A stretch of DNA of 64,000 nt, taken from Rhodovulum kholense (GTDB taxonomy: Bacteria; Pseudomonadota; Alphaproteobacteria; Rhodobacterales; Rhodobacteraceae). Below are positions 1-64,000 of this stretch, one piece after another (the stretch's first letter is position 1; each line of letters opens with the position of its first letter). The notes under the pieces were generated by a model that worked only from the letters and a program-made list of their open reading frames with translations, had not been told where the DNA came from and ran no database searches. The DNA is taken from NCBI RefSeq assembly GCF_003053725.1, contig NZ_QAYC01000001.1:248001-312000 (forward strand), in the 5' to 3' direction. The translations under genes and the position numbers were made by a program.

Positions 1-1283
1 ATGATGTCGCCGACGCCCGGGCCCACATTCGCCAGCGCCGTGATCGCGCCGCTCAGCGCCGTTTCGCCGTCGAGCCCGACAAGGGTCAGAAGGCTCGCGA
101 TCACCGCAAAGCTCAGGGCGTACATGGAAAAGAAGCCGATCACGCTCGACACGATGTCCTCGTCGATCACCCGGCCCTCATAACGGATGCGATAGACCCC
201 GTGCGGATAGCGCACCGACCGGATGCCCTCGCGCACCAGCCGGTACATGATCACCCAGCGCATCGCCTTGGCCCCGCCCGCGGTCGAGCCGGTACAGCCG
301 CCGACCGCCGTCAGGATCACGAAGGCTGACACCGCGACCGGGCCCCATGTGGTGTAATCGGTCGTCGCATAGCCCGTGGTCGAGACCACCGAGACCACGT
401 TGAAGGCCACCAGCCGCAGCGCCGCGAGGAAGGGCATGTCCGAGGTCAGGCCCAGCCACAGCGACAGCGGCAGGATCACCGCAGCCAGCGTCTTGAGCAT
501 CGCGCCGACCTGCTCGCTGCGGAATTTCCCGTGATAGACGCTGCGGATGTACCACGAGAAGGGCACCGAGCCGAGCACCATGAACAGCGTGCAGGTCCAT
601 TGCAGGAACGGGTTGGCGAAGAACCCGAAGGACGCGTCATGGGTCGAATAGCCCCCGGTCGAGAGCGTGGTCATGGCATGGGTCACGGCATCGAAGAGGC
701 TCATCCCCCCGGCGCGGTAAAGAATGCCGCAAAGCGTCATCAGCGAGAGATAGACCAAGAGCGTCGCCGCCGCGAACTGGGTCGCGTTGCGCAGCTCTTT
801 CTCGCTCTTGTCGGAACTTTCGGTGCGGAAAAGCTGCATGCCTCCGACCTTCAGCACCGGCAAAAGCGCGATCCCGGTGCCGATGAAGCCGACGCCCCCC
901 AGCGCCTGCAACAGCGCGCGCCACATCAGGATGCCCTTCGGCGTGCTGTCGAGCCCGGTCATCACCGTCGAGCCGGTGGTGGTGATCCCCGACATGGCCT
1001 CGAAGAAGGCATCCGCCGCCGAAAGCTTCCACAGATAAAGCGGCACGGCCCCGCCGATGGCCGCGACCAGCCAGACCGAGGCCGTCAGCATGAAGGCATG
1101 GGGCAGGCGCAGCGCCTCGAAGGAGGATCGCGAGGCAACCGCGATCAGGGTGCCGGTCAGCCCCAGCTGAAAGGTCGCCTCGGCGAAGACGCCCCGCGTT
1201 TCGGGATACAAAAGGGCCACGGTTGCCGACATCAGAGCCAGCAGCCCAAGCACAAGCCCGTTGGCAAAGAAGACGACGTTCAA
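1..1283 (-). CDS. trkH: Trk-type potassium uptake channel subunit TrkH (3' end outside window)
   Basis: This is the membrane-spanning K+ translocating subunit of a Trk system, which works with the NAD-binding TrkA regulator (not in the window). About 427 residues are visible and the gene runs off the left edge; family members are usually about 480-510 residues. The frame shows the repeated half-pore P-loops of the TrkH/KtrB fold with their selectivity glycines: TTTGSTVMTG near residue 103, TTLSTGGYST near 208, VSTTGYATTD near 303, and ANVGPGVGD at the window edge. I place the start at TTG 1283, because the only nearby ATGs (frame of 1311) hit a stop just before it and AAAGGGAA lies about 8 bases upstream of the TTG. 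The start choice is inference; the family call is firm. Confidence 0.92.
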   Translation of the reverse strand, partial: MNVVFFANGLVLGLLALMSATVALLYPETRGVFAEATFQLGLTGTLIAVASRSSFEALRLPHAFMLTASVWLVAAIGGAVPLYLWKLSAADAFFEAMSGITTTGSTVMTGLDSTPKGILMWRALLQALGGVGFIGTGIALLPVLKVGGMQLFRTESSDKSEKELRNATQFAAATLLVYLSLMTLCGILYRAGGMSLFDAVTHAMTTLSTGGYSTHDASFGFFANPFLQWTCTLFMVLGSVPFSWYIRSVYHGKFRSEQVGAMLKTLAAVILPLSLWLGLTSDMPFLAALRLVAFNVVSVVSTTGYATTDYTTWGPVAVSAFVILTAVGGCTGSTAGGAKAMRWVIMYRLVREGIRSVRYPHGVYRIRYEGRVIDEDIVSSVIGFFSMYALSFAVIASLLTLVGLDGETALSGAITALANVGPGVGDI

Positions 1284-1694
1284 ACCGGATTCCCTTTGCG
1301 CGACATTGCCATCCCGGGCGGGGGATTTCCAGATGCCCGAAACCGGCTCTTGCGGGCCGATCCCGGAGGCGGGGCTGCGGAAATACCGGCTTCCCCAAGG
1401 GCAGGCAGCGGTGTAATCTCGTGCCCGGACTATTCAGACAATCCGTTTTCAACGTCGGCCGCGGGCGCCGGGCCAGAGGGGTTCGGGCGGTCGCTTCGGG
1501 CACACGGGACGGAAGGGTCGTCGCGGTCCGCTGTCCGGTCGCTCTTGCGGGGCGAGAGGGCAGGCGGGCGCGCACGGGAAGGCCCTTTTCGAACCGGGCC
1601 GCCAGGGGGGCGCATTTCAGCTTCGCCGGTTCCCGGGGACGCCGTCGCGGCATGCGGGCGGCCGCTTCGGCCCGGTTCTCAGGGAGAAGACATC
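1284..1694. other. Intergenic region between divergent trkH and cytochrome c genes
   Basis: About 410 bases separate the trkH start from the cytochrome c start. Open frames here have arginine- and proline-rich translations typical of GC-driven shadow frames. I see no RNA gene or repeat. The slightly AT-richer stretch near 1430-1455 could carry a promoter, but no clear -35/-10 pair can be named. Confidence 0.5.
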
Positions 1695-2207
1695 GTGAAA
1701 GTCATACCATTGCTGCTGGCGCTTGGCGCCGGCCTTTCGGCCTCGTGTGTTCATGCGACCGGCGCGGCCGCGCCTGCGGATGCGGCGACGATCGAGCGCG
1801 GCGCCTATCTGGCGCGGATCATGGATTGCGCGGGCTGCCACATGCCGCGCGGCGCCGACGGTGTGCTGGCCTTTTCCGCCGGGCTCTCGGGCGGCACGGT
1901 CGGGTTCGAGATGCCGGGGCTTGGCATCTTCTGGCCGCCGAACCTGACCCCGGACGCGACCGGGCTTGGCGACTGGAGCGCCGATCAGATCCTGACCGCG
2001 ATCCGTGCGGGGATCCGGCCCGACGGGCGGGTTCTGGCGCCGGTGATGCCCTGGGCCTCCTATGCCGGGCTGACCGACGAGGACGGCGCGGCGCTGGTCG
2101 CCTATCTGCAATCCCTGGCGCCGGTCGCGGCAAGGACCCCGCCACCGGCAGTGACCGCCGACCGGGCGGCCGGACCGTTCTTCCGCGTGACGCTGCCGTC
2201 CCAATAA
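1695..2207 (+). CDS. Monoheme class I c-type cytochrome, exported
   Basis: A 170-residue secreted electron-transfer protein. The start is GTG 1695, preceded by AGGGAGAAG at good spacing; the open frame upstream of it is low-complexity shadow sequence. An N-terminal hydrophobic signal segment (LLLALGAGLSA) is followed by an Ala-rich cleavage region. The single heme motif CAGCH is at residues 45-49, and M118 in PVMPW is the likely distal ligand. The mature part resembles the monoheme cytochrome domains that accept electrons from periplasmic dehydrogenases, but no partner dehydrogenase is adjacent, so its donor and acceptor are unknown. It is divergent from trkH. Confidence 0.85.
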   Translation: MKVIPLLLALGAGLSASCVHATGAAAPADAATIERGAYLARIMDCAGCHMPRGADGVLAFSAGLSGGTVGFEMPGLGIFWPPNLTPDATGLGDWSADQILTAIRAGIRPDGRVLAPVMPWASYAGLTDEDGAALVAYLQSLAPVAARTPPPAVTADRAAGPFFRVTLPSQ

Positions 2208-2488
2208 ACTCCAATGGGCCGGGGACCGCGGGGCGCGACGGGATGCGCCCCGCGGTTCTGGCCGACGCGCGCCCCGCGCGGCGTTCCCGGGGGCGTCGCC
2301 TGTCGGGGTCCCGGCACCTGCCGTTGCGTCATCGATCCAACCGATCCGCGCGGGGTGCGGCGGGCTGAGCTTGCCTCCAACGGTTCGACCAGCGCCGCTT
2401 TCAACCGTGCCGCGTAATAGTATTTTACAGAATCGCCCATTAAGGCTAATTTTGTTTCTATTCAGTCTATAATCCATTGGGGTTTGCC
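2208..2488 (+). promoter_or_regulatory. AT-rich leader and candidate promoter of the giant-protein operon
   Basis: In an otherwise GC-rich region, 2411-2475 is conspicuously AT-rich. A perfect TATAAT lies at 2468-2473, only about 15 bases before ATG 2489. No good TTGACA-like element is visible at 16-18 bases upstream. If this -10 box is used, the transcript would start about 8-10 bases before the ATG, giving a very short leader. Confidence 0.4.
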
Positions 2489-5400
2489 ATGGCAGTCCGC
2501 CCCTCGTTGCGCTCGATTTCCGGGCTCTCTCTCGGTGCGTCCATTCCGGTTCAGGCGATTACCTCGCGAGGGGCCATCGTCTCTGCCATCGACGCGGCGA
2601 TCGACGATCTGGTGCTGATCCCGCGCGCGCCCGACGTGATCAAGAACATCTTCGAGAAGACCCGGCCGGGTCGGCCCGCGCTTCGGGTCGACGACCTGCT
2701 GGCCCTCCGGATCGAGCTGCGCAACTGCGAGATCGTGCCGGGCAACCCGCCGAAGCTCCGCAAGAGTGCGGGCGGCACCGGGCGGCTGATCCTGCATTTT
2801 CCGCCCCAGACGGTGACCGAAGAGACCTTCTTCCAGCCGCCGCCGCCCAAGATCGGCAAGCCGGTTCCGGCCGCTCCGAAATACGCCAATCCCAAGGACC
2901 AACCCAAGCCCGAGCCCGCCAACCCGGCCGCCGACGAGGCGCTGCGCGAACCACCGATCCGCGCCCGCATCGCCGATGAATCGCGGCTGTCCTTTCTGGT
3001 GCCCGATGGCTTCGAGATCGACTACACGCTCGAAGGCGTGCTGGCAGCCTGCCAGACGCTGACCCTGTCGGTGGCCAGCAATGCCAAGCCGCGCAGCCAG
3101 CCCAGCCTGTTCCTGCCGCTGACCGACCTGATCCGTGACGGCGCGCTGAACGCGCTGTCGGTCAAGGCGCGGGCGCAGCTTGCCGGTCATGTGGCGTCCT
3201 CGTTCCGGCTGGCGGCCAGCGAGGGCGGCGACATCACCACGCTGCGCGCCCGCCAGGCCAGCGCCAACGCGGCGGTCTTCGAACGCATCCCCGACCGGGT
3301 GATCGTGGCCCCGGGTGGCGCGAAGCCCCGGCCCGGCAACCCCACCGCGACGACCACTGCCATCGAGATGCCCTGGCGGCTGATCGTGTCGCCCCATGCG
3401 GGGGCGAAATGGCGCCATGCGACGCGGCCCGCGCTGTCGGCCTCGACCGCGCATGTCGAGCTTTGGCACACGCGGATGGTCACGCCCGGGTCGGACGGCA
3501 CCGAGATCCCGCCGCCCTATGCCGATCCGGCCCGCACCATCCGCGCGGTCTGGGCGCGCTCGGGCACCGGTTCCGAGGCCGCGAACCCGCCCATGGGACC
3601 CGCCTGGCCCACACGCTCGCCGGGGGTGCCGCCGAGCCAGCCCAACGATGCGCTGCCATTGCCGGGCGGGCGGCCGTTCCGGATGCCGCTGGACGATTTC
3701 GACCGGTTCCAGATCGCGCATCTCTCTTCGAACTTCTCGGTCAACGGCTACACGCCCGAACCCGTCGATACCAACCTTCTGATGCTGTCCTCGCTGGGCG
3801 GCTGGCTCGATTCGCGCGGGTCCTGGAACCCGCCGGGCCTGTCGGTCGAGGAATGGGTGCATCGCGGCGCGATGGGCCGGGACCATTACGTCAAGGTCGT
3901 CTATCGCGGCTGCCTGTGTCCGCTGAACTGCCGGGTCTCGCTGGTCAAGGTGACCGAACGCAAGTTCCACAAGCGCAGTTCCGAAACGCCCGGCTCGCAG
4001 GACGGCTATGACCGCAGCCAGCACGCCTATCTGCGCCAGCGCTATTTCATCATCATCCGCGAACGCGTGCTGACCTTCGACGACGCGCTGTTCCATGCCG
4101 CGAAAAGCACCGACAACACGGTCAATTTCGCCCGCCAGTTCCCGTTCTCGAAAATCGAGATCCTGACCGAGCGCACGCCCGATCTGGACGATCCGGTCGA
4201 TACAGACGTGTCGAATGCGGGGCAGCTTTTCTTCTGGCCCGCGGTCAATGGCGAACCGTTCCGGTTCCAATGCGCGGGCACCGATCTTGACGGCCATCGG
4301 GTGCTGTTCGATCTGCCGATGATCTTCATGGACAATACCGTGTCCTGCCCGCGGATCTTCAACCCGGTGACCGAACGGCTTGACGCGGACTATCCCGCCG
4401 CCGCCTTCAATGCCGCGACCGCCGCCGAGGAATACGCGAAATGGCCCCAGCGCCATACCGTGCCCTTCGATTTCCAGCGTGTGGCGCTGGCCACCTCGGC
4501 CAAGTCCGGCGACACCGCCGTCGAAGTCGAGGAGATGGTGCTGGGCGCCGAGGCGCCGAGGCGCGGCGCGCCGGGCCAGCAACCCATCCGCAACGCCACC
4601 ATCGAGGCCTGGAGCCGCGATCTGTCGCGCGCGCTTTTCCTGCCGAAGATCGTTCAGACCACCGCGCGGCTCGGGCCGGTGAACCAGCTGACCGGCTCGA
4701 CCCGCACCAACCGGCTGAGCTGGAACGCGCGCTATCTGCAATTCGGTTTCGCCGCCGGTCCCGGCGCCCCGGTCGGTCAGCGCAACGTGGGCGAGGTCTT
4801 CGCCGATATCGTGCAAAGCCCGGGCATGGGCATGCTCGACTTCTCGTCCCAGGGCGACAAGTCGGGCGGCTTCGTCCAGCCGAACCTCAGGCCGCGCGCC
4901 CTGTCGCGGATGGCCGGGCCGGTGATGTCGGACGTGACCCAGTTTCTCGACGGGCAGATGGAGCCGGGGGCGGGGTTCCCGATCTCGGTCAGCGACCTGC
5001 CGCTGCCGCTGTTGTTCGGCTGCATCCCGCTGGGCGAGCTGATCAAGGCCGTGACCGACATCGCGGGCGAGGGCGAGAAGGTGCCCCGCTTCGTTTCCGA
5101 GGCGGGCACCCAGGTCGAAAGCTTCATCGGGGCGCTGGTCCAGCTTTTCGGGCTGACCTATGACCTGCCGCGCGGCGTGCTGGGGCAGGGGGCGGGCGGT
5201 CTGGCCCAGGCGGTCGCGAAAATCACCGATCTGGGTCAGCAGGGGCAGGTGGCCCCGGCCGCGTTGCAGGCCGCGCTGGCCAAGCTTTCCGAGATCGAGG
5301 CGCTGATCGCGGGGCTCAGGACCACGCTGGAAAGCCTGTCGAGCCAGGCGCTTGACGGCATCGGCACGGCGCCCGACTTTGCCGCGCTGCCCGGCCAGAT

Positions 5401-6871
5401 CGCGACGATCCAGACCCGGATCGCCGAGCTTCTGGCCATCGTCAACGGACCGCAGGGCAATGCCATTCCGGCCAATCTGCGCCAGCAGATCCGGGCCCTC
5501 GCGACCGGGCTCGACACCTTGCTGGAAGCGGTCGGGGACAGTGCCGCGCTGTTTTCGGCGGCCAAGGACCTCTGGGACGCGCTTGACGCCATCGTGGGCG
5601 ATCCGACGGTGCTGGCCAACCTGCTGTCCGACGGGGCCGGGCTGGAAGCGAAGATCAACGATGTCGTCGCGGCGCTGGACCCGTTCGAGACCGCGATCCG
5701 CGACTTCGACCTTCTGGGCGCGGCGCCCAAGGCCGCGATCCTCAAGGCGCTGGGCGCGGTCCGCGAGGTGCTGGAGGCGGCGGCCGATCTGGCCAGGCTG
5801 ATCGAGGCGCTGACCGGGGACGAGCTGACCATCCGCTTCGACTGGGCGCCCGAGATCGGCAACTGGCCCGCCGCCGCCGGCGACGAGATCTTCCGCGCGA
5901 ACGACAAGCGCGGCTTCGTCGTCGCGGTCGAGGGCAAGGTCAAGAAGAACGGCAGTTCCAGCCCGAAAATCGCCGTGACCTGTTCGCTGAACCGCTTCGA
6001 TCTGGTGCTGATCGGCAAGGCGTCTTTCCTGGAACTGAACTTCGACCGCATCGTCTTTGCGGTCGACAGCGCCGCCAAGATGGATGTCGACGTGGTGCTG
6101 GACGACATCCGCTTTGTCGGGCCTCTGTCCTTCGTCGAGACGTTGCGCGACCTGATCCCGCTCGACGGGTTTTCGGACCCGCCCTATCTCGACATCACCC
6201 CGCAGGGCATCCATGCGGGCTTCGACATCGCGCTGCCCTCGATCTGCGTGGGCGTGCTGAACATCAGCAATCTCAGCCTTGGCGCGGGCTTCACCGTGCC
6301 CTTCATCGGCCAGCCGCTGTCGGTCGCCTTCAACTTCTGCACCCGCGAACAGCCCTTCTGCCTGACGGTCTATTGCTTTGGCGGCGGCGGCTTCTTCGGC
6401 GTGACCATCGACCCCAGAGGCGTGCAGATCCTCGAGGCGGCCCTGGAATTCGGCGCCTCGCTGTCTGTCGATTTCGGCGTCGCCTCGGGCGGGGTCGAGG
6501 TGATGGCGGGCTTCTATTACCGGATGGAGCTGCAAGAGGCCTCGCTGACCGGCTATTTCCGGCTGGGCGGCCATGTCAGCGTGCTGGGGCTGATCTCGGC
6601 CTCGCTCGAACTGTATCTGGAGCTTCGCTACGAATTCTCGTCGGGCAAATGCGTGGGCATGGCGCAGCTGACCATCGAGGTGTCGGTGCTGTTCTTCTCG
6701 GGCAGCGTGACGATCCGCTGCCAGAAGAAATTCGCGGGCTCGAACGGCGACCCGAGCTTGCGCGAAATGATGGGCTTCGATGCGAGCCTGCCGCTGGCCG
6801 ACGAGCTGGCGGCGATCTCGGGGTCCGACGTGAATTATGCCTGGCGCGACTATGTCGAGGCCTTCGGCTGA
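2489..6871 (+). CDS. Giant protein of unknown function, first gene of a two-gene operon (1460 aa)
   Basis: I do not recognise this protein. The ATG at 2489 is preferred to the in-frame TTG at 2477 because TTGGGG lies about 6-9 bases before it. Residues 1-110 are a compact N-terminal part, about 110-155 a Pro/Lys-rich linker, and 155-900 mixed sequence. A Cys cluster C-x-C-x3-C sits near residue 475-481 and ELWHTRM near 325. Residues about 910-1110 are Ala/Leu-rich and predicted helical or coiled-coil-like. From about 1110 to the end the sequence looks beta-rich with many Gly and aromatic residues, including CFGGGGFFGV near 1297. No signal peptide or clear transmembrane helix is visible. Codon use matches the neighbours. 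It is followed 12 bases later by a second giant gene. It could be a structural or scaffold-like component; that is speculation. Confidence 0.8.
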   Translation: MAVRPSLRSISGLSLGASIPVQAITSRGAIVSAIDAAIDDLVLIPRAPDVIKNIFEKTRPGRPALRVDDLLALRIELRNCEIVPGNPPKLRKSAGGTGRLILHFPPQTVTEETFFQPPPPKIGKPVPAAPKYANPKDQPKPEPANPAADEALREPPIRARIADESRLSFLVPDGFEIDYTLEGVLAACQTLTLSVASNAKPRSQPSLFLPLTDLIRDGALNALSVKARAQLAGHVASSFRLAASEGGDITTLRARQASANAAVFERIPDRVIVAPGGAKPRPGNPTATTTAIEMPWRLIVSPHAGAKWRHATRPALSASTAHVELWHTRMVTPGSDGTEIPPPYADPARTIRAVWARSGTGSEAANPPMGPAWPTRSPGVPPSQPNDALPLPGGRPFRMPLDDFDRFQIAHLSSNFSVNGYTPEPVDTNLLMLSSLGGWLDSRGSWNPPGLSVEEWVHRGAMGRDHYVKVVYRGCLCPLNCRVSLVKVTERKFHKRSSETPGSQDGYDRSQHAYLRQRYFIIIRERVLTFDDALFHAAKSTDNTVNFARQFPFSKIEILTERTPDLDDPVDTDVSNAGQLFFWPAVNGEPFRFQCAGTDLDGHRVLFDLPMIFMDNTVSCPRIFNPVTERLDADYPAAAFNAATAAEEYAKWPQRHTVPFDFQRVALATSAKSGDTAVEVEEMVLGAEAPRRGAPGQQPIRNATIEAWSRDLSRALFLPKIVQTTARLGPVNQLTGSTRTNRLSWNARYLQFGFAAGPGAPVGQRNVGEVFADIVQSPGMGMLDFSSQGDKSGGFVQPNLRPRALSRMAGPVMSDVTQFLDGQMEPGAGFPISVSDLPLPLLFGCIPLGELIKAVTDIAGEGEKVPRFVSEAGTQVESFIGALVQLFGLTYDLPRGVLGQGAGGLAQAVAKITDLGQQGQVAPAALQAALAKLSEIEALIAGLRTTLESLSSQALDGIGTAPDFAALPGQIATIQTRIAELLAIVNGPQGNAIPANLRQQIRALATGLDTLLEAVGDSAALFSAAKDLWDALDAIVGDPTVLANLLSDGAGLEAKINDVVAALDPFETAIRDFDLLGAAPKAAILKALGAVREVLEAAADLARLIEALTGDELTIRFDWAPEIGNWPAAAGDEIFRANDKRGFVVAVEGKVKKNGSSSPKIAVTCSLNRFDLVLIGKASFLELNFDRIVFAVDSAAKMDVDVVLDDIRFVGPLSFVETLRDLIPLDGFSDPPYLDITPQGIHAGFDIALPSICVGVLNISNLSLGAGFTVPFIGQPLSVAFNFCTREQPFCLTVYCFGGGGFFGVTIDPRGVQILEAALEFGASLSVDFGVASGGVEVMAGFYYRMELQEASLTGYFRLGGHVSVLGLISASLELYLELRYEFSSGKCVGMAQLTIEVSVLFFSGSVTIRCQKKFAGSNGDPSLREMMGFDASLPLADELAAISGSDVNYAWRDYVEAFG

Positions 6872-6883
6872 GGGGGAATTACC

Positions 6884-9800
6884 ATGGCAGAGCAGTTTCT
6901 GGTCTGGACCGTCCTGCCCTATGGCCGCGTGGCCGACGGGGGCGAGCATGACGGCAAGTGGCGGGTCAGCCTTGTGGTCTCGCCCCGTCTGACGCCGCAG
7001 GCGCCCGACGAACAGGTGCTGAAAGCCTACGAGCCCTGGCTCGACTGGCCCGCCACGCTGGAGCGGGCAAATTTCCGGGGGCGGATCGGCAGCACGCTTG
7101 TGCGTCTGACCCCGGTCTCGAAACCCGACAGCGATCTCTGGAAACGCTTCTTCACCGAAGAGACCCCGGTTGCAGGTTTCGTCTATACCGACATGAGCCG
7201 GGTCAACCTGCGGTCTTACGCGGTGCGCAACGTGCTGGCCTTCGCGCGGCGCCATTACGGGCGGCTCGCGGCGCAGTCGGGGGACGAGCACCCTGTTCTC
7301 TTGCCCTGGAAGGATGCCGATCCCGCGCTGAAGGGCATGCTGGGCGATCTCGGGACGCGCACCCAGATCATCAATTTCGGCGACCGCTCGGTCGAGGTGC
7401 CGCTGCCGGGATTTTCGCGCTTCTTCGGCGAGGATATCGACAAGATCGTCGACCGGTCCGTCTTCTCGGACCATTCGGTCTTTCCGATGGCCGTGCCCGG
7501 GCCGGGCGTCGAGGGCGAGACGGGCACGCCCGATGCGTCCGAAAGCCGGCCGCGCCGCGCATTGCCGCCCGACTGGGTGCCGCCCGCGGCTGCGGGGGCG
7601 GCGGCCGGCGTGATGGGACAGTTCACCTCGGCCGACGAATACACCTTCTATCAGGCCGACCGCTTCTACCGCCGGACCCGCGCGAGCGACCTGGAAAAGC
7701 TCAAGCGCCGCCCCGATTTCAAGGACGTGACCCCGCCGCCGCCTGCGCCCGAGTACGATTTCCACCGGATCGTGGCGTCTTATGCCGATTATGGCGATCT
7801 GAAACGCGGGCTGGGGCTGGTGATCGACTGCGTGCTCGACACCGGCAAGGTCATCGACGACCGGATCGCGGCGGGCGGCGGCACCGGCATCGGGCAGATG
7901 CAGTTGGTGCTGAAATGGGACGGGCCCGCGCCCGGCAAGGACGCCACGCCCCGCACCGCCTGGCTGGCCCGCAAGGACCGGTTCGTGCCGCGCCCGCGCA
8001 GCGCGCAGCATGACGCGGGGCTTCTGCGGCTCGAGGACAGCGACGATGGCTGGCAGGTGGCCAAGGACGAAAAGCCCGGCCTTTTCGATCTTTATCAGGT
8101 CGATCCCGATGGCGCGGCGCTGAAGACGGTGAACTTCGCGCTGACCGCGCAGAACCTCGTGGCCCGCAGCCTGAGCCTGCGCCAGAGCCATGGCGAGGTG
8201 ACCTACACGACGCCCGACCGGCAGGGCGTGGCGGCGCTGCGGTCAGGCGGGATCGGGGTGTCGCAGCACGGCCGCGCCACCGATCTGGCCCAACTGGCCG
8301 CCGCGGCCGATCTGAAGAATGCCGAGATCGCGGCCGGCAATGCCGACAAGGTGGTGCTGTTTGCCGAGGATGTGCATCGCGGCTATCGCATCGACGTGGC
8401 CCGGGTGCCCGACCGGGTCCATCCCGGCGACTGGCAGAGCCTGCAGGCCCGGGTCGGCGACTATCGCGTGATCTCGACCGGCGAGCAGCTGAAATTCCCG
8501 CCCGACGAGGGCTATGTCTCGGGCCATTCGGTATCGGGCGATCCCGACAACGCGGACGAACAGTACCTGCATGAAAGCCTGTTCCGCTGGTCGGGCTGGA
8601 GCCTGGCCGCGCCGCGCCCCGGCAGGACCATCCGGTCGGAAACCGGCGAGGACGACAACCTTCAGGCCGAACTGCCCGCCGATGTCACCGACACCGCCGA
8701 AAAGGGCAACGATCTGGCCGTCACCTTTGCGGCCCAGAAGGGAACCTTGCCGCGCCTGCGCTTCGGCGCGCTGTACCGGCTGCGGGCGCGGGTCGTCGAT
8801 CTGGCGGGCAATTCGCTGGGCCTCAAGGACCCCTCGCTGGGCGATCTGGAACAGGCCAGCGACGCGGTCGGCTACTGGCGCTTCGAGCCGGTCGATCCGC
8901 CCGTGCTGGTCCAGCGCGAAAGGCTGAGCGAGGGCGAACAGCTGGAACGGCTGGTGATCCGGTCGAATTTCAACGCAACGACCGGAGAATATCTCAACGA
9001 TCCCGATTTCCAGGCAGCGGCGGCCCAACCGGCTTCGGCCGATTTCGCCTATACCGAAACCAACCAGCGCCATCTGGTGCCGCCCAAATCCTCGCAGCAG
9101 CAATGCGAGACCCATGGCTTCTTCGATCCGTTCTTCGGCGACTGGCAGCGCATCCGCGAGGGCTACGCCATCGCCGCGCGCGAGGTGGGCACGCTTTACG
9201 ACCCGCTGCCGGGCGCGCAGATCGAGCTGATCACGCCGCAGACGCTGGGGGCCATCGCCACCACGGCCGCGGTGCCGCCCGCGCTGCCCTCGGCTGACAA
9301 CCCGGTCGGCGACCGGATGGCGGGCGGGCAATACGTGATCCACCGCGAAGCCGCGCTGACCACGCCCTATCTGCCCGACGGGGCGACGGGCGGCATCTCG
9401 ATCCGGGCGGCGCGCGGCCATGCGTTGCCGGGGATCGACGACGAGATGGTGCTGGGCCCCAGTGCCCGGGTCGTGCGCGACGACCGCGAGCGGTTGATCC
9501 TGCTGGTCCGGCATGGCGGGGACTGGCCCGATCTGGCGGGGTTCCGTCTCGTTCTGGCCGAACGCGCCGAGACCGACAGCGAATTGCCCTGCATGGTCGA
9601 TTTCCCCGACAAGGGCCTGCCGGTCTGGGACGAAGACAAGCGTGAGCTGACCCTTTTCGTCGAGAAAGGCCGGATCGTGCGGCTTTTCTATGCCAGCTTC
9701 GTCTCGCCCCGGCATCTCGACAGTTTCGGCATCCCGCACTGGACCGAGTCGGCCAAGGCCGCCGAGGCCTGCCGCAAGGCCGCCGCGATGGGCACCAACT

Positions 9801-11644
9801 GGTTGATGACGCCCTATCGCCCGCTGACGCTGGTCCATGCCACCCAGGCGCCGGTCTGCCGCCCCGAGATGATCCAGATGATCACGAGCCGGGGCAGGGG
9901 CGACCGCGAGCTGCGCCTCTCCTGCCGTCAGGTGCGGCTGCACGGTCCCTCGACCGGCAAGATCGAGATCGAGGCCGACTGGTCGGAATGGGTCGACGAC
10001 ATCGCCAAACCCCGGCCCGAGCGTGTCGCCTTCCGCGGCCAGCTGGGCGAGGTGCGGCTGGCCGAGAACCACCCCAACGCTCTGGTGCTTTCGACGGCCG
10101 TCTCGGCGCAGCTGACCGACCCCGAGGCCAAGCGCGGCGACGTGCATGATCTTGGCGACACCCGGTTCCGGCTGATCGCCTACCGGATGCGCGCAACGAC
10201 CCGATTCCGCGAATACCTGCCGCCCGCGCTCTACGGACGAACCGATCTGGTCACGCAGCTGGGGCCGGTTGCGCTGGGCGAGCCGATGGCCTTGCCGCCC
10301 GAGGACGACATGGGGGCGCCCGTGCTGCCCGATCCCGCGGGCTCGACCGCGCAGACCCGGGTGCTGGCCTCGGCTCCGCCCAAAGACCCGCGGTTGCTGT
10401 ATGTCGTGCCCACCTTCCGCTGGAGCCGCAGCACCGGCGCGACCGGCTATACCGCGACGCGGACCGGCAACGGGTTGCGGGTCTGGCTCGACCGGCCCTG
10501 GTTCAGTTCGGGCGATGGCGAGTTGCTGGGGGTGGTCCTTCACCGCGATGGCGGCAATTTCAACGAGATCCCGGAACGGTTCGAAAAGCTTGTCACCCAA
10601 TGGGGGACCGATCCGCTTTGGCAAAGCCCGGCGCCCAAGCAGACGATCCGCGACGCCGACTTCCCGGCCCGGGTGACCGCCGAAACGCTAGCGCTGCAGG
10701 AACAGCGCCCGGGCGATCCCTCTGTGCGGATCGTCGGGCATCGGGTGCATTGGGATGACGACCGGCGGCTTTGGTATTGCGATATCGAACTGTCGCCCGG
10801 GTCGAGCTACATGCCCTTCGTGCGGCTGGCGCTGGTGCGCTATCAGCCCAATGCGATGCCGGGGGCCAGGATCTCGCGTGTGGTTCTGGCCGAGTTTGCC
10901 CAGGTGCTGCCGCGCCGCCGGGTGCGGGCGACGCGCTCGGGCTCGGTGCTGTCGGTCAGCCTGCACGGGCCGGACCCGGAAAGCGGGCCGCTGCGCTTTG
11001 ACCGCGACTCCGCTTTCCAGACCGTGTCCTTCGTCAACGGGCCCTTCGAGACCGGCCGCAACCGGGTCGAGATCGTGCTGCAGCGCCAGAAGGACGGGAT
11101 CGACAGCGATCTGGCCTGGGAAGACGTGCAGGTGCTGCACGACCATGTCGTGGGCGAGGAAGAGGAAGGCGGCATCGGCCCGGTCTTCTCGCCGGGGGGG
11201 CTGTCCGCGGCCCGCGACGGGGTGCTGTCGCTTGACCGTCTCGCGGGGACGGGGGCGCTCTCGGCCACCGTGTCGCCCGGACCCGCAGGGGGCCGCATCG
11301 TGACACCGGCGGCGGGTGGCCGGGTCACCCTGCCGCCCGCCGAGGATCGCAGTCTGGCCATCGGCCGCGCGCTGGGCACCGCGATGGGCGGCACGATCGG
11401 GGATCTGGTCACGCCGACCCGCCCGATCGACCCGTTCCTGCCCGATCCCGCCTTCTGGGACGCCAGAGTGACGCTGCCCGGCGGTGCGGGGCCGCGCCGC
11501 ATTCTGGTCCGCGAGTTCGAGCGGTTCTATTCCGACAACACCGTCAACGAGCGCCATGGCGGACGGGTCTTCCCGCGCCGGATCATCGAGGAACGTCTGG
11601 TCTTTGCCGAAACCTTCGACCCCGAGGCCCTGCTGGTCCGCTGA
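6884..11644 (+). CDS. Giant protein of unknown function, second gene of a two-gene operon (1586 aa)
   Basis: I do not recognise this protein. It starts at ATG 6884 with GAGGGGG about 8 bases upstream, 12 bases after the preceding stop, so the two genes are surely co-transcribed. The protein is long, soluble-looking and rich in Trp, Arg, Asp and Pro, with no signal peptide. Visible landmarks are an acidic/aromatic stretch EYTFYQADRFYRR near residue 252, a beta-sandwich-like piece RARVVDLAGNSLG near 635, PYRPLTLVHATQAP near 980, and a Trp/Gly-rich segment with WFSSGDGELLGVV (about 1206) and TQWGTDPLW (about 1238). A hairpin CCCCG-CTT-CGGGG follows the stop at 11645-11657. Two cytosolic proteins of this size in one operon suggest a large complex; the function is open. 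Confidence 0.8.
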   Translation: MAEQFLVWTVLPYGRVADGGEHDGKWRVSLVVSPRLTPQAPDEQVLKAYEPWLDWPATLERANFRGRIGSTLVRLTPVSKPDSDLWKRFFTEETPVAGFVYTDMSRVNLRSYAVRNVLAFARRHYGRLAAQSGDEHPVLLPWKDADPALKGMLGDLGTRTQIINFGDRSVEVPLPGFSRFFGEDIDKIVDRSVFSDHSVFPMAVPGPGVEGETGTPDASESRPRRALPPDWVPPAAAGAAAGVMGQFTSADEYTFYQADRFYRRTRASDLEKLKRRPDFKDVTPPPPAPEYDFHRIVASYADYGDLKRGLGLVIDCVLDTGKVIDDRIAAGGGTGIGQMQLVLKWDGPAPGKDATPRTAWLARKDRFVPRPRSAQHDAGLLRLEDSDDGWQVAKDEKPGLFDLYQVDPDGAALKTVNFALTAQNLVARSLSLRQSHGEVTYTTPDRQGVAALRSGGIGVSQHGRATDLAQLAAAADLKNAEIAAGNADKVVLFAEDVHRGYRIDVARVPDRVHPGDWQSLQARVGDYRVISTGEQLKFPPDEGYVSGHSVSGDPDNADEQYLHESLFRWSGWSLAAPRPGRTIRSETGEDDNLQAELPADVTDTAEKGNDLAVTFAAQKGTLPRLRFGALYRLRARVVDLAGNSLGLKDPSLGDLEQASDAVGYWRFEPVDPPVLVQRERLSEGEQLERLVIRSNFNATTGEYLNDPDFQAAAAQPASADFAYTETNQRHLVPPKSSQQQCETHGFFDPFFGDWQRIREGYAIAAREVGTLYDPLPGAQIELITPQTLGAIATTAAVPPALPSADNPVGDRMAGGQYVIHREAALTTPYLPDGATGGISIRAARGHALPGIDDEMVLGPSARVVRDDRERLILLVRHGGDWPDLAGFRLVLAERAETDSELPCMVDFPDKGLPVWDEDKRELTLFVEKGRIVRLFYASFVSPRHLDSFGIPHWTESAKAAEACRKAAAMGTNWLMTPYRPLTLVHATQAPVCRPEMIQMITSRGRGDRELRLSCRQVRLHGPSTGKIEIEADWSEWVDDIAKPRPERVAFRGQLGEVRLAENHPNALVLSTAVSAQLTDPEAKRGDVHDLGDTRFRLIAYRMRATTRFREYLPPALYGRTDLVTQLGPVALGEPMALPPEDDMGAPVLPDPAGSTAQTRVLASAPPKDPRLLYVVPTFRWSRSTGATGYTATRTGNGLRVWLDRPWFSSGDGELLGVVLHRDGGNFNEIPERFEKLVTQWGTDPLWQSPAPKQTIRDADFPARVTAETLALQEQRPGDPSVRIVGHRVHWDDDRRLWYCDIELSPGSSYMPFVRLALVRYQPNAMPGARISRVVLAEFAQVLPRRRVRATRSGSVLSVSLHGPDPESGPLRFDRDSAFQTVSFVNGPFETGRNRVEIVLQRQKDGIDSDLAWEDVQVLHDHVVGEEEEGGIGPVFSPGGLSAARDGVLSLDRLAGTGALSATVSPGPAGGRIVTPAAGGRVTLPPAEDRSLAIGRALGTAMGGTIGDLVTPTRPIDPFLPDPAFWDARVTLPGGAGPRRILVREFERFYSDNTVNERHGGRVFPRRIIEERLVFAETFDPEALLVR

Positions 11645-11657
11645 CCCCGCTTCGGGG
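11645..11657 (+). terminator. Short hairpin after the giant operon
   Basis: CCCCG (11645-11649), CTT loop, CGGGG (11653-11657) directly follow the stop codon. There is no T-run, so it is only terminator-like. The converging GFA gene ends at 11668. Confidence 0.35.
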
Positions 11658-11667
11658 CCGTCGGGGG

Positions 11668-12051
11668 CTAGGCGTCGTCCGCGTCGCGGTCGCGGGCGAA
11701 TTGCGCGGCCCCCGCGACGGGCGGCACCCAGCTTTCGCGGCGGATGGTCCAGGTCTCGTCGTCTGGCACGAAAAGGTCGGGCGTATCGAGCGTCCCCAGA
11801 TGCACCTCGACCTCGTCGCCGCTGCGGGCGAAGACCGACGCGCCGCAGACCGGGCAGAAATACCGCCCCCGATAGTGCTTGGGCGTGCCCTCGACCGTGA
11901 CCGCCGCCTCGGGAAAGATCGCAGCGGCATAGAAGACGGCGCCATGATGCTTGCGGCAGTCCAGGCAATGGCAGACGGCCACCCGAAGCGGCGGGCCGGC
12001 CGCCTCCAGCCGGACCGCCCCGCAAAGGCATCCGCCGGTGACCGGGCTCAT
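11668..12051 (-). CDS. GFA-family (glutathione-dependent formaldehyde-activating fold) protein
   Basis: A 127-residue zinc-binding protein of the GFA/CENP-V fold. Conserved cysteines are seen in order: GGCLCGAV, CHCLDCRK and YFCPVCGA, which bind the structural and catalytic zinc ions in this family. ATG 12051 has GGAGACAGG upstream; the open frame extends further but its translation (Cys/Pro/Arg runs) is low-complexity. Most family members have no proven substrate, so S-hydroxymethylglutathione synthase activity should not be assumed. A second GFA gene lies at 24371. A G-quadruplex-type repeat sits about 40 bases upstream of its start. Confidence 0.88.
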   Translation of the reverse strand: MSPVTGGCLCGAVRLEAAGPPLRVAVCHCLDCRKHHGAVFYAAAIFPEAAVTVEGTPKHYRGRYFCPVCGASVFARSGDEVEVHLGTLDTPDLFVPDDETWTIRRESWVPPVAGAAQFARDRDADDA

Positions 12052-12091
12052 GGCCTGTCTCCGTCGGTCCCGGTGCCCTGCGCACAGGCAC

Positions 12092-12112
12092 GGGCAGGGG
12101 CAGGGGCAGGGG
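12092..12112 (+). repeat. Potential G-quadruplex / GGGGCA tandem repeat
   Basis: Four guanine runs of 3, 4, 4 and 4 bases are separated by CA, forming a tandem GGGGCA array on the plus strand. It lies 41-61 bases upstream of the minus-strand GFA start and 159 bases before the DUF2177 start. The sequence meets the usual four-tract G-quadruplex pattern with very short loops. A role in either promoter is inference. Confidence 0.55.
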
Positions 12113-12270
12113 CTTGAACAGATGGCCAGTCCTGCCGCCGATTGACATCGGGTCCGGGCGGCCTGCCCGAAACCGGCCCCCGGGACCGGCATCCGGGGGG
12201 CCAACCGGGAACCCGCGCCCGCGCCCGAACGTTGGCCGCCCGTAAGGGAAAAATCGGGAAAGCGAGGGTC

Positions 12271-12678
12271 ATGTCCGTCATCATTGCGATCATTCTTTAT
12301 CTTGTCACGGCGCTGGTCTTTCTGGCGCTCGATGCGCTGATGCTGCGCAAGGTCATGCAGCCGCTTTTCGCGCGCTATCTCGGCGACTGGATGCGGGACC
12401 GTCCGCGCATGGGGGCGGCGGCGGTCTTCTATCTGGCGTATGTGCTGGGGCTTGTCTGGCTGGTGTCCTGGCCCGCACTGGTGCGCGGCAATCCGGGGCA
12501 GGCGCTGATCGAGGGCATGGTGGTCGGTGCGATGGCCTACGGCACCTATGAATTCACCAACTTCGCCACGCTGCGGCGCTGGTCGCCGGTTCAGGTGGCG
12601 CTCGATACCTGCTGGGGAACCTTGCTGACCGGGGTCTCGGCCTGCATCGGGGTCTATGTGGCGCGCATCTTCGTCTGA
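12271..12678 (+). CDS. DUF2177 family integral membrane protein
   Basis: A 135-residue protein with about four hydrophobic helices (for example IIAIILYLVTALVFLALDA at the N terminus). The family signature residues YGTYEFTNFATLR follow the third helix, and TCWGTLLTGVSA lies in the last. It matches the small DUF2177 family common in proteobacteria, whose role is not known. The start is ATG 12271 with GAGGG closely upstream; the longer frame is GC-rich shadow sequence. It is divergent from the GFA gene and converges on the cold-shock gene. Confidence 0.85.
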   Translation: MSVIIAIILYLVTALVFLALDALMLRKVMQPLFARYLGDWMRDRPRMGAAAVFYLAYVLGLVWLVSWPALVRGNPGQALIEGMVVGAMAYGTYEFTNFATLRRWSPVQVALDTCWGTLLTGVSACIGVYVARIFV

Positions 12679-12761
12679 CGCGCCGCCTTCCGGCAGACCC
12701 TTCTAAGGTCAGGTTCCCGGGGAAGGGTGGCAGCCGGTGCCGCCACCTCCCGCGCGACCGA

Positions 12762-12968
12762 TTACAGGGCCTTCAGATCCCCGGCCGACTTGCGACCGTC
12801 GCGGCCTTCGATCATCTCATAGGCGATCTTCTGGTTGTCGGTCAGGCCGGTCATGCCGGCGCGTTCGACGGCGGAAATGTGCACGAAAACGTCCTTGCCG
12901 CCATCGTCGGGCGCGATGAAGCCATAGCCTTTGGTGGTGTTGAACCATTTCACGGTGCCGGTGGGCAT
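12762..12968 (-). CDS. CspA-type cold-shock protein
   Basis: A 68-residue single cold-shock domain protein that binds single-stranded RNA and DNA. The RNA-binding motifs are intact: KGYGFIAPDDG (RNP1) and DVFVHISA (RNP2), after the canonical start TGTVKWFN. ATG 12968 has a GAGGAGA-type ribosome site upstream. The 5' region up to the divergent ArsC-like gene is about 220 bases long, consistent with the long leaders common in csp genes. The exact paralogue cannot be named. Confidence 0.93.
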   Translation of the reverse strand: MPTGTVKWFNTTKGYGFIAPDDGGKDVFVHISAVERAGMTGLTDNQKIAYEMIEGRDGRKSAGDLKAL

Positions 12969-13188
12969 CGTCTGTCTCCTCGGTCGTTTCCGCGCCCGCG
13001 GGATTGCGGCGCGGCAGGTCACAGCCAGGTCTTCCAGTCTCCCGGCTGCCCCTGAAGGAGGAGCGGTCGTCCAGGTCGTCTGCCGTCACACAAGAAACAA
13101 TGCAGTAAGAATCGTGAAAAAATCAAGAGCCCTGTAGATTGCACCGTAATCTCGGCTAGGTTGCGCCCGGAAACAATCGAGGTTTGGA

Positions 13189-13521
13189 ATGGTAATTTAC
13201 GGTTTAAAAACCTGCGACACTTGCCGGAAAGCAAAGGCGGCGCTGGAGCGCGCGGGCAAGCCGGTCACGTTTCACGACGTGCGCGCGGCGCCGTTGCCGC
13301 GGGCCGAGATCGCGCGGTTTCTCCAGACGCTGGGACCGGATCTGGTGAACCGGCGCTCGACCACCTGGCGTGAGCTGGACGAGGCGGCGCGGGCGGCCGA
13401 TCCGCTCGATCTGCTCGAGGCCCATCCGACGCTGATGAAACGTCCGGTGATCGAGGCCGAGGGCCGGCTTTTTCTGGGCTGGGACGCCGCAACCGCGTTG
13501 ACGCTGGCAAGCGCAAGCTGA
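13189..13521 (+). CDS. ArsC/Spx-family thioredoxin-fold protein
   Basis: A 110-residue member of the ArsC/Spx/MgsR family. The N-terminal active-site motif TCDTC puts cysteines at residues 9 and 12, after YGLK. The C-terminal part has TLMKRPVIEAEGRLFLGW, the usual KRP(V/I) basic element. Family members are either arsenate reductases or RNA polymerase-interacting regulators. No ars gene is nearby, so arsenate reduction is not supported by context. It stands alone between the csp gene and thrS, with a terminator downstream. Confidence 0.85.
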   Translation: MVIYGLKTCDTCRKAKAALERAGKPVTFHDVRAAPLPRAEIARFLQTLGPDLVNRRSTTWRELDEAARAADPLDLLEAHPTLMKRPVIEAEGRLFLGWDAATALTLASAS

Positions 13522-13547
13522 CGCGGACCGTCCGCGTCCCCTAACAG

Positions 13548-13573
13548 CAAAAAGGCGCCGGTCGTCCGGCGCC
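13548..13573 (-). terminator. Intrinsic terminator of thrS
   Basis: Perfect 8-bp stem GGCGCCGG / CCGGCGCC (13554-13561 and 13566-13573) with a 4-base loop. Read on the minus strand it is followed by TTTTTG, a good intrinsic terminator for thrS. It may also stop transcripts of the converging ArsC-like gene. Confidence 0.85.
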
Positions 13574-13598
13574 CTTCTTGATTGGCGTATCGCGCGGC

Positions 13599-15545
13599 TC
13601 AGGCCAGATCGGGGGCGCGCGCCTCGGCGGCCAGTTGCGGCAGCAGGCTGTCGAAGGCCACGGTTTCGGTCCGGGTCTCGCCCAGACGGCGCACCGACAC
13701 GGTCCGGTCCTCGACCTCGCGCTGGCCGATGGCAAGGATCACCGGCACCTTGGACAGCGAGTGTTCGCGGACCTTGTAGTTGATCTTCTCGTTACGGATA
13801 TCGGCCTCGGCCCGCACACCCGCCGCGCGCAGGGCCGCGACGATCTCCTGCACATAGGCATCGGCATCCGACACGATCGAGGCCACCACGACCTGCCGCG
13901 GCGCGATCCAGAACGGCAGCTTGCCGGCATAGTTCTCGATCAATATGCCGATGAAGCGTTCGAACGAGCCCACGACCGCGCGGTGCAGCATGATCGGCCG
14001 GTGCTTGTCGCCATCGGCGCCGATATAGGTCGCGTCCAGCCGCTCGGGCAGGTTGGGGTCGACCTGCAGCGTGCCGCATTGCCAGTCGCGCCCGATGGCA
14101 TCGCGCAGCACGAATTCCAGCTTCGGCCCGTAGAACGCGCCTTCGCCCTCGTTGATCTCGTACTCATACCCCGCGGCACGGCACGCCGAGCCCAGCGCCG
14201 CTTCGGTGCGGTCCCAGCTTTCGTCGCTGCCGATGCGCTTTTCGGGCCGGGTCGACAGCTTGACCCGCCAGTTCTCGAAGCCGAGATCGGCATAGATCTT
14301 CGCCAGGAAGTCGATGAACTTCTTCGCTTCGGCCTCGATCTGGTCCTCGGTGCAGAAGATATGGGCGTCGTCCTGGGTAAAGCCGCGTACCCGCATGATG
14401 CCATGCAGCGCGCCCGAGGGCTCATAGCGGTTGCAGGACCCGAATTCGGCCATCCGCAGGGGCAGGTCGCGATAGGACTTGAGGCCCTGGTTGAAGATCT
14501 GCACGTGGCAGGGGCAGTTCATCGGCTTCAGCGCGTTGATGGCCTTCTGGCGGGCATGCTCCTCGTCCACTTCGACGATGAACATGTTTTCCTGATAGTT
14601 GTCCCAGTGGCCCGACTTTTCCCACAGCTTGCGGTCCACGACCTGCGGGGTGTTGACCTCGACATAGCCGTCGCGCTCTTGCTGGCGGCGCATGTAATCC
14701 TGCAGCGTGGTGTAGATCTTCCAGCCGTTCGGGTGCCAGAAGATCTGGCCCGGGGCCTCTTCCTGCAGGTGGAACAGGTCCATCTCGCGGCCCAGACGGC
14801 GGTGGTCGCGCTTTTCGGCCTCTTCGAGGAAGGTCAGGTAATCCTTCAGCTCCTGCCGGGTGCGGAAGCCCACGCCATAGATCCTCTGCAGCATCGGCCG
14901 GTTGGAATCGCCCCGCCAATAGGCGCCCGCGACCTTCATCAGCTTGAAGGCATCGCCCGGCACCTGACCCGTATGCTGCAGATGCGGGCCGCGGCAGAGG
15001 TCCTGCCAGTCGCCATGCCAGTACATCCGGATCTGCTGATCCTCGGGGATCATGCCGACAAGCTCGACCTTGTAGGGTTCGTTATTGTCCTCGTAATGCT
15101 TGATCGCGCGGGCGCGGTCCCAGATCTCGGTACGGACCGGGTCGCGGGCGTTGATGATCTCTTTCATCTTCGCCTCGATCTGGCCCAGATCCTCGGGGGT
15201 GAAGGGCTCGGCGCGGTCGAAATCGTAATACCAGCCGTTCTCGATGACCGGGCCGATGGTGACCTTCACATCGGGCCACAGCGCCTGCACTGCCCGCGCC
15301 ATGATATGCGCAAGGTCATGCCGGATCAGTTCCAGCGCCGGGGCGTCGTCCTTCATGGTGTTGATGGCGATCGAGGCATCTTCGGTGATCGGCCATTGCA
15401 GGTCGAAATGGCGGCCATTGACCTGCGCCGAAATCGCCTTCTTGGCCAGGGAGTTGGAGATGCTCGCGGCAATCTCGGCGGGGGTGGTCCCGGCCTCGAC
15501 CGCGCGCTGATTGCCATCGGGGAAAGTGAGAGTGATCTGGCCCAT
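13599..15545 (-). CDS. thrS: Threonine-tRNA ligase
   Basis: Class II aminoacyl-tRNA synthetase that charges tRNA-Thr, 648 residues, the normal length. Domains in order are TGS (residues 1-60, starting QITLTFPDG), the editing-domain region, the catalytic core and the C-terminal anticodon-binding domain. Seen motifs are the zinc-cysteine region [10 protein letters not shown] near residue 342 and the motif 3 region [17 protein letters not shown]. The start ATG 15545 has GAGGAGG upstream; a frame-extended ATG ten codons earlier lacks such a site. It lies downstream of valS in the same direction but probably has its own promoter in the gap. An intrinsic terminator follows. Confidence 0.97.
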
Positions 15546-15636
15546 GATCGGCCTCCTCGTCGGTTTGGCGCCCACGGAACGCCCGGTTGCGGGTTATGTC
15601 GGTTGGTCTAGTGAACCTGCGCGGGGCTCAAGTCAA

Positions 15637-15670
15637 GCCGCCCGGGCTGCGGCAGGGCGGCCCGGGCGGC
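15637..15670 (-). terminator. Perfect 11-bp hairpin between valS and thrS
   Basis: GCCGCCCGGGC (15637-15647) and GCCCGGGCGGC (15660-15670) pair perfectly around a 12-base loop. It lies 35 bases beyond the valS stop on the minus strand. There is no clear T-run, so it may be a terminator or an mRNA 3' end stabiliser. Confidence 0.5.
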
Positions 15671-15704
15671 AATGGTGGCAAGGGGGCGGCTCAGGTCCCC
15701 CGGA

Positions 15705-18700
15705 TCAGGCGAGTTCGGCCAGCCTCTCGAGCGCGACGCGCAGTTTCGCGGCCTCTTCGGTCTTGGCGGCGACCAGGTCCCTGGTTTCCTCGACCACGTC
15801 CTCGGGGGCGCTTTCGACGAATTTCGGGTTCTTCAACCGGCCTTCGAGCCCCTTGAGGTCCTTTTCCAGCTTGGAAAGCGTCTTTTCCAGCCGCGCCTTT
15901 TCCTCGGCCACGTCGATGATGCCCTCAAGCGGCAGGGCAAAGGCGCCGCCCTCGACCGCGATGGTCACGCAGCCCTTGGGCAGGGTCTTCGCCTCGGTCA
16001 GGCTTTCGATCCGGGCCATGCGCTGGATCATCGCCTCGTTCCGCGTCCAAGCGGTTTTGCCCGCCTCGTCCAGCTCGGTGTAAAGCATCGCGATCTTGGC
16101 GCCCGCGGGCACGTTCATCTGGGCCCGGGCCGAGCGGATTTCCTCGATCAGCGCGATCACCCAGTTCATCTCGCGGTCGGCGCCCGCGTCGATCAGATCG
16201 GCGCCATAGGCGGGCCAGTCGGCATGAACCAGCATCTTCGCCCGTTCGGCGGTCGTGCCCCAGAGTTCCTCGGTGATATAGGGCATGATCGGGTGCAGCA
16301 GGATCAGGCACTGGTCGATGACCCAGGCCATGGTCGCTCGCGTCTCGGCCTTCTGCGCGTGGGTCCCGTCCATCAGCAGCGGTTTCGAGAATTCCACATA
16401 CCAGTCGCAGACCTTGCCCCAGACAAAGGCATAAAGCGCATTGGCGGCGTCGTTGAAGCGATAGGCCGCCAGCGCCTCGTCGACCGCCTCGCGGACGCGC
16501 GCAACCTCGCCCACGATCCACTTGTTCACGGTCTCGGTGGGGGCGGGGATGTCCCCGGTGGGCGCATAGCCTTCGAAGACCCCGTTCATCTCGGCAAAGC
16601 GGGTGGCGTTCCAGATCTTGGTGCCGAAGTTGCGATAACCCGCGATCCGGCTGGTCGAAAGCTTCAGGTCGCGGCCCATCGCCGCCATGGCGGTCAGGGT
16701 GAAGCGCACCGCATCGGCGCCGTATTCGTCGATCAGCTCCAGCGGGTCGAGCACGTTGCCCAAGCTTTTCGACATCTTCTTGCCCTTCTCGTCGCGGACG
16801 AGGGCATGGACATAGACGGTGTGGAACGGGATCTGGTCGACCACGGCCAGCTGCATCATCATCATCCGGGCGACCCAGAAGAAGATGATGTCGAAGCCGG
16901 TGATCAGCACATCGGTCGGGAAGTATTTCGCCAGTTCAGGGGTCTTCTCGGGCCAGCCCAGCGTGCCGATGGGCCAGAGCCCCGACGAGAACCAGGTGTC
17001 GAGGACATCGGGGTCGCGCCAGACCGGATAGATCAGCCCGGTCGGGTCCTGGCTGAGATTGTAATCCGCGAGGCTCTCGGCCAGCGCCTCTTCGGCTTCG
17101 GCGCGGCCCGCGACCTCGACCACCCGCATCGCATGCAGGGGCGCCGGCAGACCGGCAAGCACGTCCTGGAACTGCGCCCGGACCGTCTCGAAATCGGCGG
17201 CACAGTGATGGCGCGCGCCGCGCTGGACGAAGCCCTCATTGAGCAGGCGGAAGAGCTCGACATCGTCGAGCGCGTTGTCGCCCTCGTCATCGGTGAAATG
17301 GGACGCGTCGAGGTCGAGCCCGTACCACACCGGGATCTGGTGCCCCCACCAGAGCTGGCGGCTGATGCACCAGGGCTCGATATTCTCCAGCCAGTGGAAA
17401 TAGGTCTTGGCGTCGCGTTCGGGCAGGATGCGGGTGTAGCCGGCCTTCTCGTCGAAGGTGCCCGCCTCCTGCGCGGCCATGCCCTTGCGGACGGCGTCGA
17501 GCGCGGGGCCCACGATCTTCTGCGTGTCGACGAACCACTGGTCGGTCAGATAGGGCTCTATGGCGGCTTTGGACCGGTCGCCATGGGGCACCATGTGCCT
17601 GTCGCTGTCGATCCCGTCGAGCCAGCCCTGCGCCTCGGCCTCGGCGACGATGGCCTTGCGCGCCTCGTAGCGGTCGAGCCCGTCGAACCGCGCGATGCAA
17701 TCGGCCACCAGCGCCGCGTCGCAGCCCTCGGCGAAATCGGCATTGTCCTTCAGGAACATCGCGGCGCGGGTCGACATGATGTTGATGGCCCGAAGCCCCG
17801 TGCGCTGACCGACGCCCCAGTCGTTGAAATCATGCGCGGGCGTGATCTTGACGGCGCCGGTGCCCTTGGTCGGGTCGGCATAGTCGTCGGCCACGATCGG
17901 GATCGACCGGCCACACAGCGGCAGCCGCACGGTCTTGCCGATCAAGTGCCGGTAGCGCGCGTCCTCGGGGTGCACGGCAACGCCGGTATCGCCCAGCATG
18001 GTTTCGGGGCGGGTGGTGGCGACGACCAGATAATCGCGGGTCTCGAAGGCGGTGGGTTTGCCCTCTTCGTCGAATTCGACCGGGTGCTCGTAGGTCGCGC
18101 CATCCTCCAGCGGATAGCGCAGGCGCCACATGTTGCCGTCGACCTCGACCTGCTCGACCTCGAGATCGGAAATCGCGGTCTCGAAATGGGGGTCCCAGTT
18201 CACCAGCCGCTTGCCGCGATAGATGAGGCCCTTGTTGTACATGTCCACGAAGACCTTGATGACGGCATCGTGGAAATTGCCGTCCTCGCCCGCAGGCGCG
18301 CCGGGGGCGCCGGACATGGTGAAGGCGTTGCGCGACCAGTCGCAGGAGGCGCCCAGGCGCTTGAGCTGGTTGATGATGGTGCCGCCCGACTGGCCCTTCC
18401 AGTCCCAGACCTTTTCAAGGAATTTCTCGCGGCCCATCTCGCGGCGGCCGGGATTGCCTTCCTTCGCCAGTTGCCGTTCCACGACCATCTGGGTCGCGAT
18501 GCCCGCATGGTCCTGACCCGGCTGCCACAGCGTGTCGAAGCCGCGCATCCGGTGCCAGCGCACCAGAATGTCCTGCAGCGTGTTGTTGAAGGCATGACCC
18601 ATATGCAGGCTGCCGGTCACGTTCGGCGGCGGGATCATGATGCAGAAGGTCTCGGGGCGCGAGGCATTCGCTCCGGCGGTGAAGCAGCCGGCCTTTTCCC

Positions 18701-18758
18701 AGGCCTCGTAAAGGCGCGGTTCCGCCGTTGCGGCGTCGAAAGTCTTTTCCATGGGCAT
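15705..18758 (-). CDS. valS: Valine-tRNA ligase
   Basis: Class I aminoacyl-tRNA synthetase for valine, 1017 residues, within the usual range. The HIGH-type motif is [15 protein letters not shown] near residues 42-56 and the KMSKS loop is [11 protein letters not shown] near residue 655. The C-terminal end carries the Glu/Lys-rich coiled-coil arm ([20 protein letters not shown]) typical of ValRS. ATG 18758 follows AAGGGA at good spacing; ATG 18752 in the same frame is an alternative. A hairpin lies downstream before thrS. Confidence 0.97.
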
Positions 18759-18879
18759 CGGAGGTCCCTTGCATCGAATTGGGCTGCGGCGTGATTAGCG
18801 AAAGGCGGCGCCAAGGCCAAGCCCTCTGGACAGATGCCCCCCTGCCGCTACCCTCGCCGCAACAGGGAGGACAGGACAG

Positions 18880-21168
18880 ATGGATACGAAATTCGGCAAG
18901 AGCCAGACCGGCGTGCGGTTCGAGGATCTGCGCTTTCTGACCGGCCAGGGGCGCTATGTCGACGATATCGCCCCGGCCTCGGCGCTGCATGCGGTGTTTC
19001 TGCGCAGCCCGGTCGCCCATGCCGAGATCCGCGCGCTGGATGTCGGCCGGGCGGCCGTGGCGCCCGGGGTCGTGGCGGTGCTGACCGCGGCCGATCTGGC
19101 GGCGGCCGGGGTCGATCTGTCGATGCGCGCGAGTGTGGTCACCAATCGCGACGGCAGCACGGGCGCCGCGCCCGCGCGGCCCGTGCTGGCCCGGGACCGC
19201 GTGCGCTTCGTCGGCGAGGCGATGGCCGTGGTGATCGCCGAGACCCCGCTGGCCGCCAAGGATGCCGCCGAAGAGATCGAGTTCGACCTGCACGATCTGG
19301 ACCCGCACCTGGCGCTGACCGTGGGCGGGCCGCAGATCCATGCCGAGGCGCCGCTGAACCTTGCCTATGACTGGGCGATGGGCGACGAGGCGGCGGTGCA
19401 CGAGGCGTTCCGCTCGGCGGCGCATACGGTGCGGCTGGAGGTTCCGGACAATCGGGTGATCGTCAATGCGATGGAGCCGCGCGGCGCCTGGGCCGAGTGG
19501 TCGGACGGGCGGCTGCATCTGTGCGTGAACGGGCAGGGGGTCTGGGGGCAGAAGGCCAAGCTGGCGGCGATGCTGGGGCTGCCCGAAGACGCGGTGCGGG
19601 TGACCAACCCCGATGTCGGCGGCGGTTTCGGGATGAAGGCGATGAGCTATCCCGAATATTACGTCATCGCCCATGCCGCGCGGGCGCTTGGCCGGCCGGT
19701 GCGCTGGATGTCGGACCGGACCGAGGCGATGCTGACCGACAATGCGGGGCGCGATCTCGTCTCGGTGGTCGAAATCGCCTTCGATGCCGGGCACCGCATC
19801 ACCGGCTACAGGGTCGAGACGATTTCCAACCTGGGTGCCTACAATTCCGAATTCGCCCAGCTGATCCAGTCAGAGCTGTTCTCGAAGGTGCTGACCGGGG
19901 TCTACGACATTCCGGCGGCCTATCTGGCGGTGAAGGGCGTCTATACCAACACCACGCAGGTCGACGCCTATCGCGGCGCCGGGCGGCCCGAGGCGATCTA
20001 CGCGCTCGAACGCACGATGGATCTTGCGGCCCGCGAACTGGGCATCGACCCCTGGGAGCTTCGGCGGCGGAATTTCATCGCGCCCGCGGCCTTCCCCTAC
20101 CGCACGGCCACCGGCGAGACCTACGATGTGGGCGATTTCGCCCGGGTTCTGGCGCGCGTCGAGGCGGTCGCCGACCGTGCGGGCTTTGCCGCGCGCAAGG
20201 CCGAAAGCGCGGCGCGCGGGCGGCTTCGGGGGCTTGGGCTGTGCTTTTACATCGAGTCGATCCTCGGCGATCCGACCGAAGGCGCCGAGATCGAGTTCTG
20301 CGCGGATGGCACGGTCAATCTTTATGTCGGCACCCAGTCGAACGGGCAGGGGCACGAGACGGTCTATGCCCGCTTTCTGGCCGACCGGACCGGGCTTCCG
20401 GTCGAGGCGATCCGGGTGATCCAGGGCGACAGCGACCGCATCGCCTCGGGCGGCGGGACCGGCGGGTCGCGCTCGGTCACCACCCAGGCCAGCGCGACGC
20501 TCGCGGCGGTCGAGGTCATGGTCGCGGCGTTCACGCCGTTCCTGGCGGCCGAGATGGGCGTCGATCCCGGGGTGCTCGGCTTCGACGAGGGCCGGTTCCG
20601 GGCGCCGGGCTCGAACCTGACGCCGGGGCTGATCGAGGCGGCGGCGATGGCGCGGGCGGCGGGGCGGACGGATCTGTTGCGCCACCGCGCGGCCTACACC
20701 CTGCCGGGACGCTCCTATCCCAACGGCGCCCATGTCGCCGAGGTCGAAATCGACCCCGAGACCGGCGAGACGCGGGTGCTGCGCTACGCGGTGACCGACG
20801 ATTTCGGCAATCTGGTCAATCCGCGTCTGGCCGAGGGGCAGGTCCATGGCGGGGTGGCGCAGGGGCTCGGCCAGGCGCTCTGCGAACGGGTGGTGCATGA
20901 TGACTACGGCCAGCTTCTGACCGCGAGTTTCATGGACTATGCCATGCCCCGTGCCGCCGACATGCCGTTCGTGACCTTCACGACCGAACCCGTGCCCTCG
21001 ACGACGAATCCCCTGGGCATGAAGGGTTGCGGCGAGGCCGGGACGGTGGGGTCGATGGCGGCGGTCGGCAATGCGGTGCTGGACGCGCTCTGGGACAAGG
21101 GGGTGCGCCGGGCCGACATGCCGTTCACCCCGGAACGGGTCTGGCGCCTGCTGCAGTCCGCTGCCTGA
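18880..21168 (+). CDS. Molybdenum hydroxylase large subunit (xanthine dehydrogenase/CO dehydrogenase family), form II type
   Basis: A 762-residue molybdopterin-cytosine-dinucleotide binding subunit. The N-terminal hammerhead domain (RFLTGQGRYVDDI) precedes the molybdenum-binding domain with GGGFGMK, and the catalytic glutamate is in GCGEAGTVGS near the C terminus. The active-site loop reads AYRGAGRPEA, the pattern of form II/aldehyde-oxidase-like subunits, not the AYxCSFR loop of true aerobic CO dehydrogenase. The substrate is therefore unknown and CoxL should not be assumed. FAD and 2Fe-2S partner genes, usually adjacent, are absent: valS lies upstream and metF downstream on the opposite strand. 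AACAGGGAGGACAG before the ATG is a strong ribosome site. Confidence 0.88.
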   Translation: MDTKFGKSQTGVRFEDLRFLTGQGRYVDDIAPASALHAVFLRSPVAHAEIRALDVGRAAVAPGVVAVLTAADLAAAGVDLSMRASVVTNRDGSTGAAPARPVLARDRVRFVGEAMAVVIAETPLAAKDAAEEIEFDLHDLDPHLALTVGGPQIHAEAPLNLAYDWAMGDEAAVHEAFRSAAHTVRLEVPDNRVIVNAMEPRGAWAEWSDGRLHLCVNGQGVWGQKAKLAAMLGLPEDAVRVTNPDVGGGFGMKAMSYPEYYVIAHAARALGRPVRWMSDRTEAMLTDNAGRDLVSVVEIAFDAGHRITGYRVETISNLGAYNSEFAQLIQSELFSKVLTGVYDIPAAYLAVKGVYTNTTQVDAYRGAGRPEAIYALERTMDLAARELGIDPWELRRRNFIAPAAFPYRTATGETYDVGDFARVLARVEAVADRAGFAARKAESAARGRLRGLGLCFYIESILGDPTEGAEIEFCADGTVNLYVGTQSNGQGHETVYARFLADRTGLPVEAIRVIQGDSDRIASGGGTGGSRSVTTQASATLAAVEVMVAAFTPFLAAEMGVDPGVLGFDEGRFRAPGSNLTPGLIEAAAMARAAGRTDLLRHRAAYTLPGRSYPNGAHVAEVEIDPETGETRVLRYAVTDDFGNLVNPRLAEGQVHGGVAQGLGQALCERVVHDDYGQLLTASFMDYAMPRAADMPFVTFTTEPVPSTTNPLGMKGCGEAGTVGSMAAVGNAVLDALWDKGVRRADMPFTPERVWRLLQSAA

Positions 21169-21187
21169 CGCCCTCCCCGCGAGGCCA

Positions 21188-21208
21188 CGAATTTTCGCAG
21201 AAAATTCG
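21188..21208. terminator. AT-rich perfect hairpin between converging genes
   Basis: CGAATTTTC-GCA-GAAAATTCG is a perfect 9-bp inverted repeat (21188-21208) between the 3' ends of the molybdenum hydroxylase gene and metF. Its A/T stretches on both strands suit a bidirectional terminator. It stands out in a GC-rich context. Confidence 0.6.
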
Positions 21209-21246
21209 GACCGGTCGTCCTTGGCGGACGCCCGGTGCCGCGTCGC

Positions 21247-22116
21247 TCAGGCGACCTTTTCCAGATGCGCCTCGGGCAGCACGCCCAGCGCATGACAGAT
21301 GTCGCGCGTCAGGTACGGCTTGTTCAGCGTGTAGAAGTGGAAATCCCGCACGCCCCCGTCCATCAGCTCGGTGCAAAGCTCGGTCGCCATCGCCTTGCCC
21401 AGAAGCTCTTCGCGGCCGTCGCGGATCGCGGTCTGGAAGGCCTCGTCGATGCCCGGCGGCACATGCGCCCCGCAGCGCTCGGCAAAGCGGCGCACGCCCG
21501 CCCATTTCTCGATCGGCAGGATGCCGGGGATGATCTTCGCGCCGTCGATCCCCTGCTTCTCGCAGGCATCGCGGAACCGGAAGAAGGTCTCGGCCTCGAA
21601 GAAGAACTGGGTAATGGCCGAATCCGCGCCCGCCTCGAACTTGCGTTTCAGCCAGAGCACATCGGCATCGGCCGATCCCGCCTCGGGATGCGGGTCGGGA
21701 TAGGCGCCGACGCGCAGGCGGAACTTGCCGGTCGCGGCCAGCGCCTCGATCAGCTCGCAGGAATTGGCAAAACCCTCGGGATGCGGACGGAACGCGCCCT
21801 GGTCCTTCGGCGGGTCGCCCCGCAGCGCGACGATCTCGGTCACGCCCGCCGCCGCATAGGAGTCGGCGATTTCCAGCGTCTCGGCCCGGGTGGCATCCAC
21901 GCAGGTCAGATGCGCCGCCACGTTCAGCTTGTAATGATTGTGGATCGTCGCCACCGCCTCATGGGTCAGCTTTCGGGTGGTCCCGCCCGCCCCGTAGGTT
22001 ACAGACACGAAGGCGGGTTTCAGCGGCGCCAGCGCCTGAGCGGCCTCCCAGAGGCGAAAGCTCGCCTCCAGCGACTGGGGCGGAAAGAATTCGAAGGATA
22101 CGCGCGGGGCAGTCAT
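21247..22116 (-). CDS. metF: Methylenetetrahydrofolate reductase
   Basis: Flavoprotein that reduces 5,10-methylene-THF to 5-methyl-THF for methionine synthesis; 289 residues, the usual length of the bacterial single-domain enzyme. The TIM-barrel N terminus RVSFEFFPP (with the active-site Glu), TYGAGG and ALRGDPP are seen, followed by FFFEAETF and the C-terminal PGILPI segment. ATG 22116 has GGAGTGCC upstream. It is divergent from a LysR-family gene (22220), the arrangement expected for MetR control, and a MetR-like site lies in the gap. Confidence 0.95.
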   Translation of the reverse strand: MTAPRVSFEFFPPQSLEASFRLWEAAQALAPLKPAFVSVTYGAGGTTRKLTHEAVATIHNHYKLNVAAHLTCVDATRAETLEIADSYAAAGVTEIVALRGDPPKDQGAFRPHPEGFANSCELIEALAATGKFRLRVGAYPDPHPEAGSADADVLWLKRKFEAGADSAITQFFFEAETFFRFRDACEKQGIDGAKIIPGILPIEKWAGVRRFAERCGAHVPPGIDEAFQTAIRDGREELLGKAMATELCTELMDGGVRDFHFYTLNKPYLTRDICHALGVLPEAHLEKVA

Positions 22117-22172
22117 CGGCTGGCACTCCGTGAGGTCTCGAAGGGTGCAGCCTTGTCGCACAGCCGGGACTG

Positions 22173-22207
22173 TGAAACAAACTCATAGTTCTCAAGATCA
22201 ATATGAG
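22173..22207. promoter_or_regulatory. Candidate MetR operator in the metF-metR intergenic region
   Basis: TGAA-ACAAA-CTCA (22173-22185) differs by one base from the TGAA-N5-TTCA site known for MetR. It overlaps a perfect inverted repeat CTCATA (22182-22187) / TATGAG (22202-22207) just before the LysR-type start at 22220. The position between divergent metF and metR supports an operator; binding is inferred. Confidence 0.5.
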
Positions 22208-22219
22208 CCGGGCAACAGG

Positions 22220-23134
22220 ATGTATCTGGAACTGCGCCATCTCAGGACCATCAAGGCGATCCATGACGCGGGCGGGCTGGCACGCGCGGCCGACCGGCTG
22301 AACATCACCCAATCGGCGCTCAGCCATCAGGTGAAGGGGCTCGAAGAGCAAGTCGGCATGGAGCTTTTCGTTCGCCGCACCAAGCCCTTGCGGCTGTCCG
22401 CTGCGGGGCTGAAACTCCTGCGCACCGCCGAGCGCGTGCTGCCCGAGATCGCCGCGCTGCAGGCCGATTTCGCGGGCATGACCTCGGGCCGGTCCGGGCG
22501 GCTGCATATCGCGCTCGAATGCCATGCCTGCTACGACTGGCTGCTGCCGGTGCTCGATAGCTTCCGCAAGGCCTGGCCCGAGATCGATGTCGACATCCGC
22601 CCGGGCCTGTCCTTCGACGCGATGCCCGCGCTCGCGCGCGAAGAGGTCGATCTGGTGCTGTCATCGGACCCCGAGGACATCGACGGCATCGGCTTCGTGC
22701 CGCTTTTCGACTATGAGCCGGTCTTTCTCTGCGCCGCCGGCCATCCGCTGGCCGAAAAGCCCTTCATCGAGGCCGAGGATTTCCGCGGCGAGACGCTGAT
22801 CACCTATCCGGTCGAACGCGCGCGGCTCGACGTCTTCACCGGGCTCCTCACGCCCGCCCGGGTCGAGCCGCTGGCCCAGCGTCAGGTCGAGCTGACCGCC
22901 GTGATCCTGATGCTTGTCGCCTCGGGCCGGGGCGTCACCGTGCTGCCCGACTGGGTGGTGCGCGAGGCCCGCGCCAGTGCCGATTTCGCGGTGCGGCCGC
23001 TGACCGGGACCGGGCTGACCAAGCGGATGTATGCCGCGACCCGGGCCGAGGATGCGGCGCGGCCCTTCATGGCGCATTTCGTGCGGCTCGCGCGCAGCGA
23101 ACCGGTCAAGCTGCAACGCGGCGCGGCCGGGTAG
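22220..23134 (+). CDS. metR: LysR-family transcriptional regulator, probably MetR
   Basis: A 304-residue LysR-type regulator. The winged helix-turn-helix is at the N terminus (LARAADRLNITQSALSHQV, residues about 20-38), followed by the substrate-binding domain. MYLELRHLRTI at the start and divergence from metF are typical of MetR, which uses homocysteine as co-inducer to control methionine genes. ATG 22220 has a weak upstream site and the longer open frame upstream crosses the metF leader, so I reject it. The MetR name rests on context plus sequence resemblance. Confidence 0.85.
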   Translation: MYLELRHLRTIKAIHDAGGLARAADRLNITQSALSHQVKGLEEQVGMELFVRRTKPLRLSAAGLKLLRTAERVLPEIAALQADFAGMTSGRSGRLHIALECHACYDWLLPVLDSFRKAWPEIDVDIRPGLSFDAMPALAREEVDLVLSSDPEDIDGIGFVPLFDYEPVFLCAAGHPLAEKPFIEAEDFRGETLITYPVERARLDVFTGLLTPARVEPLAQRQVELTAVILMLVASGRGVTVLPDWVVREARASADFAVRPLTGTGLTKRMYAATRAEDAARPFMAHFVRLARSEPVKLQRGAAG

Positions 23135-23214
23135 GGCGGCCCCCGCCATGCCATTTTCCTTGGCACCGGGCGCGCCCGCGTGTATGGCCCGCGGCAAGAC
23201 CGAAGGAGACCCCC

Positions 23215-24003
23215 ATGCAAGGCAGTGCAAACCTCAACATCATGATCAAGGCCGCCCGCAAGGCCGGGCGCGCGCTGGTCAAGGACTTCCGCGAGGTCGA
23301 GAACCTGCAGGTCTCGATGAAGGGGGCGGGCGATTTCGTCAGCCGGGCCGATACCGCCGCCGAGGACATCCTGCGGCAGGAACTGCGCGGCGCGCGCCCG
23401 ACCTATGGCTGGCTCGGCGAGGAAACCGGCGGCGAGGATGGCGACGACCCGACGCGCCGCTGGATCGTCGATCCGCTGGACGGCACCACCAACTTCCTGC
23501 ACGGGCTGCCGCACTGGGCGGTGTCGATCGCGCTGGAACACAAGGGCGAGATCGTCTCGGCCGTGGTCTTCGATGCCGCCAAGGATGAACTCTATTTCGC
23601 CGAGAAGGGCGCGGGCGCCTGGATGAACGACCGCCGCCTGCGGGTGTCGTCACGGTCGCGCATGATCGAGGCGATCTTTGCCACCGGCGTGCCCTTCGCC
23701 GCCAAGCGCACGCTGCCCGCGACCCTGCAGGATCTGGCGCGGCTGATGCCCAATTGCGCAGGCGTCCGGCGCTGGGGGGCGGCGTCGCTCGATCTGGCCT
23801 ATGTGGCGGCGGGCCGCTACGACGGCTACTGGGAACGCGAACTGCACGCCTGGGACATCGCCGCAGGGCTCTTGCTGGTGCGCGAGGCGGGCGGCTTCGT
23901 CGGGCCGATCCACGAAGGGCGCAACCCGTTGGATCACGGCGAGCTGCTGGTCGCCAACGAGGCGATCTACGATCAGTTCGCCAAGGTCATCCGGGCCACC
24001 TGA
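23215..24003 (+). CDS. suhB: Inositol-1-monophosphatase family protein (SuhB-like)
   Basis: A 262-residue Mg-dependent sugar phosphatase of the inositol monophosphatase/FIG superfamily. Metal and catalytic motifs are intact: GEETGG near residue 66, IVDPLDGTTNF near 83-93 and WDIAAG near 213. Alphaproteobacterial members are usually annotated as SuhB and can act on myo-inositol-1-phosphate or related phosphates. GAAGGAGAC lies just before ATG 23215. It follows the metR-like gene by 80 bases in the same direction but with no functional link. Confidence 0.93.
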   Translation: MQGSANLNIMIKAARKAGRALVKDFREVENLQVSMKGAGDFVSRADTAAEDILRQELRGARPTYGWLGEETGGEDGDDPTRRWIVDPLDGTTNFLHGLPHWAVSIALEHKGEIVSAVVFDAAKDELYFAEKGAGAWMNDRRLRVSSRSRMIEAIFATGVPFAAKRTLPATLQDLARLMPNCAGVRRWGAASLDLAYVAAGRYDGYWERELHAWDIAAGLLLVREAGGFVGPIHEGRNPLDHGELLVANEAIYDQFAKVIRAT

Positions 24004-24082
24004 AAAACCCGGCAGCGCCATTTTCCGGTCAGGTTTCAAGGCCATCCCTGACCCCCTGAACCGGGGGCAGAGGAGGCAGGCC

Positions 24083-24328
24083 ATGACCCAGGACAAAGCG
24101 CGTCGGCAAAGCCGCAAGCGTGCGATGCGCCGTTTCGCGGCGTTCGCGGCCGACCGGTCGGGGGCCGTGACCGTCGATTGGGTGGTGCTGACCGCCGCCC
24201 TCGTCGGAGCCTGCATTGCGATGGTCTCGTCGATCCAGTCGGGCCTCGTGTCGCTGGGCGGGGATGTCGGCGGCGCGCTGACCAGCGCCAATGTGCAGAC
24301 CCTCGACACGCTTGGCGGGGCCGAGTGA
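24083..24328 (+). CDS. Small Flp/pilin-like single-helix peptide
   Basis: An 81-residue peptide with a basic N terminus (residues 1-25), then SGAVTVDWVVLTAALVG and one hydrophobic helix of about 22 residues, ending in a short Gly/Ala tail. The G-A-x-x-x-D(+5) pattern before the helix resembles a Flp/TadE-type prepilin processing site, with Asp in place of the usual Glu. A strong ribosome site GAGGAGG precedes ATG 24083. No tad, prepilin peptidase or secretion gene is nearby. It may be an orphan pseudopilin or just a small membrane peptide. Confidence 0.65.
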   Translation: MTQDKARRQSRKRAMRRFAAFAADRSGAVTVDWVVLTAALVGACIAMVSSIQSGLVSLGGDVGGALTSANVQTLDTLGGAE

Positions 24329-24370
24329 CCGACCGGGGCCGCGCCCAAACCCGGTGCGACGGCAGCCGAT

Positions 24371-24733
24371 CTAGGGGCGGTCGCTTGGATGGTTCACGCC
24401 GTCGCTCCAGGGCACCTCGCCCAGATCGCGGGGATTGACGCCCTCGAGCGCACCGACATTGACGCCATATTCGTTGGGATCGGACCGCCTGCGGTGATGG
24501 GTGTAGATGCCGCAGGTCGGGCAGAAGTAATGTTTGGCCGTGCAGCTGCCCCATTGATACAGGCTCAGCCGATCGGCGCCCCGTACCACCCGCAGCTTGT
24601 CCAGCGGCACCGTGGCCATGATCGCACCGCGCCTTCGGCAATAGGAACAGTCGCAGCGCCGGGCCGTGGTCAGCCCTTCGGACAGCTCGACCTCAAGCTC
24701 GATGGCGCCGCAATGGCAGGTCAGGCGGGTCAT
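24371..24733 (-). CDS. GFA-family zinc protein (second copy)
   Basis: A 120-residue GFA/CENP-V fold protein with TCHCGAIE, RCDCSYCRRRGA and YFCPTCGIYTHH cysteine motifs. It differs clearly from the GFA protein at 11668, so the two are paralogues rather than a recent duplication. ATG 24733 overlaps the stop of the upstream rhomboid gene by ATGA, so the two genes are translationally coupled. The substrate is unknown. Confidence 0.88.
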   Translation of the reverse strand: MTRLTCHCGAIELEVELSEGLTTARRCDCSYCRRRGAIMATVPLDKLRVVRGADRLSLYQWGSCTAKHYFCPTCGIYTHHRRRSDPNEYGVNVGALEGVNPRDLGEVPWSDGVNHPSDRP

Positions 24734-25470
24734 CGGCGTCTCCGGACACGGGGGATGCTGGTCGGGCTGTAGACCGCGACCGGGTGGGGCGGCGACCCGG
24801 ACGTGCGGCCCCAGAACTCCGGGCCGCCCAGCCTCAGCCACAGCGGCAGGGTCAAGGCGAGACCTGCGAGAAACCCGCCCGAATGCGCCCAGTAGGCGAC
24901 CCCGCCCTCACCTGTCGGGGCCGAGACCCCCGAATAGAGCTGAAGCCCGAACCAGAGCCCCAGCATCAGCCAGGCGGGCACCGGGATCACCCGGAAGATC
25001 ACGACGAGGATGATCAGGATATCGACGCGGGCCTTCGGGAACAGCAAGAGATACCCCCCCATCACCGCCGCGATGGCCCCCGAGGCGCCCACCACCGGCA
25101 CGGGCGAGCCCGGGTCGATGACATATTGAAACAGCGCCGCCGCGACCCCGCCCGCGAGATAGAACAGCAAGAAGCCCAGATGCCCGAACCGGTCTTCCAT
25201 GTTGTCGCCGAAGATCCACAGAAACAGCATGTTGCCCGCCAGATGCAGCACCCCGCCATGCAGGAACATCGAGGTCAAAAGCCCGGTCCAGTCGCCCGAT
25301 TGCGACATCAGCGCGGGCACCATCCCCCAGGTCTGGAAGAAGGCGTTCACCGCCCGCGGGTCGGAAAAGAGCGGCAGATAGGACAGGAATACCGCCACAT
25401 TCACGCCGATCAGCGCCAGGGTGACGATGGGAAAGCGGCTCGACGGGTTGTGGTCACGCAACGGGAACAT
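24730..25470 (-). CDS. Rhomboid-family intramembrane serine protease
   Basis: A 246-residue six-helix membrane protease. The catalytic serine is in GASGAIAAVMGG and the catalytic histidine in AHSGGFLAG; the L1-loop/TM2 motif HLAGNMLFLW with the oxyanion-stabilising Asn and His is also present. It ends in a short Arg-rich cytosolic tail. ATG 25470 gives the standard N terminus (MFPLRDHNPS) of bacterial rhomboids. It is coupled to the downstream GFA gene by a 4-base overlap. Substrates are unknown. Confidence 0.93.
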   Translation of the reverse strand: MFPLRDHNPSSRFPIVTLALIGVNVAVFLSYLPLFSDPRAVNAFFQTWGMVPALMSQSGDWTGLLTSMFLHGGVLHLAGNMLFLWIFGDNMEDRFGHLGFLLFYLAGGVAAALFQYVIDPGSPVPVVGASGAIAAVMGGYLLLFPKARVDILIILVVIFRVIPVPAWLMLGLWFGLQLYSGVSAPTGEGGVAYWAHSGGFLAGLALTLPLWLRLGGPEFWGRTSGSPPHPVAVYSPTSIPRVRRRR

Positions 25471-25500
25471 GGCAGAAGGCTAGCGGGCGCGCCGGGGCCG

Positions 25501-28500
25501 TCAAGCCGAACCGGCGCGCGCCAGCAGCGCGGCATTGCCGCCCGCCGCCGTCGTGTCGACGCAAAGGTGCCGCTCGTGCCGGGCATGGGCCGGATCGGGC
25601 ATCCCGGCGATCAGCGGCAGGATCGGCCCGTCGCGCTGGGCCAGGGCCTGCGCATAGGCGCGCCCGGTCTCGGCATCGCCCCACCAGAGCGCCCCCGAAA
25701 TGCCCTCGGCCGCCGTCAGCGCGGCCGGATCGAGCCGCCCCTCGACCGCGACCGCCGCCCCGCCGAGCGCGCGCACCGCTTCGGCCTGCGCCGCCGCCGC
25801 AGCCTCCCCCGGCCCGAGGCACAAAAGGGGTGGCCGCGCCCGGGTCGTCAGCCGGTTCGATTCGCCGGTCGGTCCGGGCAGATCCAGCGTTTCGGGACCG
25901 CGCGCCGGGCTGGCCGCGCGCAGGGCCGCCTCGACCGCCTCGGGCGCGGCCGGAGTGCCGCCTGCGGGCTCGGAGGTGCTCAGCGCCTCGGGGGCCGCGC
26001 GTTCGGTGAAGCGGGGCAGGTAATGCGGCCCGCCCGCCTTGGGGCCTGTGCCCGAAAGCCCCTCGCCGCCGAAGGGCTGGCTGCCGACCACCGCGCCGAT
26101 CTGGTTGCGGTTGACGTACAGATTGCCGACGCAAAGCCGGTCGGCCAGATGCTGCACGCGGTCGTCGATCCGGCTGTGCAGCCCGAAGGTCAGGCCATAG
26201 CCGGTCGCGTTGATGGCCGCGATCACCCGGTCCAGATCGGCGCCCGCGAAGGTTGCCACATGCAGCACCGGGCCGAACACCTCGCGCTCGATCGCCTCGA
26301 TGCCCGCCACCCTGATCGCGACCGGCGCCTGGAAATGCCCCTCGCGCGGGGTCTTGCCTTCCCAGATCACCCGCCCCTCGGCGCGCGCGGCCGCCACATA
26401 GGTCGCAATCCCGGCATGGGCCTCGGCGTCGATCAGCGGACCCAGATCGGTCGAGAGTGCCCAGGGATCGCCGACCCGCAGCTCGGCCATCGCGCCCTTC
26501 AGCATCTCGAGAAAGCCGGGCGCGATGTCTTCCTGCACGTACAGACAGCGCAGCGCCGAACAGCGTTGCCCGGCCGACTGGAAGGCCGAGGCGATGACGT
26601 CGCGGACCGCCTGTTCGGGCAGGGCGGTGCTGTCGACGATCATGGCGTTCAGCCCGCCGGTCTCGGCGATCAGCGGCGTGCCGGGGGCCATGTGCTCTGC
26701 CATCGCGCGCTGGATCAGCCGGGCGGTCTCGGTCGAGCCGGTGAAGGCCACGCCGGTGGCGCGCGGGTCCGAGGTCAGCCGTGCGCCGATCTGCCCGTCG
26801 CCCGGCAGAAGCTGCAGGCATTCGGGCGGAACGCCCGCCTCGTGCAGGAGCCTGACCGCCAGATGCGCGATCAGCGGGGTCTGTTCGGCGGGCTTGGCGA
26901 TCACCGCATTGCCCGCGGCCAGCGCTGCGGCGATCTGCCCGGTGAAGATCGCCAGCGGAAAGTTCCAGGGCGAGATGCAGACGAAAAGCCCGCGCGCGGG
27001 CGCATCGAGCGTCTCGATCCGCGAGGCGTAGTAGCGCAGGAAATCGACCGCCTCGCGCAGCTCGCCCACCGCGTCGGGCAGGGTCTTGCCGGCCTCGCGC
27101 GCCAGAAGCGCGAAGATCTCGCCGAAATGCGCCTCGTAAAGGTCGGCCGCCTGCCGCAGGATCTCGGCGCAGCGGGTTTCGGGGATGTTCCAGGGCCGGG
27201 CATGGGCCAGCGCCGTGCCGACATCGCGCAGCGAGGCGTCCTGCACCCAGCCGACCAGATCCTTCGGGTCCGAGGGGCTGTGGCGCGGCTGGCCGGGCTC
27301 GGCGCGGACCGGTCCGGCCAGAAGCGGGGCGGCATTGACATGGGCGGTGCGCTGGGCCGTGCGCGCCTCGTCGATACGAGCCAGATGCGGCCCGTGCGCC
27401 AGATCCCAGCCGCGCGAATTGCGCCGCTCGGGCGCGAACAGCGCAGGCCCCGGCAGGATCTCGGGGTTGGCGGGCTCGTCAAGCCGCGCCTCGAGCTCGG
27501 ACAGCGGGTCGGCCACCACCACTTCGGGCGGGACGCTGGTATCGACGATGCGGTTGACGAAGGACGAGTTGGCGCCGTTCTCCAGCAGCCTGCGCACCAG
27601 ATAGGCCAGCAGGTCGCGATGCGCGCCGACCGGGGCATAGATCCGGCAGCGCGTGCCCAGCCCCTTGTCCATGACGATCTGGTGCAGCGCCTCGCCCATG
27701 CCGTGCAGGCGCTGGAACTCGAAGCTCTCTGGGTCGGGGGCCATGTCGAGGATCGCCGCCACCGTATGCGCGTTATGGGTCGCGAATTGCGGATAGATCC
27801 GGTCGGTCATCCGCAACAGCTTGCGGGCATTGGCGATATAGCTGACATCGGTCGCGGCCTTGCGGGTGAAGACCGGAAAGCCCTCGACGCCCGCGACCTG
27901 GGCGCGCTTGATCTCGCTGTCCCAATAGGCGCCCTTGACCAGCCGCACCATCAGCCGCCGGTCGTGCTTCTGCGCCAGCGCGTAAAGCGCGTCGATCACC
28001 AGACCCGCGCGCGGGCCATAGGCCTGAACGACCACGCCGAACCCGTCCCATCCCGCCAGCCGCTCGTCCGCCAGAACCGCCGCGATCACGTCCAGCGACA
28101 GCACCAGCCGGTCGGCCTCCTCGGCGTCGATATTCAGCCCCATGCCCATCGTCCGCGCCTTCAGCGCAAGATCCAGCAGGCGCGGCGCAAGTTCCGCGAT
28201 CACCCGGTCGCGCTGGGCGACCTCATAGCGCGGATGCAGCGCCGAAAGCTTGATCGAGATGCCCGGATCGGCCCGCACGTCGCCCCGGGTCGCGGCCAGG
28301 CCGATCCGCGCGATGGCGCCGGAATAGGCGGTCATGTAGCGCCGGGCGTCGGCCTCGGTGCGGGCGGCCTCGCCCAGCATGTCGTAGGAATAGGTGTATC
28401 CCTTGGCCTCCATCTCGGCGGCGCGGGCCAGCGCCGCGTCGATGGTTTCGCCCAGCACGAACTGGCGGCCCATCTCGCGCATGGCGCGCGCGGCCGCCGC

Positions 28501-28971
28501 GCGGATCACCGGCTCGCCCAGCCGCTTGACCGCGCCCTTCAGCGTTTTCACAAGCCCGCGCTCGTGGCGTTCCAGCACCCGCCCGGTCAACAGCAGCGCC
28601 CAGGTCGAGGCATTGACCATCGGCGAGGCCGACCGGCCCAGATGACGGCCCCAGTCCGAGGGCGCGATCTTGTCCTCGATCAGCGCGTCCATGGTGGCCT
28701 CGTCGGGCACCCGCAGAAGGGCCTCGGCCAGGCACATCAGCGCGATGCCCTCGTCGGTGGACAGCCCGTATTCGGCCAGAAACACCTCCATCAGCCCGGG
28801 CCGGTCCCCGGCGCGGATCTGGTGCACCAGCTCGGCCGCCGCCGCCTCGATCCGCGAGCGGTCCTCGTCATTCAGGCCGGTCGCGGTCAGCAGGGCGTCC
28901 AGCGTCGGACCTTCGGGCGCATAGGTGGCCGCCTCGATCCGGTCGCGCAGCGGCAGGGTGTCATCCAGCAT
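25501..28971 (-). CDS. putA: Bifunctional proline dehydrogenase / glutamate-semialdehyde dehydrogenase
   Basis: Oxidises proline to glutamate in two steps; 1156 residues. It lacks the N-terminal ribbon-helix-helix DNA-binding domain of enterobacterial PutA, so it should not regulate its own transcription. The FAD-dependent PRODH barrel spans roughly residues 80-430 (KGAYWDSEIKRAQ). The aldehyde dehydrogenase domain follows with GFTGST-type VAFTGSTE, the general-base region LIAETGGLNA and the catalytic cysteine in SAGQRCSAL. ATG 28971 is about 100 bases from the divergent Lrp-type gene, the arrangement known for PutR-controlled putA. Confidence 0.96.
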   Translation of the reverse strand: MLDDTLPLRDRIEAATYAPEGPTLDALLTATGLNDEDRSRIEAAAAELVHQIRAGDRPGLMEVFLAEYGLSTDEGIALMCLAEALLRVPDEATMDALIEDKIAPSDWGRHLGRSASPMVNASTWALLLTGRVLERHERGLVKTLKGAVKRLGEPVIRAAAARAMREMGRQFVLGETIDAALARAAEMEAKGYTYSYDMLGEAARTEADARRYMTAYSGAIARIGLAATRGDVRADPGISIKLSALHPRYEVAQRDRVIAELAPRLLDLALKARTMGMGLNIDAEEADRLVLSLDVIAAVLADERLAGWDGFGVVVQAYGPRAGLVIDALYALAQKHDRRLMVRLVKGAYWDSEIKRAQVAGVEGFPVFTRKAATDVSYIANARKLLRMTDRIYPQFATHNAHTVAAILDMAPDPESFEFQRLHGMGEALHQIVMDKGLGTRCRIYAPVGAHRDLLAYLVRRLLENGANSSFVNRIVDTSVPPEVVVADPLSELEARLDEPANPEILPGPALFAPERRNSRGWDLAHGPHLARIDEARTAQRTAHVNAAPLLAGPVRAEPGQPRHSPSDPKDLVGWVQDASLRDVGTALAHARPWNIPETRCAEILRQAADLYEAHFGEIFALLAREAGKTLPDAVGELREAVDFLRYYASRIETLDAPARGLFVCISPWNFPLAIFTGQIAAALAAGNAVIAKPAEQTPLIAHLAVRLLHEAGVPPECLQLLPGDGQIGARLTSDPRATGVAFTGSTETARLIQRAMAEHMAPGTPLIAETGGLNAMIVDSTALPEQAVRDVIASAFQSAGQRCSALRCLYVQEDIAPGFLEMLKGAMAELRVGDPWALSTDLGPLIDAEAHAGIATYVAAARAEGRVIWEGKTPREGHFQAPVAIRVAGIEAIEREVFGPVLHVATFAGADLDRVIAAINATGYGLTFGLHSRIDDRVQHLADRLCVGNLYVNRNQIGAVVGSQPFGGEGLSGTGPKAGGPHYLPRFTERAAPEALSTSEPAGGTPAAPEAVEAALRAASPARGPETLDLPGPTGESNRLTTRARPPLLCLGPGEAAAAAQAEAVRALGGAAVAVEGRLDPAALTAAEGISGALWWGDAETGRAYAQALAQRDGPILPLIAGMPDPAHARHERHLCVDTTAAGGNAALLARAGSA

Positions 28972-29011
28972 GGAAGTCTCTCCGTTTTCAGGCCATCATA
29001 GCGGCAAAGCG

Positions 29012-29060
29012 GCAGGCCGTTCGCCTGCATTTATCTTCCTTTCTAGGCGTTTCGCCCAAA
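29012..29060. promoter_or_regulatory. Inverted repeats in the putA-putR intergenic region
   Basis: GCAGGC-CGTTC-GCCTGC (29012-29028) is a perfect 6-bp inverted repeat with a 5-base spacer. GGCG-TTT-CGCC, flanked by CTTT and AAAG, follows at about 29039-29060 just before the regulator start. Both are plausible Lrp-family operators; binding is inferred. Confidence 0.4.
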
Positions 29061-29075
29061 GATAGGGTCCCGTTC

Positions 29076-29552
29076 ATGCCTGATGGCTCGCTGCCCCTCG
29101 ACCGTTACGACCGCGCGATTCTGCAGATTCTCTCTGCCGAGGGGCGGATTCCCGTGGCCGAACTGGCCCGCCGCATCGGTCTGTCGAAGACCCCGACCCA
29201 GGCCCGGCTGCGCCGGCTCGAAACCGAGGGCATCGTCACCGGCTATCGCGCGATGCTGAACCCGATCCGGCTGGGGCTGGCCCATGTCGCCTTTGTCGAG
29301 CTGCGGCTGTCCGATACCCGCGAGGCGGCGCTGCGCGACTTCAACGCCGCCGTCCGTGTCATTCCCGAGGTCGAGGAATGCCACATGATCGCGGGCGGGT
29401 TCGACTATCTGCTGAAGGTGCGCACCGCCGACATGGCGTCCTATCGCGAGGTCATGGCCGAACGGATTTCGGCGCTGCCCCATGTCGCCAACAGCTCGAC
29501 CTTCGTGGCGATGGAGGCGGTCAAGGACGCGGCCTTCGCCACGCCGCCGTGA
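29076..29552 (+). CDS. putR: Lrp/AsnC-family regulator, probably PutR
   Basis: A 158-residue regulator with an N-terminal helix-turn-helix (ILSAEGRIPVAELARRIGLS) and a C-terminal RAM ligand-binding domain (VIPEVEECHMIAGGFDYLLK). It is divergent from putA, and in alphaproteobacteria this position is held by PutR, the proline-dependent activator of putA. ATG 29076 is taken because it opens directly into the conserved LDRYDRAIL start. The name rests on context. Confidence 0.9.
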   Translation: MPDGSLPLDRYDRAILQILSAEGRIPVAELARRIGLSKTPTQARLRRLETEGIVTGYRAMLNPIRLGLAHVAFVELRLSDTREAALRDFNAAVRVIPEVEECHMIAGGFDYLLKVRTADMASYREVMAERISALPHVANSSTFVAMEAVKDAAFATPP

Positions 29553-29849
29553 CGGGCGATCCCGGATGACAGGCGAAAGGGAGGGGGCGCCCGTCCCGGC
29601 GCGTTGGCCTCGCATCGGGATCCGTGGGGCGTGCGCTTGCCAATCATTCCGCTCCTGAGCATCTTCGGCTGGGGCAAGCTTGCGGCCTCGCGCGCGGCCC
29701 GTCAAAATCGCGGCGCGCTTCGCTGCCTCGGCAGTTGCGCGCTGGCCGGGGAATGGTAGACAGGTCCCAGGGACCGAGGGCGGCCGCGACCGGGAGATGC
29801 GGGTGCCGCCCTGTCCCTGCAACCGCCAGGCAACGCCAGGGGAAGCGTC

Positions 29850-31304
29850 ATGGTTTCACGCGTCATACCGGTCGATCCGTTCGATCTCGTCATCTTTGGC
29901 GCGACCGGAGACCTGTCCACCGGCAAGATCCTGCCGGGACTCTATCGCCGCGATGCCGACGGGCAATTGCCGGACGCCGCCCGGATCGTCGGCGCGGCCC
30001 GCAGTCCGATGGACGACGAGGGGTTCCGCACCCTGGTGCGCGCCGCGATCCATGCCGCGATCCCCGAGGGGCGGCGCGATGCCGAGGCCGTCGAACGGTT
30101 CCTGACGCGGCTCGCTTATGTGGCGGTCGATGCCACCGGCGAGGGCGGCTGGCCCGAGCTCGCCGCCAAGATGCGCCCCGATGTGGTGCAGGCCTATTAC
30201 TTCTCGGTCGGGCCGGGGCTCTTCGGGGCGCTGGCCGAGCGGCTGCATGCCCATGGCATGAACACCGAAGGCTGCCGGATCGTGGTCGAAAAGCCGTTCG
30301 GTCATGACCTCGCCTCGGCCCGGGCGCTGAACGCCACGCTGGCCGCGCATTTCGACGAACATCAGATCTACCGGATCGACCATTATCTGGGCAAGGAGAC
30401 GGTGCAGAACCTGATGGCGGTCCGCTTCGCCAACATGCTGTTCGAGCCGCTCTGGAACGCGCAATACGTGGATCACATCCAGATCACCGTGGCCGAGACC
30501 GTGGGCGTCGCGGGCCGGGGCGGCTATTACGACAAGTCGGGCGCGATGCGCGACATGGTGCAGAACCACATGATGCAGCTTCTGTGCCTGATCGCGATGG
30601 AACCGCCCTACGCCTTCGAACCCGATGCCGTGCGCGACGAGAAGCTGAAGGTGATCCGTGCGCTCGACCCGGTGCGCCCGGCCGATATCGTGCGCGGCCA
30701 GTATCGGGGCGCGAACGGCAAGACCGGCTATCACGAGGATGTCGAGGATCCCGCCAGCCGCACCGAAAGCTTCATCGCGCTCAAGGCCCATGTCTCGTCC
30801 TGGCGCTGGAAGGGCACGGCCTTCTACCTGCGCACCGGCAAGCGGCTCAGGGCGCGCACCTCGGAAATCGCGATCACCTTCAAAGACCCGCCGCATTCGA
30901 TCTTCGGCGAACAGGAAGGCCACCGCGCCAATGTGCTGGTCATCCGGCTGCAACCCAACGAGGGCATCAAGCTGAAGGTGACCATCAAGGAACCGGGGCC
31001 GGGCGGCATGCGTCTGATCGAGGTGCCTCTGGACATGTCCTTCGCCGAGGCACTCGGTCCCAGTGCGCAAGAGATCCCGGACGCCTATGAACGGCTTATC
31101 ATGGATGTGATCCGCGGCAACCAGACGCTGTTCATGCGCGGCGACGAGGTCGAGGCCGCCTGGGCCTGGACCGATCCGATCATCGCCGCCTGGGAGGCGC
31201 GCGGCGACCGGCCCCAGCCCTACGATCCGGGCTCGTCGGGGCCCGAGGATGCGCTGATGCTGCTGCATCGCGACGGTCGGCGCTGGCGGGAGATCCGGCC
31301 GTGA
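29850..31304 (+). CDS. zwf: Glucose-6-phosphate 1-dehydrogenase
   Basis: NADP-dependent first enzyme of the Entner-Doudoroff and pentose phosphate routes, 484 residues, normal length. GATGDLSTGKI near residue 16 forms the nucleotide-binding turn, and RIDHYLGKE holds the catalytic His and Lys of the active site. ATG 29850 has AGGGGAAGCG upstream. It is the first gene of zwf-pgl-pgi, with pgl starting inside its stop codon region (GTGA overlap). The 297 bases upstream contain no other gene I can support. Confidence 0.97.
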   Translation: MVSRVIPVDPFDLVIFGATGDLSTGKILPGLYRRDADGQLPDAARIVGAARSPMDDEGFRTLVRAAIHAAIPEGRRDAEAVERFLTRLAYVAVDATGEGGWPELAAKMRPDVVQAYYFSVGPGLFGALAERLHAHGMNTEGCRIVVEKPFGHDLASARALNATLAAHFDEHQIYRIDHYLGKETVQNLMAVRFANMLFEPLWNAQYVDHIQITVAETVGVAGRGGYYDKSGAMRDMVQNHMMQLLCLIAMEPPYAFEPDAVRDEKLKVIRALDPVRPADIVRGQYRGANGKTGYHEDVEDPASRTESFIALKAHVSSWRWKGTAFYLRTGKRLRARTSEIAITFKDPPHSIFGEQEGHRANVLVIRLQPNEGIKLKVTIKEPGPGGMRLIEVPLDMSFAEALGPSAQEIPDAYERLIMDVIRGNQTLFMRGDEVEAAWAWTDPIIAAWEARGDRPQPYDPGSSGPEDALMLLHRDGRRWREIRP

Positions 31305-31963
31305 AGCTGCTGACCTATCCCGATCTCGAGATGATGATGATTGCGCTTGCCAATGTGCTGGCGGGCGAATTGAACAACGCGCTGTTCCACGAGGACCGGG
31401 TCAGCATCGCGCTGCCCGGCGGCACGACGCCGGGGCCGCTTTACGACGATCTTTGCGCCAGCAGCCTTGATTGGTCCCGGGTCCGGGTGCTGCCGACCGA
31501 CGAACGGCTGGTGGCTCCCGATCACCCGCGCTCGAACGAGGGCATGATCCGGGCGCGGCTTCTGACCGGCAAGGCGGCCGAGGCGCGGTTCATTGGGCTG
31601 AGGCCCGGCGCCGACGGCATGGACGGGCTGACCGAGAGGGTGCGCCGGGCGCTGCCGCTGAACGTTCTGGTGCTGGGGATGGGGGACGACATGCATGCCG
31701 CCTCGCTTTTCCCCGGCGCGCCCGAACTGGACGCGGCCCTCTCGCCCGAGGCGCCGCCGGTGATGCAGATCACCCCGCCCGGCCAGCCCGAGCCGCGCAT
31801 CACCCTGACCGCGCCGGTTCTGCAGGGTGCGCTCAGCATCCATATCCTGATCACCGGGGCCGCCAAGCGCGCCGCGCTCGAACAGGCGGCCGAGCTGGCC
31901 GATCCGCATCTGGCACCGATCTGCACGGTGCTGAAGGACGCAACGGTCCATTGGACGGAGTAA
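31301..31963 (+). CDS. pgl: 6-phosphogluconolactonase
   Basis: Hydrolyses 6-phosphogluconolactone, the product of Zwf; 220 residues, the usual length of the DevB/Pgl type. The family motifs [15 protein letters not shown] and [15 protein letters not shown] are present, followed by [15 protein letters not shown]. It starts with GTG 31301, overlapping the zwf stop by 4 bases, and pgi starts 4 bases after its stop, so the three genes form a tight operon. Confidence 0.95.
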
Positions 31964-31967
31964 CGAC

Positions 31968-33611
31968 GTGACCCTTTCGACGATCTGGGACCGGCTCGAC
32001 GCCCAGGCGGGCCGGGTATCGGCACGCGCCATCGCGACGCTCTTTCACGACAGGAACCGCGCCGCGGCCTTTTCGGTCCGGTTCCCCGGCCAGTCCGCGG
32101 CCGCCGTACATGGCGAAGAGATGCTGTTCGACTTCTCGAAGACCAATATCGACGAGGACACGCTGGAACTTCTGATCGAGCTGGCCATCGCGGCCGGTGT
32201 GCAGGCCCGGCGCGACGCGATGTTCGCGGGCCGCCGGATCAACGAGACCGAGGGCCGGGCGGTGCTGCACACCGCGCTGCGCAATCCCGAGGGCAAGGTC
32301 GCGCTTGACGGCCAGGACGTCATGGAAGGCGTGCGCGAGACGCTTCTGAGGATGCGGGGGTTCGCGCGCGAGGTCCGGGGCGGCGGCATTTGCGGGCAGG
32401 GCGGGCCGATCACCGATGTCGTCAATATCGGCATCGGCGGGTCGGATCTGGGTCCGGCCATGGCCTGCCTGGCGCTTGCGCCCTTCCATGACGGGCCGCG
32501 CTGCCATTTCATCTCGAATGTCGATGGCGCCCATGCCGCCGACACGCTGAAGGATCTGGACCCCGAAACGACGCTGGTCATCGTCGCCTCGAAGACCTTC
32601 ACCACCATCGAGACCATGACCAATGCCGAGACGGTGCGTGGCTGGATGGCGGCGCGGGTGTCGGACCCCGGGGCGCAATTCGCGGCGCTGTCCTCGGCGC
32701 TGGACCGGACCGCCGATTTCGGCATCGCGCCCGAGCGGGTCTTCGGCTTCGAGGACTGGGTCGGCGGGCGCTATTCGATGTGGGGGCCGATCGGTCTGTC
32801 GCTGATGATCGCCATCGGCCCCGAGCGTTTCGACGACTTCCTTGCGGGCGGCGCGGCGATGGACGCGCATTTCCGCAGCGCGCCGCTGCGCTCGAACCTG
32901 CCGGTGCTGCTGGCGCTGGTCGGGCTCTGGCATGCGCAGGTGCTGGGCCATGCGACGCGCGCGGTGCTGCCCTATGACCAGCGGCTGGCCCGGCTTCCGG
33001 CCTATCTCCAGCAGCTTGAAATGGAAAGCAACGGCAAGAGCGTGACCATGAGCGGGCAGGCGGTTTCGCGGCCGACCGGTCCCGTGGTCTGGGGCGAGCC
33101 CGGCACCAATGGCCAGCATGCCTTCTATCAGTTGATCCATCAGGGCACCCAGGTCGTGCCCTGCGAATTCCTGGTCGCGGCGCGGGGCCACGAGCCCGAG
33201 CTGGCCCATCACCACCGGCTGCTGCTGGCCAACGTGCTGGCCCAGTCCAAGGCCTTGATGGAGGGGCGCGGCCTCGAGGCCGCGCGCGCCATTGCCGAGA
33301 AGGCGGGTTTTGTCGGAGACGAGCTGGACCGGCAGGCGCGCCACCGGGTCTTCCCGGGCAACCGGCCCTCGACCACGCTGATCTATCCGCAGCTCACGCC
33401 GCGGATGCTGGGCCAGATCGTGGCGCTTTACGAACACCGGGTCTTCACCGAGGGGGTGATCCTGGGCATCAACTCCTTCGACCAGTGGGGGGTCGAGCTT
33501 GGCAAGGAACTGGCCAAGTCGCTGGAGCCTCTGCTGGCGGGCGGCGCGCGTCCCGAGACGCTGGACGGCTCGACCGCGCAGCTTCTCGATTTCGTGGCGG
33601 CGGCCGGCTGA
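31968..33611 (+). CDS. pgi: Glucose-6-phosphate isomerase
   Basis: Interconverts glucose-6-phosphate and fructose-6-phosphate, 547 residues. The sugar-phosphate-binding motifs [28 protein letters not shown] and [15 protein letters not shown], and the C-terminal [10 protein letters not shown], are intact. GTG 31968 is used as the start, 4 bases after pgl. Placement with zwf and pgl suggests hexose flux through Entner-Doudoroff with recycling of fructose-6-phosphate; edd and eda are not in the window. Confidence 0.97.
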
Positions 33612-33714
33612 GGGTCTGACGCGACGGGGGCCGTCCGCCGGGCGACCCGGGACGGGGAAAGGATTCGTTTACGTTTTCGGCCTAGGCTTTGCTTGGGTTG
33701 TGAGCGGAGCGAAG

Positions 33715-34002
33715 ATGTCCACCTGTCGGGAATGCGGGAAAGTCCTGAGCGTGTTCGGTTCGGATGGCGACGCGCTTTGCGAGCTTTGCGCCATGGTCCA
33801 GGATGCCGAGGTTCTGTTCCGCCAGATCCGGTCGCTGGAGGATGACGGCAAGACCCGCGCCGAAATCACCGAGGCTGTCTGGGACCGCTGGACCGCCGAA
33901 GAGCGCGCCGCCGGGTCCGACGACCGCGCCCGGAAGGCACTGACCGATACCGACCCGCCCGATGCCCGCCCGCGCCGTTGGCCGCGCCTGTCGCTGCGCT
34001 AG
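33715..34002 (+). CDS. Small zinc-ribbon protein of unknown function
   Basis: A 95-residue protein with two CxxC knuckles, C4-x2-C7 and C22-x2-C25, forming a short zinc ribbon at the N terminus. A charged helical region (about 30-60, EVLFRQIRSLEDDG) and a Pro/Arg-rich tail follow. GAGCGAAG before ATG 33715 serves as ribosome site. The translation is compositionally balanced, unlike the shadow frames around it, and a modest AT-rich segment (33661-33705) precedes it as possible promoter. No family name can be given. Confidence 0.6.
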   Translation: MSTCRECGKVLSVFGSDGDALCELCAMVQDAEVLFRQIRSLEDDGKTRAEITEAVWDRWTAEERAAGSDDRARKALTDTDPPDARPRRWPRLSLR

Positions 34003-34313
34003 GGCCCGCCCGACCTTCCGGGGCTCCGGTCTGGCAAGACACCGGACCGGGCCGGTCCCGCGGCTCTCGTCCGTCTCGCGCGCGCCATCCTTCGCGACCG
34101 TCCCGGGGGCTTCGGGGGGAAGCGTCCCCGGATCGTCTTTCGACCCTTGTTGCTCTCAGGCGCCCGGATCGGCGCTTCCGTCGCCCCTTGCGGTCGCCGC
34201 ATACAGGCCTTGATGGCGGACGGGGCCGTGTCCGATGTCTTCCCGGGGCGTCCTTCCCGGCCAGCGGGAGGATAGAACCATCGACCCCGAGGGACGGTCC
34301 TGAGGCGCGGGTT
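34003..34313. other. Intergenic region between converging genes
   Basis: About 310 bases without a credible gene. It holds an inverted repeat GGACCG-GGC-CGGTCC (34044-34058), preceded by TCCGGT/ACCGGA, which could be a terminator of the small zinc-ribbon gene although no T-run is present. Nothing else is recognised. Confidence 0.4.
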
Positions 34314-36233
34314 TCAGGCCGGGCTGCGACGGTGGATCGGGTCGGCCAGCAGGCGCAGCCCGTTCAGCACCACCAGCACGGTGCCTCCCTCATGGCCCAC
34401 CACCGCCACCGGCAGCGGCAGATCGAACATCAGCCCCGAGGCGACCAGCGCCGCCATCGCCCCCATGGCGAAGATCAGGTTCTGGCGAATGATCCGCGCC
34501 GTGCGCCGTGCCAGCGCATGGGCGGCGGCAAGCTGGCCCAGATCCTCGGACAGCAGCGCGACATCGGCGGCCTGCAGGGCCACCTCTGACCCGGCGGCGC
34601 CCATCGCGATCCCGACATCGGCCCGCGCAAGGGCGGCCGCATCATTGACCCCGTCGCCGACGAAGGCGACCCGGCCCGCCCCGGTCAGGTCGGCCACGAT
34701 CCGCACCTTGTCCTCGGGGCGCAGGTCGGCATGGATCTCGGCGGGCGCAATGCCCAGATCGCCGCCGATCCGCTCGGCCACCGCGCGCCGGTCGCCGGTC
34801 AGCATCGCGACCCGCCCGACGCCCCGCGCGCGCAGCGCCGCCAGTCCGGGTCGGGCGGTCGGACGCGGCTGATCCTCGACCGTCACGGCCCCCAGAAGCC
34901 GCGCGCCGCGCCCCAGCAGCACCAGCGTCTGGGTTCCGCGATCGAGATCGCCGACCGGGGCGGGACGGTCGTGGGCGGCGCCCTTGGCCCCCATCCGCGC
35001 CGCGAGCCGGGCATTGCCCGCCCAAAGCACGCCCTCGTCATCGACGCCCACCATGCCCTCGCCGGGCACCGCACGGGCCTCGCGCACCGCGACCGGCCCG
35101 AGCGCCCGCGCGGCGGCGGCGCGGCGGATCGCATCGGCGATGGGGTGCTCGGAATGCGCCTCGAGTGCTGCAAGGCGCGCGAGGAAGGCATCGGGATCGC
35201 CGTCGCAAGCCAGCTCGACCACTTCCTGGCGGCCGGTGGTCAGCGTGCCGGTCTTGTCGAAGGCGAAGGTATCGACCCGGGCCAGCGTCTCGAGCGCGGC
35301 GCCGCCCTTGAACAGCACGCCCCCGCGCGCCGAGGCCGACAGCGCCGACAGGATCGCGGCCGGGACCGAGATCACGATGGCGCAGGGGCTGGCCGCGACC
35401 AGCAGCGTCGCCGCCTTGTAAAGCGCCGCGTGCCAGCCGAGACCCAGCCAGACAAAGATCGCGAAGGCCAGCACCGCGCCCGCGAGCACGGCCACCGTAT
35501 AGCGCTGGCCGAACCAGTCCGAAAAGCGTTCGGACGGCGCGCGGGCGGCCTGCGCCTCTGTGACCAGCGCGATCATCCGCGCCACGGTGCTTTCGGCCAG
35601 CGGCCGCGTGACCTCGATGGCCAGCACGCCATGCAGGTTCACCGTCGCCTCGAAGACCTGCGCGCCGGGCTGCTTGTGGACGGGGACGGATTCGCCGGTG
35701 ATGGTGGATTCGTCGATCGACCCCTCGCCCTCGCGGATCGTGCCATCGACCGGCACCCGCGCGCCGGGGCGCAGGATCACGATGTCGCCCGGCGCCAGAT
35801 CGGCCACCGCGACCTCTTGGGTTTCGCCCGAGGCGGTGCGGCGCAAGGTGCGGTCGGGGCGCAGCTCCATCAATGCCTCGATGGCGCGGCGGGCGCGGCC
35901 CATGGCGCGGTGTTCCAGCGTGGTCGACAGGCTGAAAAGCGTCAGCAGCACCGCGCCCTCGGCGGTCGCGCCGACCGCGGCAGCCGCCAGCGCCGCGATC
36001 ACCATCAGGAGGTCGATATCGAGTTCCCGCTCGGACCAGAGCGCGCGCAGCGCCCGGAGCGCCGCGGGAATGCCTCCCGCAGCATAGACGAGCGCCAGCG
36101 CCGCGGTCCCCGCGACCGCAGGCCAGCCGGTGTCGGGAAAGGGCCCCCATCTGAACGCGGCGGCCGTCAGCATCCCGGCCAGGGTCAGCCCGGTCAGGGC
36201 CAGGCGACGAAGGTCTTCGGTCGGCATCGTCAT
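34314..36233 (-). CDS. P1B-4-type heavy-metal-transporting P-type ATPase
   Basis: A 639-residue metal-exporting ATPase. ATG 36233 (GGAAGA upstream) is preferred over the in-frame ATG 36299. There is no N-terminal CxxC metal-binding domain. Order of motifs: TGES in the actuator domain, SPC in the metal-binding helix (about residue 283), phosphorylation site DKTGTLTTG (about 326), SEHPIA, GDGVNDAAALA, and HEGGT in the last helices (about 612). The SPC plus HEGGT pair marks the P1B-4 group, whose members export Co2+, Fe2+ or Zn2+ (CoaT, CtpD, PfeT). Which metal is used here cannot be read from sequence. It lies downstream of nifK on the same strand, separated by a terminator. Confidence 0.93.
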   Translation of the reverse strand: MTMPTEDLRRLALTGLTLAGMLTAAAFRWGPFPDTGWPAVAGTAALALVYAAGGIPAALRALRALWSERELDIDLLMVIAALAAAAVGATAEGAVLLTLFSLSTTLEHRAMGRARRAIEALMELRPDRTLRRTASGETQEVAVADLAPGDIVILRPGARVPVDGTIREGEGSIDESTITGESVPVHKQPGAQVFEATVNLHGVLAIEVTRPLAESTVARMIALVTEAQAARAPSERFSDWFGQRYTVAVLAGAVLAFAIFVWLGLGWHAALYKAATLLVAASPCAIVISVPAAILSALSASARGGVLFKGGAALETLARVDTFAFDKTGTLTTGRQEVVELACDGDPDAFLARLAALEAHSEHPIADAIRRAAAARALGPVAVREARAVPGEGMVGVDDEGVLWAGNARLAARMGAKGAAHDRPAPVGDLDRGTQTLVLLGRGARLLGAVTVEDQPRPTARPGLAALRARGVGRVAMLTGDRRAVAERIGGDLGIAPAEIHADLRPEDKVRIVADLTGAGRVAFVGDGVNDAAALARADVGIAMGAAGSEVALQAADVALLSEDLGQLAAAHALARRTARIIRQNLIFAMGAMAALVASGLMFDLPLPVAVVGHEGGTVLVVLNGLRLLADPIHRRSPA

Positions 36234-36418
36234 GATCGGGTCTTCCGGTCTGGCAGGCGCCCGGCCGCAGGTCGTGTCCCTGTGGTCCGGGCGGCCCATG
36301 GCTGGTCCGCGCCCGGGATATATCCTGTCGCGCGGCCTGCGTCAGCGGCCTTGAACGCGACGCGACCATGCGCCTCTTCGGGGCTGCGGGCGTCGGAGGC
36401 GGGGCGCAAAAGACATGC

Positions 36419-36440
36419 GGCCGGTCCTTTCGGACCGACC
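36419..36440 (-). terminator. Terminator after nifHDK
   Basis: On the minus strand GGTCGGTCC-GAAA-GGACCGGCC forms a 9-bp stem (one G-T pair) with a stable GAAA tetraloop, about 90 bases after the nifK stop; it is followed by GCATGTCTTTT. Confidence 0.65.
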
Positions 36441-36526
36441 GCATGCCGGGGGAGACGCCCTTGGGAAGCTGCGGTTCCGGCGAGGGACTTGGGTTGGGAC
36501 AGGACCGCCGGAACCGTCGAGGAGCG

Positions 36527-38065
36527 TCAGCGGGTGAGATCGAAGGAAATGTCGGTCTCGCCCAGGGTCCCCGTCTCGGTGTCGAGCTTGTCGAAGATCG
36601 TGTCGAGGATCTTGACCAGCACGGTCAGGCCGCCCTGATAGCCGAAGGTCGGGAAGCGGTGATGGTGATGCCGGTCAAAGATCGGGAAGGTCAGCCGGAT
36701 CAGCGGGATGTTCAGGTCACGCTCGATATACTTGCCGTAGCTGTTGCCGATCAGCAGATCGGTCGGCTCGGTCGCGAGGATCGAGCGCAGGTGCCACAGA
36801 TCCTTGCCGGCCCAGACCTGGCAGCCCTGCCCGTAGGGCGAGGAGGCCAGCAGCTCTTCCATCTTCTTGGCCCAGTCCTTCGAGCCGTTGGTCGCCAGGC
36901 AGTGGGTCGGCTCGCCGCCGGTTTCCATGACGAACTTGGCCATCGCGTAAACGAAGTCCGGATCGCCGTAGATCGCGTAGGTCTTGCCGTGCAGATATGC
37001 CTGGCTGTCGGCCATCGCGTCGACCAGGCGGCCGCGCTCCAGCGTCAGGCAGTCGGGAACCGCCTTGCCGGTCAGTTCGCTGACGGTCATCAGGAACTCG
37101 TCGGTGCCGGAAACGCCCATCGGATAGTGCAGGGCGGCGGTTTTCTGGCCCTTCTCTTCACAGAATTCCAGCGTCCGGCGGGTGCAGTATTCCTGCAGCG
37201 ACAGGGTCGCCTTGGCGTTGACCGCGGCCTTGACGTCATCCAGCTTGGTGCCGCCGGCATACATCTGGTAGTCGCCGTCCGAGGGGGTGTCGTAGACATC
37301 CGACACGTCCGACAGGATGGTGTACTCGACGCCCATGGCGGCCAGCATCCGGTTCATCTCGCGGATGTTGGCGACCGCGAAGCCGTCGAAGCCGGGGATG
37401 ATGTTGATGCTGTCGGTCTCGGCCCGCTCGGCATCCTTCCAGAAGTGGGTCAGGATCCCCTTCTGCATATTGTCGTAACCGTCCACATGGCTGCCGACGA
37501 AGGCAGGCGTGTGGGCGAAGGGCACGTCGAAGTCCTCGGGCACCGAGCCCTTTTCCTTCGACTGGATGATGAACGAGTTGAGGTCGTCCCCGATCACCTC
37601 GGCCATGCAGGTGGTCGAGACGGCGATCATCTTCGGCTGGTAGAGCGCGTAGGTGTTGGCCAGGCCGTCGACCATGTTGGTCAGCCCGCCGAACACGGCC
37701 GCGTCTTCGGTCATCGACGAGGACACCGCCGAGGCCGGTTCCTTGAAGTGACGCGACAGGTGCGAGCGGTAATAGGCGACGCAGCCTTGCGAGCCGTGCA
37801 CGAAGCTCATCGTGCCTTCATAGCCCGCGGCGGCGAAGACGGCGCCCAGCGGCTGGCAGGCCTTGGCGGGGTTGATGACCAGCGCCTCGCGGGCGAGGTT
37901 CTTCTCGCGGTAGTCCCAGGACTTGGTCCAGTCGAGGATCTCGGTCACCTGGGGCGCGGTCGGCGCATTCTCGAACGTCGCCCGCTTGTTCTTGAACATT
38001 TCCTTGTATTCGGGCTCGTGGAACAGCTTGTTGTGGTCGAGCACCTTGTCTGCCGATTGGGGCAT
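36527..38065 (-). CDS. nifK: Nitrogenase molybdenum-iron protein beta chain
   Basis: Beta subunit of the MoFe protein, 512 residues. With NifD it forms the alpha2-beta2 tetramer and shares the P-cluster. P-cluster cysteines are visible in [19 protein letters not shown] and [12 protein letters not shown], and the conserved SSSMTED follows. The His-rich stretch [17 protein letters not shown] near the C terminus is typical. ATG 38065 is preceded by a purine-rich site (GAAGGATCC); the open frame upstream to 38254 is antisense-like sequence over the nifD-nifK gap. Last gene of nifHDK. Confidence 0.98.
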
Positions 38066-38159
38066 GGCTTGGGATCCTTCTTCGGGCCGTCCGCATTCCG
38101 AGACGCGGCCGAAAGGGTTGAGGGAGCTGGCGGGAGGTCTCGGCCCCCCGCCGAAGGCA

Positions 38160-39632
38160 TCAGGCCGATTTCTTCCAGGGCGCGTCGAACAGGCCCCAGA
38201 CCGGGTTGTTGATCGCCAGATCCATGTCGCGGGCGAAGATCGCGAAGCCGTCATAGCCGTGATAGGGGCCGGAATAGTCCCAGCTGTGCATCTGACGGAA
38301 CGGGATACCCATCTTCTGGACCGGGTATTTCTCCTTGATGCCCGAGCCCACGAGGTCGGGGCGCATGCCTTCGATGAACTTCTCGAGCTCGTAGCCGGTC
38401 ACGTCATCGTAGATCAGCGTGCCTTCCTTGATGTACTCGCCGGTCCGCTTGTAGTCGTCGCCATGGGCGAATTCGTAGCCGGTGCCGACGATCTCCATGC
38501 CGAGGTCGTGATAGGCATCGACCACGTGGCGCGGACGCAGCCCGCCGACATAAAGCATGACCTTCTTGCCTTCGAGGCGGGGCTTGTATTTCGCCAGCAC
38601 CGCGTCAACCAGCGGCTGGTACTTGGCGATGACTTCCTCGGCCTTGTCCTGGATGGTCTTGTCGAACTTGGCGGCGATGGCGCGCAGCGAGGCGGCGATC
38701 TGGCTCGGTCCGAAGAAGTTGTATTCCATCCAGCCGACGCCGTAATTCTCTTCCATGTAGCGGCAGATGTAGTTCATCGACCGGTAGCAGTGGATGAGGT
38801 TCAGCTTGGCTTTCGGCGCGTTCTCGATCTCGGTCAGCGTCGCGTCGCCCGACCAGGACCCGACCACGTTCAGGCCGATTTCCTCCAGCAGCATCCGCGA
38901 GGCCCAGGCGTCGCCGCCGATGTTGTAGTCGCCGATGATGTTGACGTCATAGGGGCCGGGCTGGTAGCTCGATTCCTCGCCGCCGTTGAACACCCAGTCG
39001 CGGATCGCGTCATTGGCGATGTGGTGACCCAGCGACTGCGACACGCCGCGGAAGCCTTCGCAGCGGACCGGCACGATGGTCTTGCCGATGTCTTTCTTCT
39101 TCTTCTTCGAGACGGCCTCGATGTCGTCGCCGATCAGGCCGATCGGGCATTCCGACTGGACCGAGATGCCCTTGGCCAGCGGGAACAGCTCGTTGATCTC
39201 GTCGATCGTCTTTTCAAGCTTCTTGTCGCCGCCGAAGACGATGTCCTTTTCCTGGAAGTCGGTCGTGAACTGGAAGGTCACGAAGCTGTCGACGCCCGTG
39301 GTGCCGGTATAGTAGTTGCGGCGCTGGGACCAGGAATAGTGACCGCAGCCCACCGGGCCGTGGCTGATATGGACCATGTCTTTGACCGGACCCCAGACCA
39401 CACCCTTCGAGCCGGCATAGGCACAGCCGCGGATGGTCATCACGCCGGGGACCGACTTGATGTTCGATTTGACCGTGTCGCATTTCGACACGATCTCGGT
39501 TTCTCCTTCGGCCACGGGGGCCGCCACGCCCAGGTGCTTGGCGCGTTTCTTGGCCGACTTGGCGGGATAGGCGGAGAGGACCTCTTCGATCAGCTTTTCG
39601 GGCGCGATCGGATCGGGAATGTCTTTAGCCAT
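38160..39632 (-). CDS. nifD: Nitrogenase molybdenum-iron protein alpha chain
   Basis: Alpha subunit of the MoFe protein, 490 residues, carrying the FeMo-cofactor site. The cofactor cysteine lies in HCYRSMNYI and the cofactor histidine in [10 protein letters not shown]-cluster cysteines are in [20 protein letters not shown] and [14 protein letters not shown]-type catalytic surroundings [15 protein letters not shown] are normal, so the enzyme appears functional and of the Mo type, not V or Fe-only. The start ATG 39632 has GGAGCC upstream. It follows nifH after a hairpin-bearing gap of 58 bases. Confidence 0.98.
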
Positions 39633-39659
39633 CTGGCAGGCTCCTTGGGGCGGGGTGGG

Positions 39660-39683
39660 GGGGCCGGCTGGCGCGCCGGCCCC
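39660..39683 (-). other. Stable stem-loop in the nifH-nifD intergenic region
   Basis: GGGGCCGGC / GCCGGCCCC form a perfect 9-bp stem (39660-39668 and 39675-39683) 8 bases after the nifH stop. Such hairpins between nifH and nifD are known to protect nifH mRNA 3' ends or attenuate readthrough, giving more NifH than NifDK; that role here is inference. Confidence 0.6.
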
Positions 39684-39690
39684 GCGATAC

Positions 39691-41770
<2,080 letters not shown>

Positions 41771-41774
<4 letters not shown>

Positions 41775-41980
41775 TCCGTCGAGAGGCGGCGCGCCTCGAT
41801 CGTGATCGGCAGCGCGGGCGGCGTGTCATAGGCGGGCATGTCGAACACCCAGCCATTGGTCAGCTTCGCCCAGCCGCCCCAGATCCCGGGATGCTCGGAA
41901 TCGACGATCAACTCTTCGAGGTCCTTCTTGGCCACGTAGACTTCCATGCCCTTGGGCGTGTCGCGAACGGTGATCTTCAT
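41771..41980 (-). CDS. nifT: Nitrogen fixation protein NifT/FixU
   Basis: A 69-residue protein, full length for the family, starting MKITVRDTPKGMEVYVAKKDLEE and ending with the PITIEARRL segment. NifT is widely conserved beside nifZ but has no established essential role; it is linked to nitrogenase maturation. It overlaps nifZ upstream and the SIR2-like gene downstream by 4 bases each. Confidence 0.93.
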
Positions 41981-42264
41981 GCGGTCTTCTCCTTGGCGGG
42001 GGTGTCGAGGCTGTCGAGTTCGTCGCGGCGCATGCCGACGATCGAGCGGCTGTCGATGAATTCGACCGCGTAGACGTAGAACTGCTGCAGGAAGGTGCCG
42101 ATGTCGCGGACATAGCCGACCTCGCCCTTCCTGACCACGAATTCGCCGATCTCGCGGCCGGGCACGGTGCCGTCATTGCGGATATGCTTGCGCGCGCGGA
42201 CCTTCTCGCCGGGCTGGAAGGCGGGCGGGCCGTAAATCTCGATTTCCTTGTCATCCGTCGACAT
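41977..42264 (-). CDS. nifZ: Nitrogen fixation protein NifZ
   Basis: A 95-residue NifZ, which in other diazotrophs helps form the second P-cluster pair of the MoFe protein. The family core is seen: FQPGEKVRARKHIRNDGT, REIGEFVVRKGEVGYVRDIG and FLQQFYVYAVEF. ATG 42264 lies inside the 3' end of the LRV/FeS gene (14-base overlap), and its stop overlaps nifT by 4 bases, so it is translated within the nifB operon. Confidence 0.93.
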   Translation of the reverse strand: MSTDDKEIEIYGPPAFQPGEKVRARKHIRNDGTVPGREIGEFVVRKGEVGYVRDIGTFLQQFYVYAVEFIDSRSIVGMRRDELDSLDTPAKEKTA

Positions 42265-43039
42265 CGCTGTTCCTTTCGGCGGGAGGGGTGGCCGCCCCGA
42301 TCTCGGCCAGCCGGTCGGCCGCGGCCTGACGGACCGGCGCTTCGGGGTCGTCCAGAAGCCTGCGGGCAAGCGCGGCCCCGGCGCGTTCGGCCACCGCGTG
42401 GCGGACCCGGAGGTCGCTGTCCTCGGCGAGCGGCCCGAGCCGGGCGGGGTCGATCCGATGGGCTACGGCGCGGCGCACTGCGGGGTCGGGATCGACGATC
42501 AGCGGGTCGAGCCAGCGCGGCGCCACCCGCTCGGCGACCAGCTTGCGGATTTCGGGGGCGGGGTCATGGGTCAGGATCGGCAGCACACCGGGATCGGCGC
42601 GCCGGGCCGCGACCTGCCGCACGAAGGGATCGGGGTCGCGCAGAAGCGGCACCAGATCGGCAAAGGGCATCCGCCAGGCCAGCGCGATCCGCACCTCGCG
42701 GTCGGGATCGTCCAGCGCGGCCTTCGACTGCGCGGCGGGCAGGCGGACCGCCGCGACCGCGCGCACCCCCGGATCGGGGTCGTTCAACAGCGGGCGCAGG
42801 CGGAAGATGTTGGCGAGCCGCGCGGCATTGGCGCGGGTCTCCGAATAGGGATCGTCCAGACAGCTGTCGGCCGCGTCGGGGTTCATCATGAAGAACCGCG
42901 CGATCCTCGGCGCATAGCGATCGAAGGCGCAGGACCAGCCCGGGCCGCATTGCTGGCGGGCCAGAAGCCCGGAAAACCGGCAGGCGGCGCAGTCAAGCGC
43001 CGTTCCCTGCCAGTCGACCGGGTCTGGACCGCCGGTCAT
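42251..43039 (-). CDS. 4Fe-4S-binding leucine-rich-variant (LRV) repeat protein
   Basis: A 262-residue protein with an N-terminal iron-sulfur motif, CAACRFSGLLARQQC followed by a fourth Cys in GPGWSC (residues about 17-37). About seven alpha-helical LRV repeats of roughly 24 residues follow, each with a DPDPxVR-type turn (for example LLNDPDPGVRAVAAVRLP). This matches the LRV FeS protein first seen in the Azotobacter vinelandii nif region. A protein-interaction or cluster-delivery role in nitrogenase assembly is inferred; none is proven. It starts 6 bases after fdxN and overlaps nifZ. Confidence 0.88.
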   Translation of the reverse strand: MTGGPDPVDWQGTALDCAACRFSGLLARQQCGPGWSCAFDRYAPRIARFFMMNPDAADSCLDDPYSETRANAARLANIFRLRPLLNDPDPGVRAVAAVRLPAAQSKAALDDPDREVRIALAWRMPFADLVPLLRDPDPFVRQVAARRADPGVLPILTHDPAPEIRKLVAERVAPRWLDPLIVDPDPAVRRAVAHRIDPARLGPLAEDSDLRVRHAVAERAGAALARRLLDDPEAPVRQAAADRLAEIGAATPPAERNSDVDG

Positions 43040-43045
43040 GCAGGA

Positions 43046-43240
43046 TCAGGCCGGAACGCAGGTGTTCGGCACCGGGCAGACGGCCGCGCATTGCGGGGCG
43101 TCGAACTGGCCTTCGCATTCGGTGCATTTCTCGGCATCGATGATGTAGGCGTCGCCCTTGAACTTGATGGCGGCGTTCGGGCATTCGAATTCGCAGGCGC
43201 CGCAGACGGTGCATTGCGATTTGACGATTTTCAGGGCCAT
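43046..43240 (-). CDS. fdxN: 2[4Fe-4S] ferredoxin FdxN
   Basis: A 64-residue ferredoxin. The first cluster motif is [12 protein letters not shown]; the second is [18 protein letters not shown], with the enlarged C-x2-C-x8-C-x3-C spacing of nif-linked FdxN proteins. It lies 32 bases after nifB and probably supplies electrons to NifB in cofactor synthesis or to nitrogenase; both roles are known for family members. ATG 43240 has AAGGAGAC just upstream. The longer frame to 43276 is not needed. Confidence 0.95.
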
Positions 43241-43272
43241 GGGAGTCTCCTTCGGGTTTGGTCTTGGCCGGG

Positions 43273-44751
43273 TCACGCGCTCTCGGCAGTCCGTCCGGGG
43301 CGCGCGGTTTTCGAGTGCAGGACGGCGGCGATGGCCGTCTCGATGTAATCCTGGGCGAGGCCGTCGATCGCCTCGATACCGGCCTCGGCCAGGCGTTTCT
43401 TCGGGCCGGCTCCGATCTTGGAACAGAGCACGTAGGGCACATCCTCAAGCACCCGCAGGATCTCGTCCATGCGCGCTTTGTCGCCATGCCCGCCCAGGCA
43501 GTAATTGTCGGCGCGGCGGTGGCCGACGAAGCGGATGCCCTCGGCATCGGCCTCGTAGATCTGGAACTCGGTCACCTTGCCGAAATGCATGTTGATGCGG
43601 CCCGAGCCACGGGTGCAGACCGCAAAAAGCGTCGATTTCCCGGTCTCGGCCACGGTCGCCTCGGCCTGCGCGGCGGCGGCGGCGCGGTCGCGGCGTTCCT
43701 CGGCCACCCAGTCGCGATAGGCGGTGCGGGCTTCGGACGCGTCCGCGATCACCTCGGGCAGCTTGTCCAGCGTGAAGTCCTGGCCCCGGTCCTCGCCCAG
43801 AAGTCCGACCGCATCGGCACGGCACTGGCGGCAATGGCGCATCAGGTTGGCGCCGCCCGCGCAGGCATCCTGCACCTTCTTCAGCTCGGCGCCGGTCGGG
43901 CCGCGCTGGCCGGTCAGGCCGAAATGGGTGCCATGCGCCGGGTCGGAAATCAGCGGCATGATGTTGTGCAGGAAGGCGCCGCGCGCCTTGACGGCCTTGT
44001 TCACCTCGATCAGGTGGTCGTCGTTGATGCCGGGGATCAGCACCGAGTTGACCTTCACCAGAACCCCGCGCGCCTTCAGCATCTCGAGGCTCAGCATCTG
44101 GCGGTCGCGCAGGATGGTGGCGGCCTCGATCCCGGTGCGGCGTTTGCCGTCGTAGAAGATCCAGGGATAGATGTGCTGCCCGATCTCGGGGTCGATGGCG
44201 TTGATGGTGATGGTGACGTGGTCGATGTTCATCGCCACGATCTCGTCGATATGATCGGGCAGGGCGAGCCCGTTCGACGAAAGGCACAGCTTGATGTCGG
44301 GCAGGTCCTTCGAGACCAGATCGAAGGTGGCCTTGGTGCGGCGCCAGTCATAGGCGGCATCGCCCGGGCCCGCGATCCCCAGCACCGACAGCTGCGGCAC
44401 CGAGGCCGCGACCGCCAGCACCTTGCGCGCCGCCTGCTCGGGCGTCAGCCGTTCCGACACCACGCCGGGGCGGCTTTCATTGGCGCAGTCGTATTTGCGG
44501 TTGCAGTAGTTGCACTGGATGTTGCAGGCGGGCGCGACGGCCACATGCATCCGCGCGAAGTAGTGATGCGCCTCTTCCGAATAGCAGGGGTGATCCTTGA
44601 CCTTGGCCCAGGTCTCCGGGTCCATGTCGGCCGGGCCTTGCGACGATCCACAGGACCCCGACGAACAGCCGCCGCCCTGGGCCATCGCCTCGCCCATGTC
44701 CTTGCGGGACGCGACCTGAAGGCCGGAAATCGGGATCAGAGTGGCGGACAT
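43273..44751 (-). CDS. nifB: Nitrogenase cofactor biosynthesis radical SAM protein NifB
   Basis: Makes NifB-co, the Fe-S-C core of FeMo-co; 492 residues. The radical SAM cluster motif CNIQCNYC is near residue 79. The C-terminal NifX/dinitrogenase-iron-molybdenum-cofactor domain ([17 protein letters not shown]) starts near residue 375, so this is the two-domain NifB form. ATG 44751 follows GGAGACG; the open frame runs further upstream over the promoter and is rejected. It is the first gene of nifB-fdxN-LRV-nifZ-nifT-SIR2-like, under a sigma-54 promoter at 44793. Confidence 0.97.
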
Positions 44752-44792
44752 CGGCACGTCTCCTCGCAGAAATCGGGTTCCGGGTAGATAGA

Positions 44793-44809
44793 AGCATTCA
44801 GCGTGCCAA
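44793..44809 (-). promoter_or_regulatory. Sigma-54 (-24/-12) promoter of the nifB operon
   Basis: On the minus strand TTGGCACG-CTGA-ATGCT matches the RpoN consensus with one base off in TTGC. It lies about 42 bases before the nifB start and shares the TTGGCACGCT start with the nifH promoter. Confidence 0.85.
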
Positions 44810-44893
44810 GTCCTGCGGGCGGGCCGGACCCCTTGTTTGCATTGGGTTCGGGCGCTGCGGCGCGGGCGGCGACGGAACAACGATCCGACAGAA

Positions 44894-44909
44894 CGTCCGA
44901 AACCCGACA
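44894..44909. promoter_or_regulatory. Near-consensus NifA site upstream of nifB
   Basis: CGT-N10-ACA (TGT-N10-ACG on the other strand) is one base from the TGT-N10-ACA NifA site. Its centre is about 100 bases from the nifB -24/-12 promoter. Confidence 0.5.
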
Positions 44910-44941
44910 AAGGGGTGTGGGCTGTGCGGGGGCGCAGACGA

Positions 44942-44970
44942 AAGGGGCGGCCCCGTCCGGGACCGCCCCT
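44942..44970 (-). terminator. Terminator of nifA
   Basis: AGGGGCGG / CCGCCCCT (44943-44950 and 44962-44969, approximate) form a GC-rich stem about 30 bases after the nifA stop on the minus strand, followed by TTTC. It separates nifA from the nifB promoter. Confidence 0.6.
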
Positions 44971-45000
44971 CGTTTGGTCTGCGCCGGGGGCGAAGCCCGC

Positions 45001-46788
45001 CTAGAACCGGCGCAACGGGATGTTGTGCTTTTTCAGCGCATAGCCGATCTGGCGCGGGGTCAGTCCCAGAAGCCGCGCGGCCTTGGCCTGCACCCAGCCC
45101 GCCCGTTCCATCGCATCGACCAGCCGGGCGCGTTCGTCCTGGGGCTCGGGCTCGACCGGCGGCGGTGCGGCAGGTGCCTGGCAGGCGGGAGCCGTTGCCG
45201 GGCCTTCGCCGAAGCCGATCGGACAGGCGGTCGCCGGCGGGCGCTGGCCCACGCCGCTGTCGATCACCGGCAGGGGTGTGCGCACCGCGGCGAGCCCGCC
45301 GATCGGAGACTGCTCGCCGGTCTGCATCCGCCACAACTCGGCCGAGAGGCAGGTGCCCTGATGGCAGGCCAGTTCCTGCGCGCCGATCTCGGTGCCCGAG
45401 GACAGCGCCGCGACCCGGCTGATGCAGTTTTCCAGTTCGCGCACATTGCCCGGGAACTGACAGCGCGCCAGCGCCGAGACGGCCTGCGGCGTCATCCGCT
45501 TGTTCATGCCGTTCTGTTCGTTGAACCGGTCGAGGAAGGCCTGCGCCAGTTTGGGCACATCCTCCAGCCGGTCGCGCAGCGGCGGCAGCAGGATCGGCAC
45601 CACGCAGATCCGGAAATACAGATCGGCCCGGAACGCGCCGCGCGCCACCGCCGCCTCGAGGTCGCGGTTGGTGGCCGTCACCAGCCGCACATCGACACGC
45701 AGGGTCTTGGCGCCGCCTACGCGTTCGAATTCGCCCTCCTGCAGGATCCGCAGCAGCTTGACCTGGAATTCGGGACCGATCTCGCCGATCTCGTCAAGGA
45801 ACAGCGTGCCCTTGTCGGCCAGTTCGAACCGCCCCTTCTTCTGCGCCACGGCACCGGTGAAGGACCCTTTCTCATGGCCGAACAGCTCGGATTCCAGCAG
45901 CGACTGGCTCAGGGCCGCGCAGTTGACCTTGACGAAGGGCTTGTCCTTGCGGTCCGACAGCGCATGCACCGCGCGGGCGAACAGCTCCTTGCCGGTGCCG
46001 CTTTCGCCGCGCAGAAGCACCGGCGTCCGGGTCGTCGCCACCTTGCGGATCTGCGCGATCACCGACTTGATCGCCGGGCTGTCGCCGATGATGCCCCGGA
46101 TCGGTTCCGCCGGAACCCGCGCCTCGGCCACCGACTTCTCGTTGGCATGGCGCAGCGCCAGCCGCGCCTCTTCCATCAGCCGCTCGCGGTCGCGCGCGAC
46201 CAGACGGCGGAACTTGACCGACTGTTCGAGGATCGAGGCGACCATGGTCATCACCCGCTGGTCCTCGTCGATATTGGGATAAACCTCTTCGGTCAGGTCG
46301 CGCCAGGCGCCGAGCACGCCGATCACATAGGGCGAATGCACCTGTTCGCGGATCGGCACGGCGATGAAGGCAAAGCGGTCATGCGGCGCCTGCGGCGGCA
46401 GCGCCTCGGGGCCAAGCTCGCCCGCCACGTCGCAGGAGACAAGCGCCACCCCGGTCCGGAACACCGCCCTGGTGGCGGCGACCGGCATCGCGCGGCTGGC
46501 CGCGGGCGCGCTGGCCGCCCCGCGTGAGGTGGCCGCGATCACGAAGGGGTTCACCTTGCCGGACGCGGTCTGGCCCGCGCCGCTGTCGTCGAGCAGCGCC
46601 AGAGCACCCATTTGAAGGCCCATGAACGAGGACAGGACGTTCAGGACGGACGGCATGGCCGCGACCGGGTCGCTTGCGCCGGTCAGGATCTTGGCGGCCT
46701 CGCAGACGGTGTCGAGCGGAAACCGCTCGCGAACGTCAAACTTGGGCAGCGCGGGACTGCCGCTCAGAGTCATACTGGTGGAGGACAT
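45001..46788 (-). CDS. nifA: Nif-specific sigma-54-dependent activator NifA
   Basis: A 595-residue bacterial enhancer-binding protein that activates nif promoters. Domains are an N-terminal GAF domain (about 25-190), AAA+ domain (about 225-460) with Walker [15 protein letters not shown] variant GSFTGA and Walker B LFLDEIGE, a Cys-containing linker, then a C-terminal Fis-type helix-turn-helix ([16 protein letters not shown]). The cysteines [13 protein letters not shown] ... CHQGTC have exactly the C-x11-C-x19-C-x4-C spacing of the redox-sensitive NifA type that is inactivated by oxygen without needing NifL. No nifL gene is adjacent. A perfect NifA-type site lies about 60 bases before its start. 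Confidence 0.97.
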
Positions 46789-46848
46789 CGCGCATCTCTA
46801 TGCTTCTGATTGAATAATTCCAACGCTTTGCGCGCTTGTCCAATGGAT

Positions 46849-46864
46849 TGTCGGAAACGGGACA
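46849..46864. promoter_or_regulatory. Perfect TGT-N10-ACA site before nifA
   Basis: TGT-CGGAAACGGG-ACA matches the NifA upstream activator consensus exactly. It lies 60-76 bases before the nifA ATG. No -24/-12 promoter is visible downstream, so it may serve autoregulation in an unusual geometry or be a chance match. Confidence 0.6.
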
Positions 46865-47059
46865 AAATGACAGGTCACTTTCCGTTTTCTTTAATCGCCC
46901 TGCCTGAATGAAAGACAGTTGATGCCGCGCTGCCGCATATTTCGGCGGTCGTTTGAAATGAATCGGACATGATTTGTCATTGGCGGCGCAATCTTTTCGC
47001 CCCGCGCCCGCCGGGACGGGTCCCGGCCGAGTCGAAGCCGGGGCGGGGCCTGCAAAGGG

Positions 47060-47086
47060 AAGGGCCGGCGCGATGACCGGCCCTTC
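47060..47086 (-). terminator. Terminator of the cytochrome c peroxidase gene
   Basis: GAAGGGCCGG / CCGGCCCTTC inverted repeat with an 8-base loop, 28 bases after the peroxidase stop on the minus strand. Confidence 0.65.
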
Positions 47087-47113
47087 TGAGGTGCCCGGAG
47101 ACAGACGGTCGGG

Positions 47114-48157
47114 CTAGCGTTGCATCACCTCGGCGCTCGGCCGCGGCGTGGCATCGGTTTCAGGCGGCAGGACCGGCGTGGTGATCGCGGGCATGGTGCC
47201 GGTCAGGCTGTCGAGGAAGGCCACGATCCGGGTCGCTTCCTCGTCCGAGACATCCTCGCCCAGCTGGGCCGCGCCCATCACCTGCACGGCGGTTTTCAGG
47301 TCCCAGACCTTGCCCGAATGGAAATAGGGCGCGGTCAGCGCGACGTTGCGCAGCGGGGCCGCGCGGAATACGTATTCGTCGCTGGCCGTGGCGGTCACCG
47401 AATAGCGGCCCTTGTCGCCCTCGGGCAGGATGTCGGCGCCGGGTTTCTCGACCAGACCGAAGGGGAAATAGCCGTTTCCGCCTAGGTTGACGCCGTTGTG
47501 GCAGGTCACGCAGCCCTTGTCGACAAAGAGCTGAAGCCCCTCTTTCTGGGTGTCATCCAGTGCCATCTCGTCGCCGTTCAGGAAGGCGTCGAAGGGGGCC
47601 GGGGTGATCAGCGTCGCCTCGAAGGCCTCGATGGCGCGGGCCATGTTGTCGAAGCTGACGGCATCGGCCTCGCCCGGGAAGGCGGCCTCGAACCAGTCGA
47701 TATACTGGCCCATGGATTTCAGCGTCGCGACCACGTTGTCGGGGGTGTTGGCCATCTCGACCCCGGCCTGTACCGGCCCCTTGGCCTGGGCTTTCAGGTC
47801 TTCGGCGCGGCCGTCCCAGAACTGGGCGATGTTCAGCACCGCGTTCAGCACGGTGGGCGCGTTGCGCGGGCCTTTCTGCCAGCCATGCCCGATCGAGGTT
47901 TCCAGGTTGTCGTCGCCGCCGGTGGTCAGGTTGTGACAGGAATAGCAGGAAAAGACGCCCGAGGCCGACAGGCGCGGGTCGAAGAACAGGGCCTTGCCGA
48001 GGTCGATCTTTTCGGGCGTTGCGCGGTTGTCGGCCATTTGCGGTACGGTCGAGGGCAGGGGCTCGAAATAGTCGAGCGCCATGTCGCGCAATTCGGAGGC
48101 GGCGGCCGGCACGGCGAGCGCGGTGGACAGAAGGGCTGTTGCAAGGAGGCGTGTCAT
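47114..48157 (-). CDS. Di-heme cytochrome c peroxidase, periplasmic
   Basis: A 347-residue exported enzyme that reduces H2O2 with electrons from cytochrome c. The N-terminal signal peptide (LLATALLSTALAVPAAA, cleavage after about residue 20) is clear. The two heme c motifs are CYSCH near residue 71 and CVTCH near residue 216, as in the CcpA/MauG family; length fits the classic bacterial peroxidase. No third heme motif is seen. An FNR-type box lies 67-80 bases upstream of ATG 48157, fitting low-oxygen induction. It sits next to nifA, but I cannot show a functional link. Confidence 0.92.
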   Translation of the reverse strand: MTRLLATALLSTALAVPAAASELRDMALDYFEPLPSTVPQMADNRATPEKIDLGKALFFDPRLSASGVFSCYSCHNLTTGGDDNLETSIGHGWQKGPRNAPTVLNAVLNIAQFWDGRAEDLKAQAKGPVQAGVEMANTPDNVVATLKSMGQYIDWFEAAFPGEADAVSFDNMARAIEAFEATLITPAPFDAFLNGDEMALDDTQKEGLQLFVDKGCVTCHNGVNLGGNGYFPFGLVEKPGADILPEGDKGRYSVTATASDEYVFRAAPLRNVALTAPYFHSGKVWDLKTAVQVMGAAQLGEDVSDEEATRIVAFLDSLTGTMPAITTPVLPPETDATPRPSAEVMQR

Positions 48158-48538
48158 GGGATGAACCGTTTCTTTTGGATGGTTCGCGCGAAATTGAAAT
48201 TAGAAGACGTCTAGATTGGCACTTTGACCTCGATCAAGTTTGCCCTTCTTTCGGGCATCTGCGGCCGCAGGTCGCAACCGGGCGCGGCGCGGGGTCTCGG
48301 TTGCGCGGTCGAGAGTCTTTGTAAAATTCAGCGAAATCAGTTTGCCCGACGAGTTTTCGCATGTCGCGCATCAAGCGGCGTCGGCACCGCGCCCCATGCC
48401 GGGGGCGATGTCGCAGCACGTGACTTGCTGCGGCGGGGCGTCGTGGGGGGCGATGCTTCGGGGGGCCTGCGGCTGTCCTTTGCAGGCCGCGGTGACCGGG
48501 ACCTCGCATCTTTTGCGCGGTCGGCGGCAGAGCCGCGC
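48158..48538. other. Intergenic region upstream of the peroxidase gene
   Basis: About 380 bases between the tagF-like stop and the peroxidase start. It contains the FNR-type box and a moderately AT-rich peroxidase leader. The remaining 300 bases (48238-48538) carry only biased open frames; I see no gene, repeat or RNA. Confidence 0.45.
48224..48237. promoter_or_regulatory. FNR/FnrL-type box upstream of cytochrome c peroxidase
   Basis: TTGAT-CGAG-GTCAA on the minus strand matches the FNR/FnrL consensus TTGAT-N4-(A/G)TCAA. It is centred about 73 bases before the peroxidase ATG. Confidence 0.85.
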
Positions 48539-49033
48539 TCAGACCGCGCCGATCGGACCCATCAGTTCGGCGAGGATCTGCTCGACCGGCAGGTTTTCCG
48601 CGACCGGCGGATCGGCAATCCAGAGCCCGGGTTCGGGGTCGATGCCGCGCGCAGGCGGCAGCGCGTCCAGCGCGGCGCCAAGGCTTGCCGGCGACAGCGC
48701 CCCCGCCACGGCCGCCCGCGCGGTGGGCAGCGCGGTGTCGCACCACTCCTCGGCCGCGTCCCAGTCGAGGCCCGGGATGCGGCAGCAGGCCAGCGGGAAG
48801 GCCCGCCCCGACCGGTCGCGGCTGGGCAGGATCAGCGCGGTCAGCGTGCCCTTGCCCAGCTCCAGCGTGGCCCTCAGGCCGGTGTCGGGCCAGGACCCGG
48901 GCCAGGCCGAGCGCGTTGCCAGATGCGCCTTCATCCAGCGGTCGAGCGCGATCCGCATCATCCCGGGCACGCCCTGGGTGACGAAATCGCCCGCCATGGG
49001 GATCTTTCCGAAGAATCCGGTGGCAGGAGTCAC
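48539..49033 (-). CDS. tagF: TagF-like type VI secretion accessory protein
   Basis: About 164 residues. The N terminus GFFGKIPMAGDFVTQGVPG matches the opening of the TagF/DUF2094 domain, a post-translational negative regulator or accessory of type VI secretion. The centre (GKGTLTALILPSRDRSGRAFPL) carries the family D-x-x-GR-x-FPL motif. I start at GTG 49033, with GGAGG just upstream; the in-frame ATG at 49072 is less well placed. It lies 129 bases after the hcp-like gene on the same strand. No other T6SS component (TssB/C, VipB, ClpV, VgrG) is in the window. Confidence 0.75.
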   Translation of the reverse strand: MTPATGFFGKIPMAGDFVTQGVPGMMRIALDRWMKAHLATRSAWPGSWPDTGLRATLELGKGTLTALILPSRDRSGRAFPLACCRIPGLDWDAAEEWCDTALPTARAAVAGALSPASLGAALDALPPARGIDPEPGLWIADPPVAENLPVEQILAELMGPIGAV

Positions 49034-49162
49034 GGCGCCTCCGGGTCGGAAGCGGTCAGCGTCCCGCGGCATGCGACCGGACGGGTGTGCGACGGGCAGA
49101 CACGCGCGCGCCCGCGCGGACCCGCGGCGGCACGGGGCGGATGCGGCCGGGTCGCACCCACC

Positions 49163-49651
49163 TCAGGCACGGGCCCCGATCTCGCAGTCGATTTCGTGTG
49201 GGGTCCCGGCCGACTGGTCGGCGGCCTGCTCGATATAGCGGATGTTGACCGCCTCGAAGATCGGATCGATCCGTTCCCGCAGCGCCGCGGGGCCCCCGTC
49301 GGCGCCGAGGATCTCGTAAAGGCTGATCGCCGCATTGGTCAGGGGGATCGTCAGATAGTCCAGGTCCCTGTGCATGTCGTCGCAGGACGTCCACAGCACG
49401 GTCCTCGCCTCGGGGAAGGGCTTGCCGATCAGACGCGCCGGCGCGAGATGCGACGCGGCGGCGTCGTCCCCTTTCCGGATCGAAAGCGGACCCAGGGCGG
49501 GGCGGCCGCGGACATTTCCCGTTCCGGCGCCGGTGCGCAGGTCGCGGTCCGGCGCGCAATGAATGTCAAAGACGTCGATGCCGCGCTCATGCCCGGGGCG
49601 GACCGATTCTCCCTCGATGTCGGGCAGCTTCATGCAGGCGGTCAGGGTCAT
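49163..49651 (-). CDS. hcp: Hcp-family type VI secretion tube protein
   Basis: A 162-residue protein with the Hcp signature: MKLPDIEGESVRPGHERGIDVF at the start (the family MKxxxIxGES...GHxxxIxV opening), a Gly-rich strand GAGTGNVRGRPALGPLSIRKGDDAA, and a C-terminal IPLTNAAISLYEI-type strand. Hcp hexamers stack into the injected tube of the type VI secretion system. ATG 49651 has GGGAGGACC upstream; an in-frame ATG further up lacks a site. It precedes tagF in the same direction, forming an isolated two-gene T6SS island. Confidence 0.8.
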   Translation of the reverse strand: MTLTACMKLPDIEGESVRPGHERGIDVFDIHCAPDRDLRTGAGTGNVRGRPALGPLSIRKGDDAAASHLAPARLIGKPFPEARTVLWTSCDDMHRDLDYLTIPLTNAAISLYEILGADGGPAALRERIDPIFEAVNIRYIEQAADQSAGTPHEIDCEIGARA

Positions 49652-50021
49652 GGCGGTCCTCCCGGGAAATCGGCGATATGGGAACGAAGGCTGAAGGATC
49701 GGGCCGCCCCCGACAGATCGCACCGCAGGGTGTGGCGGCGCTCAGGCCGCGCGGTCTTCGAAGGATCCGCAATCCGGTTCCGGCAGTGCCCTCGAACGGC
49801 ACCGGGCACGCAAAAGAATCGACCAAAGCCCAAGTCCGTAAAATCGGTTTCAATCTGGTGATATTCTCAGAATCATGCGCGCACCGCAACGGTGAGGAAA
49901 TTTTGTTGCTGGCCCTGTGCCGTGGCCTGAAAGGGCCGCGCACCGTCGAGACAAAACGATCCGGCCCGCACCGGAGGGTGCGGGCCCAAAAGGGTCGAAA
50001 GCCCTGCCCGTGGAACGCCCG
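49652..50021. other. Intergenic region upstream of hcp
   Basis: About 370 bases between hcp and the chemoreceptor gene stop. It contains the chemoreceptor terminator (49963-49986) and an AT-richer stretch (49835-49915) suitable for an hcp promoter. I tested it by eye for a -24/-12 sigma-54 promoter, common for hcp genes, and did not find a convincing one. Confidence 0.45.
49963..49986 (-). terminator. Terminator of the chemoreceptor gene
   Basis: GGCCCGCAC / GTGCGGGCC perfect 9-bp stem with a 6-base loop; on the minus strand it is followed by GGATCGTTTTGT. Confidence 0.75.
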
Positions 50022-51476
50022 TCAGGGGCCGGCAGCCGCGAAGTCCTGCCAGATGGCGTCCAGCGCGCCGCTGCTTCGCCCGCCCGGGAAGGCCAGAACC
50101 TCGGCGCCGGGCGCGTCCTGGCGCAGCCGGAAGCGCGCCACCATCGCTTCAAGTTCTTCGGTCTGATGCCGCAGGGTCGCGGCGGCGGCGGTGCTCGCCT
50201 CGACCATCGCGGCATCCTGCTGGGTGACCCGATCGAGCTGGCTCACGCCGATATTGATCTCGCCAAGGCCCACGGACTGTTCCTGTGCGCCGGTGGCGAT
50301 CCCGGCCACCAGCTCGGCGATCTGGCCGACGCGGGTGACGATGTCCGCCAGCGCATCGCCCGCGCGGTTGACCAGCGACACCCCGGCCTCGACCTGATCC
50401 GAGCTGGTGACGATCAGCGTCTTGATCTCTTTCGCCGCCTCGGACGACCGTTGCGCCAGCGCCCGCACCTCGGAGGCGACCACGGCAAAGCCCCGCCCGG
50501 CCTCGCCCGCCCGCGCCGCCTCGACGCCCGCGTTCAGGGCCAGAAGATTGGTCTGCAAGGCGATGTCTTCGATCACCCCGATGATCTGGCTGATGCCCTC
50601 CGACGACGCCTTGATCTGCGCCATCGCCTCGACCGCCTGTCGCACGACATCGCCATTGCGTTCGGCGTCGCTCTGGGCCTCGCGTGTCACATCGGCGACC
50701 TGCGCCGCCCCGTCGGCCGCCATCCGCACGCTTGCGGTCAACTCGTCCATCGCCGCGGCGGTCTCTTCCAGCGTGGCCGCCTGGTTTTCGGTGCGCCGTG
50801 ACAGGTCGTCCGACGACCCGCCGATCTCGTCGGAAAGCGCGTGAATTTTGGTGCCGTTCCGCGCCACCGCCCCGATCAGCCGGTTCAACTCGTCCAGGGT
50901 CGCGTTGAAATTCGTGCGAAGCGGTTCGAAATCGGCGGGAAAGCGCAGATCGAGCCGGTGGCGGAGGTCGCCCTCGGCCAGCCCATGCAACCCCTTGGCC
51001 AGACATGTCACCACCACATGCTGTTCGGCCCAGTGGTCGTAGCGTTCGATTTCCGACAGACGCTCGCGGTCTTCGACACTGGCGCGTTCCTCCAGCATGC
51101 GGCGCAGATCGACAAGCGCGCCCCTCAGGCGGGCAATTTCGGGGGGCGCAAGCGGCAGGCGGGGCAGGTCGGCCAGACGGCCCTCGGCCAGAGCCGTCGC
51201 CGCCCGGGTCATCCGGGCCAGGGGCCAGAGCCCGAAAAGCGCGGTGGCCAGCGCGATGGCGGCGGCCCCGGCCCCGGTCCAGAGAAACGCCGCGCCAAGA
51301 TCGCGGGTCAGCGCCCGGGCGGCGGTCTCGCTTGTGGGCGCCCCGGCCGCGAGCCGGGCGAGCCGGTCGTAGAAGTGAAGCTCGGCGCCGATGAGGGCGG
51401 CCAGCGCGGCGGCCAGCAGAAGCACAGACCACGGGACGGGCCTGCCGACAGGCGGTTTCCGGGCAGAGACGGGCAT
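50022..51476 (-). CDS. Methyl-accepting chemotaxis protein with minimal periplasmic part
   Basis: A 484-residue chemoreceptor. Two hydrophobic helices (about residues 16-34 and 60-86) enclose only about 25 residues, so there is no periplasmic ligand domain. A HAMP-like linker (about 86-215, [15 protein letters not shown]) follows, then the signalling domain with the conserved tip [20 protein letters not shown] near residue 305. The C-terminal tail lacks an obvious NWETF-like CheR pentapeptide. Sensing is therefore likely cytoplasmic or through a partner; the divergent CZB protein at 51727 is a candidate. A terminator follows. Confidence 0.93.
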
Positions 51477-51726
51477 GCTGGATCCTCGTTACGCGGGCAC
51501 TGGGGGACGGGTCGGTCTGAAGGGGCAGTCTGAAGGCGCAGGGAAACGGGTCGGGATCTTGCGGGGCGTGACAGGGCGCCGGAGCGGTCCGGCCCGCATG
51601 TTTTCGCCCGGAAAGATTGCCGGGACCTTTACGCAACCGCATCCGGCGACGTCGCGGTGACATTAGGACCGGGTTAACGCTGCCGATGCAGAGTGCCCGC
51701 GCACAGCCTTCACTCCGGAGCGCCCG

Positions 51727-52119
51727 ATGAGCCAACAGTCCGACATGATCGCCGAAGTCGCGGCGGCCCAGATCAAGCACCTCAAATGGCGCTCGCACCT
51801 GGCGGCGGCCATTGCCCAGGGCCGGTCCGAATTCACACCCGAAAAGGCCGGTTGCGACAAGAGCTGCGATTTCGGCCGCTGGTTCCATGGCGCCGCAATC
51901 CCGCCGGATCTGAAGGCGGGCAAGGGCTGGCAGGCGATCGACGCCGCCCATGCCGCCTTTCACGCCACCGCCGCGCAGGTGCTGGGCCTGGCGCTGGCGG
52001 GCCGCGCGGACGAGGCGCGGACGATGATGGGCGGCGCTTTCGCAGAGCGGGCCGACCGGGTGCTGAAGGCGCTGAGCCTGTGGAAACTGGACCTCGCGAC
52101 CGGACGCGCCCAGCCCTAG
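51727..52119 (+). CDS. Free-standing CZB (chemoreceptor zinc-binding) domain protein
   Basis: A 130-residue protein consisting essentially of one CZB domain. The zinc ligand pattern is visible: IKHLKWRSHL (first His), SCDFGRWFHG (Cys, the CxFGxW motif) and HAAFHATAAQV (later His pair). CZB domains usually sit at the C terminus of soluble chemoreceptors or on diguanylate cyclases and report zinc or hypochlorous acid. Here the domain is separate and divergent from a chemoreceptor lacking its own sensor. ATG 51727 has GGAGCGCCCG upstream. Confidence 0.88.
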   Translation: MSQQSDMIAEVAAAQIKHLKWRSHLAAAIAQGRSEFTPEKAGCDKSCDFGRWFHGAAIPPDLKAGKGWQAIDAAHAAFHATAAQVLGLALAGRADEARTMMGGAFAERADRVLKALSLWKLDLATGRAQP

Positions 52120-52180
52120 CGAACGCCGTCGGTCCGCGGCGCGTGCGGGCCCGGGCCCGGCTTGCGCCTTTCCCCTCGTT

Positions 52181-52208
52181 GCCGGTGCGGCGACCGCGCG
52201 GCACCGGC
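52181..52208 (+). terminator. Hairpin after the CZB gene
   Basis: GCCGGTGC (52181-52188) pairs with GCACCGGC (52201-52208), 62 bases after the CZB stop and about 100 bases before cobT. No T-run follows. No conserved cobalamin-riboswitch core is seen. Confidence 0.4.
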
Positions 52209-52304
52209 TGCGGCGCCTTGGCCGGTTGCTTGTGCCGTTGCCGATTGCAGCGCCCGTCGCCCCGTCCTAAGACACGCCGCGACAGCAACGAGAGGCCCCA
52301 CCGG

Positions 52305-53312
52305 ATGACCACCGACACCGATTTCGCCGCCGCGCTCCAGCACAAGATCGACTTCAAGACCAAACCCCTGGGATCGCTCGGCCGGATCGAGGATCTGGCG
52401 ACGGTCATGGCCACCGTGCAGGGCACGCTGAGCCCGCGGATGGACGGCTGCGAGCTGACGATCTTCGCGGCCGATCACGGCATCGCCGCCGAGGGCGTGT
52501 CGAAATTTCCGCAGGAAGTGACGCGGCAGATGGTGCTGAACTATCTGGCGGGCGGGGCCGGGGCCAATGCCTTCGCGCGCGCTGTCGGCGCCCGGATGAA
52601 GGTCGTCGATGCCGGGATCGCGGGCGAGCCTTTCGGCCTCGAGGGCCTGATCGAGCGCCGGATCGGCGCGGGCACGAAAAGCTTCCTGCACGAGCCCGCG
52701 ATGAGCGCCGAGGACTGCGCGCGCGCGCTGGAAGAGGGCCGCAAGCTTGGTGCCGAAAGCCCCGCCGATGCGGTGGCCTATGGCGAGATGGGGATCGCCA
52801 ACACCGCCTCGGCGGCCGCGCTCGGCCACAAGCTGACCGGGGTCGGGCTCGACATCCTGGTGGGTCGCGGCACCGGGCTTGACGATGACGGGCTGACGCA
52901 CAAGCGTCAGGTGCTGGAACGTGCCGCGGCGCGGACCGGCGATCTTGGCCCGCAAGAGGCGCTGGCCCAGTATGGCGGCTTCGAGATCGCAATGATGGCC
53001 GGGGCGATGATCGGCGCGGCCGAGGCGAAGAAGGTCATCATCGTCGACGGGTTCATCGCGACATCGGCGGCACTTGCCGCCGCACGCATCGTGCCTGCGA
53101 CCCGGGCCGCGATGGTCTTCTCGCACCGCTCCGAGGAACAGGGCCATGGCGCGCTGCTCGACGCGCTCGGGGCCGAACCTCTGCTGCGGCTCGGGCTTCG
53201 GCTGGGCGAGGGCACCGGAGCGCTTCTCGCCTGGCCGCTGCTGAAGGCCGCGGGCGAGATGCTGAACACCATGGCCAGCTTCGACGATGCCGGCGTGACG
53301 GGGCCGCAATGA
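52305..53312 (+). CDS. cobT: Nicotinate-nucleotide-dimethylbenzimidazole phosphoribosyltransferase
   Basis: Activates dimethylbenzimidazole as alpha-ribazole phosphate for the lower ligand of cobalamin; 335 residues, normal length. Motifs include KPLGSLGRIEDLA, FAADHGIAAEGVS with QEVT following, and YGEMGIANTASAAAL; the catalytic glutamate region lies in the final third. ATG 52305 is used; the open frame upstream belongs to non-coding and antisense sequence. It overlaps cobS by 4 bases (ATGA). Confidence 0.96.
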   Translation: MTTDTDFAAALQHKIDFKTKPLGSLGRIEDLATVMATVQGTLSPRMDGCELTIFAADHGIAAEGVSKFPQEVTRQMVLNYLAGGAGANAFARAVGARMKVVDAGIAGEPFGLEGLIERRIGAGTKSFLHEPAMSAEDCARALEEGRKLGAESPADAVAYGEMGIANTASAAALGHKLTGVGLDILVGRGTGLDDDGLTHKRQVLERAAARTGDLGPQEALAQYGGFEIAMMAGAMIGAAEAKKVIIVDGFIATSAALAAARIVPATRAAMVFSHRSEEQGHGALLDALGAEPLLRLGLRLGEGTGALLAWPLLKAAGEMLNTMASFDDAGVTGPQ

Positions 53313-54097
53313 CCCCGGTCACCCGGCTGGGCGAAGAGGCGCGGCTGGTCGTGCTGGCGCTGCAATTCGTCAGCCGCCTGCCGCTGCCCGCCGATCCGGG
53401 CTACACGCCCGACCGGATGCGCCGGGCGACGCGCTATTTTCCGCTGTGCGGGGCGCTGATCGGCGCGGCTCTGGGGCTGGTCTACGCGGCCGCGGCGGCG
53501 GTCTTTCCCCCGGCGGTGGCGGCGGTTCTGACACTTGCCGCGGGCGTGCGGCTGACCGGCGCGCTGCACGAGGACGGGTTGGCCGACATGGCCGACGGGC
53601 TTGGCGGCGGGCTGACGCGCGAGCGCGCTCTGGAAATCATGCGCGACAGCCGGATCGGCAGCTATGGCGCGGTGACGCTGATGCTGGCGCTGGGGCTGAA
53701 GGCCGCGGCGCTGGCCGGGCTCGGCGCGGCGGCGGGCGGCTGGGCGGCAGCGGGCGCGCTGGTCGCGGCGCACGGGCTCAGCCGCCTCGCCTCGGTCCTG
53801 GTCATGGTGCGGCTGCCCTATGCGCGCAGCGAGGGCAAGGCCGCCTTCGCCGCGGCCGGTCCGGGCCGGGACGGCATGGCCATCGCCTGGGGCACGGGCG
53901 CGCTGATCGCGCTCGGCCTCTGGATCGGCGCGGGGATCGGCGCGGCCGTGACGGCGCTGGCGCTGGCGGCGGCAGTCACGCTCTGGGCAGAGCGGGTGCT
54001 GAACCGGCGGCTTGGCGGGCATACCGGAGACGGGCTGGGCGCGGTGCAGCAGGTCTCTGAGATCGCGATCCTGCTGGGGCTTCTGGCATGGGTGTGA
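53309..54097 (+). CDS. cobS: Adenosylcobinamide-GDP ribazoletransferase
   Basis: Integral membrane cobalamin synthase that joins adenosylcobinamide-GDP and alpha-ribazole(-phosphate); 262 residues with several hydrophobic helices. Family motifs are FVSRLPLP near residue 20, LTGALHEDGLADMADGLGGG near 78-97 and RDSRIGSYGA near 112. It overlaps cobT by 4 bases and the next gene by 10 bases, so the three are one translational unit for the nucleotide-loop steps. Confidence 0.95.
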   Translation: MTPVTRLGEEARLVVLALQFVSRLPLPADPGYTPDRMRRATRYFPLCGALIGAALGLVYAAAAAVFPPAVAAVLTLAAGVRLTGALHEDGLADMADGLGGGLTRERALEIMRDSRIGSYGAVTLMLALGLKAAALAGLGAAAGGWAAAGALVAAHGLSRLASVLVMVRLPYARSEGKAAFAAAGPGRDGMAIAWGTGALIALGLWIGAGIGAAVTALALAAAVTLWAERVLNRRLGGHTGDGLGAVQQVSEIAILLGLLAWV

Positions 54098-54600
54098 TCC
54101 TTCTGCGCCACACCCGCCCGGACGTGGCCGAGGGCACCTGCTACGGCCGCACCGACTATCCGCCCGCGGAAAGCTTCTCCGAAGAGGCGGCAGAGGTTCT
54201 TGCGGCGCTTCCTCCGGTCCACCGGGTGCTGTCCAGCCCGCTGCTGCGCTGCACCCGTCTGGCCGATCACATCGGCGCGGCGCGCGGCCTGCCGGTCGAG
54301 ATCGATCCCCGCCTGATCGAGATCGATTTCGGCGCCTGGGAGGGCACGCCCTGGGCCGAGGTGCCGCGCGACGGGCTCGATCACTGGGCCGCGCATTTCT
54401 ACGACTCGCGCCCCCATGGCGGCGAAAGCGTCGGCATGTTCTATGCCCGTGTCGTGCCCTTTCTCGACGAGATGCATGGGGCCGGCACGGTTCTGGCGGT
54501 CACCCATGCCGGACTGATGCGGGCCGCCCTTCACCATGCCGGGCGCGAGGGCGCCTGGCAGATGAAATTCCCCTATGGGAGTTTCATCGAACTGCCCTGA
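54088..54600 (+). CDS. Histidine phosphatase family protein, probable alpha-ribazole phosphatase
   Basis: A 170-residue member of the phosphoglycerate-mutase-like superfamily with the catalytic LLRHTRP motif at residues 5-11. The second arginine is in SSPLLRCTRLA, the acid in EIDFGAWEG and the second histidine in VTHAGLMRA. Its 10-base overlap with cobS suggests the CobC role, removing phosphate from alpha-ribazole-5-phosphate; this assignment is by context. A hairpin repeat follows the stop. Confidence 0.85.
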   Translation: MGVILLRHTRPDVAEGTCYGRTDYPPAESFSEEAAEVLAALPPVHRVLSSPLLRCTRLADHIGAARGLPVEIDPRLIEIDFGAWEGTPWAEVPRDGLDHWAAHFYDSRPHGGESVGMFYARVVPFLDEMHGAGTVLAVTHAGLMRAALHHAGREGAWQMKFPYGSFIELP

Positions 54601-54679
54601 AGCCAATCCGTCGCCGATCCGGCGGAGCGCGTGCCGCGCACGCTTTCACTGGGCGGCCCCTTCAGGGCCGCGATCCTTG

Positions 54680-54734
54680 GGGTATTTCTGCCAAGAAGAA
54701 GACGGCGTCCGATTTCTTCTTGGCAGAAATACCC
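54680..54734. repeat. Dispersed hairpin repeat, copy 2
   Basis: A perfect 21-bp inverted repeat (54680-54700 and 54714-54734) with a 13-base loop between the converging cobC-like and RlmL-like genes. The arms begin GGGTATTT and end GCCAAGAAGAA, and match those of the repeat at 40801-40864 except at two or three central positions. Confidence 0.85.
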
Positions 54735-54764
54735 ATGACGGAACACCGGTCCCGGGGAAAGAGG

Positions 54765-55880
54765 TCAGGGCAGGGGCGCCGTCCGGAAGAGCCGCACTTT
54801 CAGGCCGCCATGGGCGACCGGCGCGCCGGGTTGCAGGAAAGGCAGGCCCGTCGCCCGTGCAAGACCCTCGTCGCTGGTGACGAGCCCGACCCGCCAGCCT
54901 GCGAACCGCTCGCGCAGCGTCGCCCCGAGGGCGCCGTAGACCGCGAACAGGAGCTTTCGCTCGCCGATCCTTGCGCCATAGGGCGGGTTGACCATCACGA
55001 GGCCGGGCGGGCCGTCGGGCCGGACCAGATCGCTGACTGCGTGGCGGCGGAAGTCGGTCCGGTCCGCGACACCCGCGCGGGCGGCATTGGCCGTGGCCAT
55101 CCGGATCGCCCCGTCATCGCGGTCCGAGCCGAAGAAGCGGATCTGTGCCGCAGGCGCGGGGGCGGGGGCCTTCATTGCGGCCCAGGCGTCGGCGTCGAAG
55201 CTGGCGAAGTCCTCGAAGGCGAAGCTGCGGTCGCGGCCGGGCGCGAGCCCGCCCGCGATTTCAGCCGCCTCGATCGGGAAGGTGCCCGAGCCGCACATCG
55301 GGTCGAGTACCGGTTCGGTGCCGTCGAAGCCGCAGGCGCGCAGGAAGAGGGCCGCCATCGTTTCGCGCAGCGGGGCCTTGCCGACCGCCTGCTTGTGGCC
55401 GCGCCGGTGCAGCGGTTCGCCCGAGCTGTCGAGGCTGAGCGTCACTAGGTTGTCGTCGATCCGCACCTTGAGCGCGACCGCATCCTCGCCGCCGACGGGC
55501 GCGCCGAGCGTCTCGGCGATGGCGCGCTCGATCCGCTGGGCGGCGGCGCCCGCATGGTAGATCTTCGAGGCCCGGCACTGCACCTCGACCCGGACCGGCC
55601 GGTCGGGCCGGAGAACCGCGGCCCAGTCGAATTTTCGCGCCCGCTTGTCGAGCTGGGCCAGATGGAAGGCGCGGAAGGTCCCGACCCGGACCAGCACCCG
55701 CGAGGCGCCGCGCAGGACCAGATTGGCGCGCCAGACCTCGGGCCAGCCGCCCTGAACGGTGACGCCGCCGGGCACCGCAGAAGGCGCCACAAAGCCCGCT
55801 GCACGGGCCTCTTCGGCCAAGAGCGGCTCGAGCCCCGGCAGGGCGGCGAGGAAGATCTCGAACGGGGGGGCTGCGGTCAT
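54765..55880 (-). CDS. THUMP-domain class I rRNA methyltransferase (RlmL/YcbY N-terminal type)
   Basis: A 371-residue SAM-dependent methyltransferase. An N-terminal ferredoxin-like plus THUMP RNA-binding region (about 1-150) precedes the Rossmann domain with the SAM motif DPMCGSGTFPIEA near residue 190 and the catalytic VMVNPPYGAR near 290, the NPPY motif of N2-guanine/N6-adenine methylation. Family members methylate 23S rRNA G2445. It lacks the second (RlmK) half found in Escherichia coli RlmL. ATG 55880 is chosen; the frame further upstream is promoter-region sequence. Confidence 0.92.
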   Translation of the reverse strand: MTAAPPFEIFLAALPGLEPLLAEEARAAGFVAPSAVPGGVTVQGGWPEVWRANLVLRGASRVLVRVGTFRAFHLAQLDKRARKFDWAAVLRPDRPVRVEVQCRASKIYHAGAAAQRIERAIAETLGAPVGGEDAVALKVRIDDNLVTLSLDSSGEPLHRRGHKQAVGKAPLRETMAALFLRACGFDGTEPVLDPMCGSGTFPIEAAEIAGGLAPGRDRSFAFEDFASFDADAWAAMKAPAPAPAAQIRFFGSDRDDGAIRMATANAARAGVADRTDFRRHAVSDLVRPDGPPGLVMVNPPYGARIGERKLLFAVYGALGATLRERFAGWRVGLVTSDEGLARATGLPFLQPGAPVAHGGLKVRLFRTAPLP

Positions 55881-56022
55881 CCGGGCTCCGGGACGGGGTG
55901 AGGCGTGAGGGTCCCGCGATACACCGGAAGCGGCGGGCAGGGAAGGGCGCGCTTGACAGGTCCGGGGCGGCGCCGCTAGCGATGAAGGCGGAACGCGCGG
56001 TTCAGCCGATCCGGAGGGGAAC

Positions 56023-56796
56023 GTGAGGTTCTCTGCCAATCTGGGGTTTCTCTGGCGCGAGCTCGCGTTGCCCGATGCGATCCGCGCGGCGGCAGCGGCG
56101 GGGTTTTCTGCCGTCGAATGCCACTGGCCCTACGACATCCCGCGCGCCGCGATCCGCGCGGCCCTCGACGAGACCCGCCTGCCGATGCTGTCTCTGAACA
56201 CCCGCCCCGGCGATCCGGCGGCGGGCGAGTTCGGGCTTTGCGCCCTTCCCGGGCGCGAGCTCGAGGCGCGGGCCGCGATCGACCAGTCGATCGCCTGGGC
56301 CGCGGCGCTGGAGGTGCCGCAGATCCATGCCATGGCCGGATGCGCGCGCGGGCCCGAGGCCGAGGCGGCGCTGGCCGCGGCGCTGGCCTATGCCTGTCTC
56401 GAGGCCGCGCCCTATGGCATCGGCATCCTGATCGAGCCGATCAACCCCCATGACGTGCCGGGCTATGCGCTGGCCAGCACGGCCGAGGCCGTGGCGATGA
56501 TCGACCGGGTGGCCGCGCCGAACCTGAAGCTGATGTTCGATTGCTACCATGTGCAGCGCGCCGAGGGCGATGTCTCGGCCCGGCTGCAGGCGCTGATGCC
56601 GCTGATCGGTCATGTGCAGGTGGCCTCGGTGCCCGACCGCGGCCCGCCCGATCATGGCGAGCTGGACTATGGCCACGTCTTCGGCCTGCTCGACCGGCTG
56701 GGCCATGCGAGGCCGGTCGGCGCCGAGTACCGTCCCGGGGGGCCGACCGGCGACAGCCTTGGCTGGATGGCGACGTTCGGGGCCAAAGGCGCCTAG
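56023..56796 (+). CDS. Hydroxypyruvate isomerase / OtnI-like TIM-barrel sugar isomerase
   Basis: A 257-residue protein of the Hyi/OtnI family of divalent-metal TIM-barrel isomerases. It opens MRFSANLGFLWRELALPDAI and has the metal-ligand region IEPINPHDVPGY near residue 147 and DCYHVQRAEGD near 174. Members isomerise hydroxypyruvate/tartronate semialdehyde or 2-oxo- and 3-oxo-tetronate phosphates. Proximity to a DenD-like gene favours the tetronate role. GTG 56023 has GGAGGGGAAC upstream. It converges on the SDR gene (4-base overlap). Confidence 0.88.
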   Translation: MRFSANLGFLWRELALPDAIRAAAAAGFSAVECHWPYDIPRAAIRAALDETRLPMLSLNTRPGDPAAGEFGLCALPGRELEARAAIDQSIAWAAALEVPQIHAMAGCARGPEAEAALAAALAYACLEAAPYGIGILIEPINPHDVPGYALASTAEAVAMIDRVAAPNLKLMFDCYHVQRAEGDVSARLQALMPLIGHVQVASVPDRGPPDHGELDYGHVFGLLDRLGHARPVGAEYRPGGPTGDSLGWMATFGAKGA

Positions 56797-57551
56797 AGGC
56801 AGGCGGTCATGCCGCCGTCGACATAGATCACCTGGCCGTTGACGAAGGCCGAGGCGTCGGAGGCCAGGAAGATGCAGGCCCCGGCCAGATCCTCGATCCG
56901 GCCCCAGCGCCCGGCCGGGGTGCGCCGTTCGATCCAGGCACAGAAGTCCGGATCGGCCACCAGCGCCGCGTTCAGGGGCGTGTCGAAATAGCCCGGCGCG
57001 ATGGCGTTGCAGCACAGCCCGTGGCGCGCCCAGTCCGTGGCCATGCCCTTGGTCAGGTTGACGATGGCCCCCTTCGAGGCGGTATAGGGCGCGATCCCGG
57101 GGCGGGCCAGCGCCGCCTGCACGCTGGCGATGTTGACGATCCGCCCGCGTCCCCGCGCGATCATGTGCGGCGCAACGGCTCGGGCGACATAGAAGGCTGC
57201 GTTGACATTGGTGCGCATCAGCCGGTCGAAGGATTCGACCGGAAACTCCTCCAGCGCCGCGCGGTGCTGGATGCCTGCATTGTTGATCAGGATGTCGATG
57301 GGGCGCAGCGCCTCGTAGCCGTCGATGGCGCGCGCCGCCGCCCCGGCATCGGTCACGTCGAAGGGCAGGGTGTCGGCCTCGGCCCCTTCGGCGCGCAGCA
57401 TCGCGGCGGCCTCTTCCAGCCGCCCGGCTCCTCGCGCGTTCAGCACCACCCGGGCCCCGGCCGCCGCCAGCGCCCGGGCAAGCCCCAGCCCGATCCCCAT
57501 CGAGGCGCCGGTCACCAGCGCCGTGCGTCCGCTCAGGTCGAAAAGATCCAT
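56793..57551 (-). CDS. Short-chain dehydrogenase/reductase, gluconate 5-dehydrogenase-like
   Basis: A 252-residue classical SDR. The cofactor motif TGASMGIGLG, NNAG, the catalytic serine region NIASVQ and the active-site YTASK are all present, and the sequence ends with the usual IYVDGGMTA. The opening LFDLSGRTALVTGAS is typical of gluconate 5-dehydrogenase/IdnO-like enzymes acting on sugar acids. ATG 57551 has GGGAGGGAA upstream. The palindrome TGGTATACCA is 42 bases before the start, in an operator position. Confidence 0.9.
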   Translation of the reverse strand: MDLFDLSGRTALVTGASMGIGLGLARALAAAGARVVLNARGAGRLEEAAAMLRAEGAEADTLPFDVTDAGAAARAIDGYEALRPIDILINNAGIQHRAALEEFPVESFDRLMRTNVNAAFYVARAVAPHMIARGRGRIVNIASVQAALARPGIAPYTASKGAIVNLTKGMATDWARHGLCCNAIAPGYFDTPLNAALVADPDFCAWIERRTPAGRWGRIEDLAGACIFLASDASAFVNGQVIYVDGGMTACL

Positions 57552-57592
57552 GTTCCCTCCCGGTCTCGCGGGGCCAGGACAGCCCCGGATTT

Positions 57593-57602
57593 TGGTATAC
57601 CA
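57593..57602. promoter_or_regulatory. TGGTATACCA operator, copy 1
   Basis: A perfect 10-bp palindrome, 42 bases upstream of the SDR start. It matches the core of GntR-family (UxuR/ExuR and FCD-type) operators. Two identical copies lie at 61910 and 63166. Confidence 0.75.
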
Positions 57603-57829
57603 TGTCGCGGCGCCGGGGAAAGACCGGCCACGGGGCGGAGGCCGCCTGGGGCGCGCCGTCTCGCGACGCCCGCGGGGCACCGATCCGGCGGTCGCGCGGC
57701 AGCCCGGGCGGGCCAGGAGGGGAAATCGCCGGGAAAGGGCGGACAGGTCCCTAGCCGAGGCGGCGGAAAACCGGATAGAACCGGGGGCGCGCCGCGCCTG
57801 TCGCGCGGGCTCAGGCCGCAGGGAGACAC

Positions 57830-58768
57830 ATGCCGGATCATTTCTTTCTCGCCATCGGCGAATGCATGGTAGAGCTTGCCCCGGCCACGGACGGGCTTTT
57901 TCGCATGGGCTTTGCCGGGGACACCTTCAATTGCGCCTGGTACGCCCGGCGGCTGCTGCGCGCGGACTGGTCGGTCGGCTATGCGACCGCCGTGGGCACC
58001 GATGCGGTGTCGGATGACATGCTGGCCTTCATGGCGGGCGAGGGCGTCGAAACCGGGGCGATCCGCCGGATCGAGGGGCGCACCGTGGGGCTTTACATGA
58101 TCGCGCTGAAGGACGGCGAGCGCAGCTTTTCCTACTGGCGCGGTCAGGCGGCGGCGAAGGCGATGGCCGACGATCCGGACTGGCTCGATCGGGTCTTCGC
58201 CGGGCGCGATCTTCTGCATGTCTCGGGCATCACGCTGGCGATCCTCGCGCCCGAGGCGCGCGAGCGTCTTTGTGCGGCGCTGGCGCGCGCCCGGGCGGCG
58301 GGGGCGCGGGTGAGCTTCGATACCAATGTGCGGCCCCGGCTTTGGGCGGACGCGGACGAGATGCGGGCAGGGCTGATGCTGGGCGCCTCGGTTGCCGACA
58401 CCGTGCTGCCCTCCTTCGACGAGGAAAGCGCGGCCTTTGGCGATGCCTCGCCCGAGGCGACCGTGGCGCGCTACCGTGAGGCCGGGGCGACGACGGTCGT
58501 CGTCAAGAACGGGGCCGCGCCGATCCGGCTTTGGGCCGAGGGCATGGAGGCCGAGATCGCGCCCGAACCCGTCGCGCAGGTGATCGACAGCACGGCGGCG
58601 GGCGACAGTTTCGCGGCCGGGTTCCTCGCAGCCCGCGCGACAGGTGCCGCGCCGCCCGAGGCGGTGCGCCGGGCGGCGGCGCTGGCCGCCGCGGTGATCC
58701 AGCGCCGTGGCGCGCTTGCCCCCGACATCTTCGCACCTGAAGGCGCAGCCCTGAAGGCGGCGCCATGA
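57830..58768 (+). CDS. kdgK: PfkB-family sugar kinase, probable 2-dehydro-3-deoxygluconokinase
   Basis: A 312-residue ribokinase-type kinase. The opening AIGECMVELAP and the FAGDTFNCAWYARR element are typical of KDG kinase. The second PfkB signature STAAGDSFAAGFLAA holds the catalytic Asp near residue 262. It would phosphorylate 2-keto-3-deoxygluconate or a similar keto-deoxy sugar acid, the product expected from the IlvD/Edd-type dehydratase at 63309. It overlaps the DenD-like gene by 4 bases. Confidence 0.88.
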   Translation: MPDHFFLAIGECMVELAPATDGLFRMGFAGDTFNCAWYARRLLRADWSVGYATAVGTDAVSDDMLAFMAGEGVETGAIRRIEGRTVGLYMIALKDGERSFSYWRGQAAAKAMADDPDWLDRVFAGRDLLHVSGITLAILAPEARERLCAALARARAAGARVSFDTNVRPRLWADADEMRAGLMLGASVADTVLPSFDEESAAFGDASPEATVARYREAGATTVVVKNGAAPIRLWAEGMEAEIAPEPVAQVIDSTAAGDSFAAGFLAARATGAAPPEAVRRAAALAAAVIQRRGALAPDIFAPEGAALKAAP

Positions 58769-59742
58769 AGGTCCTGATCCTCGGCGCGGGCGGGTTTCTC
58801 GGCGGGCGTCTGGCCCGGGCGCTGGCCCGGCGCGGCACGCTGCGCGGGCGGCCGATCACGGGGCTCGCTCTGGCCGATGTGGCCCCGCCGCCCATGCCCG
58901 AGGCGCCGTTTCCGGTCGAAAGCCTCAAGATCGACATCGCGGACCCGGCTTCGGTCGCGGCCAGGATCGCGCCCGGGACCGATGTGATCTTCCATCTGGC
59001 GGCGATCGTCTCGGCCCATGCCGAGGAGGACCTCGATGCCGGGATGGCGGTCAACATGGGCGGAAGCCTGAACGTGTTCGAGCGTTGCCGGGCGCTGGGC
59101 AGCTGCCCGGTGCTGGTCTTCGCCTCGTCCATTGCCGTTTATGGCGGCGCGGTGCCCGACCCGGTGACCGACGCCACCTTCCTCAACCCGCAGACCTCCT
59201 ACGGCACCCAGAAGGCGGTGGCCGAACTGCTGCTGAACGACTATTCCCGGCGCGGGCTGGTCGACGGGCGGGGGCTGCGGCTGCCCTCGATCTCGGTGCG
59301 GCCGGGACGGCCCAACCGCGCCGCTTCGGCTTTCATGTCGGGGATCTTTCGCGAACCCTTGTCGGGGCAGGAGGCGATCTGCCCGGTCGGTTCCGATTTC
59401 GCACATTACTACCTCGGCCCGCGCCGCTGCGTCGAGAACCTGATCCGCGCGGCCGAACTGGAGGCCGCCGCGCTGGGGCAGAACCGCTGCATGACCATGC
59501 CGGGGCGGCGCTGGACCATCGGCCAGATGATCGCGGCGATGACCGAGGTCGCGGGGGCCGCGCCCGCGCGTCTGATCCGCTGGGAGCCCCAGCCCGAGAT
59601 CGAAAGGATCGTGTCGGGCTGGCGCGACGACATCCGCGCCGACCGGGCGCTGGCGCTGGGCCTGACCGCCGATGACAGCTTTGCCGACAACATCCGCCAG
59701 TTCCTCGAGGACGACCTGCCCGGCGGCCCGGTCGTCAGTTGA
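58765..59742 (+). CDS. denD: NAD-dependent epimerase/dehydratase family protein, D-erythronate dehydrogenase-like
   Basis: A 325-residue extended SDR. The Rossmann motif GAGGFLGGRLA is at residues 7-17 and the active-site TSYGTQKAVAE near 150. Overall pattern and length match DenD (D-erythronate dehydrogenase), which oxidises D-erythronate at C2 in the tetronate pathway with OtnI, OtnK and OtnC. OtnK and OtnC are not seen in the window, so the exact substrate is uncertain. It is coupled to the kinase by an ATGA overlap and converges with an 8-base overlap on the next gene. Confidence 0.82.
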   Translation: MKVLILGAGGFLGGRLARALARRGTLRGRPITGLALADVAPPPMPEAPFPVESLKIDIADPASVAARIAPGTDVIFHLAAIVSAHAEEDLDAGMAVNMGGSLNVFERCRALGSCPVLVFASSIAVYGGAVPDPVTDATFLNPQTSYGTQKAVAELLLNDYSRRGLVDGRGLRLPSISVRPGRPNRAASAFMSGIFREPLSGQEAICPVGSDFAHYYLGPRRCVENLIRAAELEAAALGQNRCMTMPGRRWTIGQMIAAMTEVAGAAPARLIRWEPQPEIERIVSGWRDDIRADRALALGLTADDSFADNIRQFLEDDLPGGPVVS

Positions 59743-60682
59743 CCGGGGTCGGCAGCGGCTGGCCGTCGAGGAAGGCGCGGATATTGGCCAGTTGCAGCTC
59801 GGCCATGGCGCGCCGGGTCTCGGTGGTGGCTGACCCCACATGCGGTTGCAGCACCACGTTTTCCAGCCCCTGAAAGCGCGGGTCGATGGCCGGTTCGTCC
59901 AGATAGACGTCAAGCCCCGCGCCCGCGATCCGGTGCTCTTCGAGGGCTGCGATCAGCGCGCCCTCGTCGACCGTCGTCCCGCGCGAGATGTTGATCAGCA
60001 CGCCCGTCGGCCCCAGCGCCGCGATCGCCTCGGCCGAGACGTAATTGCGGGTCTCGGGGCCGCCGACCAGCGCCACGACCAGAAAATCGACCGCGCGCGC
60101 CAGACCGACCGGATCGGCGTGATACTGCCAGCCGGGGGTCTCTTTTTCCTGCCGCGAATGGTAGTGGATTTCCATCTTGAAGGCGGCCAGACGGTCGGCG
60201 ATCTCGCGCCCGATCCGGCCGAGCCCGACAATGCCGGCCCGCGCCCCCGACACTTTCCGCGCCAGCGGCATGGCGCCGTATTTGGTCCAGCGGCCGCTGC
60301 GCACCCAGCCGTCACCGCGCACGAGGCTGCGCGCCTGGGCCAGGATCAGCCCCACCGCCAGATCGGCCACATCGTCGTTCAGCACATCGGGCGTGTTGGT
60401 CACGCGGATGCCGCGCTGGGTGGCGGCGGCCACGTCGATGGCATCGTAGCCGACGCCGAAATTGGCGATCAGCCCCAGCCCCTGCAGCCCGTCCATCTCG
60501 GCCGCGCCGAAGGGCTCGTGGCCCTTGTAGGCAACGGCGCGCAGCCGCGCGGCCGCCCCGGGGGCGAGCCCGGCGATGGCGCGGGGCGCATCGACCGACA
60601 CCGACGAGACGGCGGTCGACAGCCGCGCGCGTTCGTCCTCGGTGAAAGCGGCGCCGCAGATCAGCAGGGGGGTATCGGTCAT
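59735..60682 (-). CDS. D-2-hydroxyacid dehydrogenase (GhrB/glyoxylate-hydroxypyruvate reductase-like)
   Basis: A 315-residue NAD(P)-dependent dehydrogenase. The NAD motif GLGRIGREIADRL lies near residue 150, the catalytic Arg in NISRGTTVDEGAL, the Glu in DVYLDEPAI and the catalytic His in QPHVGSATTETR. Likely substrates are hydroxypyruvate, glyoxylate or 2-ketogluconate. ATG 60682 is 14 bases after the aminotransferase stop, so both genes probably form one operon under the TGGTATACCA site at 61910. Confidence 0.92.
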   Translation of the reverse strand: MTDTPLLICGAAFTEDERARLSTAVSSVSVDAPRAIAGLAPGAAARLRAVAYKGHEPFGAAEMDGLQGLGLIANFGVGYDAIDVAAATQRGIRVTNTPDVLNDDVADLAVGLILAQARSLVRGDGWVRSGRWTKYGAMPLARKVSGARAGIVGLGRIGREIADRLAAFKMEIHYHSRQEKETPGWQYHADPVGLARAVDFLVVALVGGPETRNYVSAEAIAALGPTGVLINISRGTTVDEGALIAALEEHRIAGAGLDVYLDEPAIDPRFQGLENVVLQPHVGSATTETRRAMAELQLANIRAFLDGQPLPTPVN

Positions 60683-60696
60683 GGATCGGCCTTTCG

Positions 60697-61866
60697 TCAG
60701 AGCACCGCGCGGATCCGCGCGATGGCCTCGGTGAGGGTTTCGGTCGAGCTGGCATAGGAGAGGCGCAGATAGCCCTCGCCCCGGGCGCCGAAGGCGGTGC
60801 CCGCGATGGTGGCGACGCCCGCCTCCTCGAGGAAGAGGTCCTGCGCCTCGGCCGCGCGCATTCCGGTGCCCTCGATATTGGGGAAGGCGTAGAAGGCGCC
60901 GCCGGGATCGGGGCAGCGGACCCCGGGCAGGGCGTTCAGCTCGCGCACGACATGGGCGCGGCGGCGGTCGAACTCGGCGACCATCGCCGCGACCGCGTCC
61001 TGCGGCCCGGTCAGCGCGGCCAGCGCGGCATGCTGGGCGGCGGCGTTCACGCAGGAATGGTCGTTGATGCACAGCCGCGTCACGTGATCCAGCGCGGCAT
61101 CGGGCCAGACCGCATAGCCGATCCGCCAGCCGGTCATCGCATAGGTCTTGGACCAGCCATCGAGCACGATCAGCCGGTCGCGGATGTCGGGATATTGCAG
61201 CAGGCTGACATGTTCGCGCCCGCCATAAAGCATCGACGAATAGATCTCGTCGGACAGCACCGCCACCCGAGGAAAGGCCGCGAGCCCCTTGACGAGGCGC
61301 GAGATTTCGGCGCGCGGGGTGACGCCGCCGGTAGGGTTGGCAGGGCTGTTCAGCACGATCAGGCTGGTGCGGTCGGTGATCCGTTCCAGCACCCGGTCGG
61401 CCTCGAAGGCAAAGCCCGTGCGTTCCTCCAGCGGGATCGGCACCGGGGTCGCGCCGGAATAGCGGATCGCGCTTTCATAGATCGGAAAGCCCGGATCTGG
61501 GTAGAGGATCTCGCGCCCCGGCTGGCCGAACATCAGCATGGCGAAGAACATGGTTGGCTTGCCGCCGGGCACGATGACGACCGTCTCGGGATCGACCTCG
61601 ACCCCGTGACGGCGGTGCAGGTCGGTGGCAACGGCATGGCGCAGCGCGGGCAGCCCGTTGGCGGGGGTATAGCCGTGATGGCCGTCGCGCAGCGCCTTGA
61701 TGCCGGCCTCGACGATGTGGTCGGGCGTGCGGAAATCGGGCTGGCCGATGCCGAGATTGATGATGTCGCGCCCCTGGGCGGCCAGCGACTGGGCCCGCGC
61801 CAGCACCGTGAAGGCCGATTCCGTGCCAAGCCGCGACAGGCTGTCGGCGAACTGCAGATGCGTCAT
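60697..61866 (-). CDS. Pyridoxal-phosphate-dependent aminotransferase, class I/II
   Basis: A 389-residue fold-type I aminotransferase resembling aspartate/aromatic aminotransferases. LGIGQPDFRTPDHI is near residue 35, the PLP-ring contact NSPANPTGG near 155 and the Schiff-base lysine in DGWSKTYAMTGWRIGY near 220-235. It is the first gene of a two-gene unit with a hydroxyacid dehydrogenase and has TGGTATACCA 44 bases upstream. The substrate is unknown; linking amino and hydroxy acids through their oxo acids would fit the pair. Confidence 0.92.
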   Translation of the reverse strand: MTHLQFADSLSRLGTESAFTVLARAQSLAAQGRDIINLGIGQPDFRTPDHIVEAGIKALRDGHHGYTPANGLPALRHAVATDLHRRHGVEVDPETVVIVPGGKPTMFFAMLMFGQPGREILYPDPGFPIYESAIRYSGATPVPIPLEERTGFAFEADRVLERITDRTSLIVLNSPANPTGGVTPRAEISRLVKGLAAFPRVAVLSDEIYSSMLYGGREHVSLLQYPDIRDRLIVLDGWSKTYAMTGWRIGYAVWPDAALDHVTRLCINDHSCVNAAAQHAALAALTGPQDAVAAMVAEFDRRRAHVVRELNALPGVRCPDPGGAFYAFPNIEGTGMRAAEAQDLFLEEAGVATIAGTAFGARGEGYLRLSYASSTETLTEAIARIRAVL

Positions 61867-61909
61867 GGGGCCTCCTCCCCGGGGCCGGGCCTGCCGGCCG
61901 CTTCCGTTC

Positions 61910-61919
61910 TGGTATACCA
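61910..61919. promoter_or_regulatory. TGGTATACCA operator, copy 2
   Basis: The same palindrome, 44 bases before the aminotransferase start, almost exactly the distance of copy 1 from the SDR start. Confidence 0.75.
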
Positions 61920-61995
61920 AGCGAAACGCCGAGATAAAGTCCTCCCTTCGGATCGGCAGGCTGCGCGTGGCTTTCCGCCGCCCGTCGGGCGCGGG

Positions 61996-62325
61996 TCACA
62001 GCAGGCGGGCGGCGGCCTCGATCAGATAAAGCGTACCCATCCCCGCCAGAATCGCTGCCACAACCGAGATTCTGAGCCCCGCGACCAGCGCCGCCAGCGC
62101 CGCGATCAGCCGGGCGGGGTCGGGGGTGCCGCCCGTTGCCTCGGGCCAGAGCACGAGCGGCGCGACCAGCGCCGGAAACACCGCGACGCCCACATATTTC
62201 AGGTGCAACAGCGCCCAGGGCGGCAGCGTCCGGCGGCCGAAGATCCCCAGAAAGGAAAACCGGATCAGGAAGGTCCCGACGGCAAGGGCCGCGGTCAGGC
62301 TCCAGAAGGCCGCGTCGGAGATCAT
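61996..62325 (-). CDS. azlD: AzlD-family branched-chain amino acid exporter small subunit
   Basis: A 109-residue membrane protein with about three or four helices and the family element FLIRFSFLGIFGRRTLPPW near residues 18-36. AzlD works with AzlC as a two-component exporter for branched-chain or related amino acids. Its ATG 62325 overlaps the azlC stop by 4 bases. Confidence 0.9.
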   Translation of the reverse strand: MISDAAFWSLTAALAVGTFLIRFSFLGIFGRRTLPPWALLHLKYVGVAVFPALVAPLVLWPEATGGTPDPARLIAALAALVAGLRISVVAAILAGMGTLYLIEAAARLL

Positions 62326-63026
62326 GCCCGGCCCCTGCGTTGCAGAAGGCGTTCGGTCTGCGCGCCGGTGATCATCGCGACAAGTGCTGCGACCGGCAGG
62401 CCGAGGCTCCAGGGCAGCCAGGCCAGCGCCAGCGCCGCCAGCGCCGACACGAGCGCCGCGACCGCATGGGGCAGGGACCGGATCAGCGGCGCGGTCAGGG
62501 CGATGAAGCAGACCGGCACCGCGAAATCGAGCGAGAATTCCGCGGGGATCGCCTGTCCGACCAGCGCGCCGGTCAGCGTGCCGCCATACCAGAACGGGCA
62601 GATCAGGACCATGCAACCGAAGTAATAGGCCACGCGCGCCGCAGGCGTCATGGCGGGATGGGCCTCGTAGGTGCGGACCGCGACGGCGAAGGCCTGGTCG
62701 ACCATCAGATAGGCCATCAGCGCCCGTACCCCCAGCCGCGCATGGCCGAGATAGGGCACGAGTGCGGCTGAATACATCGCCATCCGCAGATTGACCGCCA
62801 GGGCCGCCAGAAGTGCCACGAAGACCGGCGCGTGATCTTCCAGAAGCGCCAGCGCGGTGAATTGCGAGGCGCCCGCGATCACCAGCACCGACATCGCCAT
62901 GGCCTGCAAGAGGTCCAACCCGGCATCCCGCGCCACCACCCCGAAGAGAAGCGAGAAGGGCACCACGATCAGGATGAACGGCGCGCAGTCGAGCGCCCCC
63001 TTCCGAAAGGCTTGTGCCTCGGTCAC
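62322..63026 (-). CDS. azlC: AzlC-family amino acid exporter large subunit
   Basis: A 234-residue integral membrane protein (LIV-E family). [20 protein letters not shown] at the N terminus, [11 protein letters not shown] and [11 protein letters not shown] are typical of AzlC. I start at GTG 63026, with CCGGAGCG upstream, because the open frame further up is promoter sequence. A TGGTATACCA palindrome is 140 bases upstream, shared with the divergent dehydratase gene. Its place in a sugar-acid cluster suggests export of a pathway-linked amino acid, which is inference. Confidence 0.9.
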
Positions 63027-63165
63027 GGGCGCGCTCCGGGGACTGGTCGGGCACAAGATTTCGGGACCGGCCCCGGCGGTGGGGCCGACACGATGGCGCG
63101 GCGCTCGGTCACGACAAGGTCCTCCCTGAGCCATGGGGCATTCGGTGCGGATTGCCCTTGCATTT

Positions 63166-63175
63166 GGTATACCAG
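63166..63175. promoter_or_regulatory. TGGTATACCA operator, copy 3
   Basis: Third identical palindrome, midway between the divergent azlC (140 bases) and dehydratase (134 bases) starts. Confidence 0.75.
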
Positions 63176-63308
63176 ATCGGAATGCTGTGCCAAGGGCCGC
63201 CCGGGGTCTGGCCGCGCGGGACGCTGCGGCACCGCCCCGAAGCGGCGCAGGCCAGACGCCTCAGCGGTCGCAGACAGACGGCTGCCCGGCGGCAAGCGGA
63301 GGAAAGGC

Positions 63309-64000
63309 ATGAGCGACACGCGCGCGAACAAGCGGTTCCGGTCTCAGGAATGGTTCGACAATCCCAACAACCCCGGCATGACCGCGCTGTATGTCGAGCG
63401 CTATCAGAACCAGACCTTCACCCGGGGCGAGCTGCAATCGGGCCGCCCGGTGATCGGCATCGCCAATAGCGGGTCGGATCTGGTGCCCTGCAACAAGATC
63501 CACGTCTTCCTGATGGACCGGATCAAGGCGGGCATCCGCGAGGCGGGCGGCGTGCCGATGGAATTTCCGGTCCATCCGCTGCAGGAGACCGGCAAGCGGC
63601 CGACGGCGGCGCTCGACCGCAACCTCGCCTATCTGGGGCTGGTCGAGATCCTGCATGGCTATCCGCTGGACGGGGTGGTGCTGACCACCGGCTGCGACAA
63701 GACCACGCCCGCGCTGCTGATGGGGGCGGCGACGGTCGACATTCCGGCGATTGCGCTCAATGGCGGACCGATGCTCGACGGCTGGTGGAAGGGCAAGCGC
63801 GCGGGTTCGGGCACCATCGTCTGGGAAAGCCGGCGCCTGCTGGCCGAGGGCAAGATCGACTATGACGAGTTCATGGATCGGGTCTGTTCCTCGGCGCCCT
63901 CGCTGGGGCATTGCAACACCATGGGTACGGCCTCGACGATGAACGCGATGGCCGAGGCGCTGGGCATGAGCCTGACCGGCAATGCCGCGATCCCCGCGCC
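63309..64000 (+). CDS. IlvD/Edd-family sugar-acid dehydratase (3' end outside window)
   Basis: The first 230 residues of an Fe-S dehydratase. Cluster-ligand cysteines are seen in [24 protein letters not shown] and [12 protein letters not shown]. The opening [22 protein letters not shown] is typical of the L-arabonate/D-xylonate/galactarate-type sugar-acid dehydratases rather than dihydroxy-acid dehydratase IlvD. The product would be a 2-keto-3-deoxy sugar acid, matching the KDG-type kinase at 57830. ATG 63309 has GGAGGAAAGG upstream. Divergent from azlC. Confidence 0.88.

Follow-up and report, generated by a model that had tools for sequence, protein, structure and literature searches.

What do two giant neighbouring genes of Rhodovulum kholense, which match none of the known families searched, encode between them? 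The genes, here called A and B, lie in the 64,000-nucleotide stretch of the host contig analysed in this work (the window; Table 1). A first-pass annotation had described them as two giant genes 12 bases apart, with good ribosome sites and GC-typical codon use. The coordinates and the 12-base spacing were confirmed, and likely ribosome-binding sites precede both start codons. GC by codon position is 0.66/0.48/0.88 in A and 0.71/0.50/0.86 in B, values that are typical of real genes. Upstream, the reading frame of A extends only to a TTG at 2477, 12 bases before the ATG. An antisense open reading frame at 2462-8191 (1909 aa), opposite A and part of B, has the mirrored GC-by-codon-position pattern and was rejected as an artefact of high GC content.

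Two other genes are found at this end of the window. A c-type cytochrome gene (1698-2204) precedes A on the same strand, and a TrkH-like gene (3-1283) lies on the opposite strand and runs off the window start.

Table 1. Features of the A/B locus, in window positions.
Feature	Position	Strand	Extent or basis
Likely ribosome-binding site of A (GGGG)	2479..2482	+	Sequence inspection
Gene A	2489..6871	+	ATG 2489, stop 6871; 1460 aa
Helical insert of A	5096..5818	+	Residues 870-1110; alignment A1 and helix moment
Gly-rich beta-like C-terminal domain of A	5831..6718	+	Residues 1115-1410; recognisable in all three A clades
Likely ribosome-binding site of B (GAGGGGG)	6870..6876	+	Overlaps the stop codon of A, 7 bases before the ATG of B
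Gene B	6884..11644	+	ATG 6884, stop 11644; 1586 aa; partner of A
Most widely conserved stretch of B	10361..10933	+	Residues 1160-1350; LRVWLDRPWFSSGDGE ... WYCDIEL ... PFVRLALVRYQP

Purifying selection acts on both genes. In Rhodovulum visakhapatnamense, where A and B are each 97% identical to the window proteins, dN/dS is 0.094 for A and 0.107 for B, and the substitutions are mostly synonymous. Litoreibacter carries a pair about 64% identical to that of the window; here dN/dS is 0.158 for A and 0.154 for B, with synonymous sites near saturation. Within its own genome, B has one match.

The first-pass annotation could name no family for either protein, and the searches agree with it. Neither A nor B of the window has a match over the curated cut-off in Pfam or NCBIfam in searches up to E = 1, and within that limit NCBIfam returned nothing for either. 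PADLOC models gave no family for A and none for B at E up to 0.01. PDB sequences, compared with both proteins and their profiles, gave nothing below E 0.069, and PHROGs gave only three weak matches for the two proteins (E 0.12-0.96). Comparison of the A and B profiles revealed no relation between them. The pair was not found in the literature, judged by titles and the beginnings of abstracts, and the protein accessions of six relatives were likewise absent.

Relatives were scanned with Pfam through three alignments, A1 (10 rows), A2 (11 B rows) and A5 (27 C-terminal domains of A), each of which holds the window as one row. No match at E <= 0.001 was obtained from these rows, with the exception of PG_binding_1 in the B of Streptomyces nigrescens (L013), where an insert at residues 655-698 scores 22.1 bits, under the cut-off of 23. 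Several other candidates were rejected. Baculo_PEP_C matches the helical stretch of window A with 17.9 bits against a cut-off of 38, which was judged a match of composition. The same model in three of ten A rows (E 0.0034) and Plug in one of 27 (E 0.0027) were taken for chance or composition. Matches to Baculo_PEP_C, apolipoprotein and PHROG tail proteins were all at E 0.0034 or worse; those that could be placed fall on the helical stretch and were likewise put down to composition.

Some structure may be read from the sequences. A helical middle and a Gly-rich, beta-like C terminus had been proposed for A, and hydrophobic-moment calculations, the only basis for these assignments, fit both parts: the moment is 0.35 for helix against 0.26 for beta in the insert, and 0.37 for beta against 0.24 for helix in the C-terminal domain. 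In alignment A1, the insert appears in all six rows of the window clade, and the other four rows have a gap there. In B, the most widely conserved stretch was found in an alignment that took in 13 of the 24 B sequences supplied, the simple motif used having missed the other 11. The first-pass description of B as Trp-rich holds in part, since there is some enrichment, but with a Trp content of 1.9% it is mild. An AlphaFold model of B residues 390-1586, made from a three-row alignment, has a mean pLDDT of 25.9 and is unusable for reading the fold.

A structural or binding assembly is likelier than an enzyme, because A has a Gly-rich amphipathic beta end, and B resembles a string of beta-rich pieces whose C-terminal core is conserved. 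As a guess, the beta pattern of the A C terminus could suit a lipid-binding or sheet-forming domain.

The A/B pair is real and mobile. Sequences of A or B were fetched from 32 loci, the window counted as one. The first-pass annotation had suggested asking whether homologues occur as a pair, and in 28 of the 32 loci A is indeed accompanied by a giant second gene in the same order and on the same strand. In 27 of them the giant gene in the B position directly adjoins or overlaps A; in G239 the two lie about 3 kb apart. Profiles identify both partners in 24 of these 28 loci; in the other four (L071, L074, G1119 and G1143) a giant gene occupies the second position but is not recognised as B. Of the four unpaired loci, L017, L018 and L073 hold truncated B remnants without A, and G808 has only a piece of A at the edge of a contig. 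Further hits lie outside the 32 fetched loci: H4 with H20, where both genes are matched side by side; H35-H37; and H31 with H32 (record CP140834), which are 100% identical to L074 over the query.

Hosts of the pair span Alpha- and Betaproteobacteria as well as Streptomyces. Both homologues also occur together in genomes beyond the plasmid records. Plasmids with both were found in Rhizobium, Sinorhizobium, Agrobacterium, Ruegeria, Cupriavidus, Diaphorobacter and Streptomyces, although the share of plasmids among the loci is partly due to the collection that was searched. Homologues in actinobacteria had been suspected in the first-pass annotation, and the pair does occur on three Streptomyces plasmids. 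The plasmid search and one pattern scan of genome contigs, neither of them aimed at cyanobacteria as a group, returned no cyanobacterium. Phage records gave no A or B match, and among IMG/VR contigs no relative was confirmed. The pair is rare: counting the centre genome each time, it was found in 3 of 295 genomes from the host family, in 5 of 398 from the phylum, in 3 of 385 from the class and in 4 of 151 from the family to which G558 belongs, all of which are lower bounds, as the first look was loose and the profiles miss far relatives.

Such rare and patchy occurrence would be expected if A and B were selfish or decaying plasmid cargo without a shared function, their pairing reflecting inheritance as one block. 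Broken or truncated copies are also present in several plasmids; among the paired loci, A is broken in L006 and L071, B in L070 and both in G239. Decay is difficult to reconcile with dN/dS near 0.1 between two close species, and with 24 loci in which both genes are recognised and have kept their order across a very deep divergence. This explanation is considered very unlikely.

A tree of the C-terminal domain of A (29 rows) separates three clades. The window clade has 8 rows (support 100/100). The second clade, called the Tat clade below, has 12 rows of mostly larger proteins (support 100/99), with A reaching 3311 aa. The third clade has 5 rows (support 100/99). Between the clades, without firm placement, fall three rows from Streptomyces and one from R. 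phaseoli, the latter on a long branch.

Many relatives of A begin with a twin-arginine motif, the signal for the Tat export system. N-termini were tested by one fixed rule for all sets, which asks for RR-x-hydrophobic-hydrophobic followed by an uncharged hydrophobic stretch; the 5'-truncated A rows G808 and G1165 were dropped before counting. The rule picks out 14 of 27 A N-termini, or 13 of 27 when L016 is set aside because its match lies upstream of the likely start. It picks out none of 27 B proteins, 13 of 538 coding-like background open reading frames of the same loci and 128 of 13500 shuffled A N-termini. Against the background frames, Fisher's test gives p = 9e-14 for 14 of 27 and 2e-12 for 13 of 27. 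This final rule is looser than an earlier one, which missed three motifs visible by eye and gave 8 of 23 for A, 7 of 557 for the background and 37 of 11500 for the shuffles.

In the tree, the motif is found in all 11 rows of the Tat clade with a readable start, and also in one Streptomyces row and in R. phaseoli; after several of the motifs an AxA-like cleavage site can be seen by eye. By the same rule, it is absent from the other two Streptomyces A proteins, from the four readable A proteins of the third clade, and from the seven A proteins that accompany the window in its clade. Neither A nor B of the window has the motif, and no Sec-type signal was seen in them by eye. To that extent, the earlier statement that the window proteins lack a signal peptide was borne out.

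This distribution is best explained if Tat export is the older state, or at least is present in several lineages, and the window carries a version without the motif. Loss of the signal in the window clade would then be more probable than its repeated gain elsewhere. Since the window clade has no Tat motif, its pair is presumably internal or leaves by another route.

A second type of evidence comes from genes next to the pair. In S. meliloti, a 55-aa TatA-like protein, annotated as tatA in the record, is encoded 49 bases after B and scores 36.7 bits with PF02416, for which the cut-off is 21. Scores above the same cut-off were obtained for a TatA-like gene 771 bases after B in G558 (33.7 bits) and for one in Ensifer adhaerens that lies 20 bases behind a truncated B (32.3 bits). 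No further credible TatA was found in the other loci by a simple pattern scan, which a divergent TatA could escape. One match of that pattern, at L009 36668-37264, was discarded by eye because a gene annotated on the opposite strand overlaps it. That TatA-like neighbours occur in three loci only, one of them with just a remnant of the pair, counts against predicted export.

The remaining neighbourhood varies between loci. In a search for shared neighbours, no conserved secretion partner turned up next to the pair; those neighbours that do recur belong, by eye and by annotation, to widespread families, among them transposases, ABC transporters and LysR-type regulators. Two less familiar cases were noted. 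An approximately 300-aa protein is encoded upstream of the pair on both a Streptomyces plasmid (L014:10184-11164) and a Rhizobium plasmid (L011:1531-2361), with 28% identity. A small protein with hydrophobic stretches is encoded downstream of the pair in Ruegeria (L009:30525-31157) and in G558 (L046:13268-13936), with about 33% identity over 118 residues. None of these four proteins has a Pfam match over the cut-off. In Ruegeria, a gene for an M35 metallo-endopeptidase (Aspzincin_M35; L009:31484-32080) follows the pair at a distance of about 2 kb.

The explanation that fits these observations best, and to which we give about an even chance, is a giant two-protein complex that in many relatives is exported folded through Tat, with B perhaps as a passenger, while in the window clade it stays inside the cell or takes another route. 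In this model, A and B would be the two subunits of one complex and would move together from one bacterium to another. Many relatives, and perhaps the ancestor, would fold the complex in the cytoplasm and then pass it through the Tat system. Protein A would supply the signal peptide, and B, without a signal of its own, would exit bound to A. Some loci would add their own TatA subunit. In the window clade, which has no motif, the Rhodovulum pair would act inside the cell or exit by a route not seen here. Alternatively, B might leave on its own or remain in the cell.

An example for such passenger export is PaoABC of E. coli, in which partners without a signal are reported to be exported together with a signal-bearing one (PMC4273604). 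The likeness to this Tat hitchhiker is that in the relatives one of two adjacent partners, A, has a twin-arginine motif and the other, B, does not. Unlike PaoABC, A and B are several times larger and no cofactor-enzyme domain was found in them; no sequence relation between the two systems was found either. Export of A and B is also a prediction, and the window pair itself lacks the motif.

Another parallel is found in bacteria with a second TatA paralogue, such as Campylobacter jejuni, which is reported to have tatA1 and tatA2 (PMC4148689). Both cases involve an extra TatA besides the usual one. Unlike in those bacteria, the extra TatA-like gene here adjoins the pair, in three relative loci, and the window is not among them.

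The Tat motifs would also suit a secreted envelope assembly in all clades, with the pair building, for instance, an adhesin or matrix at the cell surface or outside the cell. The window clade would then be exported otherwise, for example by means of an unrecognised N-terminus. Four small proteins with Sec-type N-termini (by eye) follow B in L070, L072 and L009, and the PG_binding_1 match of one Streptomyces B falls just under its cut-off, both of which agree with a place at the envelope. The window clade nevertheless shows neither a Tat motif nor, by eye, a Sec-type signal, and no conserved secretion partner of the pair came out of the shared-neighbour search. Secretion in every clade is therefore judged unlikely.

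Tat signals on relatives of A are a pointer to export rather than to phage-tail cargo. This bears on a further claim of the first-pass annotation, which had a faint impression of relatives near contractile injection loci. The corresponding explanation is that the phage-tail-like injection apparatus of the host takes up A and B as cargo or is decorated by them. As in the setting of an extracellular contractile injection system (eCIS), the host genome carries a contractile locus (L035, L036), which encodes sheath, two gp19-like tube proteins, PAAR, Phage_base_V and gp25 proteins, and Litoreibacter also has such a locus. The pair is, however, not linked to it. On the host contig the contractile locus occupies approximately 525.7-532.2 kb and the pair 250.5-259.6 kb, so that they are 266 kb apart, and in Litoreibacter they lie on different contigs. 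G759, a genome of the window clade, has no sheath gene. Sheath, tube and baseplate genes are named in none of 13 annotated plasmid regions, two of which (L018 and L073) hold B remnants only; five regions without annotation fall outside this check.

Co-occurrence was compared across genomes. Of 10 pair genomes, 3 have the sheath domain PF17482 (G808, with only an A fragment, is among them), against 30 of 198 genomes of the family, host included; Fisher's test gives p = 0.20, or 0.63 without G808, and ten pair genomes are too few either to claim an association or to exclude one. With the sheath model PF04984, two of 11 genomes or records gave a match, only one of them over its cut-off. The proximity to injection loci was not borne out, and a role in the injection apparatus is considered very improbable.

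Near its sheath gene, Litoreibacter encodes a 958-aa protein with an eCIS_core domain (PF13699; L038:11225-14098).

Finally, the pair could be a plasmid-borne module for defence against phages or other plasmids. Defence-type neighbours lie within the fetched region in 5 of 10 annotated alphaproteobacterial plasmid loci, a count uncontrolled for the usual density of defence genes on such plasmids and in which two of the ten (L018 and L073) hold B remnants only. The five are distant pairs on plasmids of rhizobial type. By PADLOC, these neighbours are SIR2 in L074, PtuB of Septu in L071, a type IIG restriction gene and a WYL regulator in L072, and a PDC-S73-like gene about 12 kb from B in L011; by annotation, L070 has Dpd genes. 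The proteins A and B themselves match no PADLOC model, and the neighbours of the pair vary between loci. No defence system is named in the annotated regions of Diaphorobacter and two Streptomyces, nor was one seen in the four window neighbours scanned. Secretion would also be unusual for a defence protein. A function in defence is quite unlikely on this evidence.

Export of a folded A/B complex would make unusual demands on the Tat system. In the Tat clade, the pair amounts to 3052 and 1766 residues in S. meliloti and to 3311 and 1899 residues in Ruegeria. A Tat cargo of about 5000 residues would be far larger than known Tat substrates, which speaks against the model. In the boldest form of the model, the Tat clade would export a folded complex of approximately 4800-5200 residues through Tat, in some loci with the help of a TatA from a neighbouring gene, and this would be a new class of giant extracellular assembly, the pair of the Rhodovulum clade being a cytoplasmic machine. 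We regard that form as rather doubtful.

If A and B are exported together in a folded state, they would provide a natural test of the cargo-size limit of the Tat pore, and of whether the pore scales with extra TatA. To our knowledge, this pore has mostly been probed with small or artificial cargoes. Such joint export would also assign a place to both families, whose members carry no annotation beyond 'hypothetical protein', or one based on a helical stretch, in the rhizobial, betaproteobacterial and Streptomyces plasmid records examined.
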